Shown here: piece after piece, positions 1-39,517 of the stretch
Numbering within the stretch: the stretch's first letter is position 1
Layout of the letters: each line of letters starts with the position of its first letter
Origin: a virus
Reading direction: 5' to 3' (one strand)
Length of the DNA: 39,517 nt
IMG/VR virus record: IMGVR_UViG_3300048586_000636
Location: 1 to 39,517 of that record
The notes under the pieces: generated by a model
Told to the model about the DNA's origin: nothing
Database searches by the model: none
What the model saw: the letters and a program-made list of their open reading frames with translations, nothing else
Program-made: the position numbers and the translations under genes

Positions 1-127
1 TAAAGCCGCGAACCTTGGGTTTGATAATCATATGGGGGTCTCGGATCCGTTAAATGGATGAAATCGGTGCATAAGATACCTCATCTTGCCGTGATAGGGT
101 GCTCTGATGTGTTGAACTGCGGGGAAA
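1..127. other. left flank outside the prophage end
   Basis: This stretch lies outside the left terminal repeat and is presumed host DNA. I see no gene start, tRNA or recognisable protein in it. The second forward frame is open for only about 19 codons before a TGA, so it could be the tail of a host gene, but nothing supports that. The last five bases before the prophage are GGAAA, which do not match the CAACT that follows the prophage at the other side. Confidence 0.5.
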
Positions 128-175
128 TGTAGCCCGCCGCCGAAAATGAAAAAGAGTTACGGGGAAAATGAGAAA
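128..175. repeat. phage right end (attR side): terminal inverted repeat and two transposase sites
   Basis: Positions 128-153 match the reverse complement of 39327-39352 at 21 of 26 bases. Inside it the core GAAAATGAAAAA (142-153) is followed exactly 22 bp later by GAAAATGAGAAA (164-175). This adjacent pair is what is expected of the R1 and R2 sites bound by MuA at the right end of Mu. A convincing third site was not found near 200-225. Site assignment is by motif and spacing only. Confidence 0.8.
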
Positions 176-191
176 CTACCGGCCCAGTAGT

Positions 192-246
192 TTATCAAAT
201 TTTATGGCGTCGGAATCACTGAGTTTGATAAGCCGGTTAAACCGGC
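192..246. other. inverted repeats after the last late gene
   Basis: Two nested dyads lie between the end of the last tail gene and the phage end. TTATCAAA (192-199) pairs with TTTGATAA (224-231), and GCCGGTT (232-238) pairs with AACCGGC (240-246). Read on the minus strand, the GCCGG hairpin starts 2 bases after the stop codon of the 74-aa gene, so it may terminate late transcription, but it lacks a clear T-run. A host or phage protein site is equally possible. Confidence 0.35.
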
Positions 247-247
247 A

Positions 248-472
248 TTAAACCTCTATCTCATAGGTCGGTAAATCCGGCGCCTCTCCGGCCAGCTCCC
301 CTCCCTTGTAAAACGCCTTCTTGCCGATGGCTACCCCGGTGCCCCGTACTGTGACCATCCCACCCGCCAACGAACTGAGAGTGGTCGTTGTGGTACCTAC
401 TGTGGTCACGGTACCAACCAGCAAGGGATCCGCGCCGGGTACCAGATCCAGGAATCGCTTAAACAGGTTCAT
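248..472 (-). CDS. small protein, last gene of the tail operon
   Basis: A 74-aa product, starting MNLFKRF, with a Thr/Val/Gly-rich middle (a run of T and V around residues 20-36) and a short acidic end. Its ATG overlaps the stop of the 649-aa tail protein by four bases, so it is almost certainly translated as part of the same operon. The sequence suggests a small beta-rich structural or assembly protein, but I recognise no family. It is the last gene before the phage end; no tail-fibre, invertase or mom-like gene follows, unlike in Mu. Confidence 0.75.
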   Translation of the reverse strand: MNLFKRFLDLVPGADPLLVGTVTTVGTTTTTLSSLAGGMVTVRGTGVAIGKKAFYKGGELAGEAPDLPTYEIEV

Positions 473-2418
473 ACAAATCGCTCCACACTCAGCTGCTGGC
501 GTACCGTCATGGCTCTGTTCTGCAATGCAGCAGAGACCCTGACGCCCCGGTTATAGCCCTTCCAACCATCCACTGCGAGCAGTGCGCCAGGCAGGATCAA
601 GCCGGTATCAGCAGACAACGGCAGTTCGATGGTCTGAGTGCGCCTGGGCATGGTCTTGGCCAGCCCCACCACACCTTGGGCACGGGCGGCCGTCACATCA
701 CATACCAGCGGGTGGGTAATGGTCGGCGCTTGCTGTTCACCAGCCGTCCCCTGGCGTACCACCCGCGCACTGATGCCCTGATGGCCTCCAGTCACCCAGA
801 TCCCGTTGGCGGCATGACCCGGCTGGAAGTCACTGCCCAGGGTGGTAATGATGGCTCTGGGGATCGCCACATCGGCCTGAGCAGTATCAAGCCGCCATGG
901 CACAGTAGGATAACGTGGCTTGATGACCAGATGGCGGTTGCGCTGGTGTGGCAGCACAAAACCACCGGCCGCCTCGGCCAGGTACCTGACCACCTCGATC
1001 GGGGTCTGGTTATCCAGGCTAAATAACCCGGCAGGTACCAACCAGTCAGCCGCTTGCCAATCCAGCGTCCAACCCACCGGCAATACGGCAGCAGCCAGTT
1101 GGGCCATCGTCGCGGCAGCACGCTCACTCACCGCCTGCGCCAATACATGAGTCGGCGACAAGTAAGCAGTGCGAGAGCGACCCGTCAGCGTTGCCGACTC
1201 GCGGCCAAAACTCTGGCTCGATTGCCAGCCATCACACACGCAGTCCCATTGCTGACCGTTGATATGAATGCTGACCTCTTCCTCATCGGTCAGCGCAGCC
1301 GCCGCAATGCGGGGGATCTGGGCGCTGAACTGCCACGCCCAGGAGTCGGTGTCGAGCTCGATACTCACCGCCGTGGCAGGGATATCGAGCCCATCGCGTA
1401 CCCGCACGATCTTCGCTGTATTGCTCACCAGATAAACCCTCCGGGTTGGAATGACGATTGCCGCATCACTGCCCTGCCAGACAAACTCCAACTCTGCCGT
1501 GTCGCGCTTGCGCCCGAACGCCAAACGCAGCCCCCGCTTATCGGGGCGGATGGGTGGCTTGGGTAGTTCTGGCGGCGGCGTCTTGCCCCAGGTGGGAGTG
1601 ATGGCCTCATCCCAGCCATCACGCCAGTCCTCTATCAGCGGCTCGCCGTGATACCAAGCTTGAGCGGCCACCCCTTTACCGATGGGGATGCCCTCTTGCC
1701 ACTGGTCAGCCTGCCAAGCCTTGTCAAAGCGCGGCGGGTTGGTGAACCCGACCAGGCGCCAGCTGCCAACCGGCGCAGCCTCAACCCACAGGGACTGATT
1801 CGCCACATGACCAGCAGCCAGGCTGTCATAGCCCTGGCGGCTCTGCTGGCTGACCGGCAGCCCCTCGGCAAAGCGCTGCTGATTGGCCATGAACGTCTGG
1901 GGCATCTGCTCGCCCAACTCGGCCACCTGCTGCTGATGCGCGTCTGCCTGTTGCCACAGAGCGCGGCTGGTTGCCCCCTCGGTGCCTGCTTTCTGCCATT
2001 CGCTAATGAGGGCCAAGGATTGGCTATCCGCCCGATCCCAAGCATCCCCCATTGCACTGGCAGGGCCCCGGAATACGTTCTGGTCATACTGCCCGGCGAT
2101 CACCGGCACCGGGGCGCGGGATGTGCTGGCCATGGCGCACTCAATGACAAGCGCACCGACCAGCCCCCCCCGGCTGTCGGTATGGCTGTTCAGCCTCCCC
2201 TGCAACACCAACGAACCGCCCAGCTGAGCACTGGTGCGATGCGGGGCGCCAGCCAGTACCGATGCCAGCACCAGCCCAGGTGACGCACTCAGGCGCGGCG
2301 GCAAGTTGGTACTATTCAGGATGCCGACCAGGCGCACCACTGCGGACTGGTTCAGCTCCAGCTGGCCATTTATGCTGCGGGCCTTACGCAGCGCTAGGCT
2401 GGCATCCTTTCTGGCCAT
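469..2418 (-). CDS. tail tip / hub-like protein
   Basis: A 649-aa protein at the end of the tail module. The N-terminal third (about residues 1-140) is rich in beta-type segments. A low-complexity Trp/Pro linker (about 215-300) includes a proline-rich stretch PPPELPKPP. The C-terminal half, beginning near GLRLAFGRKRDTAELEF, looks like the hub proteins of transposable siphophages, with a SIELDTDSWAWQFSAQIP segment and a later region about forming a basis and projecting a field (TPIEVVRYLAEAAGGFV). Position after tape measure and other tip proteins supports a role in the distal tail that contacts or penetrates the cell surface. Family membership is inferred from position and general sequence character, not from a diagnostic motif. 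Confidence 0.7.
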   Translation of the reverse strand: MARKDASLALRKARSINGQLELNQSAVVRLVGILNSTNLPPRLSASPGLVLASVLAGAPHRTSAQLGGSLVLQGRLNSHTDSRGGLVGALVIECAMASTSRAPVPVIAGQYDQNVFRGPASAMGDAWDRADSQSLALISEWQKAGTEGATSRALWQQADAHQQQVAELGEQMPQTFMANQQRFAEGLPVSQQSRQGYDSLAAGHVANQSLWVEAAPVGSWRLVGFTNPPRFDKAWQADQWQEGIPIGKGVAAQAWYHGEPLIEDWRDGWDEAITPTWGKTPPPELPKPPIRPDKRGLRLAFGRKRDTAELEFVWQGSDAAIVIPTRRVYLVSNTAKIVRVRDGLDIPATAVSIELDTDSWAWQFSAQIPRIAAAALTDEEEVSIHINGQQWDCVCDGWQSSQSFGRESATLTGRSRTAYLSPTHVLAQAVSERAAATMAQLAAAVLPVGWTLDWQAADWLVPAGLFSLDNQTPIEVVRYLAEAAGGFVLPHQRNRHLVIKPRYPTVPWRLDTAQADVAIPRAIITTLGSDFQPGHAANGIWVTGGHQGISARVVRQGTAGEQQAPTITHPLVCDVTAARAQGVVGLAKTMPRRTQTIELPLSADTGLILPGALLAVDGWKGYNRGVRVSAALQNRAMTVRQQLSVERFV

Positions 2419-2430
2419 ATGGCCCCCCGG

Positions 2431-2835
2431 TTACGGTTCGGTGATGGTGGCGGTATTGATGCGGATCAGCGCACCGGCAAAAAACTCCGCTGCGGGCAGC
2501 TCCAGATCGGCACCGCTGCCCGGCACCCCGACATCGAGATCCGCCACAAAGGCCCCATCCCGGTCAACAATGCGCCCCCAGGTGGGGGCGCCGCTGGCAG
2601 TGGCCATCTGTTCGGCCAAGGGCTTCAAGGTCAGCACCCCACCAGCGATCGTCTTGGCGCAAGGGTGGCTGAACGTGAGCACCACCAGAGCCAGCTGGTC
2701 CGTCGTGGCAGCCCCTGGTGCCGGTTTGGTGCCTGTGTAGATGGTCAGCTTGGCGCTGGCCCCAGTACCCGTATCAATGGCCGTGGCCAACAGCTGGGCG
2801 CGACTGGTGCGCAGCCCTTCGGCATAGGAGATCAT
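2431..2835 (-). CDS. tail tip accessory protein
   Basis: A 134-aa product starting MISYAEGLRTSRAQLL. The longer open frame to 3003 is only an overlap into the upstream gene; the start at 2835 has GAGGAAATAACC before the ATG and begins 2 bases after the upstream stop. The sequence resembles small phage tail proteins with a core such as AKLTIYTGTKPAPGAA, and it ends with a beta-rich segment. No enzymatic motif is visible. It sits between the 526-aa and 649-aa tail proteins, so I infer a structural or assembly role in the tail tip. Confidence 0.75.
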   Translation of the reverse strand: MISYAEGLRTSRAQLLATAIDTGTGASAKLTIYTGTKPAPGAATTDQLALVVLTFSHPCAKTIAGGVLTLKPLAEQMATASGAPTWGRIVDRDGAFVADLDVGVPGSGADLELPAAEFFAGALIRINTATITEP

Positions 2836-2837
2836 GG

Positions 2838-4418
2838 TTATTTCCTCTTGAGCGGGGCAATCATGGGGAACGGCGCAGGCGCCACGCCACCGCCAGGCGG
2901 GTAGGGTTTCGGCGCCTGATAGTCGGCGGCCACGGCGTTGTAGTCGGCGGGGCCAAAGGCGGGGTCGTCCTGAGCGACCAACATATAACGCTTGTTCAGC
3001 CACAGCAGATCGAACCGATAGACCCCATCCGATGCGCGGCTGTAGGTCTCGCCAACCAGCTCGCCATCCTGGGTGAAGCAGAGCACCCGGCGCCGCACTC
3101 CCATCCCGCTGATGGTCACCGTGCTTTCAATAAACCCCTGCTCCACGTTGCGCACCCCATCACGGATCCAGAAATAGTCCCGTCCCTTGCAGAGCGGGTA
3201 CTGGGTCTGCTGTTGGAGGTTGACCGGCCCCGCATACATCGGCGGGGCGCCACGCCATGCCACATCTTGTGGCTGGAATTGGCTACGCGACTCTTGGTTG
3301 GCTGCAACGGCGGTGATGGTATGGCGATATACCAGATAGGTGTATTCGGGCAGTAACGGGGTGAACTCGGTGCCTATGGTGGCCAGCGTCTGCCCAGGCT
3401 GTAGCTCTACCCAGATCCGGCTCTTTGGTTGGGCAATAAACTGCGATGAACGCACCACCACCTTGGTCTGGTAGTAACCGAACACCTGGCCATTGATGGC
3501 CGCCAAGCCCAGATAGGGGGCATCGGTTGCTCCCTCGGTCGTTACTCCCCCCACCTTCAACTTGGCCACGCCATTGAGGTAAGCCAGCTTGGCAACCACG
3601 GCGCCAGCCGCATCAAACAGCACTCCCGTTTGGCCTGGCAAAATGTTTCGAGCCCAGGCGTAGGATGGCGCCGAGCCAGAAGCAACCAGCCCAACCCCAG
3701 GTTGATGGGCAATAGCGGCACCAGCTGGCAATACCAAATCAGGCTGCAAGGCGGTGTACTGCTCCGCTGTCAGTGCTGAAAAGTCGCCATTAAATTGAGT
3801 TGGGCTTTGCTGGATAATCACCCGCACATGAGCAACACCAGTCCCTGTATACGTTGACTGGGCTCGGAGATTACTAAACCGCATGGCTGCAAATTTTTTC
3901 GGTTGGCAGGCAAAACTAAACGACTGGTTGCGGTTGCTCGCCGGGTCAGTGGTAAAGACTAAAGCGCTATCGGTAAAGCTCAAAGCACCAAAGGTGAGAG
4001 GGTATGCCCCTGACTGAGCAGCCTTCGTCAAGCTGTCCAGGTTCTGGCCATACCAAATTCCATGGCGATAGGCTCCATCATAACGGGTGCGAATTGCTGC
4101 CAGTACCGCACCGGCACCATCCAGAAACTCCAAATCCATATCTGCATAATCTGGGTTCCAGTTTCCGTTGCTTATTTCCAACCTGAAAACGTAGTTTCTG
4201 AGAGCCAAGAAGATCGTCTTGGTAGGGAGCACTCCCGTATCCCCCCCAACACCAGAGCCGTAGATAAACTTGAAAATCCCTATATCTACAGTCTCGCCAA
4301 AATTGGCATCCCAATCAGGCCCGTCCGAACTTTCAACATTGTAAAAAGGGATATTTCCCGATCCAGACTGGGATTGCACAACCACTAAAAAGCCCCTGTT
4401 CGGTGAGAAGGTTGCCAT
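2838..4418 (-). CDS. large tail-associated protein, possible receptor-binding or tip component
   Basis: A 526-aa protein with an N-terminal half rich in aromatic and beta-type segments, for example FLVVVQSQSGSGNIPFYNVE near the start and IWYGQNLDSLTKAAQSG near residue 120. The C-terminal part has a proline/glycine-rich end (KPYPPGGGVAPAPFP). It is co-directional and packed 3 bases after the preceding 405-aa-class gene. The last third (residues about 350-500) differs in style from the first, which would fit a modular tip protein. Base composition of the gene's first part (about 3700-4400) is lower in GC than the rest, hinting at exchange of the N-terminal module. No family is recognised with certainty. 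Confidence 0.65.
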   Translation of the reverse strand: MATFSPNRGFLVVVQSQSGSGNIPFYNVESSDGPDWDANFGETVDIGIFKFIYGSGVGGDTGVLPTKTIFLALRNYVFRLEISNGNWNPDYADMDLEFLDGAGAVLAAIRTRYDGAYRHGIWYGQNLDSLTKAAQSGAYPLTFGALSFTDSALVFTTDPASNRNQSFSFACQPKKFAAMRFSNLRAQSTYTGTGVAHVRVIIQQSPTQFNGDFSALTAEQYTALQPDLVLPAGAAIAHQPGVGLVASGSAPSYAWARNILPGQTGVLFDAAGAVVAKLAYLNGVAKLKVGGVTTEGATDAPYLGLAAINGQVFGYYQTKVVVRSSQFIAQPKSRIWVELQPGQTLATIGTEFTPLLPEYTYLVYRHTITAVAANQESRSQFQPQDVAWRGAPPMYAGPVNLQQQTQYPLCKGRDYFWIRDGVRNVEQGFIESTVTISGMGVRRRVLCFTQDGELVGETYSRASDGVYRFDLLWLNKRYMLVAQDDPAFGPADYNAVAADYQAPKPYPPGGGVAPAPFPMIAPLKRK

Positions 4419-4421
4419 GAC

Positions 4422-5618
4422 TTACCTCCATGGGCCGGTCAGATCAAACCCCATCAATACCTGGCCATTATTGTATGGATCCTCATGTGGCTGCATGTTG
4501 ATAAACCGAATCAACTTGCCAGGTAAGGCTGGCAAGTTATTGAAGTTTTTCCGATCCCAACCGACTACTGTGCCATACGGACACACGACACCAGGCAAAT
4601 AACCACGTAAATGGTTGCCACTTTCCACCACCATGATCGGGTCTGTGCTTACATAAAAACCGTTGTCAGGGCCATTGGGTACGTTTAACCCTGAACCGAA
4701 TCGCCCGAACAACCCTTTTAACCACCAAGAGGTAGAGCCAAATAACTGGTGATATGGGCGAGCAATAGAGCGATGTGACGATACATCAAATACGCCGCCA
4801 TTGTTGTAATACGCAAAGTATGAAGATGAGGCTACGTCCCAACGGCGTCCTGATTCATCTGCATTCGTTGTTGGGTAGTGAACGAGCAAGGCGTGATAGC
4901 GATCCCCCGGCCTGACGCTTCGCATATAACCAAACAGGTAGAGCGCTTGGCGGTTATAGGCTCCGTAATAGGGTAGGAAATAAAACAACTGGGCATCGCC
5001 TATCAGATCCCAACGGCCAGAAGAGTAGCGTTTGGTGGCGGGCCAACGGTGCTCGAAAATAGTGGTGTAGGTGTTGATATCCACCACATCCTCGACCATC
5101 GCCACTTTGGCAAGGTAAGCGCGATAAGTTACCCCTGCCCACCCGCTGAATCCGGTGTTGTCGATACGCAGGCTGACATTCCCGGACTCACTGACATTGG
5201 TCGGGCGCACGATGAAGATCTTACCGTCCCCGCTTTCGTGGGTGATCGTCCAACCCAGCGGCGCCACCTTCATGGTCATGGCCGCGCCAGACCCCGACGC
5301 CCCCGGATCCCCGGCATCCAGCTCGAACCACACCTGGGTGCTGCTGACCTGCATCACCCTGTGCTCGCCGTTGTAGGCAGCCGGGCTCACACCGGCAACC
5401 TCAACCACTGAGTCTTGCAGATAGGCATGACCACCGGTAAAGGTCGCCACTGCCCACCCCTTGGCGACATCGAAAGCCAGCACGTTGATGGTCAGAGTGC
5501 CAAAGCCGGTGACCAGCACCGCCTTGAGCAGCGCCGCTAGGGCACCCTCTGCGGTATCGCCCAGACTCGGGGCGCCTTGCATCTCGCTTGCAAACCATTT
5601 GACCTTGTATTCAGCCAT
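4422..5618 (-). CDS. tail-associated protein with exchanged C-terminal part
   Basis: A 398-aa product. I prefer the ATG at 5618 (MAEYKVKWF) because GGAGAG lies 8 bases upstream; the frame could extend seven codons further. Residues 1-150 look like a conserved tail-tip base (segments such as EGALAALLKAVLVTGFGTL). The remainder is rich in Tyr, Trp, Asn and Gly with many aromatic pairs, typical of surface-exposed phage recognition domains, and is lower in GC. Together with the next gene this is where a host-range determinant would sit in the absence of separate tail fibres. Function is inferred from position and composition. Confidence 0.65.
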   Translation of the reverse strand: MAEYKVKWFASEMQGAPSLGDTAEGALAALLKAVLVTGFGTLTINVLAFDVAKGWAVATFTGGHAYLQDSVVEVAGVSPAAYNGEHRVMQVSSTQVWFELDAGDPGASGSGAAMTMKVAPLGWTITHESGDGKIFIVRPTNVSESGNVSLRIDNTGFSGWAGVTYRAYLAKVAMVEDVVDINTYTTIFEHRWPATKRYSSGRWDLIGDAQLFYFLPYYGAYNRQALYLFGYMRSVRPGDRYHALLVHYPTTNADESGRRWDVASSSYFAYYNNGGVFDVSSHRSIARPYHQLFGSTSWWLKGLFGRFGSGLNVPNGPDNGFYVSTDPIMVVESGNHLRGYLPGVVCPYGTVVGWDRKNFNNLPALPGKLIRFINMQPHEDPYNNGQVLMGFDLTGPWR

Positions 5619-5657
5619 CGCTTTTCTCTCCACGGGCAAGGCACAACGCCTCGCCGC

Positions 5658-8600
5658 TTAACGGTTGACGTTGCCCCTGAGCTGGGCCTCGAAACGGTCG
5701 GTATCTACCGCTGCCACCGACTGCAAGATGGTGCGGATAAACCAGATCGGGTAATTGGCGGCGTAGGTGTTAAACCGCAGAACGTTGCCTGCAGCCCAAC
5801 CGGCCCCCCAGCCGCGCCGGTCAAGCCTGAAATAGGGCTGACCGTTGTTGGGGTTGATGGGGGCAAAGTCGGTATTCACATCCCCCACCGCGATTTGACC
5901 CACATGCTCACCGACCAAAATAAACGTGGTGGTGGTCTGGAAGATGATGGCCCAGCGCTCTTGCAGGGTCGCCCGGTTGGTCACTTTGATCGGGAAATCC
6001 GTGTCGTTGTATTCCGCCGTGCAGGGGTCGCCAATCAGAAAATCAGACCAGTTATTTGTCCAGGTGCGCTGGTCGAACAGCGCCCCATAGCGGGCCCACA
6101 GGTCACCGATGATCAGGGCGCTGGAGACCAGGGTATCCGCCGCCTCATAGTTGTGACTGAGGGGCCGTGCCAGGGTGATGCGGCCCGAGATCTCCACATC
6201 GGTGGCCAGACTCATATCCTCGACCCGGTGAACCACTGTCAGCGGCTCCACATAGCCGGTCAGACTCAGCGGGCTGGCCAAGGTCACCATCCCGCTGTTC
6301 ATGTTGACGCTGTAGAGCTGCGGCGCCAGCTCCTTGCCGTTCTTATCCTCCACCCGGCAATAGGCCAACCGTTCGCGCCCGGTGTTGAGCTGTTGCCCGG
6401 CCTGCACTCCCATGGGGAAGGCACTGCGCTTGGTGGAATGCACCACTACGATGTAACCCTTGCGAATGAAGGGCACCCGGCCATCGGATGGCAGGCGCAC
6501 CGGATCCAGCTTGATGAGATCCGCATCAAGCGGCAGATAGCTATAGACCACCGCATTAAACCGGATGGTGTCAGCCACCACTGACAAGGGGCGCCAGATC
6601 TTGCCATCGACCACCCTATCCGGGTCGTACCAAGGTTTACCCTCGTTGCCCGCCGCCGTCACCAGGCGGCCAAAGCGCACCGATACCACCCCAGTCTGAT
6701 AGTCCACCTTGCCGGTCACATCTGTGCTGGTGATGGTGCCATCGCCGTTGGCGGTCACCTCGAACCGGCGACCGTCTGCGGTGTTGCCGCTCAGGTAGAG
6801 GCTGGATGGCGCAATGGGTGCCCCCGGCGTCCTGAATGTCACCTCATCCACCGTCTGGGCCACCAGGCTGGTGACCAGCGAACTCAGGGCAGGCACGGGC
6901 GCCGCGCCGGGGTTCCAGACCGTGACGGTCGCCTTGCCGGTGGCGTAATCCAGCGTCCCGGCCTGCTCACCGGCCCCGGTGGCGAGGTCAATGTTGCGAT
7001 AGAGGATCCCTTGCCTGTCCACATAGACAGAACCGCCCAGGGTAAAGCGCACTGAGTTGGCCAGGATCGCCTCGCCGTTGCGCGGGGTGATATCCAGCAC
7101 CAGCGGGGTGGCTGTCACGGTGTCCTGACCCGCTTGGCTTGCATTATTGCTGCGGTATTCCACCTCGACCCAACCACTGTCGTCTACCGGGAACAGGTAA
7201 GCCGCCTGCACATAGTAGATTTCAACCAACGTCCAGCGCTGGCGGGCAATGGTGTTGCCGTGGCCATCGCCATAGGTGCCGATGGTGCGCCACTCATAGC
7301 GGGTTTTCGGAATGCCTCCCTGGCCATCCGGCTTGATGGTGATCTGGCCGGTGGTGTAGTTGACGGTACCCCGCTCTACCCCTGCCGCATCCAACAACTT
7401 GCCAGCGCCGTTGTCGCGCACACTGATGATCGGGTCACGGGTGGCGATCACCAGTTCGGTGTCGTCCTTCACATCCTCATAAAGGGCATTCCAGCGCAGC
7501 GAGACCATTCTGGGGGTCAGGTTCTGCTTGGCCAGTTTCATGGTGATCGTCCCATCCGGGTTGCGGGCCGGGTAGTCAAAGCGTTGGGTATCTGGGTCGC
7601 CATACTGGTAAACAACCTGGTACTCCTGGCCGCCATCCGGCAGGGTCGCCACCCGTAGGGCCAGATCGCCGGCCACATAATTGATGGTGCCGGTGGCATC
7701 CCCGGTCAGCTGACCCGCCCCATTGTCGATGGCGGTTTTGGTCGCGCTACCGGCTTGCCAGGTCAGGGTCAGGCTATTGGGGGTGATCCCCTCATGGGCC
7801 AGCTTATGGGTCAGCTGCACTGGATCCAGCACCATGCTGGCGCGGTTGAGGTAAGAGACCTTGGTGCCCCAGCTGAACATGATCGCGCTATTCACATCCG
7901 GCAGCGCCCCCAGGGTCAGCACCACAGAGCCGGTGGTGAAGTTGAGCAGGCCAGAGCCATAGGATTTGTCCTGGCCAAACAGCTCCCCGCGCCCGTTGTC
8001 TTTCAGGTCGTACCATTTGCCCTGGGCCAGATAGCTGACAGTCAGCGAACCGGGGCAAGGGGTGGGCAGCAGGGTCGCGGTGTAGGCATAGCCCCGGTTA
8101 TTGGCGGCGATCTGGATCTGGGCCGTATCAGCGATGCGCGATGGCATCACTGCCGGGCGCAAGCTCACGGTTTTGCTGGCCGCGCCGTAGTTCGGGCACT
8201 GGCTGTTGAAGGTCAGCAGGCCGCGCCCGTAGTCGATAGCTCCCACCACGGTACCGACCAGGAACAGCTCGCCGCCCTTGTCGGTGATCACCGCCGCGCC
8301 TATGGTGACCGATACGCTACCCGGCATGGCACCAATCCCCAGGAACAGCCCCTGACTGGGGCTGACCGGTGAGGTGGTGGTGAAGGTGTGGGGACTGCCT
8401 ACCCCGGATTCCAGCAAGGCGCCCAGCTCACCGGCAGCGGTCAGATCCACCACAGGGGTTTCACTGCGGGCACTGGGTACCAGCTGGGTGAAGATGGTCT
8501 TGGCCTGCACCCGCATTGCCCCCAGCGCCGCATCAGCCACCAGCTTGGTGGTCGAAAAGTAGTTGGCGGCATCGGCCACCACGGTTTCCCGCAGGGTGGT

Positions 8601-9251
8601 CTTGGTGGTTGCCTGGTCATAAGGGCTGGGCTGCTCCCCTTCAAAGGTGTAGCGCAGCGGGTCAGTGATCACGCAAGTGACCACGTTGCGGGTGAACTCG
8701 CCCTGGTAGCCAGACACCCCGAACTTGCGCAGCTCGGCGGTTACCCGGTCAACCCGTACATACTGCTCAACCTCGTTCCCCTTCCCTTCGTTGCCGACCA
8801 GCACCAGCACCTCCCCGACCTCCGGCAACCGCACCTCAATGCGTTGCAGGATGCGGATCGCCCGCTGCCCTTCCAGCTGGGTATCGTAGAGCACCCCCTG
8901 CCACTTCGGGCCTCGGGCCTGATAGCGCTCCAGGGTGTTGCGGGCGTTGCCTCTGGTATCGTTGTGGTCTTTGGTGGTCATCAGCGTCAGGTTGACGCTG
9001 GGGTCACTGGGCGGCAGCAATACCATGGCATTGGCGCCATAGTAGGTGTCGGTGTCGTCCGTCTGCACCGCCAGAAACGCCTTGCGCATATTCACGGTGC
9101 CATAGGCCCGATCCATATCGCTGACGTCAGGGAACAGGCTGTTATGGTTGCCGCTGATGATCTCGCGGCCAGTGATGCGACCACCGCCGTCATCGGTATC
9201 AACCAGGCGCTGGCTGGCCAACAACACGATATCGCCAGAGAGAATGGTCAT
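5658..9251 (-). CDS. very large tail protein with six internal beta repeats
   Basis: A 1197-aa protein, the largest in the window, packed directly after the 122-aa gene (four-base overlap) and before the tip proteins. From about residue 325 to 860 it carries a repeated pattern: a short DNGxGxL-type segment, a Gly, then Y-x-T/S-G followed by a beta strand. Copies are near residues 325-345, 418-441, 509-529, 612-635, 748-773 and 834-854, with GTINYVAG, GTVNYTTG and GTLDYATG as clear examples. The first 300 residues are non-repetitive. Such tandem beta units suggest an extended structural protein of the tail tip or a central baseplate-like element. I do not recognise a named family and no enzymatic motif is visible. 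Confidence 0.75.
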   Translation of the reverse strand: MTILSGDIVLLASQRLVDTDDGGGRITGREIISGNHNSLFPDVSDMDRAYGTVNMRKAFLAVQTDDTDTYYGANAMVLLPPSDPSVNLTLMTTKDHNDTRGNARNTLERYQARGPKWQGVLYDTQLEGQRAIRILQRIEVRLPEVGEVLVLVGNEGKGNEVEQYVRVDRVTAELRKFGVSGYQGEFTRNVVTCVITDPLRYTFEGEQPSPYDQATTKTTLRETVVADAANYFSTTKLVADAALGAMRVQAKTIFTQLVPSARSETPVVDLTAAGELGALLESGVGSPHTFTTTSPVSPSQGLFLGIGAMPGSVSVTIGAAVITDKGGELFLVGTVVGAIDYGRGLLTFNSQCPNYGAASKTVSLRPAVMPSRIADTAQIQIAANNRGYAYTATLLPTPCPGSLTVSYLAQGKWYDLKDNGRGELFGQDKSYGSGLLNFTTGSVVLTLGALPDVNSAIMFSWGTKVSYLNRASMVLDPVQLTHKLAHEGITPNSLTLTWQAGSATKTAIDNGAGQLTGDATGTINYVAGDLALRVATLPDGGQEYQVVYQYGDPDTQRFDYPARNPDGTITMKLAKQNLTPRMVSLRWNALYEDVKDDTELVIATRDPIISVRDNGAGKLLDAAGVERGTVNYTTGQITIKPDGQGGIPKTRYEWRTIGTYGDGHGNTIARQRWTLVEIYYVQAAYLFPVDDSGWVEVEYRSNNASQAGQDTVTATPLVLDITPRNGEAILANSVRFTLGGSVYVDRQGILYRNIDLATGAGEQAGTLDYATGKATVTVWNPGAAPVPALSSLVTSLVAQTVDEVTFRTPGAPIAPSSLYLSGNTADGRRFEVTANGDGTITSTDVTGKVDYQTGVVSVRFGRLVTAAGNEGKPWYDPDRVVDGKIWRPLSVVADTIRFNAVVYSYLPLDADLIKLDPVRLPSDGRVPFIRKGYIVVVHSTKRSAFPMGVQAGQQLNTGRERLAYCRVEDKNGKELAPQLYSVNMNSGMVTLASPLSLTGYVEPLTVVHRVEDMSLATDVEISGRITLARPLSHNYEAADTLVSSALIIGDLWARYGALFDQRTWTNNWSDFLIGDPCTAEYNDTDFPIKVTNRATLQERWAIIFQTTTTFILVGEHVGQIAVGDVNTDFAPINPNNGQPYFRLDRRGWGAGWAAGNVLRFNTYAANYPIWFIRTILQSVAAVDTDRFEAQLRGNVNR

Positions 9252-9616
9252 GGAGTTACCTCAGTCAGATTCAGGGTCAAGGCATAGGGGTCGCCCCCTT
9301 CCGGGTCGGCCATCTCGACCAAGGGGGTCGCCACCACACCAGGGCGGCGCCACACCACGGTGCGGGCCAAGCCATCGAGCAGGGTCAACGTCATCAGCCG
9401 GGCCACCTGAGCCTCCAGCACCTTGATCTCCTGCACCTTGGCGCGGGAGCAATGCCCGCTCAGGGTCAGCGGCCGTCCCTCGGGTTTGGCGGTCTCCTCC
9501 ACCAACAGGGCGCCGCTCAGGGTCGGGGTCACCACCTGCTCGACCGGCGCCCACTCGAACTCGTCGCGCCAAACCAGATCATCTGGCAGCAGCACGCTGT
9601 TTAAGATCACGTTCAT
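9248..9616 (-). CDS. small tail protein following the tape measure
   Basis: A 122-aa protein (MNVILNSVLLPDDLVWRDEF) whose start overlaps the tape-measure stop by four bases and whose stop overlaps the next start by four bases. A short protein in this position, starting with a beta-hairpin-like stretch and containing WAPVEQ, is typical of distal-tail components in transposable siphophages. It probably acts at the tail tip or in capping the tube. No catalytic motif is seen. The assignment rests on position and size. Confidence 0.7.
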   Translation of the reverse strand: MNVILNSVLLPDDLVWRDEFEWAPVEQVVTPTLSGALLVEETAKPEGRPLTLSGHCSRAKVQEIKVLEAQVARLMTLTLLDGLARTVVWRRPGVVATPLVEMADPEGGDPYALTLNLTEVTP

Positions 9617-12450
9617 TGGCGAAGTCCTTGCTGTTTAAGAATGTTGATAAAGGCGCTGGCATTGGCCTCATCGGCCTGCAGTTCGGCTGAGCCCCCCGCC
9701 CCTTTCAGCTCTATGGTGATCCGCTCGGACAAGGGCCTGCGTGTCCCTGGGGTGTTGGTGCTGGGGGTAGATGGCGCGACAACCGGGGCCGGTGGCTGGG
9801 CAGCGGCCTGGTTGGTTTTGGCACTCTCCTTGGCCAACGCTTTGTTGAGCTCCTCTTTAAGGCGGGCCTGCATGGCCTCCATCTCTTTTTGGAACTTCTC
9901 GCCGTAATACTTGCTCCACTCGCTGTAGGCCGGAATGTCCTTGACCTTCTGGCTGTAGCGGGCCAGCTCCTCCTCCACCCCGGCAAGGGTATTGGCCAGC
10001 CCCTCGGCATTACCGCGCAGGCTATTGATATCCACGCTCTTGTAGTAGAAGGAACCGGCGTTCACTGTGCGGGTGTTGCCACTGCCGCCCCCTCCACCAC
10101 TGGATAGGCTGGTATTGGTCTGCTCGGCCTCGTCCTGAACGCCCTTGAGCCCGGCCTGCATGGCATCGGTCGCCCCCTTGGCCCGCGCGGCGGCCTCGTC
10201 AAAACTATCGCCAATGGCCGCCACTGCCTTTTTGGCCTCCCCGCTCCCCCCTTTCACCTTGGCCATGGCGTCGCTTGCGATGGCCATGGAGCGAGCCAGC
10301 GCATCCCCGGTGATTTTGCCCTGGGCGGCCAGTTGCTTCTGACGCGCGATCACCGCATCGATCTCGGCGGTGGTCTTGGCGCTGTTGTAGGCGGCGGCCA
10401 GCGCCTCCTCGATGGCGGCACTACTGGCACCCGTGTGCGCCACCAATACATCCAGGGCGCCGATGGTCTTCTGAAAGCCCGCACCGATACGGCCATTGGC
10501 CCGTTCAAAGTCCAGCCCCAACTCCTCAAACGCCTTGGCCAACTGGGCTGGGCCATCGGTGGCGGTTTGCTTGGCCACCGCATTGATCTCGGCCAGATAG
10601 TCACGGGTGCTCTTGGCCTCATCCCCCAGCGCTTTAACGGCTGCAGCGCCTTGTCGCCAGCTTCCAGTGGCATCGTCGTAATGCACCTTGCCCTCGGCGA
10701 CCAGGCGATCGAGATCCGCCATGCTGGTGATGGCAAAACCCAGCTCGCCTGACAGGGCGGCAAACTGACCATTGAGGCGGGCCTGAGTCTCGGAGCGCAG
10801 CGCTTGCGCCTCCCGGAGTGCCAGCTCAGCCTGCATCAGCTGACGCAGGGCAGAGGCGAACTGGGTGATCTGGATGATGGACTCGACCGCCACGGCGGCC
10901 AGCAGCCCCTTGACGGCGGCGCCCAGTACCCTGACCCCTATCGCCGCACCGGCTGCAGCCGTGCCCGCAGTCGTCATGCCACCTGCTGCTGTCGCGGTCG
11001 CCGCAGGCATGGCAATAAACTGGGCGTAGAGGCTGCGCAGATCACCCATCCAACCCGCGATTTTCAGGCCGACCCACGCCTGTGCCAGCACGGTCAGCGC
11101 GGTGCGCCACTCATAGAGGGTCTGGATCAGTGACTTGAGGGTTTCCCCCATGGTGATAAAGCCATCGGAGAGACGCTGAGCCCACTCCCGCAGGCGGCCA
11201 TCCTTGGCCATCGCCTCAAATTCGGCATTAAGGTTGGCCAGCTGGTTTTTGAGCCAGGCCAGCGCCCCGTTCTCTGCCACCATCCGGTAAAACTTGGCGA
11301 GATTGTCCTGAGCATTGGAGATAAGCCCGGAAAGCAGGCTCATGTTGTCAGCAGCAGCCCCGCGCGATTGGGCAGCAATCTCGTTCATCAGGGCAGAGAT
11401 GGTCTCGCGGCCCAGCTTGCCCGCCTCAGAGAGCTTCTGCAGCTCGGCAGTATTCTTGCCAGTCACCTGCTCCAGCATCTGCCAGACCGGCACGCCCCGC
11501 TCAATCAGCTGCAGGATCTCCTCGCCCTGCAGCTTCTGCTTGGCCCAGGCTTGGCCAAGGGCCAGGGAGATGCCCTGCACCTCTTCAAAACCACCGCCCA
11601 ATTTGAACGCTTGATCGACAATGCCCTGCATGGCCCCCGCCATGGGGTCGATGCCGAACGCCTTGAGGCGCACAAATACCTGGGTGACTTCACTAAGCTG
11701 CAGGGGGGTGTTCTTGGCAAAGTCCTGGATCCAGGCTGACGCCTCTTTGCCACCGGCAATTGACCCCATCACAGCCTTGAGCTGCACATCGAGGCGCTCG
11801 GCCTGATCGCCGGTCTGGAACATGGCGAGCAGTTGAGTCGTCAGGGTCTGGATACCAAACCAGGTACCCGCCAGCGCCACCAGGTGGCCGGTCAGACTGC
11901 CGATGGCCCCCTGCAAGCCACCAGCCTGCTGACTACCCTGGCTAAACTCGCGTCCCAGTCGCTCGGTCTGGGCGACACTCTTGGTCAGCTCACGCTGCAG
12001 GCGCTGCTGTTCTTGGGCAAGGTTCCTGGTATCGAGCCCGGACTGCTTGAGCCCAGCGTGGAGGCGGGTATGACTGGCGGACTGAGCGACCAGCTGGCGC
12101 TCCAGCTGCTTGACCTCGGAAGTCAGCAACCGCTCTTGTTCTGCCAGCGCCTTGGCGTCACCGCTGCCTGCTTGCTGCTCGCGACGCAACTGCTCCAACT
12201 TGTCACGGCTGAGCACCGTCGCCAGTTCGAGCTGGGTCAGGGCGGCTTTTGAGTCATTGAACTGCTGGATCAGCGCCTGCTGACGGCTTAACGATTCGAG
12301 GGTTTCAGCCAGCTGCGCCGTCTCGGCGGCCGTCTCATCCGAAATCGGGCCCAGCTCCTGCACCTCACTCGCCAAGGCGGCCAGGTCTTCCCGGCCAGTG
12401 ACCTTGGCTGCCAGCTCCAGGGCTAGTTTGAGGGTGGTTGAGGTGGACAT
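9613..12450 (-). CDS. tail tape measure protein
   Basis: A 945-aa protein. Residues about 20-200 are strongly coiled-coil (repeated Leu, Glu, Gln, Arg). They are followed by a conserved tape-measure N-terminal-type segment (about 215-370) with AWAKQKLQGEEILQLIERGVPVW. Small-residue hydrophobic stretches near 470-540 are candidate membrane-inserting segments. The C-terminal third is Ala/Lys/Glu-rich and includes a Gly-Ser linker. In this family the protein sets tail length and helps DNA passage across the membrane. Upstream of the ATG (12451-12479) there is no clear ribosome binding site; instead the next sequence is the inserted reverse-transcriptase cassette, and a diverged copy of this gene's first codons lies beyond it (14083-14170). 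Expression may therefore be altered. Confidence 0.92.
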   Translation of the reverse strand: MSTSTTLKLALELAAKVTGREDLAALASEVQELGPISDETAAETAQLAETLESLSRQQALIQQFNDSKAALTQLELATVLSRDKLEQLRREQQAGSGDAKALAEQERLLTSEVKQLERQLVAQSASHTRLHAGLKQSGLDTRNLAQEQQRLQRELTKSVAQTERLGREFSQGSQQAGGLQGAIGSLTGHLVALAGTWFGIQTLTTQLLAMFQTGDQAERLDVQLKAVMGSIAGGKEASAWIQDFAKNTPLQLSEVTQVFVRLKAFGIDPMAGAMQGIVDQAFKLGGGFEEVQGISLALGQAWAKQKLQGEEILQLIERGVPVWQMLEQVTGKNTAELQKLSEAGKLGRETISALMNEIAAQSRGAAADNMSLLSGLISNAQDNLAKFYRMVAENGALAWLKNQLANLNAEFEAMAKDGRLREWAQRLSDGFITMGETLKSLIQTLYEWRTALTVLAQAWVGLKIAGWMGDLRSLYAQFIAMPAATATAAGGMTTAGTAAAGAAIGVRVLGAAVKGLLAAVAVESIIQITQFASALRQLMQAELALREAQALRSETQARLNGQFAALSGELGFAITSMADLDRLVAEGKVHYDDATGSWRQGAAAVKALGDEAKSTRDYLAEINAVAKQTATDGPAQLAKAFEELGLDFERANGRIGAGFQKTIGALDVLVAHTGASSAAIEEALAAAYNSAKTTAEIDAVIARQKQLAAQGKITGDALARSMAIASDAMAKVKGGSGEAKKAVAAIGDSFDEAAARAKGATDAMQAGLKGVQDEAEQTNTSLSSGGGGGSGNTRTVNAGSFYYKSVDINSLRGNAEGLANTLAGVEEELARYSQKVKDIPAYSEWSKYYGEKFQKEMEAMQARLKEELNKALAKESAKTNQAAAQPPAPVVAPSTPSTNTPGTRRPLSERITIELKGAGGSAELQADEANASAFINILKQQGLRQ

Positions 12451-12727
12451 AGAGCTATCTCGTTAAATGCAGTAGCTCTGATTTTCAAGGTATGAATGAT
12501 GATTAAGGGTTTATGATGGATTAAAGAGAGTTGCGACCCAAGTGAAGCAACCGTATGATACGCCCATCACTCGACGTTAGGCGCTTGGTTCATCTGAGCC
12601 GCTTAGCGATCCACTTGTCACATTGTGATGCCTCGCGACTCGCTAGTGTCTCATCGAGTTGTTGGTTAGTTTGAGCCATGCGCTTTGCGCTAGGACCCGT
12701 CGAGTGTCTAAGTGGAGGACCGCGTTT
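12451..12727 (+). other. gene-free leader of the reverse-transcriptase cassette; candidate structured RNA
   Basis: No convincing gene lies in these 277 bases. Two structures stand out. AGAGCTA (12451-12457) pairs with TAGCTCT (12473-12479). CACTCGACG (12568-12576) is the exact inverse of CGTCGAGTG (12698-12706), enclosing 121 bases that contain smaller hairpins such as GCGC-TTT-GCGC (12681-12690 region). A closing stem around a structured core just upstream of a reverse transcriptase is the arrangement seen in retron and some defence-RT noncoding RNAs, so this is a candidate template or partner RNA. That is inference; no promoter was identified confidently. Confidence 0.35.
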
Positions 12728-12955
12728 ATGGCTAAACACTGTAACTGCGGCCTAGTTAAGGAGCGCTTAGAACTTGCGATACTACGTACCAAGTTGCTAC
12801 GAGAAAAGATTGATTTATACACTTCAGTCTTGAAATTCATCGTAGCAATTGTAGGCGTAGGCGTAACAGTCTATCCGCTAATTAACATGGCTTTTAACTA
12901 CCTCTTGATGTGGATAACCTGCTGTGAACGAACCAAGATGGCAACTGAAGTTTGA
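12728..12955 (+). CDS. small membrane protein paired with the reverse transcriptase
   Basis: A 75-aa protein. The ATG at 12728 is chosen because GGAGG lies 9 bases upstream; the longer frame to 12659 lacks such a signal. Residues 1-30 are charged and helical (CNCGLVKERLELAILRTK). They are followed by a hydrophobic region at about 35-65 that could form one long or two short membrane helices, and a short polar end containing a Cys pair. It overlaps the reverse-transcriptase start by 32 bases, so the two are likely translationally coupled. Small membrane partners are known effectors in some retrons and other RT-based defence systems, so an effector role is plausible. It is not a family I can name. 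Confidence 0.7.
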   Translation: MAKHCNCGLVKERLELAILRTKLLREKIDLYTSVLKFIVAIVGVGVTVYPLINMAFNYLLMWITCCERTKMATEV

Positions 12956-13727
12956 AGTCAAGCCTGGTTCTTGGGTCTATGTACCAACCATCGAAATTGC
13001 AAAACAGGGACGGAAACTTCATCAAGGTCTCTGGAGTAAGTATCAAAAGATAATACCGAAAAATTATTTTCATCTTCGACAAGGTGGTCATCTATCAGCT
13101 CTACACCACCACCTAGATGATCATTTTTTTTGCCATCTAGACATCTCAAATTTTTTTGGAAGTATCAGTAGGACTCGAATAACCCGGGCCCTAAAAGATA
13201 AGTTAGGGTATGACATTGCACGTAACATTGCAAAGTTGTCTACCGTACCTGTGAGCAACAACCAACCATTTAGTCATTGTTTACCTTATGGCTTTATTCA
13301 GTCGCCTATTATCGCATCCATCTGCCTTGCACAAAGTCATCTAGGTGAATCAATAATTAAAATTGAAAATAAATGCGATGTTCGAATTAGTCTTTACATG
13401 GATGATTTAATCGTTTCAGGAAAGGATCTAACTAAAACAATAACTGCCTTCGAAACATTAAAGGTCTCTGCTCATCGCTCCCACTTCATCCTTAATGAGA
13501 AAAAAGAGTGTGCTCCTAACACATTAATTGAATGCTTTAATATTCGATTATCTCACCAGCACATCAGTTTGACTAAAGATAGAATGCACCAATTTGTTTT
13601 GCAACATGTCCAAGGGAATGAACATGTACAAGATGGCATCTTGTCCTACATACAAAGTGTAAATCCCATGCAGATACCAATTTTTGAAAAGATGCTAAGC
13701 GATTATTATTCAAATAATATAGAGTAA
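12924..13727 (+). CDS. compact reverse transcriptase, probable defence-associated (UG/Abi-like)
   Basis: A 267-aa protein starting at GTG 12924. The polymerase motifs are all in order: motif A with Asp73 (HLDISNFF), motif B LPYGFIQSPIIAS (120-132), motif C YMDD (158-161), motif D around NEKKE (191-195) and a motif E-like FNIRLS (205-210). The catalytic Asp residues are present, so it is likely active. It lacks the VTG signature of canonical retron enzymes in its C-terminal region. It has no maturase domain, which excludes group II introns, and no obvious diversity-generating template/variable repeats. There is essentially no domain beyond the palm, which makes it unusually short. The gene is markedly AT-richer than the tail genes on both sides, a sign of transfer. 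I infer membership of the unknown-group RTs used in anti-phage defence, subtype unassigned. Confidence 0.88.
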   Translation: MNEPRWQLKFEVKPGSWVYVPTIEIAKQGRKLHQGLWSKYQKIIPKNYFHLRQGGHLSALHHHLDDHFFCHLDISNFFGSISRTRITRALKDKLGYDIARNIAKLSTVPVSNNQPFSHCLPYGFIQSPIIASICLAQSHLGESIIKIENKCDVRISLYMDDLIVSGKDLTKTITAFETLKVSAHRSHFILNEKKECAPNTLIECFNIRLSHQHISLTKDRMHQFVLQHVQGNEHVQDGILSYIQSVNPMQIPIFEKMLSDYYSNNIE

Positions 13728-13751
13728 GGACATTGCTCTTTTGCGGCATGA

Positions 13752-13991
13752 GGGGGGGCACCACACCATACAAGGGCTGCCGATCCTGAAACATCTACTG
13801 CGTACACTCCATGGCGATGTAATGGTGCGACGCCTTATACCTTGTTTCTGACCATCAAAGATGGCGTACCGTACCAGAAGTTCAAAGTGGGTACTCCGCC
13901 TCTGGACTGGCAGTGGCTAGAGAACTCGATCCTGCCCCTGTATGCCTCATCTCAACCACTGGCCATGATTAAGCGGCTAGCATTACGCTAG
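13752..13991 (+). pseudogene. 3' remnant of an unidentified protein gene
   Basis: After the reverse transcriptase the forward frame stays open for 79 codons to a TAG at 13989-13991 but has no start codon near its 5' edge. The readable part includes TLFLTIKDGVPYQKFKVG and ends with a basic stretch KRLALR. The higher GC content and coherent protein-like sequence suggest the C-terminus of a gene whose front was removed when the cassette was assembled. I do not recognise the family. It could also be chance coding potential. Confidence 0.35.
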
Positions 13992-14082
13992 AGCCCAACC
14001 TCACCCCAACAAGCCCCCCCTATCCGAACAACACCATGCTAACTCGCTCGATTAGCCGGTCGGTGTAATCGAGCATTAACCA

Positions 14083-14170
14083 AACCTCACCCGCCAAGGC
14101 AGCCAGGTCTTACCGGCCGGTGACCTTGGCCGCCAGCGCAAGTTTGAGGGTGGTTGAGGTGGACATGGAG
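14083..14170 (-). repeat. diverged duplicate of the tape-measure gene start
   Basis: This segment aligns with 12361-12455, the beginning of the tape-measure gene, with about ten mismatches and one 6-base gap. On the minus strand it starts with ATG at 14166 and encodes MSTSTTLKLALAAKVTGR before a TAA, so it is a dead fragment. Because it has diverged, it is more likely the relic of a related phage's tape-measure gene left by recombination than a recent duplication. It forms a direct repeat with the functional gene start, bracketing the reverse-transcriptase cassette. Confidence 0.85.
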
Positions 14171-14267
14171 CATTCCGAACAGATTCAGAGTTGCCCCATG
14201 GTAAAGGGATGGCAGAATGGGTGTGTTTATAGGAGATTACTGAGACATATCACAGGTAGACCACGAA

Positions 14268-14295
14268 CGTCCGATTACGCTTCGCTAATCGAACC
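14268..14295. repeat. REP-like palindrome, short form
   Basis: CGTCCGATTACGC followed by TTCGCTAATCG forms an imperfect hairpin. The same flanking sequence with a longer GC-rich centre occurs at 18598-18633 between the protease and capsid genes. It lies 38 bases upstream of the kinase start. Similar GATTA/TAATC palindromes are common as dispersed intergenic repeats in gammaproteobacteria; here a regulatory role is not established. Confidence 0.5.
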
Positions 14296-14333
14296 TTGTA
14301 TCTACGGCCCTAAAATTGAATAAGGATGCATCA

Positions 14334-15407
14334 GTGAAGGATAACAATACATTCCACTCTCTCGATAAAAGAATGAAAATATCCATGCTAGAAGCAACTT
14401 TCGGTAACAGAGGTAAATGTGTATCCGTAACAAGTGGAATGTGCGGTGAGATTTACATATTTGACCAAGGCGAGAACACTCACCCTAGATATGTATGCGC
14501 AAAATTACCAAAGTCACTAGTAAATTCATCCACAGAAGAAACTAACTCTAGGTTTATAAATGAATTAAGAATGCAGCTTTCATTTTATCACCATATGTTT
14601 GTCAATTGGGCATTTGATTTTTCTATAGTGATGGATACCCCAGTAGCTTTATTCCGCTACTGGGGTAGTGATCTAGAGAAAAAAATTCAAGATCTAGGGG
14701 CCAGCACAATTGAAAAACTATCAATAATGGTGTATGTATGCTGTGGTCTAGAACATTGCTATAAAAATGGATTGGTATCACACCAGGATCTAAAACCAGC
14801 CAATATTTTCTTAAGAAGAATAAATGATCAACTTATTCTACCAGACACTGATATTTTTACTTTTGCTATTGTAGCGGATTTTGGCCTAGCAAATGCATCT
14901 ATTAACTCATCTGTTTTTGATGGTTCCAGGCCTTATATGGCTCCAGAACAATGGGAAAAAACCCATCTAACAGCCCAAACAGATATCTTTGCTTTGGGAG
15001 TCATATTATATGAGCTAATGACTGGGGGATACCATCCAGCAGGAATTAAACTTAGGGACTATTGGCCTGAGCCAATAATAGGTAACACTAAAAAATGGAC
15101 AAAACCTGATGCATGGAAAAAATGGGCTAGAAATGTAAGCATTGATTTCAACAGCACACCACAAATCACACCGGAAATAAAAACACTTATTAAAAACATG
15201 CTTAATATTGACCCTGCTAATAGACCCTCCATAAGAGAAGTAAAATTAGCCATACTGGAAATAATTAGAACAAATTCAGAAGAATGCTACATTCAGATAC
15301 TACACATTATCAATCACTATGAAAAATTAAAGTCAAGTGAGTCTTTAGAAAAAAGTTGGCCATTCTTGTGGGCTAAATGGAACAAACTTCAAGCCCAATT
15401 TGAATGA
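14334..15407 (+). CDS. eukaryote-like serine/threonine protein kinase
   Basis: I choose the GTG at 14334 (357 aa) because AAGGA lies 7 bases upstream; a TTG at 14316 without such a signal would add six residues. Numbering from that TTG, the kinase core is complete: glycine-rich loop region near 40-48 (SGMCGEIYI), Lys63 in CAKLPK, helix C Glu83, catalytic loop HQDLKPANIFL with Asp158, Lys160 and Asn163, DFG at 188-190, APE at 209-211 and Asp223. No membrane segment or extra sensory domain is visible; about 70 C-terminal residues lie beyond the core. The gene is strongly AT-rich relative to the phage and oriented against the late operon, so it is a cargo gene. Standalone kinases of this kind can act in phage exclusion, but regulation of host proteins is equally possible. 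Confidence 0.9.
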   Translation: MKDNNTFHSLDKRMKISMLEATFGNRGKCVSVTSGMCGEIYIFDQGENTHPRYVCAKLPKSLVNSSTEETNSRFINELRMQLSFYHHMFVNWAFDFSIVMDTPVALFRYWGSDLEKKIQDLGASTIEKLSIMVYVCCGLEHCYKNGLVSHQDLKPANIFLRRINDQLILPDTDIFTFAIVADFGLANASINSSVFDGSRPYMAPEQWEKTHLTAQTDIFALGVILYELMTGGYHPAGIKLRDYWPEPIIGNTKKWTKPDAWKKWARNVSIDFNSTPQITPEIKTLIKNMLNIDPANRPSIREVKLAILEIIRTNSEECYIQILHIINHYEKLKSSESLEKSWPFLWAKWNKLQAQFE

Positions 15408-15428
15408 TGCATTCAAAATTTCAAACAT

Positions 15429-15456
15429 AAAAACGGCGGGTCTCCCCGCCGTTTTT
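15429..15456. terminator. bidirectional rho-independent terminator
   Basis: AAAAACGGCGGG (15429-15440) and CCCGCCGTTTTT (15445-15456) form a 12-bp perfect stem with loop TCTC. It has a T-run in both directions. It ends the kinase transcript (stop at 15407) and also lies 17 bases beyond the stop of the minus-strand tail-tube gene, so it should cut the late operon before the tape measure. Confidence 0.93.
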
Positions 15457-15473
15457 CATTCCTCCTCCTATCA

Positions 15474-16226
15474 TCACACCGTCACCGGTCTATCCACATA
15501 GAAGGGCGCTGTCTCGCCATCCACGGCCAGCAGCTCCCCCTCCAGCTCGATCTCGATGGGCTTGTCGCTCATAAAGTCCACCGCCTTTTTGGGGGACAAG
15601 CTGGCACGGGGCACCGTCAGTTTGATGGCCTCGCCGCTGACGATACTGCGGCCATCGAGCAGCAGCCGCGCCTTGATCTCCGGCTGGATGTTGCCTGCGA
15701 TGCGGGTACCAGTCACAGCATTATAGGTACCGCTGACCGTCAGGCTGCCGCCATCGGCGACCGAGCTACCTTTCACCGCCCGTACCAGCCCGAGCGCATA
15801 GTTGACCTCGATATCGGTACCCACCATCAGCGCCGTGGCCCCTTCCTTGATAGCCAGGCCGGTTGCGGCAATATTGCTCTTGCCCAGCTGGGCCCACTTC
15901 GGCCAGGCGGGCAGAACGACCTGCAGATCAGTCAGCGTCCCGGCCCCCTGATTGATGGGGCTCTCCAGCCCCATAAAGGCGGCGGCCAGCAGCACAGGTG
16001 GGATCTCGGTGGTCTTGATGGTGACCATGGCAGGCTTGGGAATGTGGTAGTTCTCCCGCGCCTGGCCGTATTGCCCCTTGCGCTTGCTGGGAATGGAGAT
16101 CTTCTGGCTGTCGGGTTTCACTTCCAGGCTATCCACATCGATGGGGCCAATCACCCCGGCCGAGACCCCGTTCACAAAGGTCTCGATAAAGAGATCCCCT
16201 TCCAGGTGCAGTGTTTCGCTCATCAT
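15474..16226 (-). CDS. major tail tube protein
   Basis: A 250-aa protein starting MMSETLHLEGDLFIETF; either of the two adjacent ATGs is possible after GGAGAGCG. The sequence is beta-rich with a central insertion, includes KGQYGQARENYHIPKP and VTIKTTEIPPVLLAAAFMG, and has a conserved C-terminal EIELEGELLAVDG segment. This style and its position right after the DUF1834-like gene match tail-tube proteins of transposable siphophages. It polymerises around the tape measure to form the tail. The start overlaps the upstream stop. Downstream transcription meets a strong terminator at 15429-15456. Confidence 0.82.
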   Translation of the reverse strand: MMSETLHLEGDLFIETFVNGVSAGVIGPIDVDSLEVKPDSQKISIPSKRKGQYGQARENYHIPKPAMVTIKTTEIPPVLLAAAFMGLESPINQGAGTLTDLQVVLPAWPKWAQLGKSNIAATGLAIKEGATALMVGTDIEVNYALGLVRAVKGSSVADGGSLTVSGTYNAVTGTRIAGNIQPEIKARLLLDGRSIVSGEAIKLTVPRASLSPKKAVDFMSDKPIEIELEGELLAVDGETAPFYVDRPVTV

Positions 16227-16669
16227 CGCTCTCCTTTGAATTTCACTCGGGTAGTAAAGGCAAGCGGCAAATAAGCCGCACCGCCGCTGTAACTGGGTTT
16301 GACCGGTGGGGTGACCCGGCGAAAGGTACTGTCACCACATGCTCGCCCACTGACGGCCTGCAGGATGCGGGCAAGCCACACTCCGGCACTGGCCTCCCTG
16401 GGGTTGGCTCGATGCACCAGCACCAACAACCAGAGCTGATCAAAGCTGCTGGCTCGGCCTGACTGAGTGCCTTCGCTCTCACGTTCGCCCTGATAGACCA
16501 CATGCACCGCCGGACTGTGCTGGCCCAAATTGGCGATGGCCGCCACATCGGTGGCTACAAACACCTCCTTGAGCCCTTTCGTTTTCAGAGGGGCCAGCAG
16601 CTCACGCAGCCGCTCGCCCGCCTGCAGGTAGTCGAGTTCGGTACCAGGCTGGTTGGCGGGTTGGCTCAT
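16223..16669 (-). CDS. DUF1834-like / tail terminator-type protein (Mu gp37 position)
   Basis: A 148-aa protein with an N-terminal helical segment (LQAGERLRELLAPLKTKGLKEVF) followed by alternating beta strands (VAAIANLGQHSPAVHVVYQG; LWLLVLVHRANP). This is the fold style and gene position of the Mu gp37 family and of tail-completion or tail-terminator proteins that join tail to head. It overlaps both neighbours by a few bases, so it is in the late operon. A family name is given by position and pattern and not by a diagnostic motif. Confidence 0.7.
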   Translation of the reverse strand: MSQPANQPGTELDYLQAGERLRELLAPLKTKGLKEVFVATDVAAIANLGQHSPAVHVVYQGERESEGTQSGRASSFDQLWLLVLVHRANPREASAGVWLARILQAVSGRACGDSTFRRVTPPVKPSYSGGAAYLPLAFTTRVKFKGER

Positions 16670-17091
16670 AGAAAGCCCCCCTTGTCGCGCCCCTGACTCC
16701 GGCCAAAGACGCGCCCATCCGACTGAAGTTGAGCCAGGTTCTGGCTCTCCAGGGTGGCACCATCAGATGCCAACCCCAGCGCCAGCTCCCCCTTGCCAAC
16801 CGATTTCAGAAAGGCCAGGGCCGCCTCGTTGCGCTTGGCTATCTGCTCCGGTGCCTGTTCACCATAGAGACGGTGACGGGCGATATCGGCGCAGATAGGT
16901 ACCAGGGCACTCGGGATATGGGCCAGCGGCAAGGGATAGCGACCCGCCAGATAGCCATCGATCAAGGCGCCTGCATCCTGCAGGGCGATGGTGATAGCCG
17001 CCTGATCCAGCTCACCGGTCGGCGTCATGGCCAGGCGCAGCAACTCGGCCTCGCCAAAGCGGATCACCATGTCATTGACGCTGGCATACAT
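16666..17091 (-). CDS. DUF1320 protein (Mu gp36-like)
   Basis: A 141-aa product starting MYASVNDMVIRFGE; GGAG lies 9 bases before this ATG, and the longer frame to 17127 overlaps the upstream gene. The signature of the family is clear: an N-terminal DMVIRFGEAEL segment, then a helical core with AAITIALQDAGALIDGYLAGRYPLPL and ICADIARHRLYGE. These proteins act at the head-tail connector in Mu-like phages and in similar head-completion roles elsewhere. The start follows the upstream stop by one base. Confidence 0.88.
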   Translation of the reverse strand: MYASVNDMVIRFGEAELLRLAMTPTGELDQAAITIALQDAGALIDGYLAGRYPLPLAHIPSALVPICADIARHRLYGEQAPEQIAKRNEAALAFLKSVGKGELALGLASDGATLESQNLAQLQSDGRVFGRSQGRDKGGFL

Positions 17092-17092
17092 A

Positions 17093-17572
17093 TCACTGCT
17101 CTCCGTTCTGGCCAGATGACTGCTCATCCTTGACCGGGTATTGCACGTCGGTCGCCGCGATCGCCGTCACCAGTTCGGCCTTTTTGAGCTTGGCCGACTC
17201 CGGGATACCCATCTGCACCGCCAGCTCGCGCAGTTCATCGACCTTCATCTCGGCCAGCGGCGTAACCTTGCCAGCCTGGGTGGCGTCACTATTCTGGGTG
17301 GCAACACCGGCCAGATAGCCCGAACCGGTCAGGATGCCCAGTGTTGCGTCCAGATCCCCAGGCGCCGATGGTGCATCACCTGCCTGAAAGCTGGCGTCTT
17401 CAGCCAACCGGACGACCACCAGACGCGGGTCGTTCTCCAGGGTCGCGCACTGCTCAGGCGACACAACCATCTCAGACTTGCCCGGTGCAATCGGCAGGCC
17501 CGCACGGAAATAGTTCTGACGAACCATTGATGTAATGCCGACCCGAATAGCCAGTTCCATCTCTTGTTCCAT
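17093..17572 (-). CDS. Mu gp35-like protein with N-terminal HI1506-type domain and C-terminal SAP/Rho-N-like segment
   Basis: About 159 aa if started at the ATG at 17572, which has GAGG about 10 bases upstream; a second ATG four codons later (17560) is possible, and the frame to 17638 probably includes untranslated leader. The first 50 residues (ELAIRVGITSMVRQNYFRAG) match the N-terminal domain found in Mu-like prophages of Haemophilus type. The C-terminal LAEMKVDELRELAVQMGIPE segment looks like a SAP or Rho N-terminal helix-extended-loop-helix. The family sits after the major capsid gene and is thought to be a minor head component. Function beyond that is unknown. Confidence 0.75.
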   Translation of the reverse strand: MEQEMELAIRVGITSMVRQNYFRAGLPIAPGKSEMVVSPEQCATLENDPRLVVVRLAEDASFQAGDAPSAPGDLDATLGILTGSGYLAGVATQNSDATQAGKVTPLAEMKVDELRELAVQMGIPESAKLKKAELVTAIAATDVQYPVKDEQSSGQNGEQ

Positions 17573-17642
17573 CTCATGTTTTCCTCGTCGAATCTGATAG
17601 AGAGGCTGTTTAAACCGAGGGTTAAACAGCCACAACACAGGG

Positions 17643-18550
17643 TTAGAGGTAGTCAGCCACCACCAGCTTCAGCTTGCCCTTGAGCTCGTTGCTGCTGCTA
17701 TCAGAGAGCTCCCGCTCCAGCATCCGGGTTGCCAGCTTCTCAAGGGAAGGCGGTACCACCAGCAAAGTCGGCTTCACGCCAAGCTTGCGGCCGCCATCCG
17801 CCTGGAATTCCCGCATCCTGGAGAAGGCATCCCACAAGTTGTCGGGGGTGAGCGCCCGTTTGTTGGCAAAGGCCAGCTGCCAGAAACCAAAGCCGGCGGC
17901 ATCGCGGCAGTCCACCCCGTAGCGGAACTCCTTGCGTGTGAACACGGCTTCATCGTCGATCTTGGTCATGGCGATAAGCGCGGCGCCTTGCGCTCCTGGA
18001 AGATGATGGGCTTGAGGGCGCGGCTGGTATCGAGCAGGAACCAATGCTCACCGGCATAGGCGCCATCCACCACCAGGTTGGCGCTCATTACCGGAGTCCC
18101 CGTGCCATCGGCTTTGGGATAGACGGGGTGATCGGTGTCGAAGAAATACTGAGCGTCGTAGCAGGGCGTGGTGAAGCCAGCCCCGAGCAGGCCGAAGCAG
18201 AGCTCGTCGGGATGTACCCCTGCCGCCAGACCCATCTCCTGAAACAGGGGGGCATAGATACCCAGCTCGTCATCCTCGATATCGTTGCGATCCACCCCCA
18301 CGGTGGCCTCGAAGTCTTCGTTGACGATCTGGTAACCGTGCGCCTTCATCGACTCGATCACCCGATCCCCGACCCACTTGCGCAGACTGGGAAACTTGCC
18401 GAGCCAGCCATAGGTATTGGATTTGGTGGTCGATTTGATGACGGTCGCGATCTCGGTGTATTGGGTCGGCGCCTCCCCCTTTGCGTCTTCAAAGTTCTTC
18501 TTGAAGCCGGTGAAGAGGGACTGCAGCAACGCAGGTGTAATGATGGCCAT
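17643..18550 (-). pseudogene. major capsid protein (Mu gpT-like), split by a single-base frameshift
   Basis: The first frame starts at 18550 (MAIITPALLQSLFTGFKKNF, AAGGA upstream) and encodes 189 homologous residues, up to QERKA, then reads four foreign codons into TGA. The correct continuation, ALIAMTKIDDEAVFTRKEFRYG, lies in the -1 frame from 17981 to 17643. Restoring one base between 17981 and 17982 (within GCGCC-GCGCTT) gives a protein of about 302 aa, close to the roughly 305 aa of Mu gpT. No slippery heptamer is visible, so this does not look like programmed frameshifting. Without correction no full capsid subunit can be made. Either the prophage is defective or a base is missing from the sequence. 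Confidence 0.9.
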
Positions 18551-18597
18551 AGCGGTGTTCCTTCTCTGGATAAACAGGTTGGTCTGGCGGTCGCGTT

Positions 18598-18633
18598 CGT
18601 CCGATTACGCCGCTGCGCGGCTAATCGCACCTA
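18598..18633. repeat. REP-like palindrome between scaffold and capsid genes
   Basis: Read on the minus strand, CGATTAGCCGC pairs with GCGGCGTAATCG with one bulged base, directly after the stop codon of the protease/scaffold gene and about 50 bases before the capsid start. It shares its arms with the shorter palindrome at 14268-14295. As an intergenic hairpin it could protect or separate the upstream and downstream messages. Confidence 0.55.
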
Positions 18634-19197
18634 CCGGCCTTTTGCCTTGGCAAACTCTTCGTAACTGATACCGAGTTGATCGGCGGCATACTTGTCATCT
18701 GCCGAGAGCACCGCCTCTCCCTTCTTCTCTGGCAGGGTCACTTGGGTGGTCTGGCTGGCGGCCAGCGCGGCAATGGCCGGGCGCGGCTCCAGCAACGCCT
18801 TGAGGGCGGCCACCCCCTTCTGGGTGGCGTAGGCGGTCAGGTACTCCTCTTCTGCAGCCACCACCTTGCCCTGGGTGCGGGCATCTTTGATCAGGGTCGC
18901 GGCATCCGTGGTTTCGACCTTGGCGCTTAAGCTCGCCACCTGAGTCACCAGGGCGTTATAGGTTTCCACCGGCACATACTTGGCCAGGTCAATCTGGCCG
19001 CCAGGTTGCGCCTTGAGGGCAGCCAGCGATGCCTTCTCGGCAGTGAGTGCCGCCTCCAGTTCCGGCGCCTTTTTGGCAATGGCCTGCAGGGTATCGAGGG
19101 CCGTCAGCGCAGCGGTACCCTGCTCGGCGGTCAACTGACCATCGGCCCCCGGCTGGATGCCGAGTTTGCCGAGCAGCGCGATCAAGTGTTCGTTCAT
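18631..19197 (-). CDS. scaffold protein from an in-frame internal start (Mu gpZ-like)
   Basis: Within the protease gene, AAGGAG stands 6 bases before an in-frame ATG at 19197 (MNEHLIALLGKLGIQPG). Initiation here would give a 188-aa protein equal to the helical C-terminal half. In Mu and relatives the scaffold Z is made exactly this way from within gene I. The strong internal signal is visible in the sequence; the scaffold role is by analogy. Confidence 0.8.
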   Translation of the reverse strand: MNEHLIALLGKLGIQPGADGQLTAEQGTAALTALDTLQAIAKKAPELEAALTAEKASLAALKAQPGGQIDLAKYVPVETYNALVTQVASLSAKVETTDAATLIKDARTQGKVVAAEEEYLTAYATQKGVAALKALLEPRPAIAALAASQTTQVTLPEKKGEAVLSADDKYAADQLGISYEEFAKAKGR

Positions 19198-19791
19198 GGA
19201 TTTCTCCTTTTGTGCAACATGGGATGAGGTGGCCAACTGGCCGGGTTGATTGGTCTTGGGGGGTAAGGCACTGAGGGCGGCCAGCGCCTGCATGCCCACC
19301 ACACCGGGATCGTTGGTGATGGCAGTCATGCGCAGCTCCAGCGGGCGCCCGAGGGCGTCATAGGGGAAAACAGCTGACAGGAAGCGGTACTCTTTGGCCG
19401 CCACCAGCGCGGCTGCGCGATCGGTCCAGCGCGGCTTGATAAAGAGCCCCGCCCCTTCACGCCATTCAATTTCGTCGGCGTTGTACCAGCCGGCCGCAGG
19501 AGCTGGCTGGCCGTTCTGGTCGGTCTTGAGGGTCTGGTGGTCGTAGTCGATGAGGATGTCTTGCCCCAACTCTCTCACACGATTGATGAGGGTGGTGGCA
19601 ATGGACTTGTCGAGTTGCCAGTGGCCACTAGGTACATCAAAAGGACGGCCATCACGGGCCTTGAAAGGGCCCTGGGGCAGGAGCTGCTGCCAGCCATCGC
19701 CACCACTGTTCAGAGCGGCATCAAGCACGGCCAATCCCTGGGTGGTCGGTCTCGTGTTCAAGATGGCCACGGCAATAGCAGATAGGGGCAT
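18631..19791 (-). CDS. head maturation protease with C-terminal scaffold (Mu gpI-like)
   Basis: I use the ATG at 19791 (386 aa), which has GGAG 8 bases upstream; a GTG nine bases earlier is possible. The N-terminal 180 residues are the Mu protease I domain, including RPFDVPSGHWQLDKSIATTL and LIDYDHQTL with the conserved His, and later AAKEYRFLSAVF. The C-terminal half is Ala/Leu/Lys/Glu-rich and helical, as expected of the scaffold. In Mu the protease clears the scaffold during head maturation. Upstream, the gene's usual neighbour G is displaced by a plus-strand HEPN cassette, so the late transcript must cross that insert. Confidence 0.9.
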   Translation of the reverse strand: MPLSAIAVAILNTRPTTQGLAVLDAALNSGGDGWQQLLPQGPFKARDGRPFDVPSGHWQLDKSIATTLINRVRELGQDILIDYDHQTLKTDQNGQPAPAAGWYNADEIEWREGAGLFIKPRWTDRAAALVAAKEYRFLSAVFPYDALGRPLELRMTAITNDPGVVGMQALAALSALPPKTNQPGQLATSSHVAQKEKSMNEHLIALLGKLGIQPGADGQLTAEQGTAALTALDTLQAIAKKAPELEAALTAEKASLAALKAQPGGQIDLAKYVPVETYNALVTQVASLSAKVETTDAATLIKDARTQGKVVAAEEEYLTAYATQKGVAALKALLEPRPAIAALAASQTTQVTLPEKKGEAVLSADDKYAADQLGISYEEFAKAKGR

Positions 19792-19931
19792 CACTCTCAC
19801 TCCGGCTTGGTGCGCAAAAATAACTGAGGCCAGTGTCAGGGAATGGAGTGAAATGTGGGGTTTATGGCTGGTTACTGTACTATCTATCGATATTCATGTT
19901 TCCAATACACAATTTATAAAGGATTTCTCCG

Positions 19932-20840
19932 ATGGATGTGATCTGCTATCTGTCTAATCTTCCCCTTAGCGGTATTACCGTCACAGATAAACCTGACGGC
20001 AGTTGGGTAAGAAATAACATCCCATTATCGGCCTTCGGCTATAGCATGCTGATCACACAAGATATGGATGTTCTCAAATCTAAGCAGAGTGAACTACACG
20101 GTCAGTTCATCCAAACATCGCAGGTTTTAATCAACGATGTAAAATCGAGCCGTGATATGGAAGAAAAGATGAACATGCTGGCTGAGATGCTATCTTTCGC
20201 TACCAACTCGCAAGTCGGTTTTATTGGTTGGAAGCACATAAAGGGAGAAAGCGAAGATAGTTGCCTTGGTCTCAGATGGACCATTGGCGGCTGTTACTCA
20301 GCAGTCAACTCACCATTTTGCTTGGTTAGATCCACCCAGGCGGTCCATTTCATCGAGTCTTGTTGGCAAGCATATAGCAAACTACGCCTCTCTAGAAAAC
20401 TAAACGTGGCTATTGACCTGTATACCATTCCTGATGCTAAACAACTCCCACTAGAGCTAAAACTGGCCACTACTTTTATTCTATTAGAGAATCAGAAGGC
20501 ATCTTATGCTGCAGAAAATTATGTGTTCAAAGATGGATGGTATCGTGATCAACAAGGGCGCCAACAAAAATTCAACCCCTTAGTGAAAGGAATGTTCCAA
20601 CAGGTGGGCATGCCTCTGTCAGATACATGGTCAACACTGAGAAACGATATTATCCACAGCGGCCTTTGTGAGTTATCGCCTGAAGACATGCACAAACAGT
20701 ACTCACTGTGCCGTGATGCAATCACAGAATACCTCCTCAGGCTATTGGGATATCAAGGCGAGTTCTTCCTCTACTCTGGCCGTGGCGACACATCCAAGAT
20801 CATTACCACATCAACGCCTGAATCCATCCAGTGCTGCTGA
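19932..20840 (+). CDS. cargo protein with C-terminal HEPN-type RNase motif
   Basis: A 302-aa protein; ATG 19932 follows AAGGA by 8 bases. The N-terminal 200 residues show no family I recognise. The C-terminal part has LRNDIIHSG, where Arg237-Asn238-x3-His242 fits the RX4-6H active site of HEPN ribonucleases, followed by a helix ending LLRLLGYQGEFFLYSG. This combination resembles the C-terminal HEPN domains of abortive-infection proteins such as ApeA-like proteins. The gene is oriented against the late operon, is less GC-rich than the flanking phage genes, and sits between virion genes G and I, so it is a cargo (moron) gene. The 131 bases upstream (19801-19931) are AT-rich and presumably hold its promoter. 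No clear terminator is visible between its stop and 20938; TGTTTAAACA at 20855-20864 is the only dyad. A role in phage exclusion is inferred. Confidence 0.75.
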   Translation: MDVICYLSNLPLSGITVTDKPDGSWVRNNIPLSAFGYSMLITQDMDVLKSKQSELHGQFIQTSQVLINDVKSSRDMEEKMNMLAEMLSFATNSQVGFIGWKHIKGESEDSCLGLRWTIGGCYSAVNSPFCLVRSTQAVHFIESCWQAYSKLRLSRKLNVAIDLYTIPDAKQLPLELKLATTFILLENQKASYAAENYVFKDGWYRDQQGRQQKFNPLVKGMFQQVGMPLSDTWSTLRNDIIHSGLCELSPEDMHKQYSLCRDAITEYLLRLLGYQGEFFLYSGRGDTSKIITTSTPESIQCC

Positions 20841-20937
20841 GTGATGTTTAATGGTGTTTAAACATGGTTTGGTCGTGCTTACAACTTCCAGGCCATACCA
20901 TCGCACCGGCCCTCACCCTGTAAACGCGCCCAGAAGC

Positions 20938-21384
20938 TTAGGACGCATCCTCCGTCAGATAACCTTCCAGCGTCTCTAGCACGCTCTGCTGGTCGGCTTC
21001 AGACAGCCCCAGATAGGGGCGCTCGGGCAGGTTGATTTCGGGGCGGCCAAACTGATGGGCTGCACCGTATTCAAACGGGGTACCGAAGTAGAGGGTCTGG
21101 GGCTCAGCCTGATAGTTGAGGGTATCGCGCAGATCATCGTTCAGACGCAGCACCTCATCGGCATGTCGGGGTTTGCGGGCAAGGTACTTCTCCGAGAGCG
21201 GGGCCCAGGGCTCCCCTTCCGGGCTCTCTTGCGCATCCCAGCGATCCCTGTGGGAGAGTTGCAACCCCTCACCGATATCAGCCAATGGTTCGCTGAGATC
21301 ACCGGTTTGCTGATAGAGGCGGGCCAACAGCTCGTGAGCATCGGATACCCCGTGGTGGCTGATGGCGATAAAGCTACCCGCCAT
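20938..21384 (-). CDS. virion morphogenesis protein (Mu gpG-like)
   Basis: A 148-aa protein with the family's usual features: an N-terminal helical pair (DAHELLARLYQQTGDLSEPLADIGEGL), the loop with DRWDAQESPEGEPWAPLSEKYLARK, and the C-terminal FEYGAAHQFGRPEINLPERPYLGLS. The motif set is characteristic of Mu G and of phage virion morphogenesis proteins that join heads and tails. Its start overlaps the stop of the 66-aa gene. The HEPN cargo gene is convergent just beyond its stop. Confidence 0.92.
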   Translation of the reverse strand: MAGSFIAISHHGVSDAHELLARLYQQTGDLSEPLADIGEGLQLSHRDRWDAQESPEGEPWAPLSEKYLARKPRHADEVLRLNDDLRDTLNYQAEPQTLYFGTPFEYGAAHQFGRPEINLPERPYLGLSEADQQSVLETLEGYLTEDAS

Positions 21385-21584
21385 CAGATCTCATCCTCAA
21401 AGGTGGTCATATAGTGCAGCGCTTCCTCATCTGCATTAGCCATCGCGGCCTCCCAGAGATCCCCCATCAGGTCGGCTTCCACATCACGGGCTTGCTCACA
21501 CAAGGCATCCAGCGCCTTGGCTTGCGCAAGGGTAAAGGGGCCATCCTGTGCCAGCAAAGCGCTGGCTTGTTCCAGCAAGGTCAT
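21384..21584 (-). CDS. small helical protein between F and G genes
   Basis: A 66-aa acidic product (MTLLEQASALLAQDGPF), with GGAG 7 bases before ATG and a stop that overlaps the G start. It is mostly predicted helix with several Ala/Asp/Glu residues. No family recognised. Its placement and coupling argue for a real gene in the head operon, perhaps a chaperone or head-joining accessory. Confidence 0.7.
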   Translation of the reverse strand: MTLLEQASALLAQDGPFTLAQAKALDALCEQARDVEADLMGDLWEAAMANADEEALHYMTTFEDEI

Positions 21585-21618
21585 TATCTCGCTCCTTTAT
21601 TTTTTGATCTCTGGGCCA

Positions 21619-23106
21619 CTAGCGGCCGCCTTTGGTAGTGGCAGCCGTGGCGTTGGCCAGCATTGCTTCCACCCGCTTGGCCAGTTCGGGAAAATGCTCC
21701 AGCATGGATTCCCTCGCCAGCACCCAGGCGGCAAACGCCTCGGCAGCCATCTCTTTGCCATTGGTTCCGGCATATTCGGTAATCAGGCCGATACCGGTGA
21801 GATTAGGCTCCCCGGCCCAGAAGTGAACCTGATGGCCGAGCTCATGCAACCAGGTCGAGATCCGCTGGGCCGATTCCCCCAGTTTACCGCCTATATTGGC
21901 CGACACACTCCAGTGACGACGCAAGGTTTCGCCACTGGTACCTCTTGGCAACCATTGGCGCGGACCGCTATTTGCGTGGGCATCAGTCAGCACTTCGGTG
22001 GCCGCCGCTTGTACCGCCTGCATATTCACCGTCTTTAAAGTATCGCCCCCCTTTACCTTGATAACCAGATGATCCCAGCTGGTTGCGGTAAAGCCGTTGA
22101 CCCTGCTGGCCCGTCGTGAATAGTAAAAAGATCGTACCAGATACGGATCTTTGCCCAGGTAATCAGCAATCGCCGGGGCAACCTTGAGCCCAGCGGCCCC
22201 TTTCCCCAACTCGGTCTGCTTGATAAACAGGGTTTTGACCGGATGCGCCTTGAGGAACGCCGCCAACGGTTCGCGCTGGGGGGCAGGCAACTTGGCCAGC
22301 AGATCGCTCAAGCCCTGGGCGGTGACGCCTTTAACGCTGGAGAAGGCGCTCTCCACTATCCGCTCTGGCAGCCGTTCGGCCAACACAGGCTTGGCTGCTT
22401 CGCGCTTGGCCACCGCCTTGGTCAAGTCTGCCGGGGTCTGGGGGCGATAATCAAAGCCGGGATCGATACCTCGGGGGATCTTGTGTAACTCCCCGGTGGC
22501 CTTGTCCACCCACTCATATTCGCCATCGTCTGGGGCCTTGCCGACCACCAAGCCGCGCCGCTTGAGATCGGCCTCGGAGAGCAGGAACTTCTTGCACTTG
22601 CAGCCATAGCCATTACTCGGGCTGTGCGTCTCCCACCAGGGGTGATCCACCGGCAGCACCAGGTTGTTCCACTTGAGGTGCAACTCCCTGGGGTGCTCGG
22701 AGTCCCCATGACGATAGAGCGCATAAGGACGCTTGTGCTTGATACGCTGGATCTGCTCTTCACGCCCGGCGTTATAACTTTGACGCAGGTTGGTCTCGAA
22801 GATGACGCGGGAGCGCCACGACGCCGGGCCGGTATGTTCCCAACCGTGGCGGGCCACAATCTCCTTGAATGCCTTCTGAAAGGCCCCGATGGATTGCCCT
22901 TCACTGATCGCCTTGTCTACCGCCCCACGCAGGTCAGCCAGCAGATCCGTCTTGGTGGCCCCCGCCACCATAAAGGCGCGGTTATGGGCATCGCGCCACA
23001 CATCGGCCCAGCGTTCGCTCGGCATATCGAGCTTCTGGCGAAAGAAGGCGATCGCCTCGGCAAAGGGGATCGAGCCATATCTGACTGGCGAAGAGCGAAC
23101 CGGCAT
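21619..23106 (-). CDS. F-like minor head protein fused to a zinc-metalloprotease-like domain
   Basis: A 495-aa protein. Residues about 20-180 are the Mu F / SPP1 gp7 head-morphogenesis domain, with WRSRVIFETNLRQSYNAGR near 97-115 and the Cys-containing NGYGCKCKKFLLS near 165-177. After a linker the C-terminal half has WLHELGHQVHFW with HELGH at 421-425 and a following EMAAEAFAAW (452-461) whose Glu could be the third metal ligand. That is the zincin (HExxH...E) pattern. Such C-terminal effector fusions on phage head proteins are known and may be injected with the DNA. Its start overlaps the portal stop (TGATG). Confidence 0.88.
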   Translation of the reverse strand: MPVRSSPVRYGSIPFAEAIAFFRQKLDMPSERWADVWRDAHNRAFMVAGATKTDLLADLRGAVDKAISEGQSIGAFQKAFKEIVARHGWEHTGPASWRSRVIFETNLRQSYNAGREEQIQRIKHKRPYALYRHGDSEHPRELHLKWNNLVLPVDHPWWETHSPSNGYGCKCKKFLLSEADLKRRGLVVGKAPDDGEYEWVDKATGELHKIPRGIDPGFDYRPQTPADLTKAVAKREAAKPVLAERLPERIVESAFSSVKGVTAQGLSDLLAKLPAPQREPLAAFLKAHPVKTLFIKQTELGKGAAGLKVAPAIADYLGKDPYLVRSFYYSRRASRVNGFTATSWDHLVIKVKGGDTLKTVNMQAVQAAATEVLTDAHANSGPRQWLPRGTSGETLRRHWSVSANIGGKLGESAQRISTWLHELGHQVHFWAGEPNLTGIGLITEYAGTNGKEMAAEAFAAWVLARESMLEHFPELAKRVEAMLANATAATTKGGR

Positions 23107-24689
23107 CAGCGCCCCTCCTCCATCTCAAGCATGCCGAGCAGCTCGCTGGCGGCGATGGCTTGTGCCATCAGCGCCCCCAGTTCGTCATGGCTGAGCGCTG
23201 GCTCCAGTGCCAGCAAGCCATCACGGATCTCTTCCAGGGTGGTGGCCTGCATTACTAGCGCCTGGACGGCATCGGTCATCCCCGCCAGCAGAGGGGCGGC
23301 CTCGGCCTGTAGTCTGGCCAACTGGGCATCGTTGTTATCTCCCTGCGCTGCTTTATGTGCGGCCAGTGTCGCCAGTCCCTGACGGGTCAGCCGAGCCTTG
23401 AGCTCCGCCTCCCCAGTTGCACCACGGTTATCCTGAATGGCCAATACCTCATCCTGGGCGGTGGGCACCGGGATCTGCAGCTTGTCATAGACCCACTGGG
23501 TCGGGATCTTCATGCCGATAGAGACCAGAGTGCGCAGCGGCCCCGCCAGTTGCTGCATATCCTCCGGCTCGGTCACATCAAACTCCAGCCGGGGGCTGCT
23601 GCGCGGCCCCTGATAGCTCTTGCCGTTCAGGGCATAGAGGGGATAGACCAGATCGCGGGTCAGGGTGGCGGCGAGTTGTCGGAGATCTGCATCCCGAACC
23701 TCCTGGCGCACCTCGTTATGGACATTGCCCAGGGCATTGGTCGAGCTCTTACCATCGGCCTGTGAGGTCAAAGTGCCCCCCAGGATGGCCTTGCTCATGG
23801 AGCGCTCGCACCACTCCATCATCACCACAAAGGGATCGGCCTGACCGCTGGCGGCATTCTGGAACTCAATCTCCATCCCGCGTGGGATAATGCCCCCGGC
23901 GTTATGACCGATAGAGAGCACCGCCTGCAGCAGGGTAGCCTTCTCTTTCTCGGTCGCTCCTTCCGGGTATTTGCCCAGCCGCACCGGCAGGCCGTAGATC
24001 TCCAGAAACTCGGCAAGATCCCGCACGCTGTAGTTCTTGAACAGAAACGGCCAGATCAGGGTACGGACAAGGCCTGTGCGGGCCAAATACCCCGATTTGG
24101 ACTTCGCCTTGTGCAGAAGCCAGCCAAACGGGTTGAGGGCAACCCCTTCGTGGCTGTTATCACGCAGCCGCAGCTGATTGCGATCGTCCGGGTGGGTCTG
24201 AAACCAGGCGGGATCGCGCCAGATGATGCCCTTGGGAAGCTGCAACCCCTCCACCAGCTCCCAGCCGCAAAACTCCTGGGCACAAAACCCCTTGAGCACC
24301 GCATCGGTGGCGTCAAAGATGGCATCATCAAACCAGGTAAAGTCCTCAATCAGCTCGCGGATCATCTCGCTGTCGCGCTTTTCCGCCGGGGTGGCATTGC
24401 GGGGCGGCTCGATTGTCCAGCTGACCCCCAGCAGAGCGCGGCGACGTTTGCCGAGTTCACTCTGCAGGTGGGCGTCTTTCTCCTCCATATCTTCGGCCAG
24501 CTCGCACTGGGCGATCAGGTTGCCCTGTTCTGCCTCCTTCAATGCGGCTGCCGCTCTGCTCGGGGTAAGCCCCACCGTGGGGTGTTCACTGTAGTGACGG
24601 CGCAACTGGGCAAGCGCCGCCGAGTTCTCGGTCTGCGGCTCTTTTTCCATCCGCAGGGGATTGCCGTTGATATCGATGATCCTGCCCAT
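23106..24689 (-). CDS. portal protein, DUF935 family (Mu gp29-like)
   Basis: A 527-aa protein with the typical DUF935 profile: an N-terminal segment with LTPSRAAAALKEAEQGNL, the core EDMEEKDAHLQSELGKRRRALLG, then WRDPAWFQTHPD, FKNYSVRDLAEFLEIYGLPVRLGKYP and ILGGTLTSQADG. This family forms the dodecameric portal ring through which DNA enters the capsid. It overlaps both neighbours (TAATG at the start, TGATG at the end), consistent with a tightly coupled head operon. The C-terminal 60 residues are helical and acidic. Confidence 0.94.
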   Translation of the reverse strand: MGRIIDINGNPLRMEKEPQTENSAALAQLRRHYSEHPTVGLTPSRAAAALKEAEQGNLIAQCELAEDMEEKDAHLQSELGKRRRALLGVSWTIEPPRNATPAEKRDSEMIRELIEDFTWFDDAIFDATDAVLKGFCAQEFCGWELVEGLQLPKGIIWRDPAWFQTHPDDRNQLRLRDNSHEGVALNPFGWLLHKAKSKSGYLARTGLVRTLIWPFLFKNYSVRDLAEFLEIYGLPVRLGKYPEGATEKEKATLLQAVLSIGHNAGGIIPRGMEIEFQNAASGQADPFVVMMEWCERSMSKAILGGTLTSQADGKSSTNALGNVHNEVRQEVRDADLRQLAATLTRDLVYPLYALNGKSYQGPRSSPRLEFDVTEPEDMQQLAGPLRTLVSIGMKIPTQWVYDKLQIPVPTAQDEVLAIQDNRGATGEAELKARLTRQGLATLAAHKAAQGDNNDAQLARLQAEAAPLLAGMTDAVQALVMQATTLEEIRDGLLALEPALSHDELGALMAQAIAASELLGMLEMEEGR

Positions 24690-26260
24690 TACCAGGCCCC
24701 TCTCTCGAACGAATGATGGTTATCGCCCCTTGCTTCATCGCGCTTGTTGGGCAGTGGGGTGAACTCGATAGCGCCCCCCTCCATCCAACTGGCCCGCACC
24801 GCCATGGCCAGCGCCACTGCAAAGTCACCGTGGCGCTGTTGGCCTCCTTGGCCGGTGTTCTTGCCCTTGTCGATCTTGGGGATGCCATTGATGACCTGGA
24901 TTTTCCCCAAGTCATCCTGCACGTCTGCATGGCGCGGGATTGTCAGGTTGCCATCCTCAAACTCTGCCTTGAGCTTGGGCATCCACTCCCGATACCAAGG
25001 GTCATTGAGCATCACGCACTCGATCATTCCTGCCCCCCAGCGCAAGCGGGCAGCCTCTGCCAGATAGCCGCCGTTACCGGTGGCATCGAAGGCCGCCGCA
25101 GTAAAACGGTGTAGCCCAATCAGCAGGTAGAACAGGATCTGGCGCTGGCTCTCATAGGGGGCATTGACCAGCTCCACCACAAAGGGCACCTGTTTGCGCA
25201 AGTTAGTAGCGAGGGAGAGCGGAACGAACACCGACAAGTCCCCTTTGCGGGCGAAGTCCTCCCCCAGCACATGACGGCAACTGCGATCGAGCGTATCCAG
25301 ACAGGGCTTGAGGTTCTCCTCGCACCAGATATCCACCAGCGCCTTGCGGGCCTCCTCGCTCTGCAGCTCGAAGTCTTTGGGGGCGGTAAAGCGCAGGATG
25401 GGAATATCCTGCTGCATGGCCCGCTCAATCAGCACCCGCTTGATATAGGCTCCACTGCTCTGCTTGGGCACGCAGAAATACTCCTCCAGGGCGTCTTCTT
25501 CGGTGGCCGTATCCTTGAGCAGACCCGCCTTCCAAGCTTCCTCTGCCTCCGGTGTCCAGGGCGTGCCCTTGACCTGACAGATGCGGTGATAGAGCCCCTG
25601 CCGACAGGCGTCGTCCAGGGTGATGGTATGGATGGAGTAACGTTTCTTGCCGGCACGGCTGTCATTGATGAGCTGGTTAAACAGGTTATCGACGCCGTTG
25701 TGGGTGCTGATCAGCCGCACCCTGGCGCCCCACATGGTCAGCGCCAGCGCCGCTTTCAGCACCTCGGCCAGCCGGTCGTGGAAAGCGGCCTCGTCGATGG
25801 TGACATTGCCCTGCATCCCCCGCAGGTTGCTGGGATTACTGGAGAGCGCCTGCACCTTGAAGCCGGAGGCGAAATAGACCACGAAGGTGAGGATGGCTTT
25901 ATCCTCATCGTCGGTGAACACCTCCTCCTGGATCTCGCCAGCCGCCTTGTTGAATGCCTTGGCCCACATGGCCACGGCGTCGATAAACTCGCGGGCCATC
26001 TCCTTGTTGCTGCCCACGTAAAAGTGATGGCCACCGCCAGCCGCCTTTGCGCGAGAGGCCGTGAGCGTGGCATCGGCGGCCTCCGCCCAGGTGATACCGG
26101 TACGGCGGCTCTTCTCGGCGATCTTGAGCGGGCTCTCGTCGGCGATCCAAATCTTCTGATAAGGCAGCAGCACCTCATCCGGGCTGTATTCGGTGCCGAG
26201 CTCCTGCGCCAACTGCTGGGAACGGGCGATTGCGGTCTGCTCCATAGGGCTCTCGCTCAT
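24689..26260 (-). CDS. terminase large subunit (Mu gp28-like)
   Basis: A 523-aa packaging ATPase-nuclease. The ATPase part has a Walker A-like AEKSRRTGITWAE (48-60) and Walker B VTIDEA (153-158). The C-terminal nuclease part has the spaced acidic residues LGEDFARKGDLSV, FDATGNGG and GDFAVALAMA that fit an RNase H-like fold. The length and order match the terminases of Mu-like phages, which package by headful from the integrated phage end into adjacent host DNA. Coupled by overlaps to the small subunit and portal genes. Confidence 0.95.
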   Translation of the reverse strand: MSESPMEQTAIARSQQLAQELGTEYSPDEVLLPYQKIWIADESPLKIAEKSRRTGITWAEAADATLTASRAKAAGGGHHFYVGSNKEMAREFIDAVAMWAKAFNKAAGEIQEEVFTDDEDKAILTFVVYFASGFKVQALSSNPSNLRGMQGNVTIDEAAFHDRLAEVLKAALALTMWGARVRLISTHNGVDNLFNQLINDSRAGKKRYSIHTITLDDACRQGLYHRICQVKGTPWTPEAEEAWKAGLLKDTATEEDALEEYFCVPKQSSGAYIKRVLIERAMQQDIPILRFTAPKDFELQSEEARKALVDIWCEENLKPCLDTLDRSCRHVLGEDFARKGDLSVFVPLSLATNLRKQVPFVVELVNAPYESQRQILFYLLIGLHRFTAAAFDATGNGGYLAEAARLRWGAGMIECVMLNDPWYREWMPKLKAEFEDGNLTIPRHADVQDDLGKIQVINGIPKIDKGKNTGQGGQQRHGDFAVALAMAVRASWMEGGAIEFTPLPNKRDEARGDNHHSFERGAW

Positions 26261-26835
26261 CAGGCAATCCCCAGAATTTCACGGCGAATGGCTGCAGCAG
26301 CTTCACCGCTCAACCCCGCCTGGGTGACGATCGCCTCTGTCTTGGCGGCCACCTCTTCAGCGAAGGCCTGGCGGATCTCCTTCTCCCGCTTGTGACTCTG
26401 CATGGCGGTGGATTCGAGCCGCTGGGCCGCCAGCATGGCGTTTTTCAGCATGTCGATATCCACCGCCTCCTCCGGGTTTTGCACCTGGGCCAGCATCGCC
26501 TTGAACAGCTGGGAGCGGCCCAGCTCCAGGATGAGCTTGGTGGTCTCCCCCATCGGCTTGTCACCGAGTTGGGAAGTCAGGGCCGCTGTGGTTTCGCGCA
26601 AATCCCGCAGGTGCTGGCCCACCTGCTCCACCTGGCTGGCGTGGCGACTGAGCCCGGAGCGGGAAAGCTTGAGATCGTCCGGCAACCCGGCCTCTTCGAT
26701 CAGACCATTTATCTCATCCAGAATGGCGGCCTGGCTGTTGCCCTTGTCACGCAACATAGCGTTGAGGGCATCGCGGATAGGCTCGGGCAGCAGCCACACC
26801 TTGCTGGCGCGGCCTCGGGTCGGTTTCTCGGCCAT
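26260..26835 (-). CDS. terminase small subunit, DUF3486 family (Mu gp27-like)
   Basis: A 191-aa protein beginning MAEKPTRGRASKVWLLPEPIRDALNAML, a segment characteristic of the family. It continues with a helix-turn-helix-like region (NSQAAILDEINGLIEEAGL, LSRSGLSRHASQ) and a helical remainder. It likely recognises the packaging start and partners the large subunit. GGAGG precedes the ATG. Its stop overlaps the next start. Confidence 0.92.
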   Translation of the reverse strand: MAEKPTRGRASKVWLLPEPIRDALNAMLRDKGNSQAAILDEINGLIEEAGLPDDLKLSRSGLSRHASQVEQVGQHLRDLRETTAALTSQLGDKPMGETTKLILELGRSQLFKAMLAQVQNPEEAVDIDMLKNAMLAAQRLESTAMQSHKREKEIRQAFAEEVAAKTEAIVTQAGLSGEAAAAIRREILGIA

Positions 26836-26847
26836 GGCTAGTCCTCC

Positions 26848-27144
26848 TCAATCTTCAGCTCGGGGCTTCTTGATGCCAGGCACCACTGCCCGGCCCTCTG
26901 CCACGTCCTGACCCCGGCCGGTGAGGTGAGCCACCTGCACCGTGGCCAGCCGCTCAATACGCACCAGCCCCTGCTCTTCCAGCCAGGCCAGCAGCGTCTT
27001 CACCCGATCCCGTGTCACCCGGCCGGTACCCAGCTGGTCGAGGCAGTCATTGAGGATCGACTCGTTGGCAGCGCCACCGATATCCAGCAGGGAGCGCAAG
27101 ATCACCAGGCGCTGCTGGGAATCCAATATCGCTTGAATGCTCAT
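26848..27144 (-). CDS. winged-helix-like small phage protein (Mu gp26-like)
   Basis: A 98-aa protein starting MSIQAILDSQQRLVILRSLLDIGG and containing ANESILNDCLDQLGTGRVTRDRVKTLLAWLE. This helix-turn-helix/winged-helix style and its place just before the small terminase match the conserved Mu gp26-type proteins (annotated in databases as the VpaChn25_0724 family). It overlaps the DUF2730 stop. A DNA-binding role is likely but unproven. Confidence 0.85.
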   Translation of the reverse strand: MSIQAILDSQQRLVILRSLLDIGGAANESILNDCLDQLGTGRVTRDRVKTLLAWLEEQGLVRIERLATVQVAHLTGRGQDVAEGRAVVPGIKKPRAED

Positions 27145-27455
27145 GGCTTCTCCTTCTGTACCGCTGCGAGTTCATTCTCCAGCAGCATATCGGCGAGGCG
27201 GCGGGCTTGGCGCAGCTCTGGCTTGACCTCTCGCAGCTCGCCGCGCAGCTCGCTTATCTCCAGCTGCAGCTTGTGCAGCTCCCGCTCGCTCGGCAGATCG
27301 ATCAGCGCCTGCTCCACCCTCTGCACCCGAGCCACCAGGGCGGTGAGATCTTCCCGTTTGGCGTAGGTCTTGGAGAGCAGGATGATCACCACCAGCCCCA
27401 CCAAACTGGCCAGGGCATACAAGGGCCCCCAGTTCCTAACGATGAATTCCCACAC
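27141..27455 (-). CDS. DUF2730 membrane-anchored coiled-coil protein (Mu gp25-like)
   Basis: I start at the GTG at 27455 because AAGGAGG lies 6 bases upstream; the open frame to 27569 is longer. The 104-aa product has one N-terminal membrane helix (LYALASLVGLVVIILLSK) and then a long coiled coil with LQLEISELRGELREVKPEL. This layout is typical of DUF2730 proteins found in the lysis-to-packaging region of Mu-like phages and may be spanin-like, though no spanin pair is established here. The start overlaps the zinc-finger gene. Confidence 0.82.
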   Translation of the reverse strand: MWEFIVRNWGPLYALASLVGLVVIILLSKTYAKREDLTALVARVQRVEQALIDLPSERELHKLQLEISELRGELREVKPELRQARRLADMLLENELAAVQKEKP

Positions 27456-27663
27456 GGACTGCCTCCTTGCGCTCATACAGGGTCTGGCACTCGATACAGC
27501 GCTCGGCACCCGGTTCTGCAACAAGGCGGGATGGCGGGATCGCGTCATCACAATCGCAACAGATGCCATCCCCCTGGGGCCTTGACCTTGTTTGATGGGA
27601 TTGAATAAGGCGCCCGGTTCGCTCGGCGTCGAGCTGCTGGGCGCGGTCTATGAGGTCGCTCAA
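27436..27663 (-). CDS. DksA/TraR-type C4 zinc-finger protein
   Basis: A 75-aa protein. TTG at 27663 follows AAGGAG by 6 bases, with MSDLIDRAQQLD as N-terminus. The C-terminal half has the paired Cys motif ICCDCDDAIPPSRLVAEPG...RCIECQ, the four-cysteine zinc ribbon of TraR/DksA proteins. Small phage versions are thought to bind RNA polymerase in its secondary channel and adjust transcription. It lies in the lysis cluster. Confidence 0.9.
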   Translation of the reverse strand: MSDLIDRAQQLDAERTGRLIQSHQTRSRPQGDGICCDCDDAIPPSRLVAEPGAERCIECQTLYERKEAVRVGIHR

Positions 27664-27695
27664 GATCGTCTCCTTGCGGGCCGGTTACTTGACGC

Positions 27696-27917
27696 TCATT
27701 TAACAATCTGGGTCGCTTTGAGACGGCCCCAGATAGCAACCAGACCACCGACTGCGCTGGCCAGATCAACAAGGGTGGTGGCCAGACTGGCTTGGGTACC
27801 GACATCGACCGGCACACCGAACAGACCGGCAATACCGGCGCCGACAGCAATCAGGCCGCCGATCACGGTGCGGCTCTTAAACGCCGATTTTGCTTGGGGT
27901 AACAGAGAATCAGCCAT
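27696..27917 (-). CDS. small membrane protein, candidate holin
   Basis: A 73-aa product (start at 27917, MADSLLPQAKSAF) with two hydrophobic segments, about residues 17-35 (TVIGGLIAVGAGIAGLFGV) and 47-66, separated by a short acidic-polar turn, and a basic C-terminus. Size, two-helix topology and placement next to the endolysin suggest a holin. The open frame upstream to 28172 runs over the neighbouring gene and is not used. The start overlaps the upstream stop. A pore-forming role is inferred. Confidence 0.75.
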   Translation of the reverse strand: MADSLLPQAKSAFKSRTVIGGLIAVGAGIAGLFGVPVDVGTQASLATTLVDLASAVGGLVAIWGRLKATQIVK

Positions 27918-28239
27918 GTTGAGGCTCCTTATGTGGGGGTTGGTACTGACAGGGGGAAAATCGGGCACGGGCCCGCAGGCGATCCAGCTCGGTGACCGAA
28001 CACCAGCCCTGATCGAACAGCGATTGGCGGGTGCCGTGGTGGCTGTAAAGCGGGATCGTCTCCAGGTCTGCACTGGTGGTGCTCGAAGCGGCCAGGTATG
28101 CCTTGAGGTGGGCGCGGCGCCCATCCTTGAAGCAGGCGAGATAACGGGGATTCTTGAGCTCGGGAATACCAAAACAGCCAGCGGCCTGGATCCCTTGCAA
28201 CGCCTGACGGCGCTTGTTGATCAAGCTGGGTTTGCTCAT
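27910..28239 (-). CDS. small conserved protein of the lysis cluster
   Basis: A 109-aa protein whose ATG (28239, MSKPSLINKRRQALQGIQ) overlaps the endolysin stop. It has basic and aromatic residues and a compact core, with GCFGIPELKNPRYLACFKDG as a recognisable stretch, and ends in a Pro/His-rich tail. No enzymatic motif is visible. It probably belongs to the lysis or early-late unit; the exact role is unknown. Confidence 0.7.
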   Translation of the reverse strand: MSKPSLINKRRQALQGIQAAGCFGIPELKNPRYLACFKDGRRAHLKAYLAASSTTSADLETIPLYSHHGTRQSLFDQGWCSVTELDRLRARARFSPCQYQPPHKEPQHG

Positions 28240-28808
28240 GCCACCTCCCCGAACCGGATCGAGAGCAGATAGCTTTGCAGGCGCAGCAAGCGGTTGACCC
28301 AACCCCAAGCGTTGGCCCATTGACTCGGGTCTTTGCGCACTATGCCCAGCATGTAGCTGGCGCGGATCTCCAGTAATCCAAGCAGCAGGGCGCGGCCACC
28401 ATCCCGACCGGTCTTGGCGGCCAGCACCCGCAAGGTTTGCGGGCCCAGCACCCCATCGGCCAGGATGCCCAGTGCCTGCTGCAGCTGACGCACCGAACGG
28501 CCAGGGCCGTGATGCACAGCCCCATCGAACAGCGCGATGGCCATCAGCGGGCAGACGCTATCGACCCGATCACAGCGGGCAGACAGCCAGTAGTTAGCAC
28601 GATAGAAGGGCCCGGCATGGGCAGGTGTGAGGGCCGAGATAAGAATATCCGGCTGGCCATCCCGATCGAGGTCGGCCATGCCGTCTTTCTTACCGTCGGC
28701 GGCATCGGCGATACCGTACTTGGTATGACCACCCCGGTCTGCCGGATGGTTAACTTCGCCCCCTTCCACATCGGGACGAAGCAACCATTGAAGTGCGAGT
28801 GATAACAT
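28236..28808 (-). CDS. endolysin, glycoside hydrolase family 108 type
   Basis: A 190-aa muramidase-like protein. The catalytic signature EGGEVNHPADRGGHTKYGI is near residues 15-33 with the family's Glu. An inserted loop of about 20 residues, ADGKKDGMADLDRDGQPD, resembles an EF-hand-like or dockerin-like calcium site. It is followed by FYRANYW, the LFDGAVHHGPG core and a C-terminal peptidoglycan-binding-like LGILADGVLGPQTL. It would cut peptidoglycan at lysis. The ribosome binding site (GAGGGG) is buried in a 12-bp hairpin stem (28811-28855), which may delay translation. Confidence 0.9.
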   Translation of the reverse strand: MLSLALQWLLRPDVEGGEVNHPADRGGHTKYGIADAADGKKDGMADLDRDGQPDILISALTPAHAGPFYRANYWLSARCDRVDSVCPLMAIALFDGAVHHGPGRSVRQLQQALGILADGVLGPQTLRVLAAKTGRDGGRALLLGLLEIRASYMLGIVRKDPSQWANAWGWVNRLLRLQSYLLSIRFGEVA

Positions 28809-28810
28809 AA

Positions 28811-28855
28811 AGGCCCCTCGGTGAACTGCGTTATCAGCAGCGTACCGAGGGGCCT
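28811..28855 (-). promoter_or_regulatory. hairpin covering the endolysin ribosome binding site
   Basis: AGGCCCCTCGGT (28811-28822) and ACCGAGGGGCCT (28844-28855) are perfect inverse repeats, with an inner CTGC/GCAG pair. On the transcript the 3' arm holds GAGGGG, the likely ribosome binding site 2-3 bases before the ATG region. Formation would hide it. The structure may also help separate the defence operon from the lysis genes. Confidence 0.55.
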
Positions 28856-28909
28856 CTATGGCATGGGTTTATGGTGGCTTAGTTAAGATTCAGTGACAAT
28901 AAATTAGAT

Positions 28910-28948
28910 AAAAAACCCCTAGTTACATTACATAACTAGGGTTTTTTT
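28910..28948. terminator. bidirectional terminator after the ART-chaperone operon
   Basis: AAAAAACCC with TAGTTA and TAACTAGGG with a run of T form a stem of about 15 bp with one bulged base. It has A/T tracts on both sides. It lies 22 bases beyond the stop of the SecB-like gene and ends that minus-strand operon before the endolysin. Confidence 0.9.
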
Positions 28949-28969
28949 TAGACGCCAGAACCAGAGATG

Positions 28970-29401
28970 TTACTGCTTGACTAGTTTAACTGTAGGGACT
29001 TCCAGTAACGGCAACAAAGCTGCATTAGGGAAAAGCCTCGCAGTCAGTGCATACGCGCCTTCACGTAGGTACGGGTAAAGCACATAAGGTGCATTATGTA
29101 CAGCCCAATGGAAAATCTGTTCTTGAGGGAACGATGACAGGTCAACAGTGAAAAATCCTTCCACTTCAACTTCTAGATGAAATTCAGCGTTGTCTAATTT
29201 ATTACCTTCTTCATCATAACCTATTAAAATTCTTCCTTTTACCGCAATCTCAGAGCTTTCCACATCAAAATCTGAGTGAGCTGTTTGCAAGCTGAATTCC
29301 GGAGGGACTTCAGCTTCTTCGGGCTGATATGCGACATTCCTAACGATACTTAATGTTAAGAAATTCAAGTGTTTAATTTGTATTGCATGCGCTTTGAACA
29401 C
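28970..29401 (-). CDS. cmdC: SecB-like chaperone, third gene of a CmdTAC-like system
   Basis: A 143-aa protein (GTG start at 29401 after an AGG signal). Residues 75-86 (FHLEVEVEGFFT) and the C-terminal APYVLYPYLREGAYALTARLFP (104-125) followed by ALLPLLEVP closely follow the SecB pattern, where the equivalent segment reads like CPNILFPYARE. The size is that of SecB. SecB-like chaperones outside the sec pathway are known as the chaperone of toxin-antitoxin-chaperone (TAC) units, where they fold and stabilise the antitoxin. Here it is the last gene of a three-gene operon with an ADP-ribosyltransferase-like gene, the layout described for CmdTAC. AT-rich relative to the phage. Assignment to CmdTAC is by gene set and order. 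Confidence 0.8.
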   Translation of the reverse strand: MFKAHAIQIKHLNFLTLSIVRNVAYQPEEAEVPPEFSLQTAHSDFDVESSEIAVKGRILIGYDEEGNKLDNAEFHLEVEVEGFFTVDLSSFPQEQIFHWAVHNAPYVLYPYLREGAYALTARLFPNAALLPLLEVPTVKLVKQ

Positions 29402-29419
29402 TACACACCTACTTCTAAA

Positions 29420-29776
29420 TTAAGCAGCCAAAGGAACACCGGCGACCGGGTTATCTGTTGCTTCGAAAGTACGATAGGTATCATTTGCAACGACCCATTT
29501 GGTCAGCAACCTATCTGTCATTTGTGCCTCTACGACATAGGAAAACAAACTCGTGGCTGATACAAATTTGTAACTTTTCGGGGTCGTAAATTGATACCGA
29601 TGCGCCAAGATGAACTCTGAAGGAGAGCCTACAATCTCGTCAACACCGTAGCTTTCAGATGCGTCAAACAGAGCCATGAACTCATCTGTGCTCATATCAG
29701 CTAAAGCTTTCAATACTGCTTCGCCAATTTGCTTGTTTTGCATAATTTTGCCCGCCATAAAAACCATATTTATCAT
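29420..29776 (-). CDS. small middle protein, putative CmdA-like antitoxin
   Basis: A 118-aa protein whose start overlaps the ADP-ribosyltransferase stop (ATGA) and which is followed by the SecB-like gene 18 bases later. Several in-frame ATGs are possible; 29776 is the coupled one. It contains an acidic segment around DMSTDEFMALFDASESYGV and ends with a small hydrophobic tail (GVPLAA). In TAC systems the antitoxin carries a C-terminal chaperone-addiction segment, which that tail could be. No DNA-binding motif is evident. The role is inferred from position alone. Confidence 0.6.
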   Translation of the reverse strand: MINMVFMAGKIMQNKQIGEAVLKALADMSTDEFMALFDASESYGVDEIVGSPSEFILAHRYQFTTPKSYKFVSATSLFSYVVEAQMTDRLLTKWVVANDTYRTFEATDNPVAGVPLAA

Positions 29777-30390
29777 GATATTACGAGTGTGGCCTTCAGC
29801 TTTTTCGCATCAAAAACCACATAACAACTAGCCTCGCATTGCAAACCAAAACAGGGATACTTAACTGCATATTTAGCGGCAGGTTTCTGTGTTAGAACAT
29901 GGAAGGCATCATATTGCACAGATGACTTCTCTTCCCACAATCTACGAAACATACCATACAGCCTTGATACATCTTTCTTTTGGGGCATGCCGGCTTTCTT
30001 TAACTGCAACATGCTTGCGTCGACAAAGGACTGGAAGTAAGGAAATACGTCCCTTGCGGAGATGTCCAAAACCTTACCATCCTCAATATCGGCTTCAACA
30101 TCGAGAATCCCAGGTTGTCCATCATCAAAAATTGAGTCTTTCTTCACTCTCTGCAAGGCCCATGTTCGAGCATAGCTTATCGCAGTCTTTCGCGTCTCAT
30201 CGTCATTCATATGAGTCCACAGATAGATGCCTGAACCGTGCCGTCCAGGTCGAGCGAAATCAAACCCCGAACGACAAATGCTTTTCGCCGTATCCAGTTG
30301 AGTTCCATGAGTGCCGTAAATCAAGTGAGAAAACTCATAGGTGAAATGTTGTTTACATGGAGACATTCTAACCAAGGAAACAATAAACAC
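29773..30390 (-). CDS. cmdT: PARP-like ADP-ribosyltransferase toxin, CmdT-like
   Basis: Up to 205 aa (GTG at 30390; an ATG at 30366 is an alternative; neither has a strong ribosome binding site). The ART fold signature is visible: YGTHGT with His28, then an ICRSGFDF loop, HGSGIYLW with Tyr56 (52-58), helix ETRKTAISYARTWAL, and a C-terminal CYVVFDAKKLK (189-199) of the kind found around the third catalytic position of PARPs. There the usual Glu is not obvious: Cys189 occupies the place and Glu186 is nearby. In CmdTAC the enzyme ADP-ribosylates mRNA and stops translation after infection. It is the first gene of the operon, with its own promoter (30517-30546). Confidence 0.78.
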   Translation of the reverse strand: MFIVSLVRMSPCKQHFTYEFSHLIYGTHGTQLDTAKSICRSGFDFARPGRHGSGIYLWTHMNDDETRKTAISYARTWALQRVKKDSIFDDGQPGILDVEADIEDGKVLDISARDVFPYFQSFVDASMLQLKKAGMPQKKDVSRLYGMFRRLWEEKSSVQYDAFHVLTQKPAAKYAVKYPCFGLQCEASCYVVFDAKKLKATLVIS

Positions 30391-30516
30391 AACTAGATAA
30401 AGGATGCCATTTGAATATTGTGAGCAAAGACACAGGTAAGTGAAAATTACACCAACTAAAAACTAACCAATTGATTTAAATGTAAATTTTTTTTTGGTGC
30501 ACTAAATTGGCTCATA

Positions 30517-30546
30517 ATTATACAGCATCCCACTACCCTAGCTCAA
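30517..30546 (-). promoter_or_regulatory. sigma70-like promoter of the ART-chaperone operon
   Basis: Read on the minus strand, TTGAGC (30541-30546) and a perfect TATAAT (30517-30522) are separated by 18 bases, giving a plausible promoter that starts about 120 bases before the toxin gene. The rest of 30391-30581 is very AT-rich with no gene. This allows the cassette to be expressed in the lysogen independently of phage promoters. Confidence 0.75.
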
Positions 30547-30581
30547 TCTTTTAGCTCATTTAGTAAACTGGACAGGACACT

Positions 30582-31019
30582 TCAGCATTTTCTGTCGTCC
30601 TGCCAAAAGCTCAGCTGTAGTCGTGCATGTACCAACCTCCGCTGCTCTGCCACCACCGCATAGGTCTGGGGTACCGACAGACCATTCTTGCGGGCCAACT
30701 GGTCGATATTGCGGCCGTTGAACTCATCCCAGATGGCCCGGTCACGCAGGGCTGCCTTGAGGTGATCCCCGGTCGGGATGTAGTAGGCGCGGCCGCCCAT
30801 ATAATGGGCCTGCACCAGTGCCAGTTTGCGGGCTTGAGCACGGGCAAGGTCGGGTGCCATTCCACCTCGACCCAATTCGCAGGCCAGCACATCCACCAGT
30901 TCGGCCAGCGCCTTGGGCCATTTGGCTGTCAACTCAGTGACCGGGATCTGGTCGAGCCGGTCCACCAGCTGCCCCAGAGATTCATGATCGTCGGCAAACA
31001 AATCAAGGTTCTTATCCAT
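30582..31019 (-). CDS. mor: Mor-family transcription activator
   Basis: A 145-aa protein (ATG at 31019 after GGAG; the frame further upstream overlaps GemA). The C-terminal half has YMGGRAYYIPTGDHLKAALRD and the helix-turn-helix FNGRNIDQLARKNGLSVPQTYAVVAE, both characteristic of Mu Mor and C. In Mu, Mor turns on the middle promoter and C the late promoters. Only one such gene is seen here, so it may drive the late genes directly. The ART operon has entered right after its stop. Confidence 0.92.
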   Translation of the reverse strand: MDKNLDLFADDHESLGQLVDRLDQIPVTELTAKWPKALAELVDVLACELGRGGMAPDLARAQARKLALVQAHYMGGRAYYIPTGDHLKAALRDRAIWDEFNGRNIDQLARKNGLSVPQTYAVVAEQRRLVHARLQLSFWQDDRKC

Positions 31020-31623
31020 GCGGTATCTCCTCAAACGCCGCGAGGATGGCCTGATAGCCTGCCACTCGTCCGGTCTTCTCATTGATGGGGACGGTTCGCT
31101 TGGCGCTTTGCAATGCCTTGACCATCTCCCGCTTGTGCCAGTTCTTGAGGGACTCCAGGACCCGGTAGGCAAGCGCATCGCTGAGCCAGGCAACCTTAGC
31201 GACCCCGATCCCCTTGTTTATCCGCACCGTCTGGCGCTCGACGTAATGATTGAGCGCTGTCTCGCTGCCATCGCGCAGCAGGCCATGGCGGTGCATGGTG
31301 ATCCAGACTGCCCGGATAACGCCTATCTCGCCCGTCCTGACCACGGCTCCGCTGACGGGGCTTAAACGCTGGCTGGCAGCCCCTTTAACAGGACGTTTAA
31401 CGGTCGGTTTAAAGCCTGCGGCCTTCATGGCTACCAGCACCTTGTCCAGCTCCTGCAGGGTCAGCTCGGCTGCCGAACGCTTGCCGCTCTGCTGTGTCAG
31501 CAGCTCACGATAGGTCTCTTCATCGAGCCCCAGGGCGCGCCTGCCAACCTGGACCAGCCGGATCAGGCGGGTGCGGTCACTGCTTGGCTTATTGTTCTGC
31601 TCATCGCTCTTGATTGCGCTCAC
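31012..31623 (-). CDS. gemA: GemA-like regulatory protein (Mu gp16, DUF1018)
   Basis: A 203-aa protein; GTG at 31623 follows GGAGGGAAAG. The N-terminal TRLIRLVQVGRRALGLDEE segment and TYRELLTQQSGKRSAAELT are the DUF1018 signature. The C-terminal part has AWLSDALAYRVLESLKNWHKRE. In Mu, GemA affects host gyrase and gene expression in the early phase. Overlaps both neighbours; part of the early operon. Confidence 0.93.
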   Translation of the reverse strand: MSAIKSDEQNNKPSSDRTRLIRLVQVGRRALGLDEETYRELLTQQSGKRSAAELTLQELDKVLVAMKAAGFKPTVKRPVKGAASQRLSPVSGAVVRTGEIGVIRAVWITMHRHGLLRDGSETALNHYVERQTVRINKGIGVAKVAWLSDALAYRVLESLKNWHKREMVKALQSAKRTVPINEKTGRVAGYQAILAAFEEIPHG

Positions 31624-31789
31624 CTTTCCCTCCTGCCTTTGCCGTCCAGATTTGCCCTGCCGCCATCACATCCGGCTCGCTGCGCCACTGAGGGCAACGG
31701 CTATCGAGCCACTGCTCTGCCTGCTGCTGACTCAAGGGGCCAAACTTCATCACATAGGCCAGCAGTTGCGGCCAGTTAGATATGGCCAT
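31601..31789 (-). CDS. small early protein
   Basis: A 62-aa product (ATG 31789, MAISNWPQLLAYVMKFGPL, with GGGGGAGG upstream). A helical N-terminus is followed by SQQQAEQWLDSRCPQW and a basic C-terminus. The first ten residues overlap the previous gene and the end overlaps GemA. It resembles short winged-helix-like early proteins of Mu-like phages, but no function is recognised. Confidence 0.7.
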   Translation of the reverse strand: MAISNWPQLLAYVMKFGPLSQQQAEQWLDSRCPQWRSEPDVMAAGQIWTAKAGGKGERNQER

Positions 31790-32012
31790 GACTGACCTCC
31801 CCCGCGACAGCCCTATCCCGCTGCAGCTCGGCCACCATTTGCCAGCGCATCTGGCAGGCTTCTTGGGCCAGCGCATGAAAGCCACGAGCCCGTGCCTCTC
31901 TATCGAATTGCTTGAGCTGTATGCACACAGTCCGTTTATCAGGGGCTGCCTGTGCAATGGCTGCCGCGCTGAAAATCTTGGTAAGCCGAATATCCATCTC
32001 TGTTTTGGTCAT
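31776..32012 (-). CDS. small early protein, helical
   Basis: A 78-aa product starting MTKTEMDIRLTKIF, with GGAG 7 bases before the ATG. It contains IQLKQFDREARARGFHALAQ and MRWQMVAELQRDR, so it is mainly helical and basic. Overlaps the next gene by 14 bases. Unknown function within the early operon. Confidence 0.7.
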   Translation of the reverse strand: MTKTEMDIRLTKIFSAAAIAQAAPDKRTVCIQLKQFDREARARGFHALAQEACQMRWQMVAELQRDRAVAGEVSHGHI

Positions 32013-32024
32013 CGCCGAGCTCCT

Positions 32025-32069
32025 TTATCGAGGCGGTGAACTCCTGGGCTGCGCTTTCACATTTTCCAT
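32025..32069 (-). CDS. possible 14-aa peptide
   Basis: ATG at 32069 follows GAGGAATCCGAT and the frame stops after 14 codons. It is in line with the early operon and has a plausible ribosome binding site, but it is so short that it may only be spacer between two small genes. Confidence 0.2.
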   Translation of the reverse strand: MENVKAQPRSSPPR

Positions 32070-32079
32070 ATCGGATTCC

Positions 32080-32181
32080 TCAGTTGGCCAAAAACAGGCC
32101 GGTGCACAGACCAGCAATGAAGGCCCCATAAACGGCGGCCATCACGTTGACCAGCAACCAGAAGGCGGCTTCGTGGTTCAT
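32080..32181 (-). CDS. 33-aa single-span membrane peptide
   Basis: ATG overlaps the stop of the 57-aa gene (ATGA). The product MNHEAAFWLLVNVM and onwards is almost entirely hydrophobic, one membrane helix, ending FLAN. Tiny membrane peptides in Mu-like early regions are common, but no role is known. Coupled placement supports it. Confidence 0.55.
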   Translation of the reverse strand: MNHEAAFWLLVNVMAAVYGAFIAGLCTGLFLAN

Positions 32182-32351
32182 ACCGCCCCCAACTTGGCTT
32201 GTTCCCGGCCACTCCCCCCTGCATTCAGCTCAACCTTCATCGCCGCCATCAATGCATGGAGCGTCTTCATTGCATTGGCTGAGTCATGGGCGTTACCCCG
32301 CTCAACCAGCGCGAACAACTTCTTGGTCTGCACTAACATTCGACTTTTCAT
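32178..32351 (-). CDS. 57-aa early protein
   Basis: ATG at 32351 with GGGAG 6 bases upstream, product MKSRMLVQTKKLFALVE and onwards, basic and helical with a repeated Met/Ala/Leu pattern. It is followed by an overlapping membrane peptide. No family recognised. The ribosome binding site and overlap make it likely real. Confidence 0.6.
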   Translation of the reverse strand: MKSRMLVQTKKLFALVERGNAHDSANAMKTLHALMAAMKVELNAGGSGREQAKLGAV

Positions 32352-32430
32352 CTGCTTCTCCCTAGCTGCTCATCAGTACCCGGCCACCACGCCGAGCAGA
32401 CAGGACGGCAGGCCGCCCTGTTTCGCACCC

Positions 32431-32628
32431 TCATTGCTCAAACTTGAGCGGCATCACGCCCTGATACTCCTCTTCATTGAGAGGAGCGGGACCCAGCCCC
32501 AATGCCCAGAGCAGGGCGGCTTTGATGCCATCCTCATAGGTGTCGTCGGGGTAGCAGGTGCCCTCGGTTTCGGTGATCTGCTCACAGAGCAACAGTTGTT
32601 CTTCGGCTTTTTCCACGTTGATTTCCAT
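32431..32628 (-). CDS. 65-aa acidic early protein
   Basis: MEINVEKAEEQLLLCEQ and onwards, strongly acidic, ending PLKFEQ. The ATG follows AGAGAGG. It lies 14 bases after the DUF3164 stop in the early operon. No motif recognised; small acidic phage proteins are sometimes inhibitors of host factors, but nothing here demonstrates this. Confidence 0.65.
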   Translation of the reverse strand: MEINVEKAEEQLLLCEQITETEGTCYPDDTYEDGIKAALLWALGLGPAPLNEEEYQGVMPLKFEQ

Positions 32629-32642
32629 CGCGCATACCTCTC

Positions 32643-33263
32643 TTACAACTTGGCCAGATCCAGGCTCATCTGGACGTAACGGCCCTGGCCGTCCCGCTCG
32701 TAGAGCCGCAGATATTGACTGGTGCCGGTCACCTGAATGGCGTCGGCGATCGCTTGCATGGCCTGCTCCCAGTCGGCATCCTCGATATTGAGCTGACGCA
32801 GGGAGAGCACCTGGTTGACGTCGATATGACCCGCCTTGGAGACCCGAAACGCATGGTCAACCAGTGCCCGCAGCTTGGCGTCGGCACCATCGCTCCAGCG
32901 CGCGATGCACTGGTCAATCAGCGTCTTGGCCGCCTGGATCCGTTCATCAAATTTGCGGTGCTCCCCCACCGCCCGGATCAGCTTGTAACGACCGTCGAAA
33001 CTGAGCAGGGTCACGTTGCCCTTGGTGCCGCCCCACGCCACCCCGTACTGCTCGGCGGAGAGATCCACAAAATCGGCGATCTGTTGCATGGCGCCAATCT
33101 TGAAAGCGGCCAGCTGTGCGCGCTGCTCGCGAGCAGCGGCGATAATGGCCAGCACCACTTCATCGCGCAGCTTGTCTGCCGGGGCGATCAGGTTTTCCGG
33201 TACCCAGTGCCCCTGGGCGTTCTGACGCATCGGGGTGGTACTGCTGGTTTGTGCTTCTTGCAT
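32643..33263 (-). CDS. DUF3164 family protein
   Basis: A 206-aa protein (ATG 33263 after AAGGAG). The family's markers are present: NAQGHWVPENLIAPADKLRDE near the start, DGRYKLIRAVGEHRKFDER in the middle and IDVNQVLSLRQLNIEDADW near 150. It is a conserved early protein of transposable phages of unknown biochemical role, often next to the transposition genes. Confidence 0.9.
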   Translation of the reverse strand: MQEAQTSSTTPMRQNAQGHWVPENLIAPADKLRDEVVLAIIAAAREQRAQLAAFKIGAMQQIADFVDLSAEQYGVAWGGTKGNVTLLSFDGRYKLIRAVGEHRKFDERIQAAKTLIDQCIARWSDGADAKLRALVDHAFRVSKAGHIDVNQVLSLRQLNIEDADWEQAMQAIADAIQVTGTSQYLRLYERDGQGRYVQMSLDLAKL

Positions 33264-33273
33264 GGACTTCTCC

Positions 33274-33453
33274 TTAATGGATCTTGTTGCTGCCGGGCAT
33301 CGGAGGGCACATCACGGCGCTGTATTGCTCTGCTGTCGCGCTCGCCAGCTCCTCCTGATGGGTCGCGCTGCAGAATTCGAGAAACTTGGGTAACTGGCGC
33401 AGCACCACCCGCGCCAGCGCCTCGTCTTCTATCTCAAGCTGGATCTTGCTCAT
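33274..33453 (-). CDS. 59-aa early protein
   Basis: ATG at 33453 with GGGGGATGAA upstream; product MSKIQLEIEDEALARVVLRQ and onwards. The longer frame to 33555 runs back into the preceding gene. A helical region is followed by a Cys-containing C-terminus. No function recognised. Confidence 0.65.
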   Translation of the reverse strand: MSKIQLEIEDEALARVVLRQLPKFLEFCSATHQEELASATAEQYSAVMCPPMPGSNKIH

Positions 33454-33472
33454 TTCATCCCCCTGGCCGGTT

Positions 33473-33721
33473 TCAGGATTCTTGGCGCCAGTGGAGCAGG
33501 CAGCCGCCAAAGCGCACCAGGGCGACTTCACGCACCACGCCCGCCAGACATTCACGGCTCAACACGGCGCGCGCCTGCATCTCTTTGGGCAGTGGCCCGG
33601 TAACCGCCAGCAGCGGGGTATGGCAAACCCGACTGGTGCGAACGTCATATCCCCTGGCCGTCAGCCAGTGGCTGAGTTGCTCGGCGGTCTTTTGCAAATT
33701 GTTGTGAAGATGCTTTTTCAT
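33473..33721 (-). CDS. 82-aa early protein
   Basis: ATG at 33721 follows AAGGAG by 7 bases. The product (MKKHLHNNLQKTAEQLSHWL) is basic with a helical start and a beta-type central segment SRVCHTPLLAVTGPL. No recognised family. It is in line with the early operon between the HTH protein and the 59-aa gene. Confidence 0.65.
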   Translation of the reverse strand: MKKHLHNNLQKTAEQLSHWLTARGYDVRTSRVCHTPLLAVTGPLPKEMQARAVLSRECLAGVVREVALVRFGGCLLHWRQES

Positions 33722-33777
33722 CCCGTTCTCCTTGTGATCTCGTCACCGGGCCCACCGCGAAAGAGCCCCACCAACCC

Positions 33778-34329
33778 TTATTTGCCTTCTTGCTTGTCGA
33801 GCAGACGGTTGTATTTGATGGCCATGATTTTCAGCTCTTCGGCCAGCAATTCACTTAGAATGCGCAGGCTGCTGCTGGCATTGTCGCCATCGCTTTTGGC
33901 CTGTCGGCGCAATCTGGAGAGGGTGGCCTCGGCGTCATAACGAGCCGTTTTCTGCGACCCTTTGCCCTGCTCTACTGATAACCGCATCGGGCGGCGAAGC
34001 TGCTGCGCCTCGGTCAGCTGGCTATGAGGGCAACCGCTGCGGCATGCCTTCCAGAGCTTGATATCCATCGGACTGCTGCCCACTTCGCTGGGGCCTCGGC
34101 GTTGGTGAGCGAGACACTGATGCGCCGGGATATCCCCCAGGATGGGGCACCTCACTTTGTTGCCCATCAGGGCCCCTTCCACCAGGGTCTGTACCCTTGC
34201 CATATCGCCGGGATACTTTTCGTTGCAGACCTGGCTGATGGTGGTGCGAGAGAGCCCGAGCTTCTCGGCCACCTGGGCCAGCGAGCTGGCCGCCACTTCG
34301 GCCTGCAACACCTCAAGCCACGTGTCCAT
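33778..34329 (-). CDS. helix-turn-helix regulator with a cysteine cluster
   Basis: A 183-aa protein whose ATG follows GGAGG by 6 bases. Residues about 15-40 (SLAQVAEKLGLSRTTISQV) are an XRE-like helix-turn-helix. A Cys/His group follows (CPILGDIPAHQCLAHQ, then CRSGCPH), which could bind metal. The C-terminal half is helical. It overlaps the upstream gene by 17 bases. It may regulate early transcription or sense redox/metal; that is inference. Confidence 0.75.
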   Translation of the reverse strand: MDTWLEVLQAEVAASSLAQVAEKLGLSRTTISQVCNEKYPGDMARVQTLVEGALMGNKVRCPILGDIPAHQCLAHQRRGPSEVGSSPMDIKLWKACRSGCPHSQLTEAQQLRRPMRLSVEQGKGSQKTARYDAEATLSRLRRQAKSDGDNASSSLRILSELLAEELKIMAIKYNRLLDKQEGK

Positions 34330-34930
34330 GTGGTGCCTCCTTCACATCAAACTGATAAAAATGCTGCTCGTTCTGATCCCAACATCCCCCCTGTTTTGCT
34401 CGCACCATAGGGGCAAAACGTCCGGTATCACGGATCAACTGGTAGCGGTTCTGATCCCCTTTCACCTTGAAGCGCTCTATCTTGTCCACCAGCCGGACAT
34501 ATCCAGCCCTAATCAAAAAGGTGGTGTAAGTGCTGGCGCCACTGTCATCGACTCCAGAGGTAATCGCGAGGTCACTCAGAGTGAAAAAACGGCTGATCTT
34601 CATGGTGTTCCACATCTTTTGCTGCACCGTCTTTCGATGAATACGGCGCTTTTTCCGATGCTTTGTCTGGCGATTCCCTGAGCCAAACTGCGGCACGTTA
34701 GATGGGTCAATCACCTGATAGCGGCTCCCGCGAAACGATATCCGCCGACCAAACGGCTTTTGATACACGCAGCGCAAATGGCTACTTGCCAGCCAACGGC
34801 GCACAATCAGATAGACATTTCCCAACTTGAGCTGGCTCCCCTCTACCAGCTCAAACAAGTCGAAAGAGTCCTGCTGACACATCCAGTGCCATGCTTCTTC
34901 TGCATTGCTATTTCTGATTTTTCCAACCAC
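34313..34930 (-). CDS. early protein with possible winged-helix domain
   Basis: A 205-aa protein; GTG at 34930 follows GGGAGGG by about 6 bases. Residues 105-145 (MKISRFFTLSDLAITSGVDD, ASTYTTFLIRAGYVRLV) look like a winged-helix DNA-binding domain. The centre is very basic (KHRKKRRIHRKTVQQK). It follows the MuB-like gene, so it could support transposition or its regulation. No specific family is named. Confidence 0.7.
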   Translation of the reverse strand: MVGKIRNSNAEEAWHWMCQQDSFDLFELVEGSQLKLGNVYLIVRRWLASSHLRCVYQKPFGRRISFRGSRYQVIDPSNVPQFGSGNRQTKHRKKRRIHRKTVQQKMWNTMKISRFFTLSDLAITSGVDDSGASTYTTFLIRAGYVRLVDKIERFKVKGDQNRYQLIRDTGRFAPMVRAKQGGCWDQNEQHFYQFDVKEAPHGHVA

Positions 34931-34975
34931 TGGAATCCCTCCCGTGCTTTGTTTTTATTGGCTGTAGCCTGACGG

Positions 34976-35698
34976 CTAGCGACTGCGGCGCACGTCATGG
35001 AGCAGTTCGCTGGCGTCCACATCCTCCAACCGGATAATCCGGGCATCAGAGGCCATGGCCATCTTCTCGATTTTGTCGAGGGCCGAGACGATGGTGCGCA
35101 CCACGCCATTGGATCGCTTGCGGATGAGATCCAGCAGGGCATCGTCGATCTCCACGTCCACCTCCAGCATTTCGCTGGCTATCAGGGACACGTCTTCCAG
35201 ATCGGTGGGTTTGAATTCAATCCACTGAGAAATGCGGTTAAACAGCTGCTTGCGCTGGCTGATACGGCGGGCAATCTCTTCCATACCCACCAGGATCAGG
35301 GGTTGTTCGGTGGCATCGTAGATATCGCGCAGGGTCTCCATGATGCGGGCATTGCCGACCACGTAATCGGCCTCATCCACGAAGATGGCCAGCTCTTCGG
35401 CGCGCACGGATTCAATGATGCTATCGACCTGGGCCCGCAAGTTGTGGCGCTGGGGAATGCCGATCTCTTTGGCGATCTGCTCCAGCAAACTGGTCACAGT
35501 GTCGGCCTTGTAGCAGCGGACATAGATGCCGTTCACTTCGTCCTGGTTGAACAGCCACTCCACGGCGGTGGTCTTGCCAAAGCCGGAGGGGCCGTGGATT
35601 AGCCCGATACCCGGCACTATGCTGGAGCGGTTGAGCAAGTTGTCGAGCAGCTGCTCGGTCTTGATCATGTTTTTGACTTCAACGATCTTGTGTTTCAT
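34976..35698 (-). CDS. MuB-like AAA+ ATPase, target-DNA activator
   Basis: A 240-aa protein. Walker A is GPSGFGKTT (36-44) and Walker B LAIFVDEAD (103-111), followed by a sensor-like region (LILVGMEEIARRISQ) and a small C-terminal helical domain. MuB binds DNA as an ATP-dependent filament and brings target DNA to the transpososome. This version lacks the N-terminal helix-turn-helix of Mu's about 312-aa B, as in other transposable siphophages. It starts 42 bases after the transposase stop. Confidence 0.93.
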   Translation of the reverse strand: MKHKIVEVKNMIKTEQLLDNLLNRSSIVPGIGLIHGPSGFGKTTAVEWLFNQDEVNGIYVRCYKADTVTSLLEQIAKEIGIPQRHNLRAQVDSIIESVRAEELAIFVDEADYVVGNARIMETLRDIYDATEQPLILVGMEEIARRISQRKQLFNRISQWIEFKPTDLEDVSLIASEMLEVDVEIDDALLDLIRKRSNGVVRTIVSALDKIEKMAMASDARIIRLEDVDASELLHDVRRSR

Positions 35699-35740
35699 CG
35701 TGGTTTTGTCCTTTATTTTTGGGTCTTTTCGGGCTAATCA

Positions 35741-37941
35741 CTAACCTTTTGCCTGGGTGTGGCGGGTAGCCCGAACTTCATCCAGATGGCGGTTAATCCG
35801 TTTCGCCATCAGCTTGTGGCTGTAGAGGTACCGGGTCAGCCACTCCCTCTCCCGCTCTGTCAACGGGGCATCCAACTCCTTCTCTGCCAAATGGATGGCC
35901 TGTTCGTACTCGGTCTTGAGCGCTCTCGATTCCTGCCCTGCCGTTGCTTGCTGGCGGGCGGCTTTCTCTTCTCGCCTGGCCTCAATGGCGGCAAGTTCTG
36001 CAGCGCTGAACTGAGCCGGCTCACCGGGGACGGCAACGCCCGATAGTGCAGTCAGGGCCGGGTTATCGAGGGTGAGATCACTGCGTTGGAACTGGGCAAT
36101 ATCCCGCGCCTGGGAGACGAAGTGGCGCACCACATCCTGATGGAGCTGGTCGATGCCAAAGGTCTTGGCCACATTGCGCATCTCGCGGCGAAAACCGGCC
36201 AGTGCCTTGGCATCGGCACGCTTGGCGGCACGGAAGGCATCCGGGCTGACACCATTGCCCAGCAGTTCGATGTTCACGGCCTCGATCCGCTCGTTCCAGT
36301 CGCCCGTGCGATACAAGATGGCGCGGCCCACATCGCTGGGGTCGAGGAACACGCTGACCCGCTGGCTCTTCCAGTTATGCTCCAGCAGTTCTGGGGCCGT
36401 GTATTTGAGCCCACCGGCTTTGATGAAGCCTTTGGAGACGGTGGCCTCGCCGATGTGGTTAAGCAGCAGATCCAGCGCCGACTCATCGCCAATGGCCCGC
36501 CGCTGATAGCGGGCATGACCATATTTCTCGTTGGGGGTCATCCCCAGGGAGCCATGCTTGCGGTTGTGGTAGCGGGCATCGAGCCAGTTATCGAGCAAGC
36601 TCTGCAGCTCACAGGCCGTCATGGCCAGCTCGAAGATCTCCTTTTCGGCATCCGGTTTGCGTTTTTCTTCCAGACGCTGGGCAAAGCTCTTGCGTGCCTC
36701 GATCACCTGCCGATCGGCCACACAGTGGCCGATATAGGAGGGCAGCAGCTCGATAAGGCCGTGGCTCAGGGTCCGAAAGAAGCGCTCTATGTGCGGTTTT
36801 TCCCACCCCGAATAGGCGTTGGAGCGGCTAACGTTCATGCCGAGCAGGGTGCAGATGGACATGACCCGCTGACTCACGTAGTCAGAGCCGTTATCGGTGC
36901 GCATCACGCCGTTATCGTTGAGGGTGCCCCACGCCAGCAGCGTCTTGCGCAGCAGCAGGCAGATCCCCTCGCTCGATGAGGTTTTAGCCACCAGCAGGCG
37001 CACCCGACGGGTAAACACGTCGATCACCGCGATGATGCTGTGACGACCATCCACCAACATGGCATCGACCGGCGTACTGTCGAACTCCCAGACGTCGTTG
37101 GGCTGAGCCATCCAGGGGTACATCTCCTCGATCGCGCTGCGGTATTTGTTGTTGTAGGCATCCGGGTTGGTGGCATAGGTAAAGGCCACCTTGTTGTCTG
37201 CCAACCATTTCACCATCCAGCGACGCAAGGAGGATTGGCTGGGGATGTGCCATCCCAGCTGATTCATCACGTTGTATTGGCTGGCAAGTTCGTGCAGGGC
37301 TCCCCACTTGTTGGCCAGATGGGGTTTGGCGGTGACCAGTGCGGTGAGAAACTGGGCCAGATCCGGGCTCTGCTCGACGGTCGATGGCCGCTCCCGCTGG
37401 TAGTTGCCCGCCAGGGCTGCGGGGCCTTCGTCTGCCAACGGCGCAGGGTGATCAGGCTGAATGGTTTTTGCCGGTCATAGACGCTCGCAGGGAGTGACAG
37501 GCTGCGGGCACGGTAAGCCTCAATAAACGCACGCCGACCCACCTCCCCTTGTTGGCAAGCTTGATAGGGTGCCAGGAAAATATCGGCGGCCTGCAGGATC
37601 AGCAGTCTGGCATCGACCTTCTGGCGAGCGCCCTCCCCCAATGTCAGCAATTTGCGGCCTGCCTCCGGTTTGACCGGCACCTCACGCGCCAACAGCTTGG
37701 CCATGGCCTTGCCACCTGCCGCATGATCGGTCACGGCTTGACCTTGTGCGGCCACGGCTTGCTCTGCCAGATAACGGCGGGCTTCGATCGGCAGTGAGCT
37801 GATGTGGTACTCGGCCCCTTTGCCTTTTTCGCGTTTGCGGCTTTGCCACTCTTCACGCTCGGCCTTTTTGCGCACACCATCGGGGTAAGCGGGCATGCCG
37901 GCCAACCCGGCCAACGCTTGGGCGGTGTACCAAGTGCTCAT
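35741..37941 (-). pseudogene. MuA-like DDE transposase, broken by a -1 frameshift
   Basis: The first frame starts at 37941 (MSTWYTAQALAGLAGMPAYP) and carries the Mu-type DNA-binding N-terminus. After LITLRRW (codon 37435-37437) it goes out of frame. The continuation ADEGPAALAGNY is in the -1 frame and runs to 35741. That second frame, counted from TTG at 37438, has the DDE triad Asp120 (WEFDSTP), Asp182 (RTDNGSD) and Glu218 (HIERF), with exactly 35 residues between the last two, and a C-terminal basic region (KRINRHLDEVR). One base restored at 37435/37436 would join both into about 733 aa. No slippery motif is visible. As read, transposition should fail unless the second part is translated from TTG and works alone. 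Confidence 0.9.
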
Positions 37942-38168
37942 TGGTCACCTCCCAGCAGATCGATCCCAAGCGACTCGGAGAGCAAGGCCATGATGGAGCG
38001 GCTTTCCCGACGCTTGGGGCTGACACCCTTGGCTGGGGCATAGTGTTTGATACAGCGCTGTACGGCTCTGGGATGCAACCCTTTGGCGCGGGCCCAAGCA
38101 GCTTGGGAATATCCACGTTTTATGAGCTCAGCCCTGATCCACTCTGGTGTTTTCCCTGACATACTCAC
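37938..38168 (-). CDS. ner: Ner-like transcription regulator
   Basis: A 76-aa protein (MSMSGKTPEWIRAELIKRGYS); the second Met is an alternative start. It has the Nlp/Ner helix-turn-helix signature: IRAELIKRGYSQAAWARAKGLHP and AVQRCIKHYAPAKG. Ner in Mu represses both the repressor and early promoters during lytic growth. Its stop overlaps the transposase start (ATGA). The divergent repressor lies just upstream. Confidence 0.93.
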   Translation of the reverse strand: MSMSGKTPEWIRAELIKRGYSQAAWARAKGLHPRAVQRCIKHYAPAKGVSPKRRESRSIMALLSESLGIDLLGGDQ

Positions 38169-38349
38169 CCCGTTTCGGTATCATCAAGTGTCGCGGTGCG
38201 CGTCTTCACCATTCATAAATGAATGATTTTATGTCGCAATGCGTCACATATGAATGATTGATCACCCCAAAAAGATTGACAAGTCTTTTTGTGCGGAATT
38301 TTTTGTCTGTTGAATCACCAGCATTAGCTACTAGCCGAGAATTCCTTGT
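38169..38349. promoter_or_regulatory. operator and divergent promoter region
   Basis: No gene. ATTCATAAATGAAT (38211-38224) is a palindrome, and ATGAATGATT is directly repeated at 38219-38228 and 38250-38259, 31 bp apart (about three helical turns), as expected for repressor operators. TTGACA (38276-38281) on the plus strand is a perfect -35 for the repressor gene, inside an AAAAAGA/TCTTTTT dyad (38269-38290); the -10 is weak. A minus-strand early promoter is expected here but not clear (TTGCGA at 38234-38239 with TATGAA at 38212-38217 is the best pair). Confidence 0.6.
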
Positions 38350-39096
38350 ATGTCAGAGCGTTATGAAGAAAAACCACAAGCAGTACAAAAAGACGGTGAG
38401 GTATCTTTTCTGACGGCTGGAATGGATACTCTGAGTGACCGTCTGGATGAGCTTCGCGGGAGTCTGAGTTACAAGGCATTCGCTAAACAGGCGGGGATGA
38501 GTGAATCGGGGATGCGTAAATACTTCCCTCCGTTCAATTCACTGCCCACCATCGACAAGGCGCTGCGCATCGCGCGGGTGTTCAATGTCAATCTGGAGTG
38601 GCTGGCCACCGGTCAGGGCCCGAAACATCCTGATGGAACGGGCGAGCAGATGGTGCAATGTGAGGAGTTTGATGAGGAGTACGCGCTGATCGATGGCTAC
38701 CATGTCACCGTCAGTACCGGCCATGGTGCGTTTAATGATGATCACGAGGTTAAACGCAAGCTGGCCTTTCGCCGCAAGTGGCTCACGTTTCGCAAGTTAA
38801 ACCCGGATAACCTGGTGGTGGTCTTCGCCAAAGGCGACAGCATGGAGCCCACCATCCACTCTGGTGACTCTATCCTGGTCGATATCAGCAAGAATCAGAT
38901 CGAAGATGGCTCAATTTTCGTGTTGCGCTTGGGGGAAGAGCTCTACGCCAAGCGTCTGCAGAAAAACTTCGATGGCGGGATCACTATCATCAGCGACAAC
39001 CGCGATGATTACCCCCTGCAGGTCGTTCCAGCCAACCAGCTGGAGAACCTGGCCGTGATCGGCAAGGTAGTCTGGGCAGGGCATGACTTTTTTTAA
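38350..39096 (+). CDS. S24-family (LexA-like) repressor
   Basis: A 248-aa protein. Residues about 26-90 are a helix-turn-helix domain (SYKAFAKQAGMSESGMRKYF). The C-terminal peptidase S24 domain has Ser164 in GDSMEPTI and Lys201 in YAKRL as catalytic dyad. In LexA-like repressors cleavage occurs between Ala and Gly in a linker; here the corresponding stretch reads STGHGAFND (122-130), with Thr-Gly instead of Ala-Gly, which may reduce or abolish self-cleavage. No strong ribosome binding site precedes 38350; a Met at residue 25 is an alternative start. It controls lysogeny and immunity. Confidence 0.92.
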   Translation: MSERYEEKPQAVQKDGEVSFLTAGMDTLSDRLDELRGSLSYKAFAKQAGMSESGMRKYFPPFNSLPTIDKALRIARVFNVNLEWLATGQGPKHPDGTGEQMVQCEEFDEEYALIDGYHVTVSTGHGAFNDDHEVKRKLAFRRKWLTFRKLNPDNLVVVFAKGDSMEPTIHSGDSILVDISKNQIEDGSIFVLRLGEELYAKRLQKNFDGGITIISDNRDDYPLQVVPANQLENLAVIGKVVWAGHDFF

Positions 39097-39159
39097 CTGG
39101 GGGTGCTACAGACTGTCGCTTAAACCCGGATTTAAACTACTAGCTGTAACTCAAATGGA

Positions 39160-39184
39160 AAAAACAGGCGGCCAGCCTGTTTTT
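39160..39184 (+). terminator. rho-independent terminator of the repressor
   Basis: AAAAACAGGC (39160-39169) and GCCTGTTTTT (39175-39184) form a 10-bp stem with loop GGCCA, 64 bases after the repressor stop. The T-run overlaps the innermost transposase site (39180-39190), so the terminator and the transposase-binding end share sequence. Confidence 0.88.
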
Positions 39185-39352
39185 CATTTTCAGCAGATCC
39201 CAATCGGCCGAGCGTACCAATTTTTCATTTTGCGCTTAAACGGCTTGGTTTAACCGCATCACGCTACAAGCCCCACCATTCCTGAGTTTGTCCCACCATC
39301 TCCCACTTGTTTTCACCAGCTCCCGGTTTTTCATTCTTGGTGGTGGGTTACA
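39180..39352. repeat. phage left end (attL side): terminal repeat and three transposase sites
   Basis: Three copies of the core tttttcatt lie at 39180-39190, 39221-39231 and 39327-39336. Measured from the phage end (39352) they start about 16, 121 and 162 bases in, close to the L1, L2 and L3 sites of Mu (about 6, 111 and 155). The outer copy is part of the terminal inverted repeat (39327-39352). Between L1 and L2 a GGTGGGGCTTG stretch (minus strand) also recalls the Mu left end. The sites are inferred from motif and spacing. Confidence 0.82.
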
Positions 39353-39399
39353 CAACTGGCCGCCAAAAGCGCCAGCACGTCCCGGTAGCACGGGACAGA

Positions 39400-39517
39400 T
39401 CAGCTGTCGGCGATAACAGGCTCGCGTACCTTGCGCCGAGCAGGCAGTTGCCCAACAGCAATACCCAGCAGAACGGCGCCACAGGCAAGCCACTGCAGCG
39501 ACGTCAGGGTTTCACCG
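39400..39517 (-). CDS. host EamA/DMT-type permease, C-terminal end only
   Basis: The minus-strand frame ending with TGA at 39400 gives 38 residues, starting GETLTSLQWLACGAVLLGIA and ending in a basic tail KVREPVIADS. A Gly-Glu-Thr followed by a final membrane helix is how DMT/EamA transporters end. The gene continues beyond the window. A GTCCCG/CGGGAC hairpin (39379-39396) just after its stop may end its transcript. The prophage begins 47 bases downstream of this stop, so the gene itself is intact here. Confidence 0.8.
   Translation of the reverse strand, partial: GETLTSLQWLACGAVLLGIAVGQLPARRKVREPVIADS

What the first reader, a model, noticed from the sequence alone, without database searches (positions are those of the whole stretch)
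12568..12706. Candidate noncoding RNA bounded by a 9-bp inverted repeat upstream of the RT
CACTCGACG (12568-12576) and CGTCGAGTG (12698-12706) are exact inverses bracketing 121 bases with smaller hairpins, ending 21 bases before the membrane-protein start. Retrons and some defence RTs carry their template RNA in this position with such closing arms.
Basis: partly seen in the sequence, partly recalled or inferred. Interest (0 to 1): 0.62.

Follow-up and report, generated by a model that had tools for sequence, protein, structure and literature searches.

The report
Structured RNA of a compact reverse-transcriptase cassette
A conserved folded RNA sits next to a tiny protein and a very small reverse transcriptase in many phages and bacteria, and in this branch it also folds over the start signal of the tiny protein; it resembles the retrons bacteria use against phages but lies outside the retron enzymes sampled.

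Summary
The arms exist as described, but alone are unremarkable: 83 exact 9-bp inverted pairs (loop at most 160) in the window, fold z about -2. Comparison makes the case. More than 100 related loci carry the same cassette: promoter, ncRNA, 40-90-aa peptide, ~255-aa RT. The closing stem covaries: 7 of 8 pairs have double changes, 90% of cells pair against 29-38% when slid. It is followed by UAG[G/C], the position of the retron priming G. A second, previously unnoticed helix pairs an internal strand (12610-12616) with 12710-12716 beyond the stem, a pseudoknot covering part of the peptide's Shine-Dalgarno (39 RNAs; 0 of 100,000 partner shuffles reach the observed score). The peptide keeps one tyrosine in every distinct sequence and is fused to the RT in four records. 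The RT has an intact YMDD and its best profile and fold matches are retron RTs, but VTG is replaced by an invariant FN, and in a tree it is a separate, long-stemmed clade outside the retrons sampled. Most likely this is a retron-like, probably anti-phage, RT system. RNA binding, templating, priming and defence are inferred, not shown. The alphaproteobacterial branch shows no support for the pseudoknot.

The parts
12531..12559 (+). sigma-70-like promoter TTGCGA-17-TATGAT, expected start close to the 5' arm
   Evidence: one of 5 in the region, 3.4 expected by chance; supported by phase conservation in homologues: TANNNT at -25..-19 of TAG in 65% of 54 loci vs 9-17% in control windows, TTG[AC] at -50..-42 in 59% vs 7-24%
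12568..12576 (+). 5' arm of the closing stem (a1)
12577..12581 (+). UUAGG; G12580 occupies the position of a retron priming guanosine
   Evidence: TAG[G/C] in 49 of 54 loci, TAA in 5; priming role inferred
12577..12607 (+). stem-loop 1
   Evidence: 3 modelled pairs, 78.8% of cells paired, weakly covarying
12610..12616 (+). strand b (UCCACUU) of the pseudoknot helix
   Evidence: duplex with b' -10.5 kcal/mol
12617..12629 (+). stem-loop 2, GUCACAUUGUGAU
   Evidence: nearly invariant
12635..12662 (+). variable-length hairpin, candidate template (msd-like) hairpin
   Evidence: position and variability in relatives; template role inferred
12665..12671 (+). conserved single-stranded box GUUAGUU (GUUGGUU in relatives)
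12680..12690 (+). stem-loop near the 3' arm, GCGC-UUU-GCGC
   Evidence: 100% of cells paired
12698..12706 (+). 3' arm of the closing stem (a2)
12710..12716 (+). strand b' (AAGUGGA) of the pseudoknot helix, overlapping GGA of the Shine-Dalgarno GGAGG (12714-12718)
12728..12955 (+). 75-aa helical/hydrophobic peptide ORF; conserved Tyr58 in the NY motif
   Evidence: (pN/pS 0.40 in relatives)
12924..13727 (+). 267-aa reverse transcriptase, YMDD intact, overlapping the peptide ORF by 32 nt

Best explanation
12568-12706, continuing to 12716, is the RNA part of a compact retron-like reverse-transcriptase cassette with its own promoter: ncRNA, a tiny helical peptide with a conserved tyrosine, and a minimal RT. 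The RT most likely binds the RNA, whose ends are held by the a1/a2 stem, and copies part of it into DNA, either from the G just after a1 as in retrons or from a tyrosine. In this gamma/beta branch a pseudoknot between the RNA's interior and the leader just beyond a2 covers part of the peptide's ribosome-binding site, so the fold of the RNA, and whatever changes it (RT binding, copying, phage infection), would set how much peptide is made. The peptide acts with the RT as a subunit, effector or primer. The probable role is defence against other phages. Shown: conservation and covariation of the closing stem, statistical support for the pseudoknot helix, promoter phasing, coding selection on the peptide, co-occurrence, occasional peptide-RT fusion, an intact RT active site. 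Inferred: RNA binding, templating, priming, translational control, defence.
For: Cassette recovered in 60 genome-collection and 52 viral loci (architecture). Closing-stem covariation. Covariance model finds the window at 98.8 bits and 66 matches in 100 searched sources. Pseudoknot helix: mean native score 20.55 vs 14.2 +/- 0.5 for partner shuffles, 0 of 100,000, 39 of 39 above their row mean. Phased promoter. Peptide pN/pS 0.40 with excess third-position changes. A tyrosine aligned in all 49 peptides; in 89 distinct peptides 85 match the NY-type motif and the other 4 also carry Tyr there. Peptide fused in frame to the RT in L088, L097, L099, L100, 302 aa. RT model pLDDT 96.9; the first six PDB fold matches are retron RTs; profile matches likewise. 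Defence-type neighbours in some loci: type I and IIG restriction-modification genes, AbiEii, abortive infection family.
Against: No transcript, binding, cDNA or phage data. The alphaproteobacterial branch shows no support for the pseudoknot (z 1.4). Five of 54 loci have TAA instead of TAG, awkward for a universal branching G. The RT lacks VTG and lies outside the sampled retron clade. Of 20 neighbouring proteins in other loci only 4 matched PADLOC models. In the fused protein AlphaFold does not place the peptide confidently (pLDDT 40-51).
Confidence: 0.68

Rival explanations
1. Protein-primed system like DRT9/DRT10: the peptide's conserved Tyr, or the RT's own invariant Tyr242, primes DNA synthesis on the ncRNA, and the a1/a2 stem only shapes the RNA.
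For: Tyr is the only invariant residue of an otherwise very variable peptide; the peptide is sometimes fused to the RT; Tyr242 is invariant in A5; DRT10 has the same order ncRNA - small protein gene - RT, a ncRNA of 137 nt, and C-terminal Ser/Tyr priming (PMC12632851); the UAG is UAA in 5 of 54 loci.
Against: Layout and the UAG position fit retrons; RT profile and fold rank retron RTs first; the distance from either Tyr to the active site could not be measured here.
Confidence: 0.22
2. The RNA is only a structured 5' leader that controls translation of a toxic hydrophobic peptide (type I toxin-like), with the RT acting on something else.
For: The pseudoknot covers part of the Shine-Dalgarno; the window peptide is hydrophobic.
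Against: The closing stem, UAG and hairpins are conserved also in the branch without pseudoknot support; the promoter is phased to a1; the peptide is fused to the RT in some loci.
Confidence: 0.08
3. The inverted repeat is a chance palindrome or the end of a mobile element.
For: 83 such pairs occur in the window; the cassette lies between a direct repeat of the tape-measure gene start.
Against: Compensatory changes including G-U pairs across 59 distinct rows and a constant place 5-30 nt before the peptide start.
Confidence: 0.01

Closest known systems
Retrons (for example Ec86/Eco1, St85 family, PADLOC types II-A, VI, IX, X)
   Same: ncRNA upstream with closing inverted arms followed by UAG; two small hairpins then a variable hairpin; an extra small gene in the operon; RT profile and fold matches rank retrons first.
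   Different: RT ~255 aa, VTG replaced by invariant FN, only the A and H of NAXXH-like positions kept; 49 bits against a cut-off of 235 for the St85 model; separate clade; tiny Tyr peptide; pseudoknot over the Shine-Dalgarno.
DRT10 (UG17), PMC12632851
   Same: Order ncRNA - small protein gene - RT; ncRNA of similar length (137 vs 139 nt); all three parts required there.
   Different: No SLATT or other Pfam family in the peptides; DRT10 priming residues are numbered 444-456, so that RT is far longer; no DRT10 RT sequence or model was at hand to compare.
DRT9 and DRT2
   Same: Antiviral RT with a structured ncRNA; the DRT2 RNA is also pseudoknotted (PMC12039810).
   Different: Rank below the best retron RTs in fold search (DRT9 rank 7, DRT2 rank 35); no relation of the DRT2 pseudoknot to a peptide Shine-Dalgarno came up in the abstracts and sections read.

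Membership tests
Retron | ncRNA with inverted arms a1/a2 closing the molecule | tested here: met
Retron | conserved AGC with priming G just after a1 | tested here: inconclusive
   TAGG 31, TAGC 18, TAA 5 of 54 loci; AGC definition from PMC6868368
Retron | region X NAXXH | tested here: inconclusive
   H63 and A59 conserved at 90% or more, N not; the full motif is found in 59% of retron/retron-like RTs (PMC4244168)
Retron | region Y VTG | tested here: not met
   replaced by invariant F205-N206; VTG was present in 47% of retron/retron-like RTs in PMC4244168
Retron | RT falls inside the retron clade | tested here: not met
   family 100/100 with stem 1.84; 22 reference retron RTs form one side of a branch without it, 88/93; references were enterobacterial and not all retron types were sampled
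Retron | branched 2'-5' msDNA | not testable with these tools
   needs nucleic-acid chemistry or sequencing
DRT10 | SLATT-domain protein in the operon | tested here: not met
   no Pfam hit beyond single chance matches in 49 peptides
DRT10 | UG17 RT | not tested
   no UG17 sequence or model identified in the libraries used
DRT10 | tandem-repeat cDNA templated by an A-B-A' element | not testable with these tools
   needs sequencing

The most novel reading that the evidence does not exclude
A separate class of RT immune cassette, neither retron nor described DRT, in which the conserved tyrosine of a tiny peptide, free or fused to the RT, primes DNA synthesis on the ncRNA, while a pseudoknot of the same ncRNA limits translation of that peptide, so RNA folding meters the primer.
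Probability: 0.18. Interest if true: 0.9.

Novelty: new variant of a known kind. Interest (0 to 1): 0.68.

Why it matters
It points to a widespread, apparently undescribed lineage of very small RTs with a defined RNA partner, found in Mu-like and P2-like phages, plasmids and chromosomes of several proteobacterial classes. The Shine-Dalgarno pseudoknot would tie reverse transcription to translation control, and the conserved tyrosine gives a single-residue test between retron-type and protein priming. The short RT and RNA could also interest those who use retrons for making DNA in cells. Novelty rests on PADLOC 2023, Rfam 15, NCBIfam and open-access papers only; the main retron and UG classification papers (gkaa1149, gkac467) were not held.

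Tried and rejected
Rfam at gathering and E <= 1 found no family for the RNA. Single-protein viral search gave only L001, which was not confirmed as a relative. E. coli genomes: no DNA match. First b/b' scan used a b window too short for some loci and stopped with an error; repeated with a longer one. The pseudoknot was sought in the alphaproteobacterial branch and not supported. RNAalifold on the first mixed alignments gave no closing stem because MAFFT misplaced variable parts; compact sequences were realigned. Divergent peptides misaligned onto the RT when aligned with fusions and were left out; the fused model places the peptide with low confidence. No Pfam or PADLOC family for the peptide. 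Mestre 2020 and 2022 not held.

Full report
What was claimed. The coordinates are right. The repeat alone is weak: 83 exact 9-bp inverted pairs with loop of at most 160 occur in the window, 34 on average after block shuffling, and the fold is only about two standard deviations better than shuffles. Rfam has no match.

Surroundings. Downstream lie a 75-aa ORF (12728-12955) and a 267-aa RT ORF (12924-13727) overlapping it by 32 nt. The RT matches Pfam RVT_1. The record is a virus record of 39.5 kb; the surrounding minus-strand ORFs, including a 945-aa ORF that I take for the tape-measure gene, look like phage structural genes (inference from sequence). A repeat of that gene's start flanks the cassette (12362-12455 and 14084-14171, 86%), suggesting an inserted cargo. 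A sister phage locus, L072, has the RT (59%) at the corresponding place; no kinase ORF appears in its listed ORFs.

Relatives. Searches gave 13 Klebsiella phage records, 9 plasmids, 60 genome-collection loci and 52 viral loci (some overlap between collections). Where the region could be read, the order is the same: ncRNA, tiny peptide, RT of about 255 aa. In five loci first flagged as lacking the peptide it was found on inspection; in L088, L097, L099 and L100 it is fused in frame with the RT, giving 302 aa. L097, L099 and L100 look nearly identical, so this is one or two fusion events. Among relatives the peptide ORF evolves under purifying selection (pN/pS 0.40 over 102 non-independent pairs; changes by codon position 518/430/975).

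The RNA. A covariance model from 22 compact gamma/beta sequences gives 66 matches in 100 searched sources, the window at 98.8 bits, Enterobacteria near E 1e-6. The model includes the window and other training rows by construction. On its alignment, 7 of 8 closing-stem pairs show double changes; the whole structure pairs in 90.1% of cells against 29-38% when slid, with 135 doubly changed cells against 55 in shuffles. This alignment is fitted to the structure, so the counts lean towards it; the arms were, however, also found independently by a plain stem search in most loci. After a1 comes TAGG (31), TAGC (18) or TAA (5) in 54 dereplicated loci. Retrons prime from a G in a conserved AGC of the msr (PMC6868368). 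A -10 and a -35 element are phased upstream of a1 (65% and 59% of loci; controls 9-17% and 7-24%), with TTGCGA-17-TATGAT in the window, so transcription probably begins at a1.

The pseudoknot. Reading the relatives showed a second long-range pairing. A strand between stem-loop 1 and stem-loop 2 pairs with the leader just after a2. In the window it is UCCACUU 12610-12616 with AAGUGGA 12710-12716, duplex -10.5 kcal/mol. In 39 dereplicated gamma/beta RNAs the native helix scores 20.55 on average; exchanging partners between RNAs gives 14.2 +/- 0.5, never as high in 100,000 permutations, and all 39 exceed their own row mean. The script's pick for the window was a different 8-bp helix with the same leader (CCGCUUAG/CUAAGUGG), so the exact strand in the window is not settled, although the b/b' given above matches the position seen in most relatives. 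By the script's motif test the partner strand touches a Shine-Dalgarno-like sequence in most but not all of the 39. In 20 alphaproteobacterial RNAs no such signal exists (z 1.4). Translational control is therefore a property proposed for this branch only.

The peptide. A tyrosine, usually after Asn, is the only invariant column among 49 aligned peptides. Of 89 distinct peptides 85 match the motif used and the four others also have Tyr at that place. Hydropathy varies (55 of 85 reach 1.6), so membrane location is possible, not established. No Pfam family.

The RT. D160 and D161 are invariant and the window and consensus read YMDD. Profile search of the PDB puts retron RTs first, as do PADLOC and Foldseek with a pLDDT 96.9 model, where DRT9 comes seventh. 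Yet VTG is FN, NAXXH is partial, and a tree with 22 retron, 3 Drt3a-search and 4 group II references puts the family in its own clade (100/100, stem 1.84), while the retrons form one side of a branch without it (88/93). The references came from one order, so unsampled retron or UG groups may be closer.

Verdict. The RNA is real in the evolutionary sense and belongs to an RT cassette that works most probably like a retron, but retron membership fails on VTG and on the sampled tree and cannot be tested on branched DNA here. Priming from G or from Tyr is open. Defence is inferred from the kind of RT, from phage and plasmid carriage and from some defence neighbours (type I and IIG restriction-modification, AbiEii, abortive infection); most of the 20 neighbours tested had no defence match.

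Noticed in passing
window 32360-32428 (-): Type II hammerhead ribozyme, Rfam RF02276, 61.6 bits, E 1.6e-10, full length, inside the phage genome.
   Followed up: no
window 14316-15407 (+): 363-aa Ser/Thr protein kinase ORF directly downstream, similar to anti-phage kinases mad6 and PD-T4-6; likely a second defence cargo. None appears among the ORFs listed for the sister phage locus L072.
   Followed up: partly
window 12362-12455 and 14084-14171: Imperfect direct repeat (86%) of the start of the presumed tape-measure gene on both sides of the RT cassette.
   Followed up: partly
window 19932-20840 (+): 302-aa ORF on the strand opposite to neighbouring phage genes, no match in Pfam, NCBIfam or PADLOC at E <= 0.1; another possible cargo.
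   Followed up: no
L113, L114, L115, L120 ncRNA, variable hairpin: Tandem repeats of about 9-10 nt (GGGACTCCT-like) in the variable part of the RNA, with copy number differing between close relatives.
   Followed up: no
L074 3001-3714 and 3740-5503: RT shortened at its C-terminus, with transposase-like ORFs immediately downstream.
   Followed up: no
L005, L047, L052, L055, L056, L063: Alphaproteobacterial RNAs with TAA instead of TAG after the 5' arm, awkward for G priming.
   Followed up: partly
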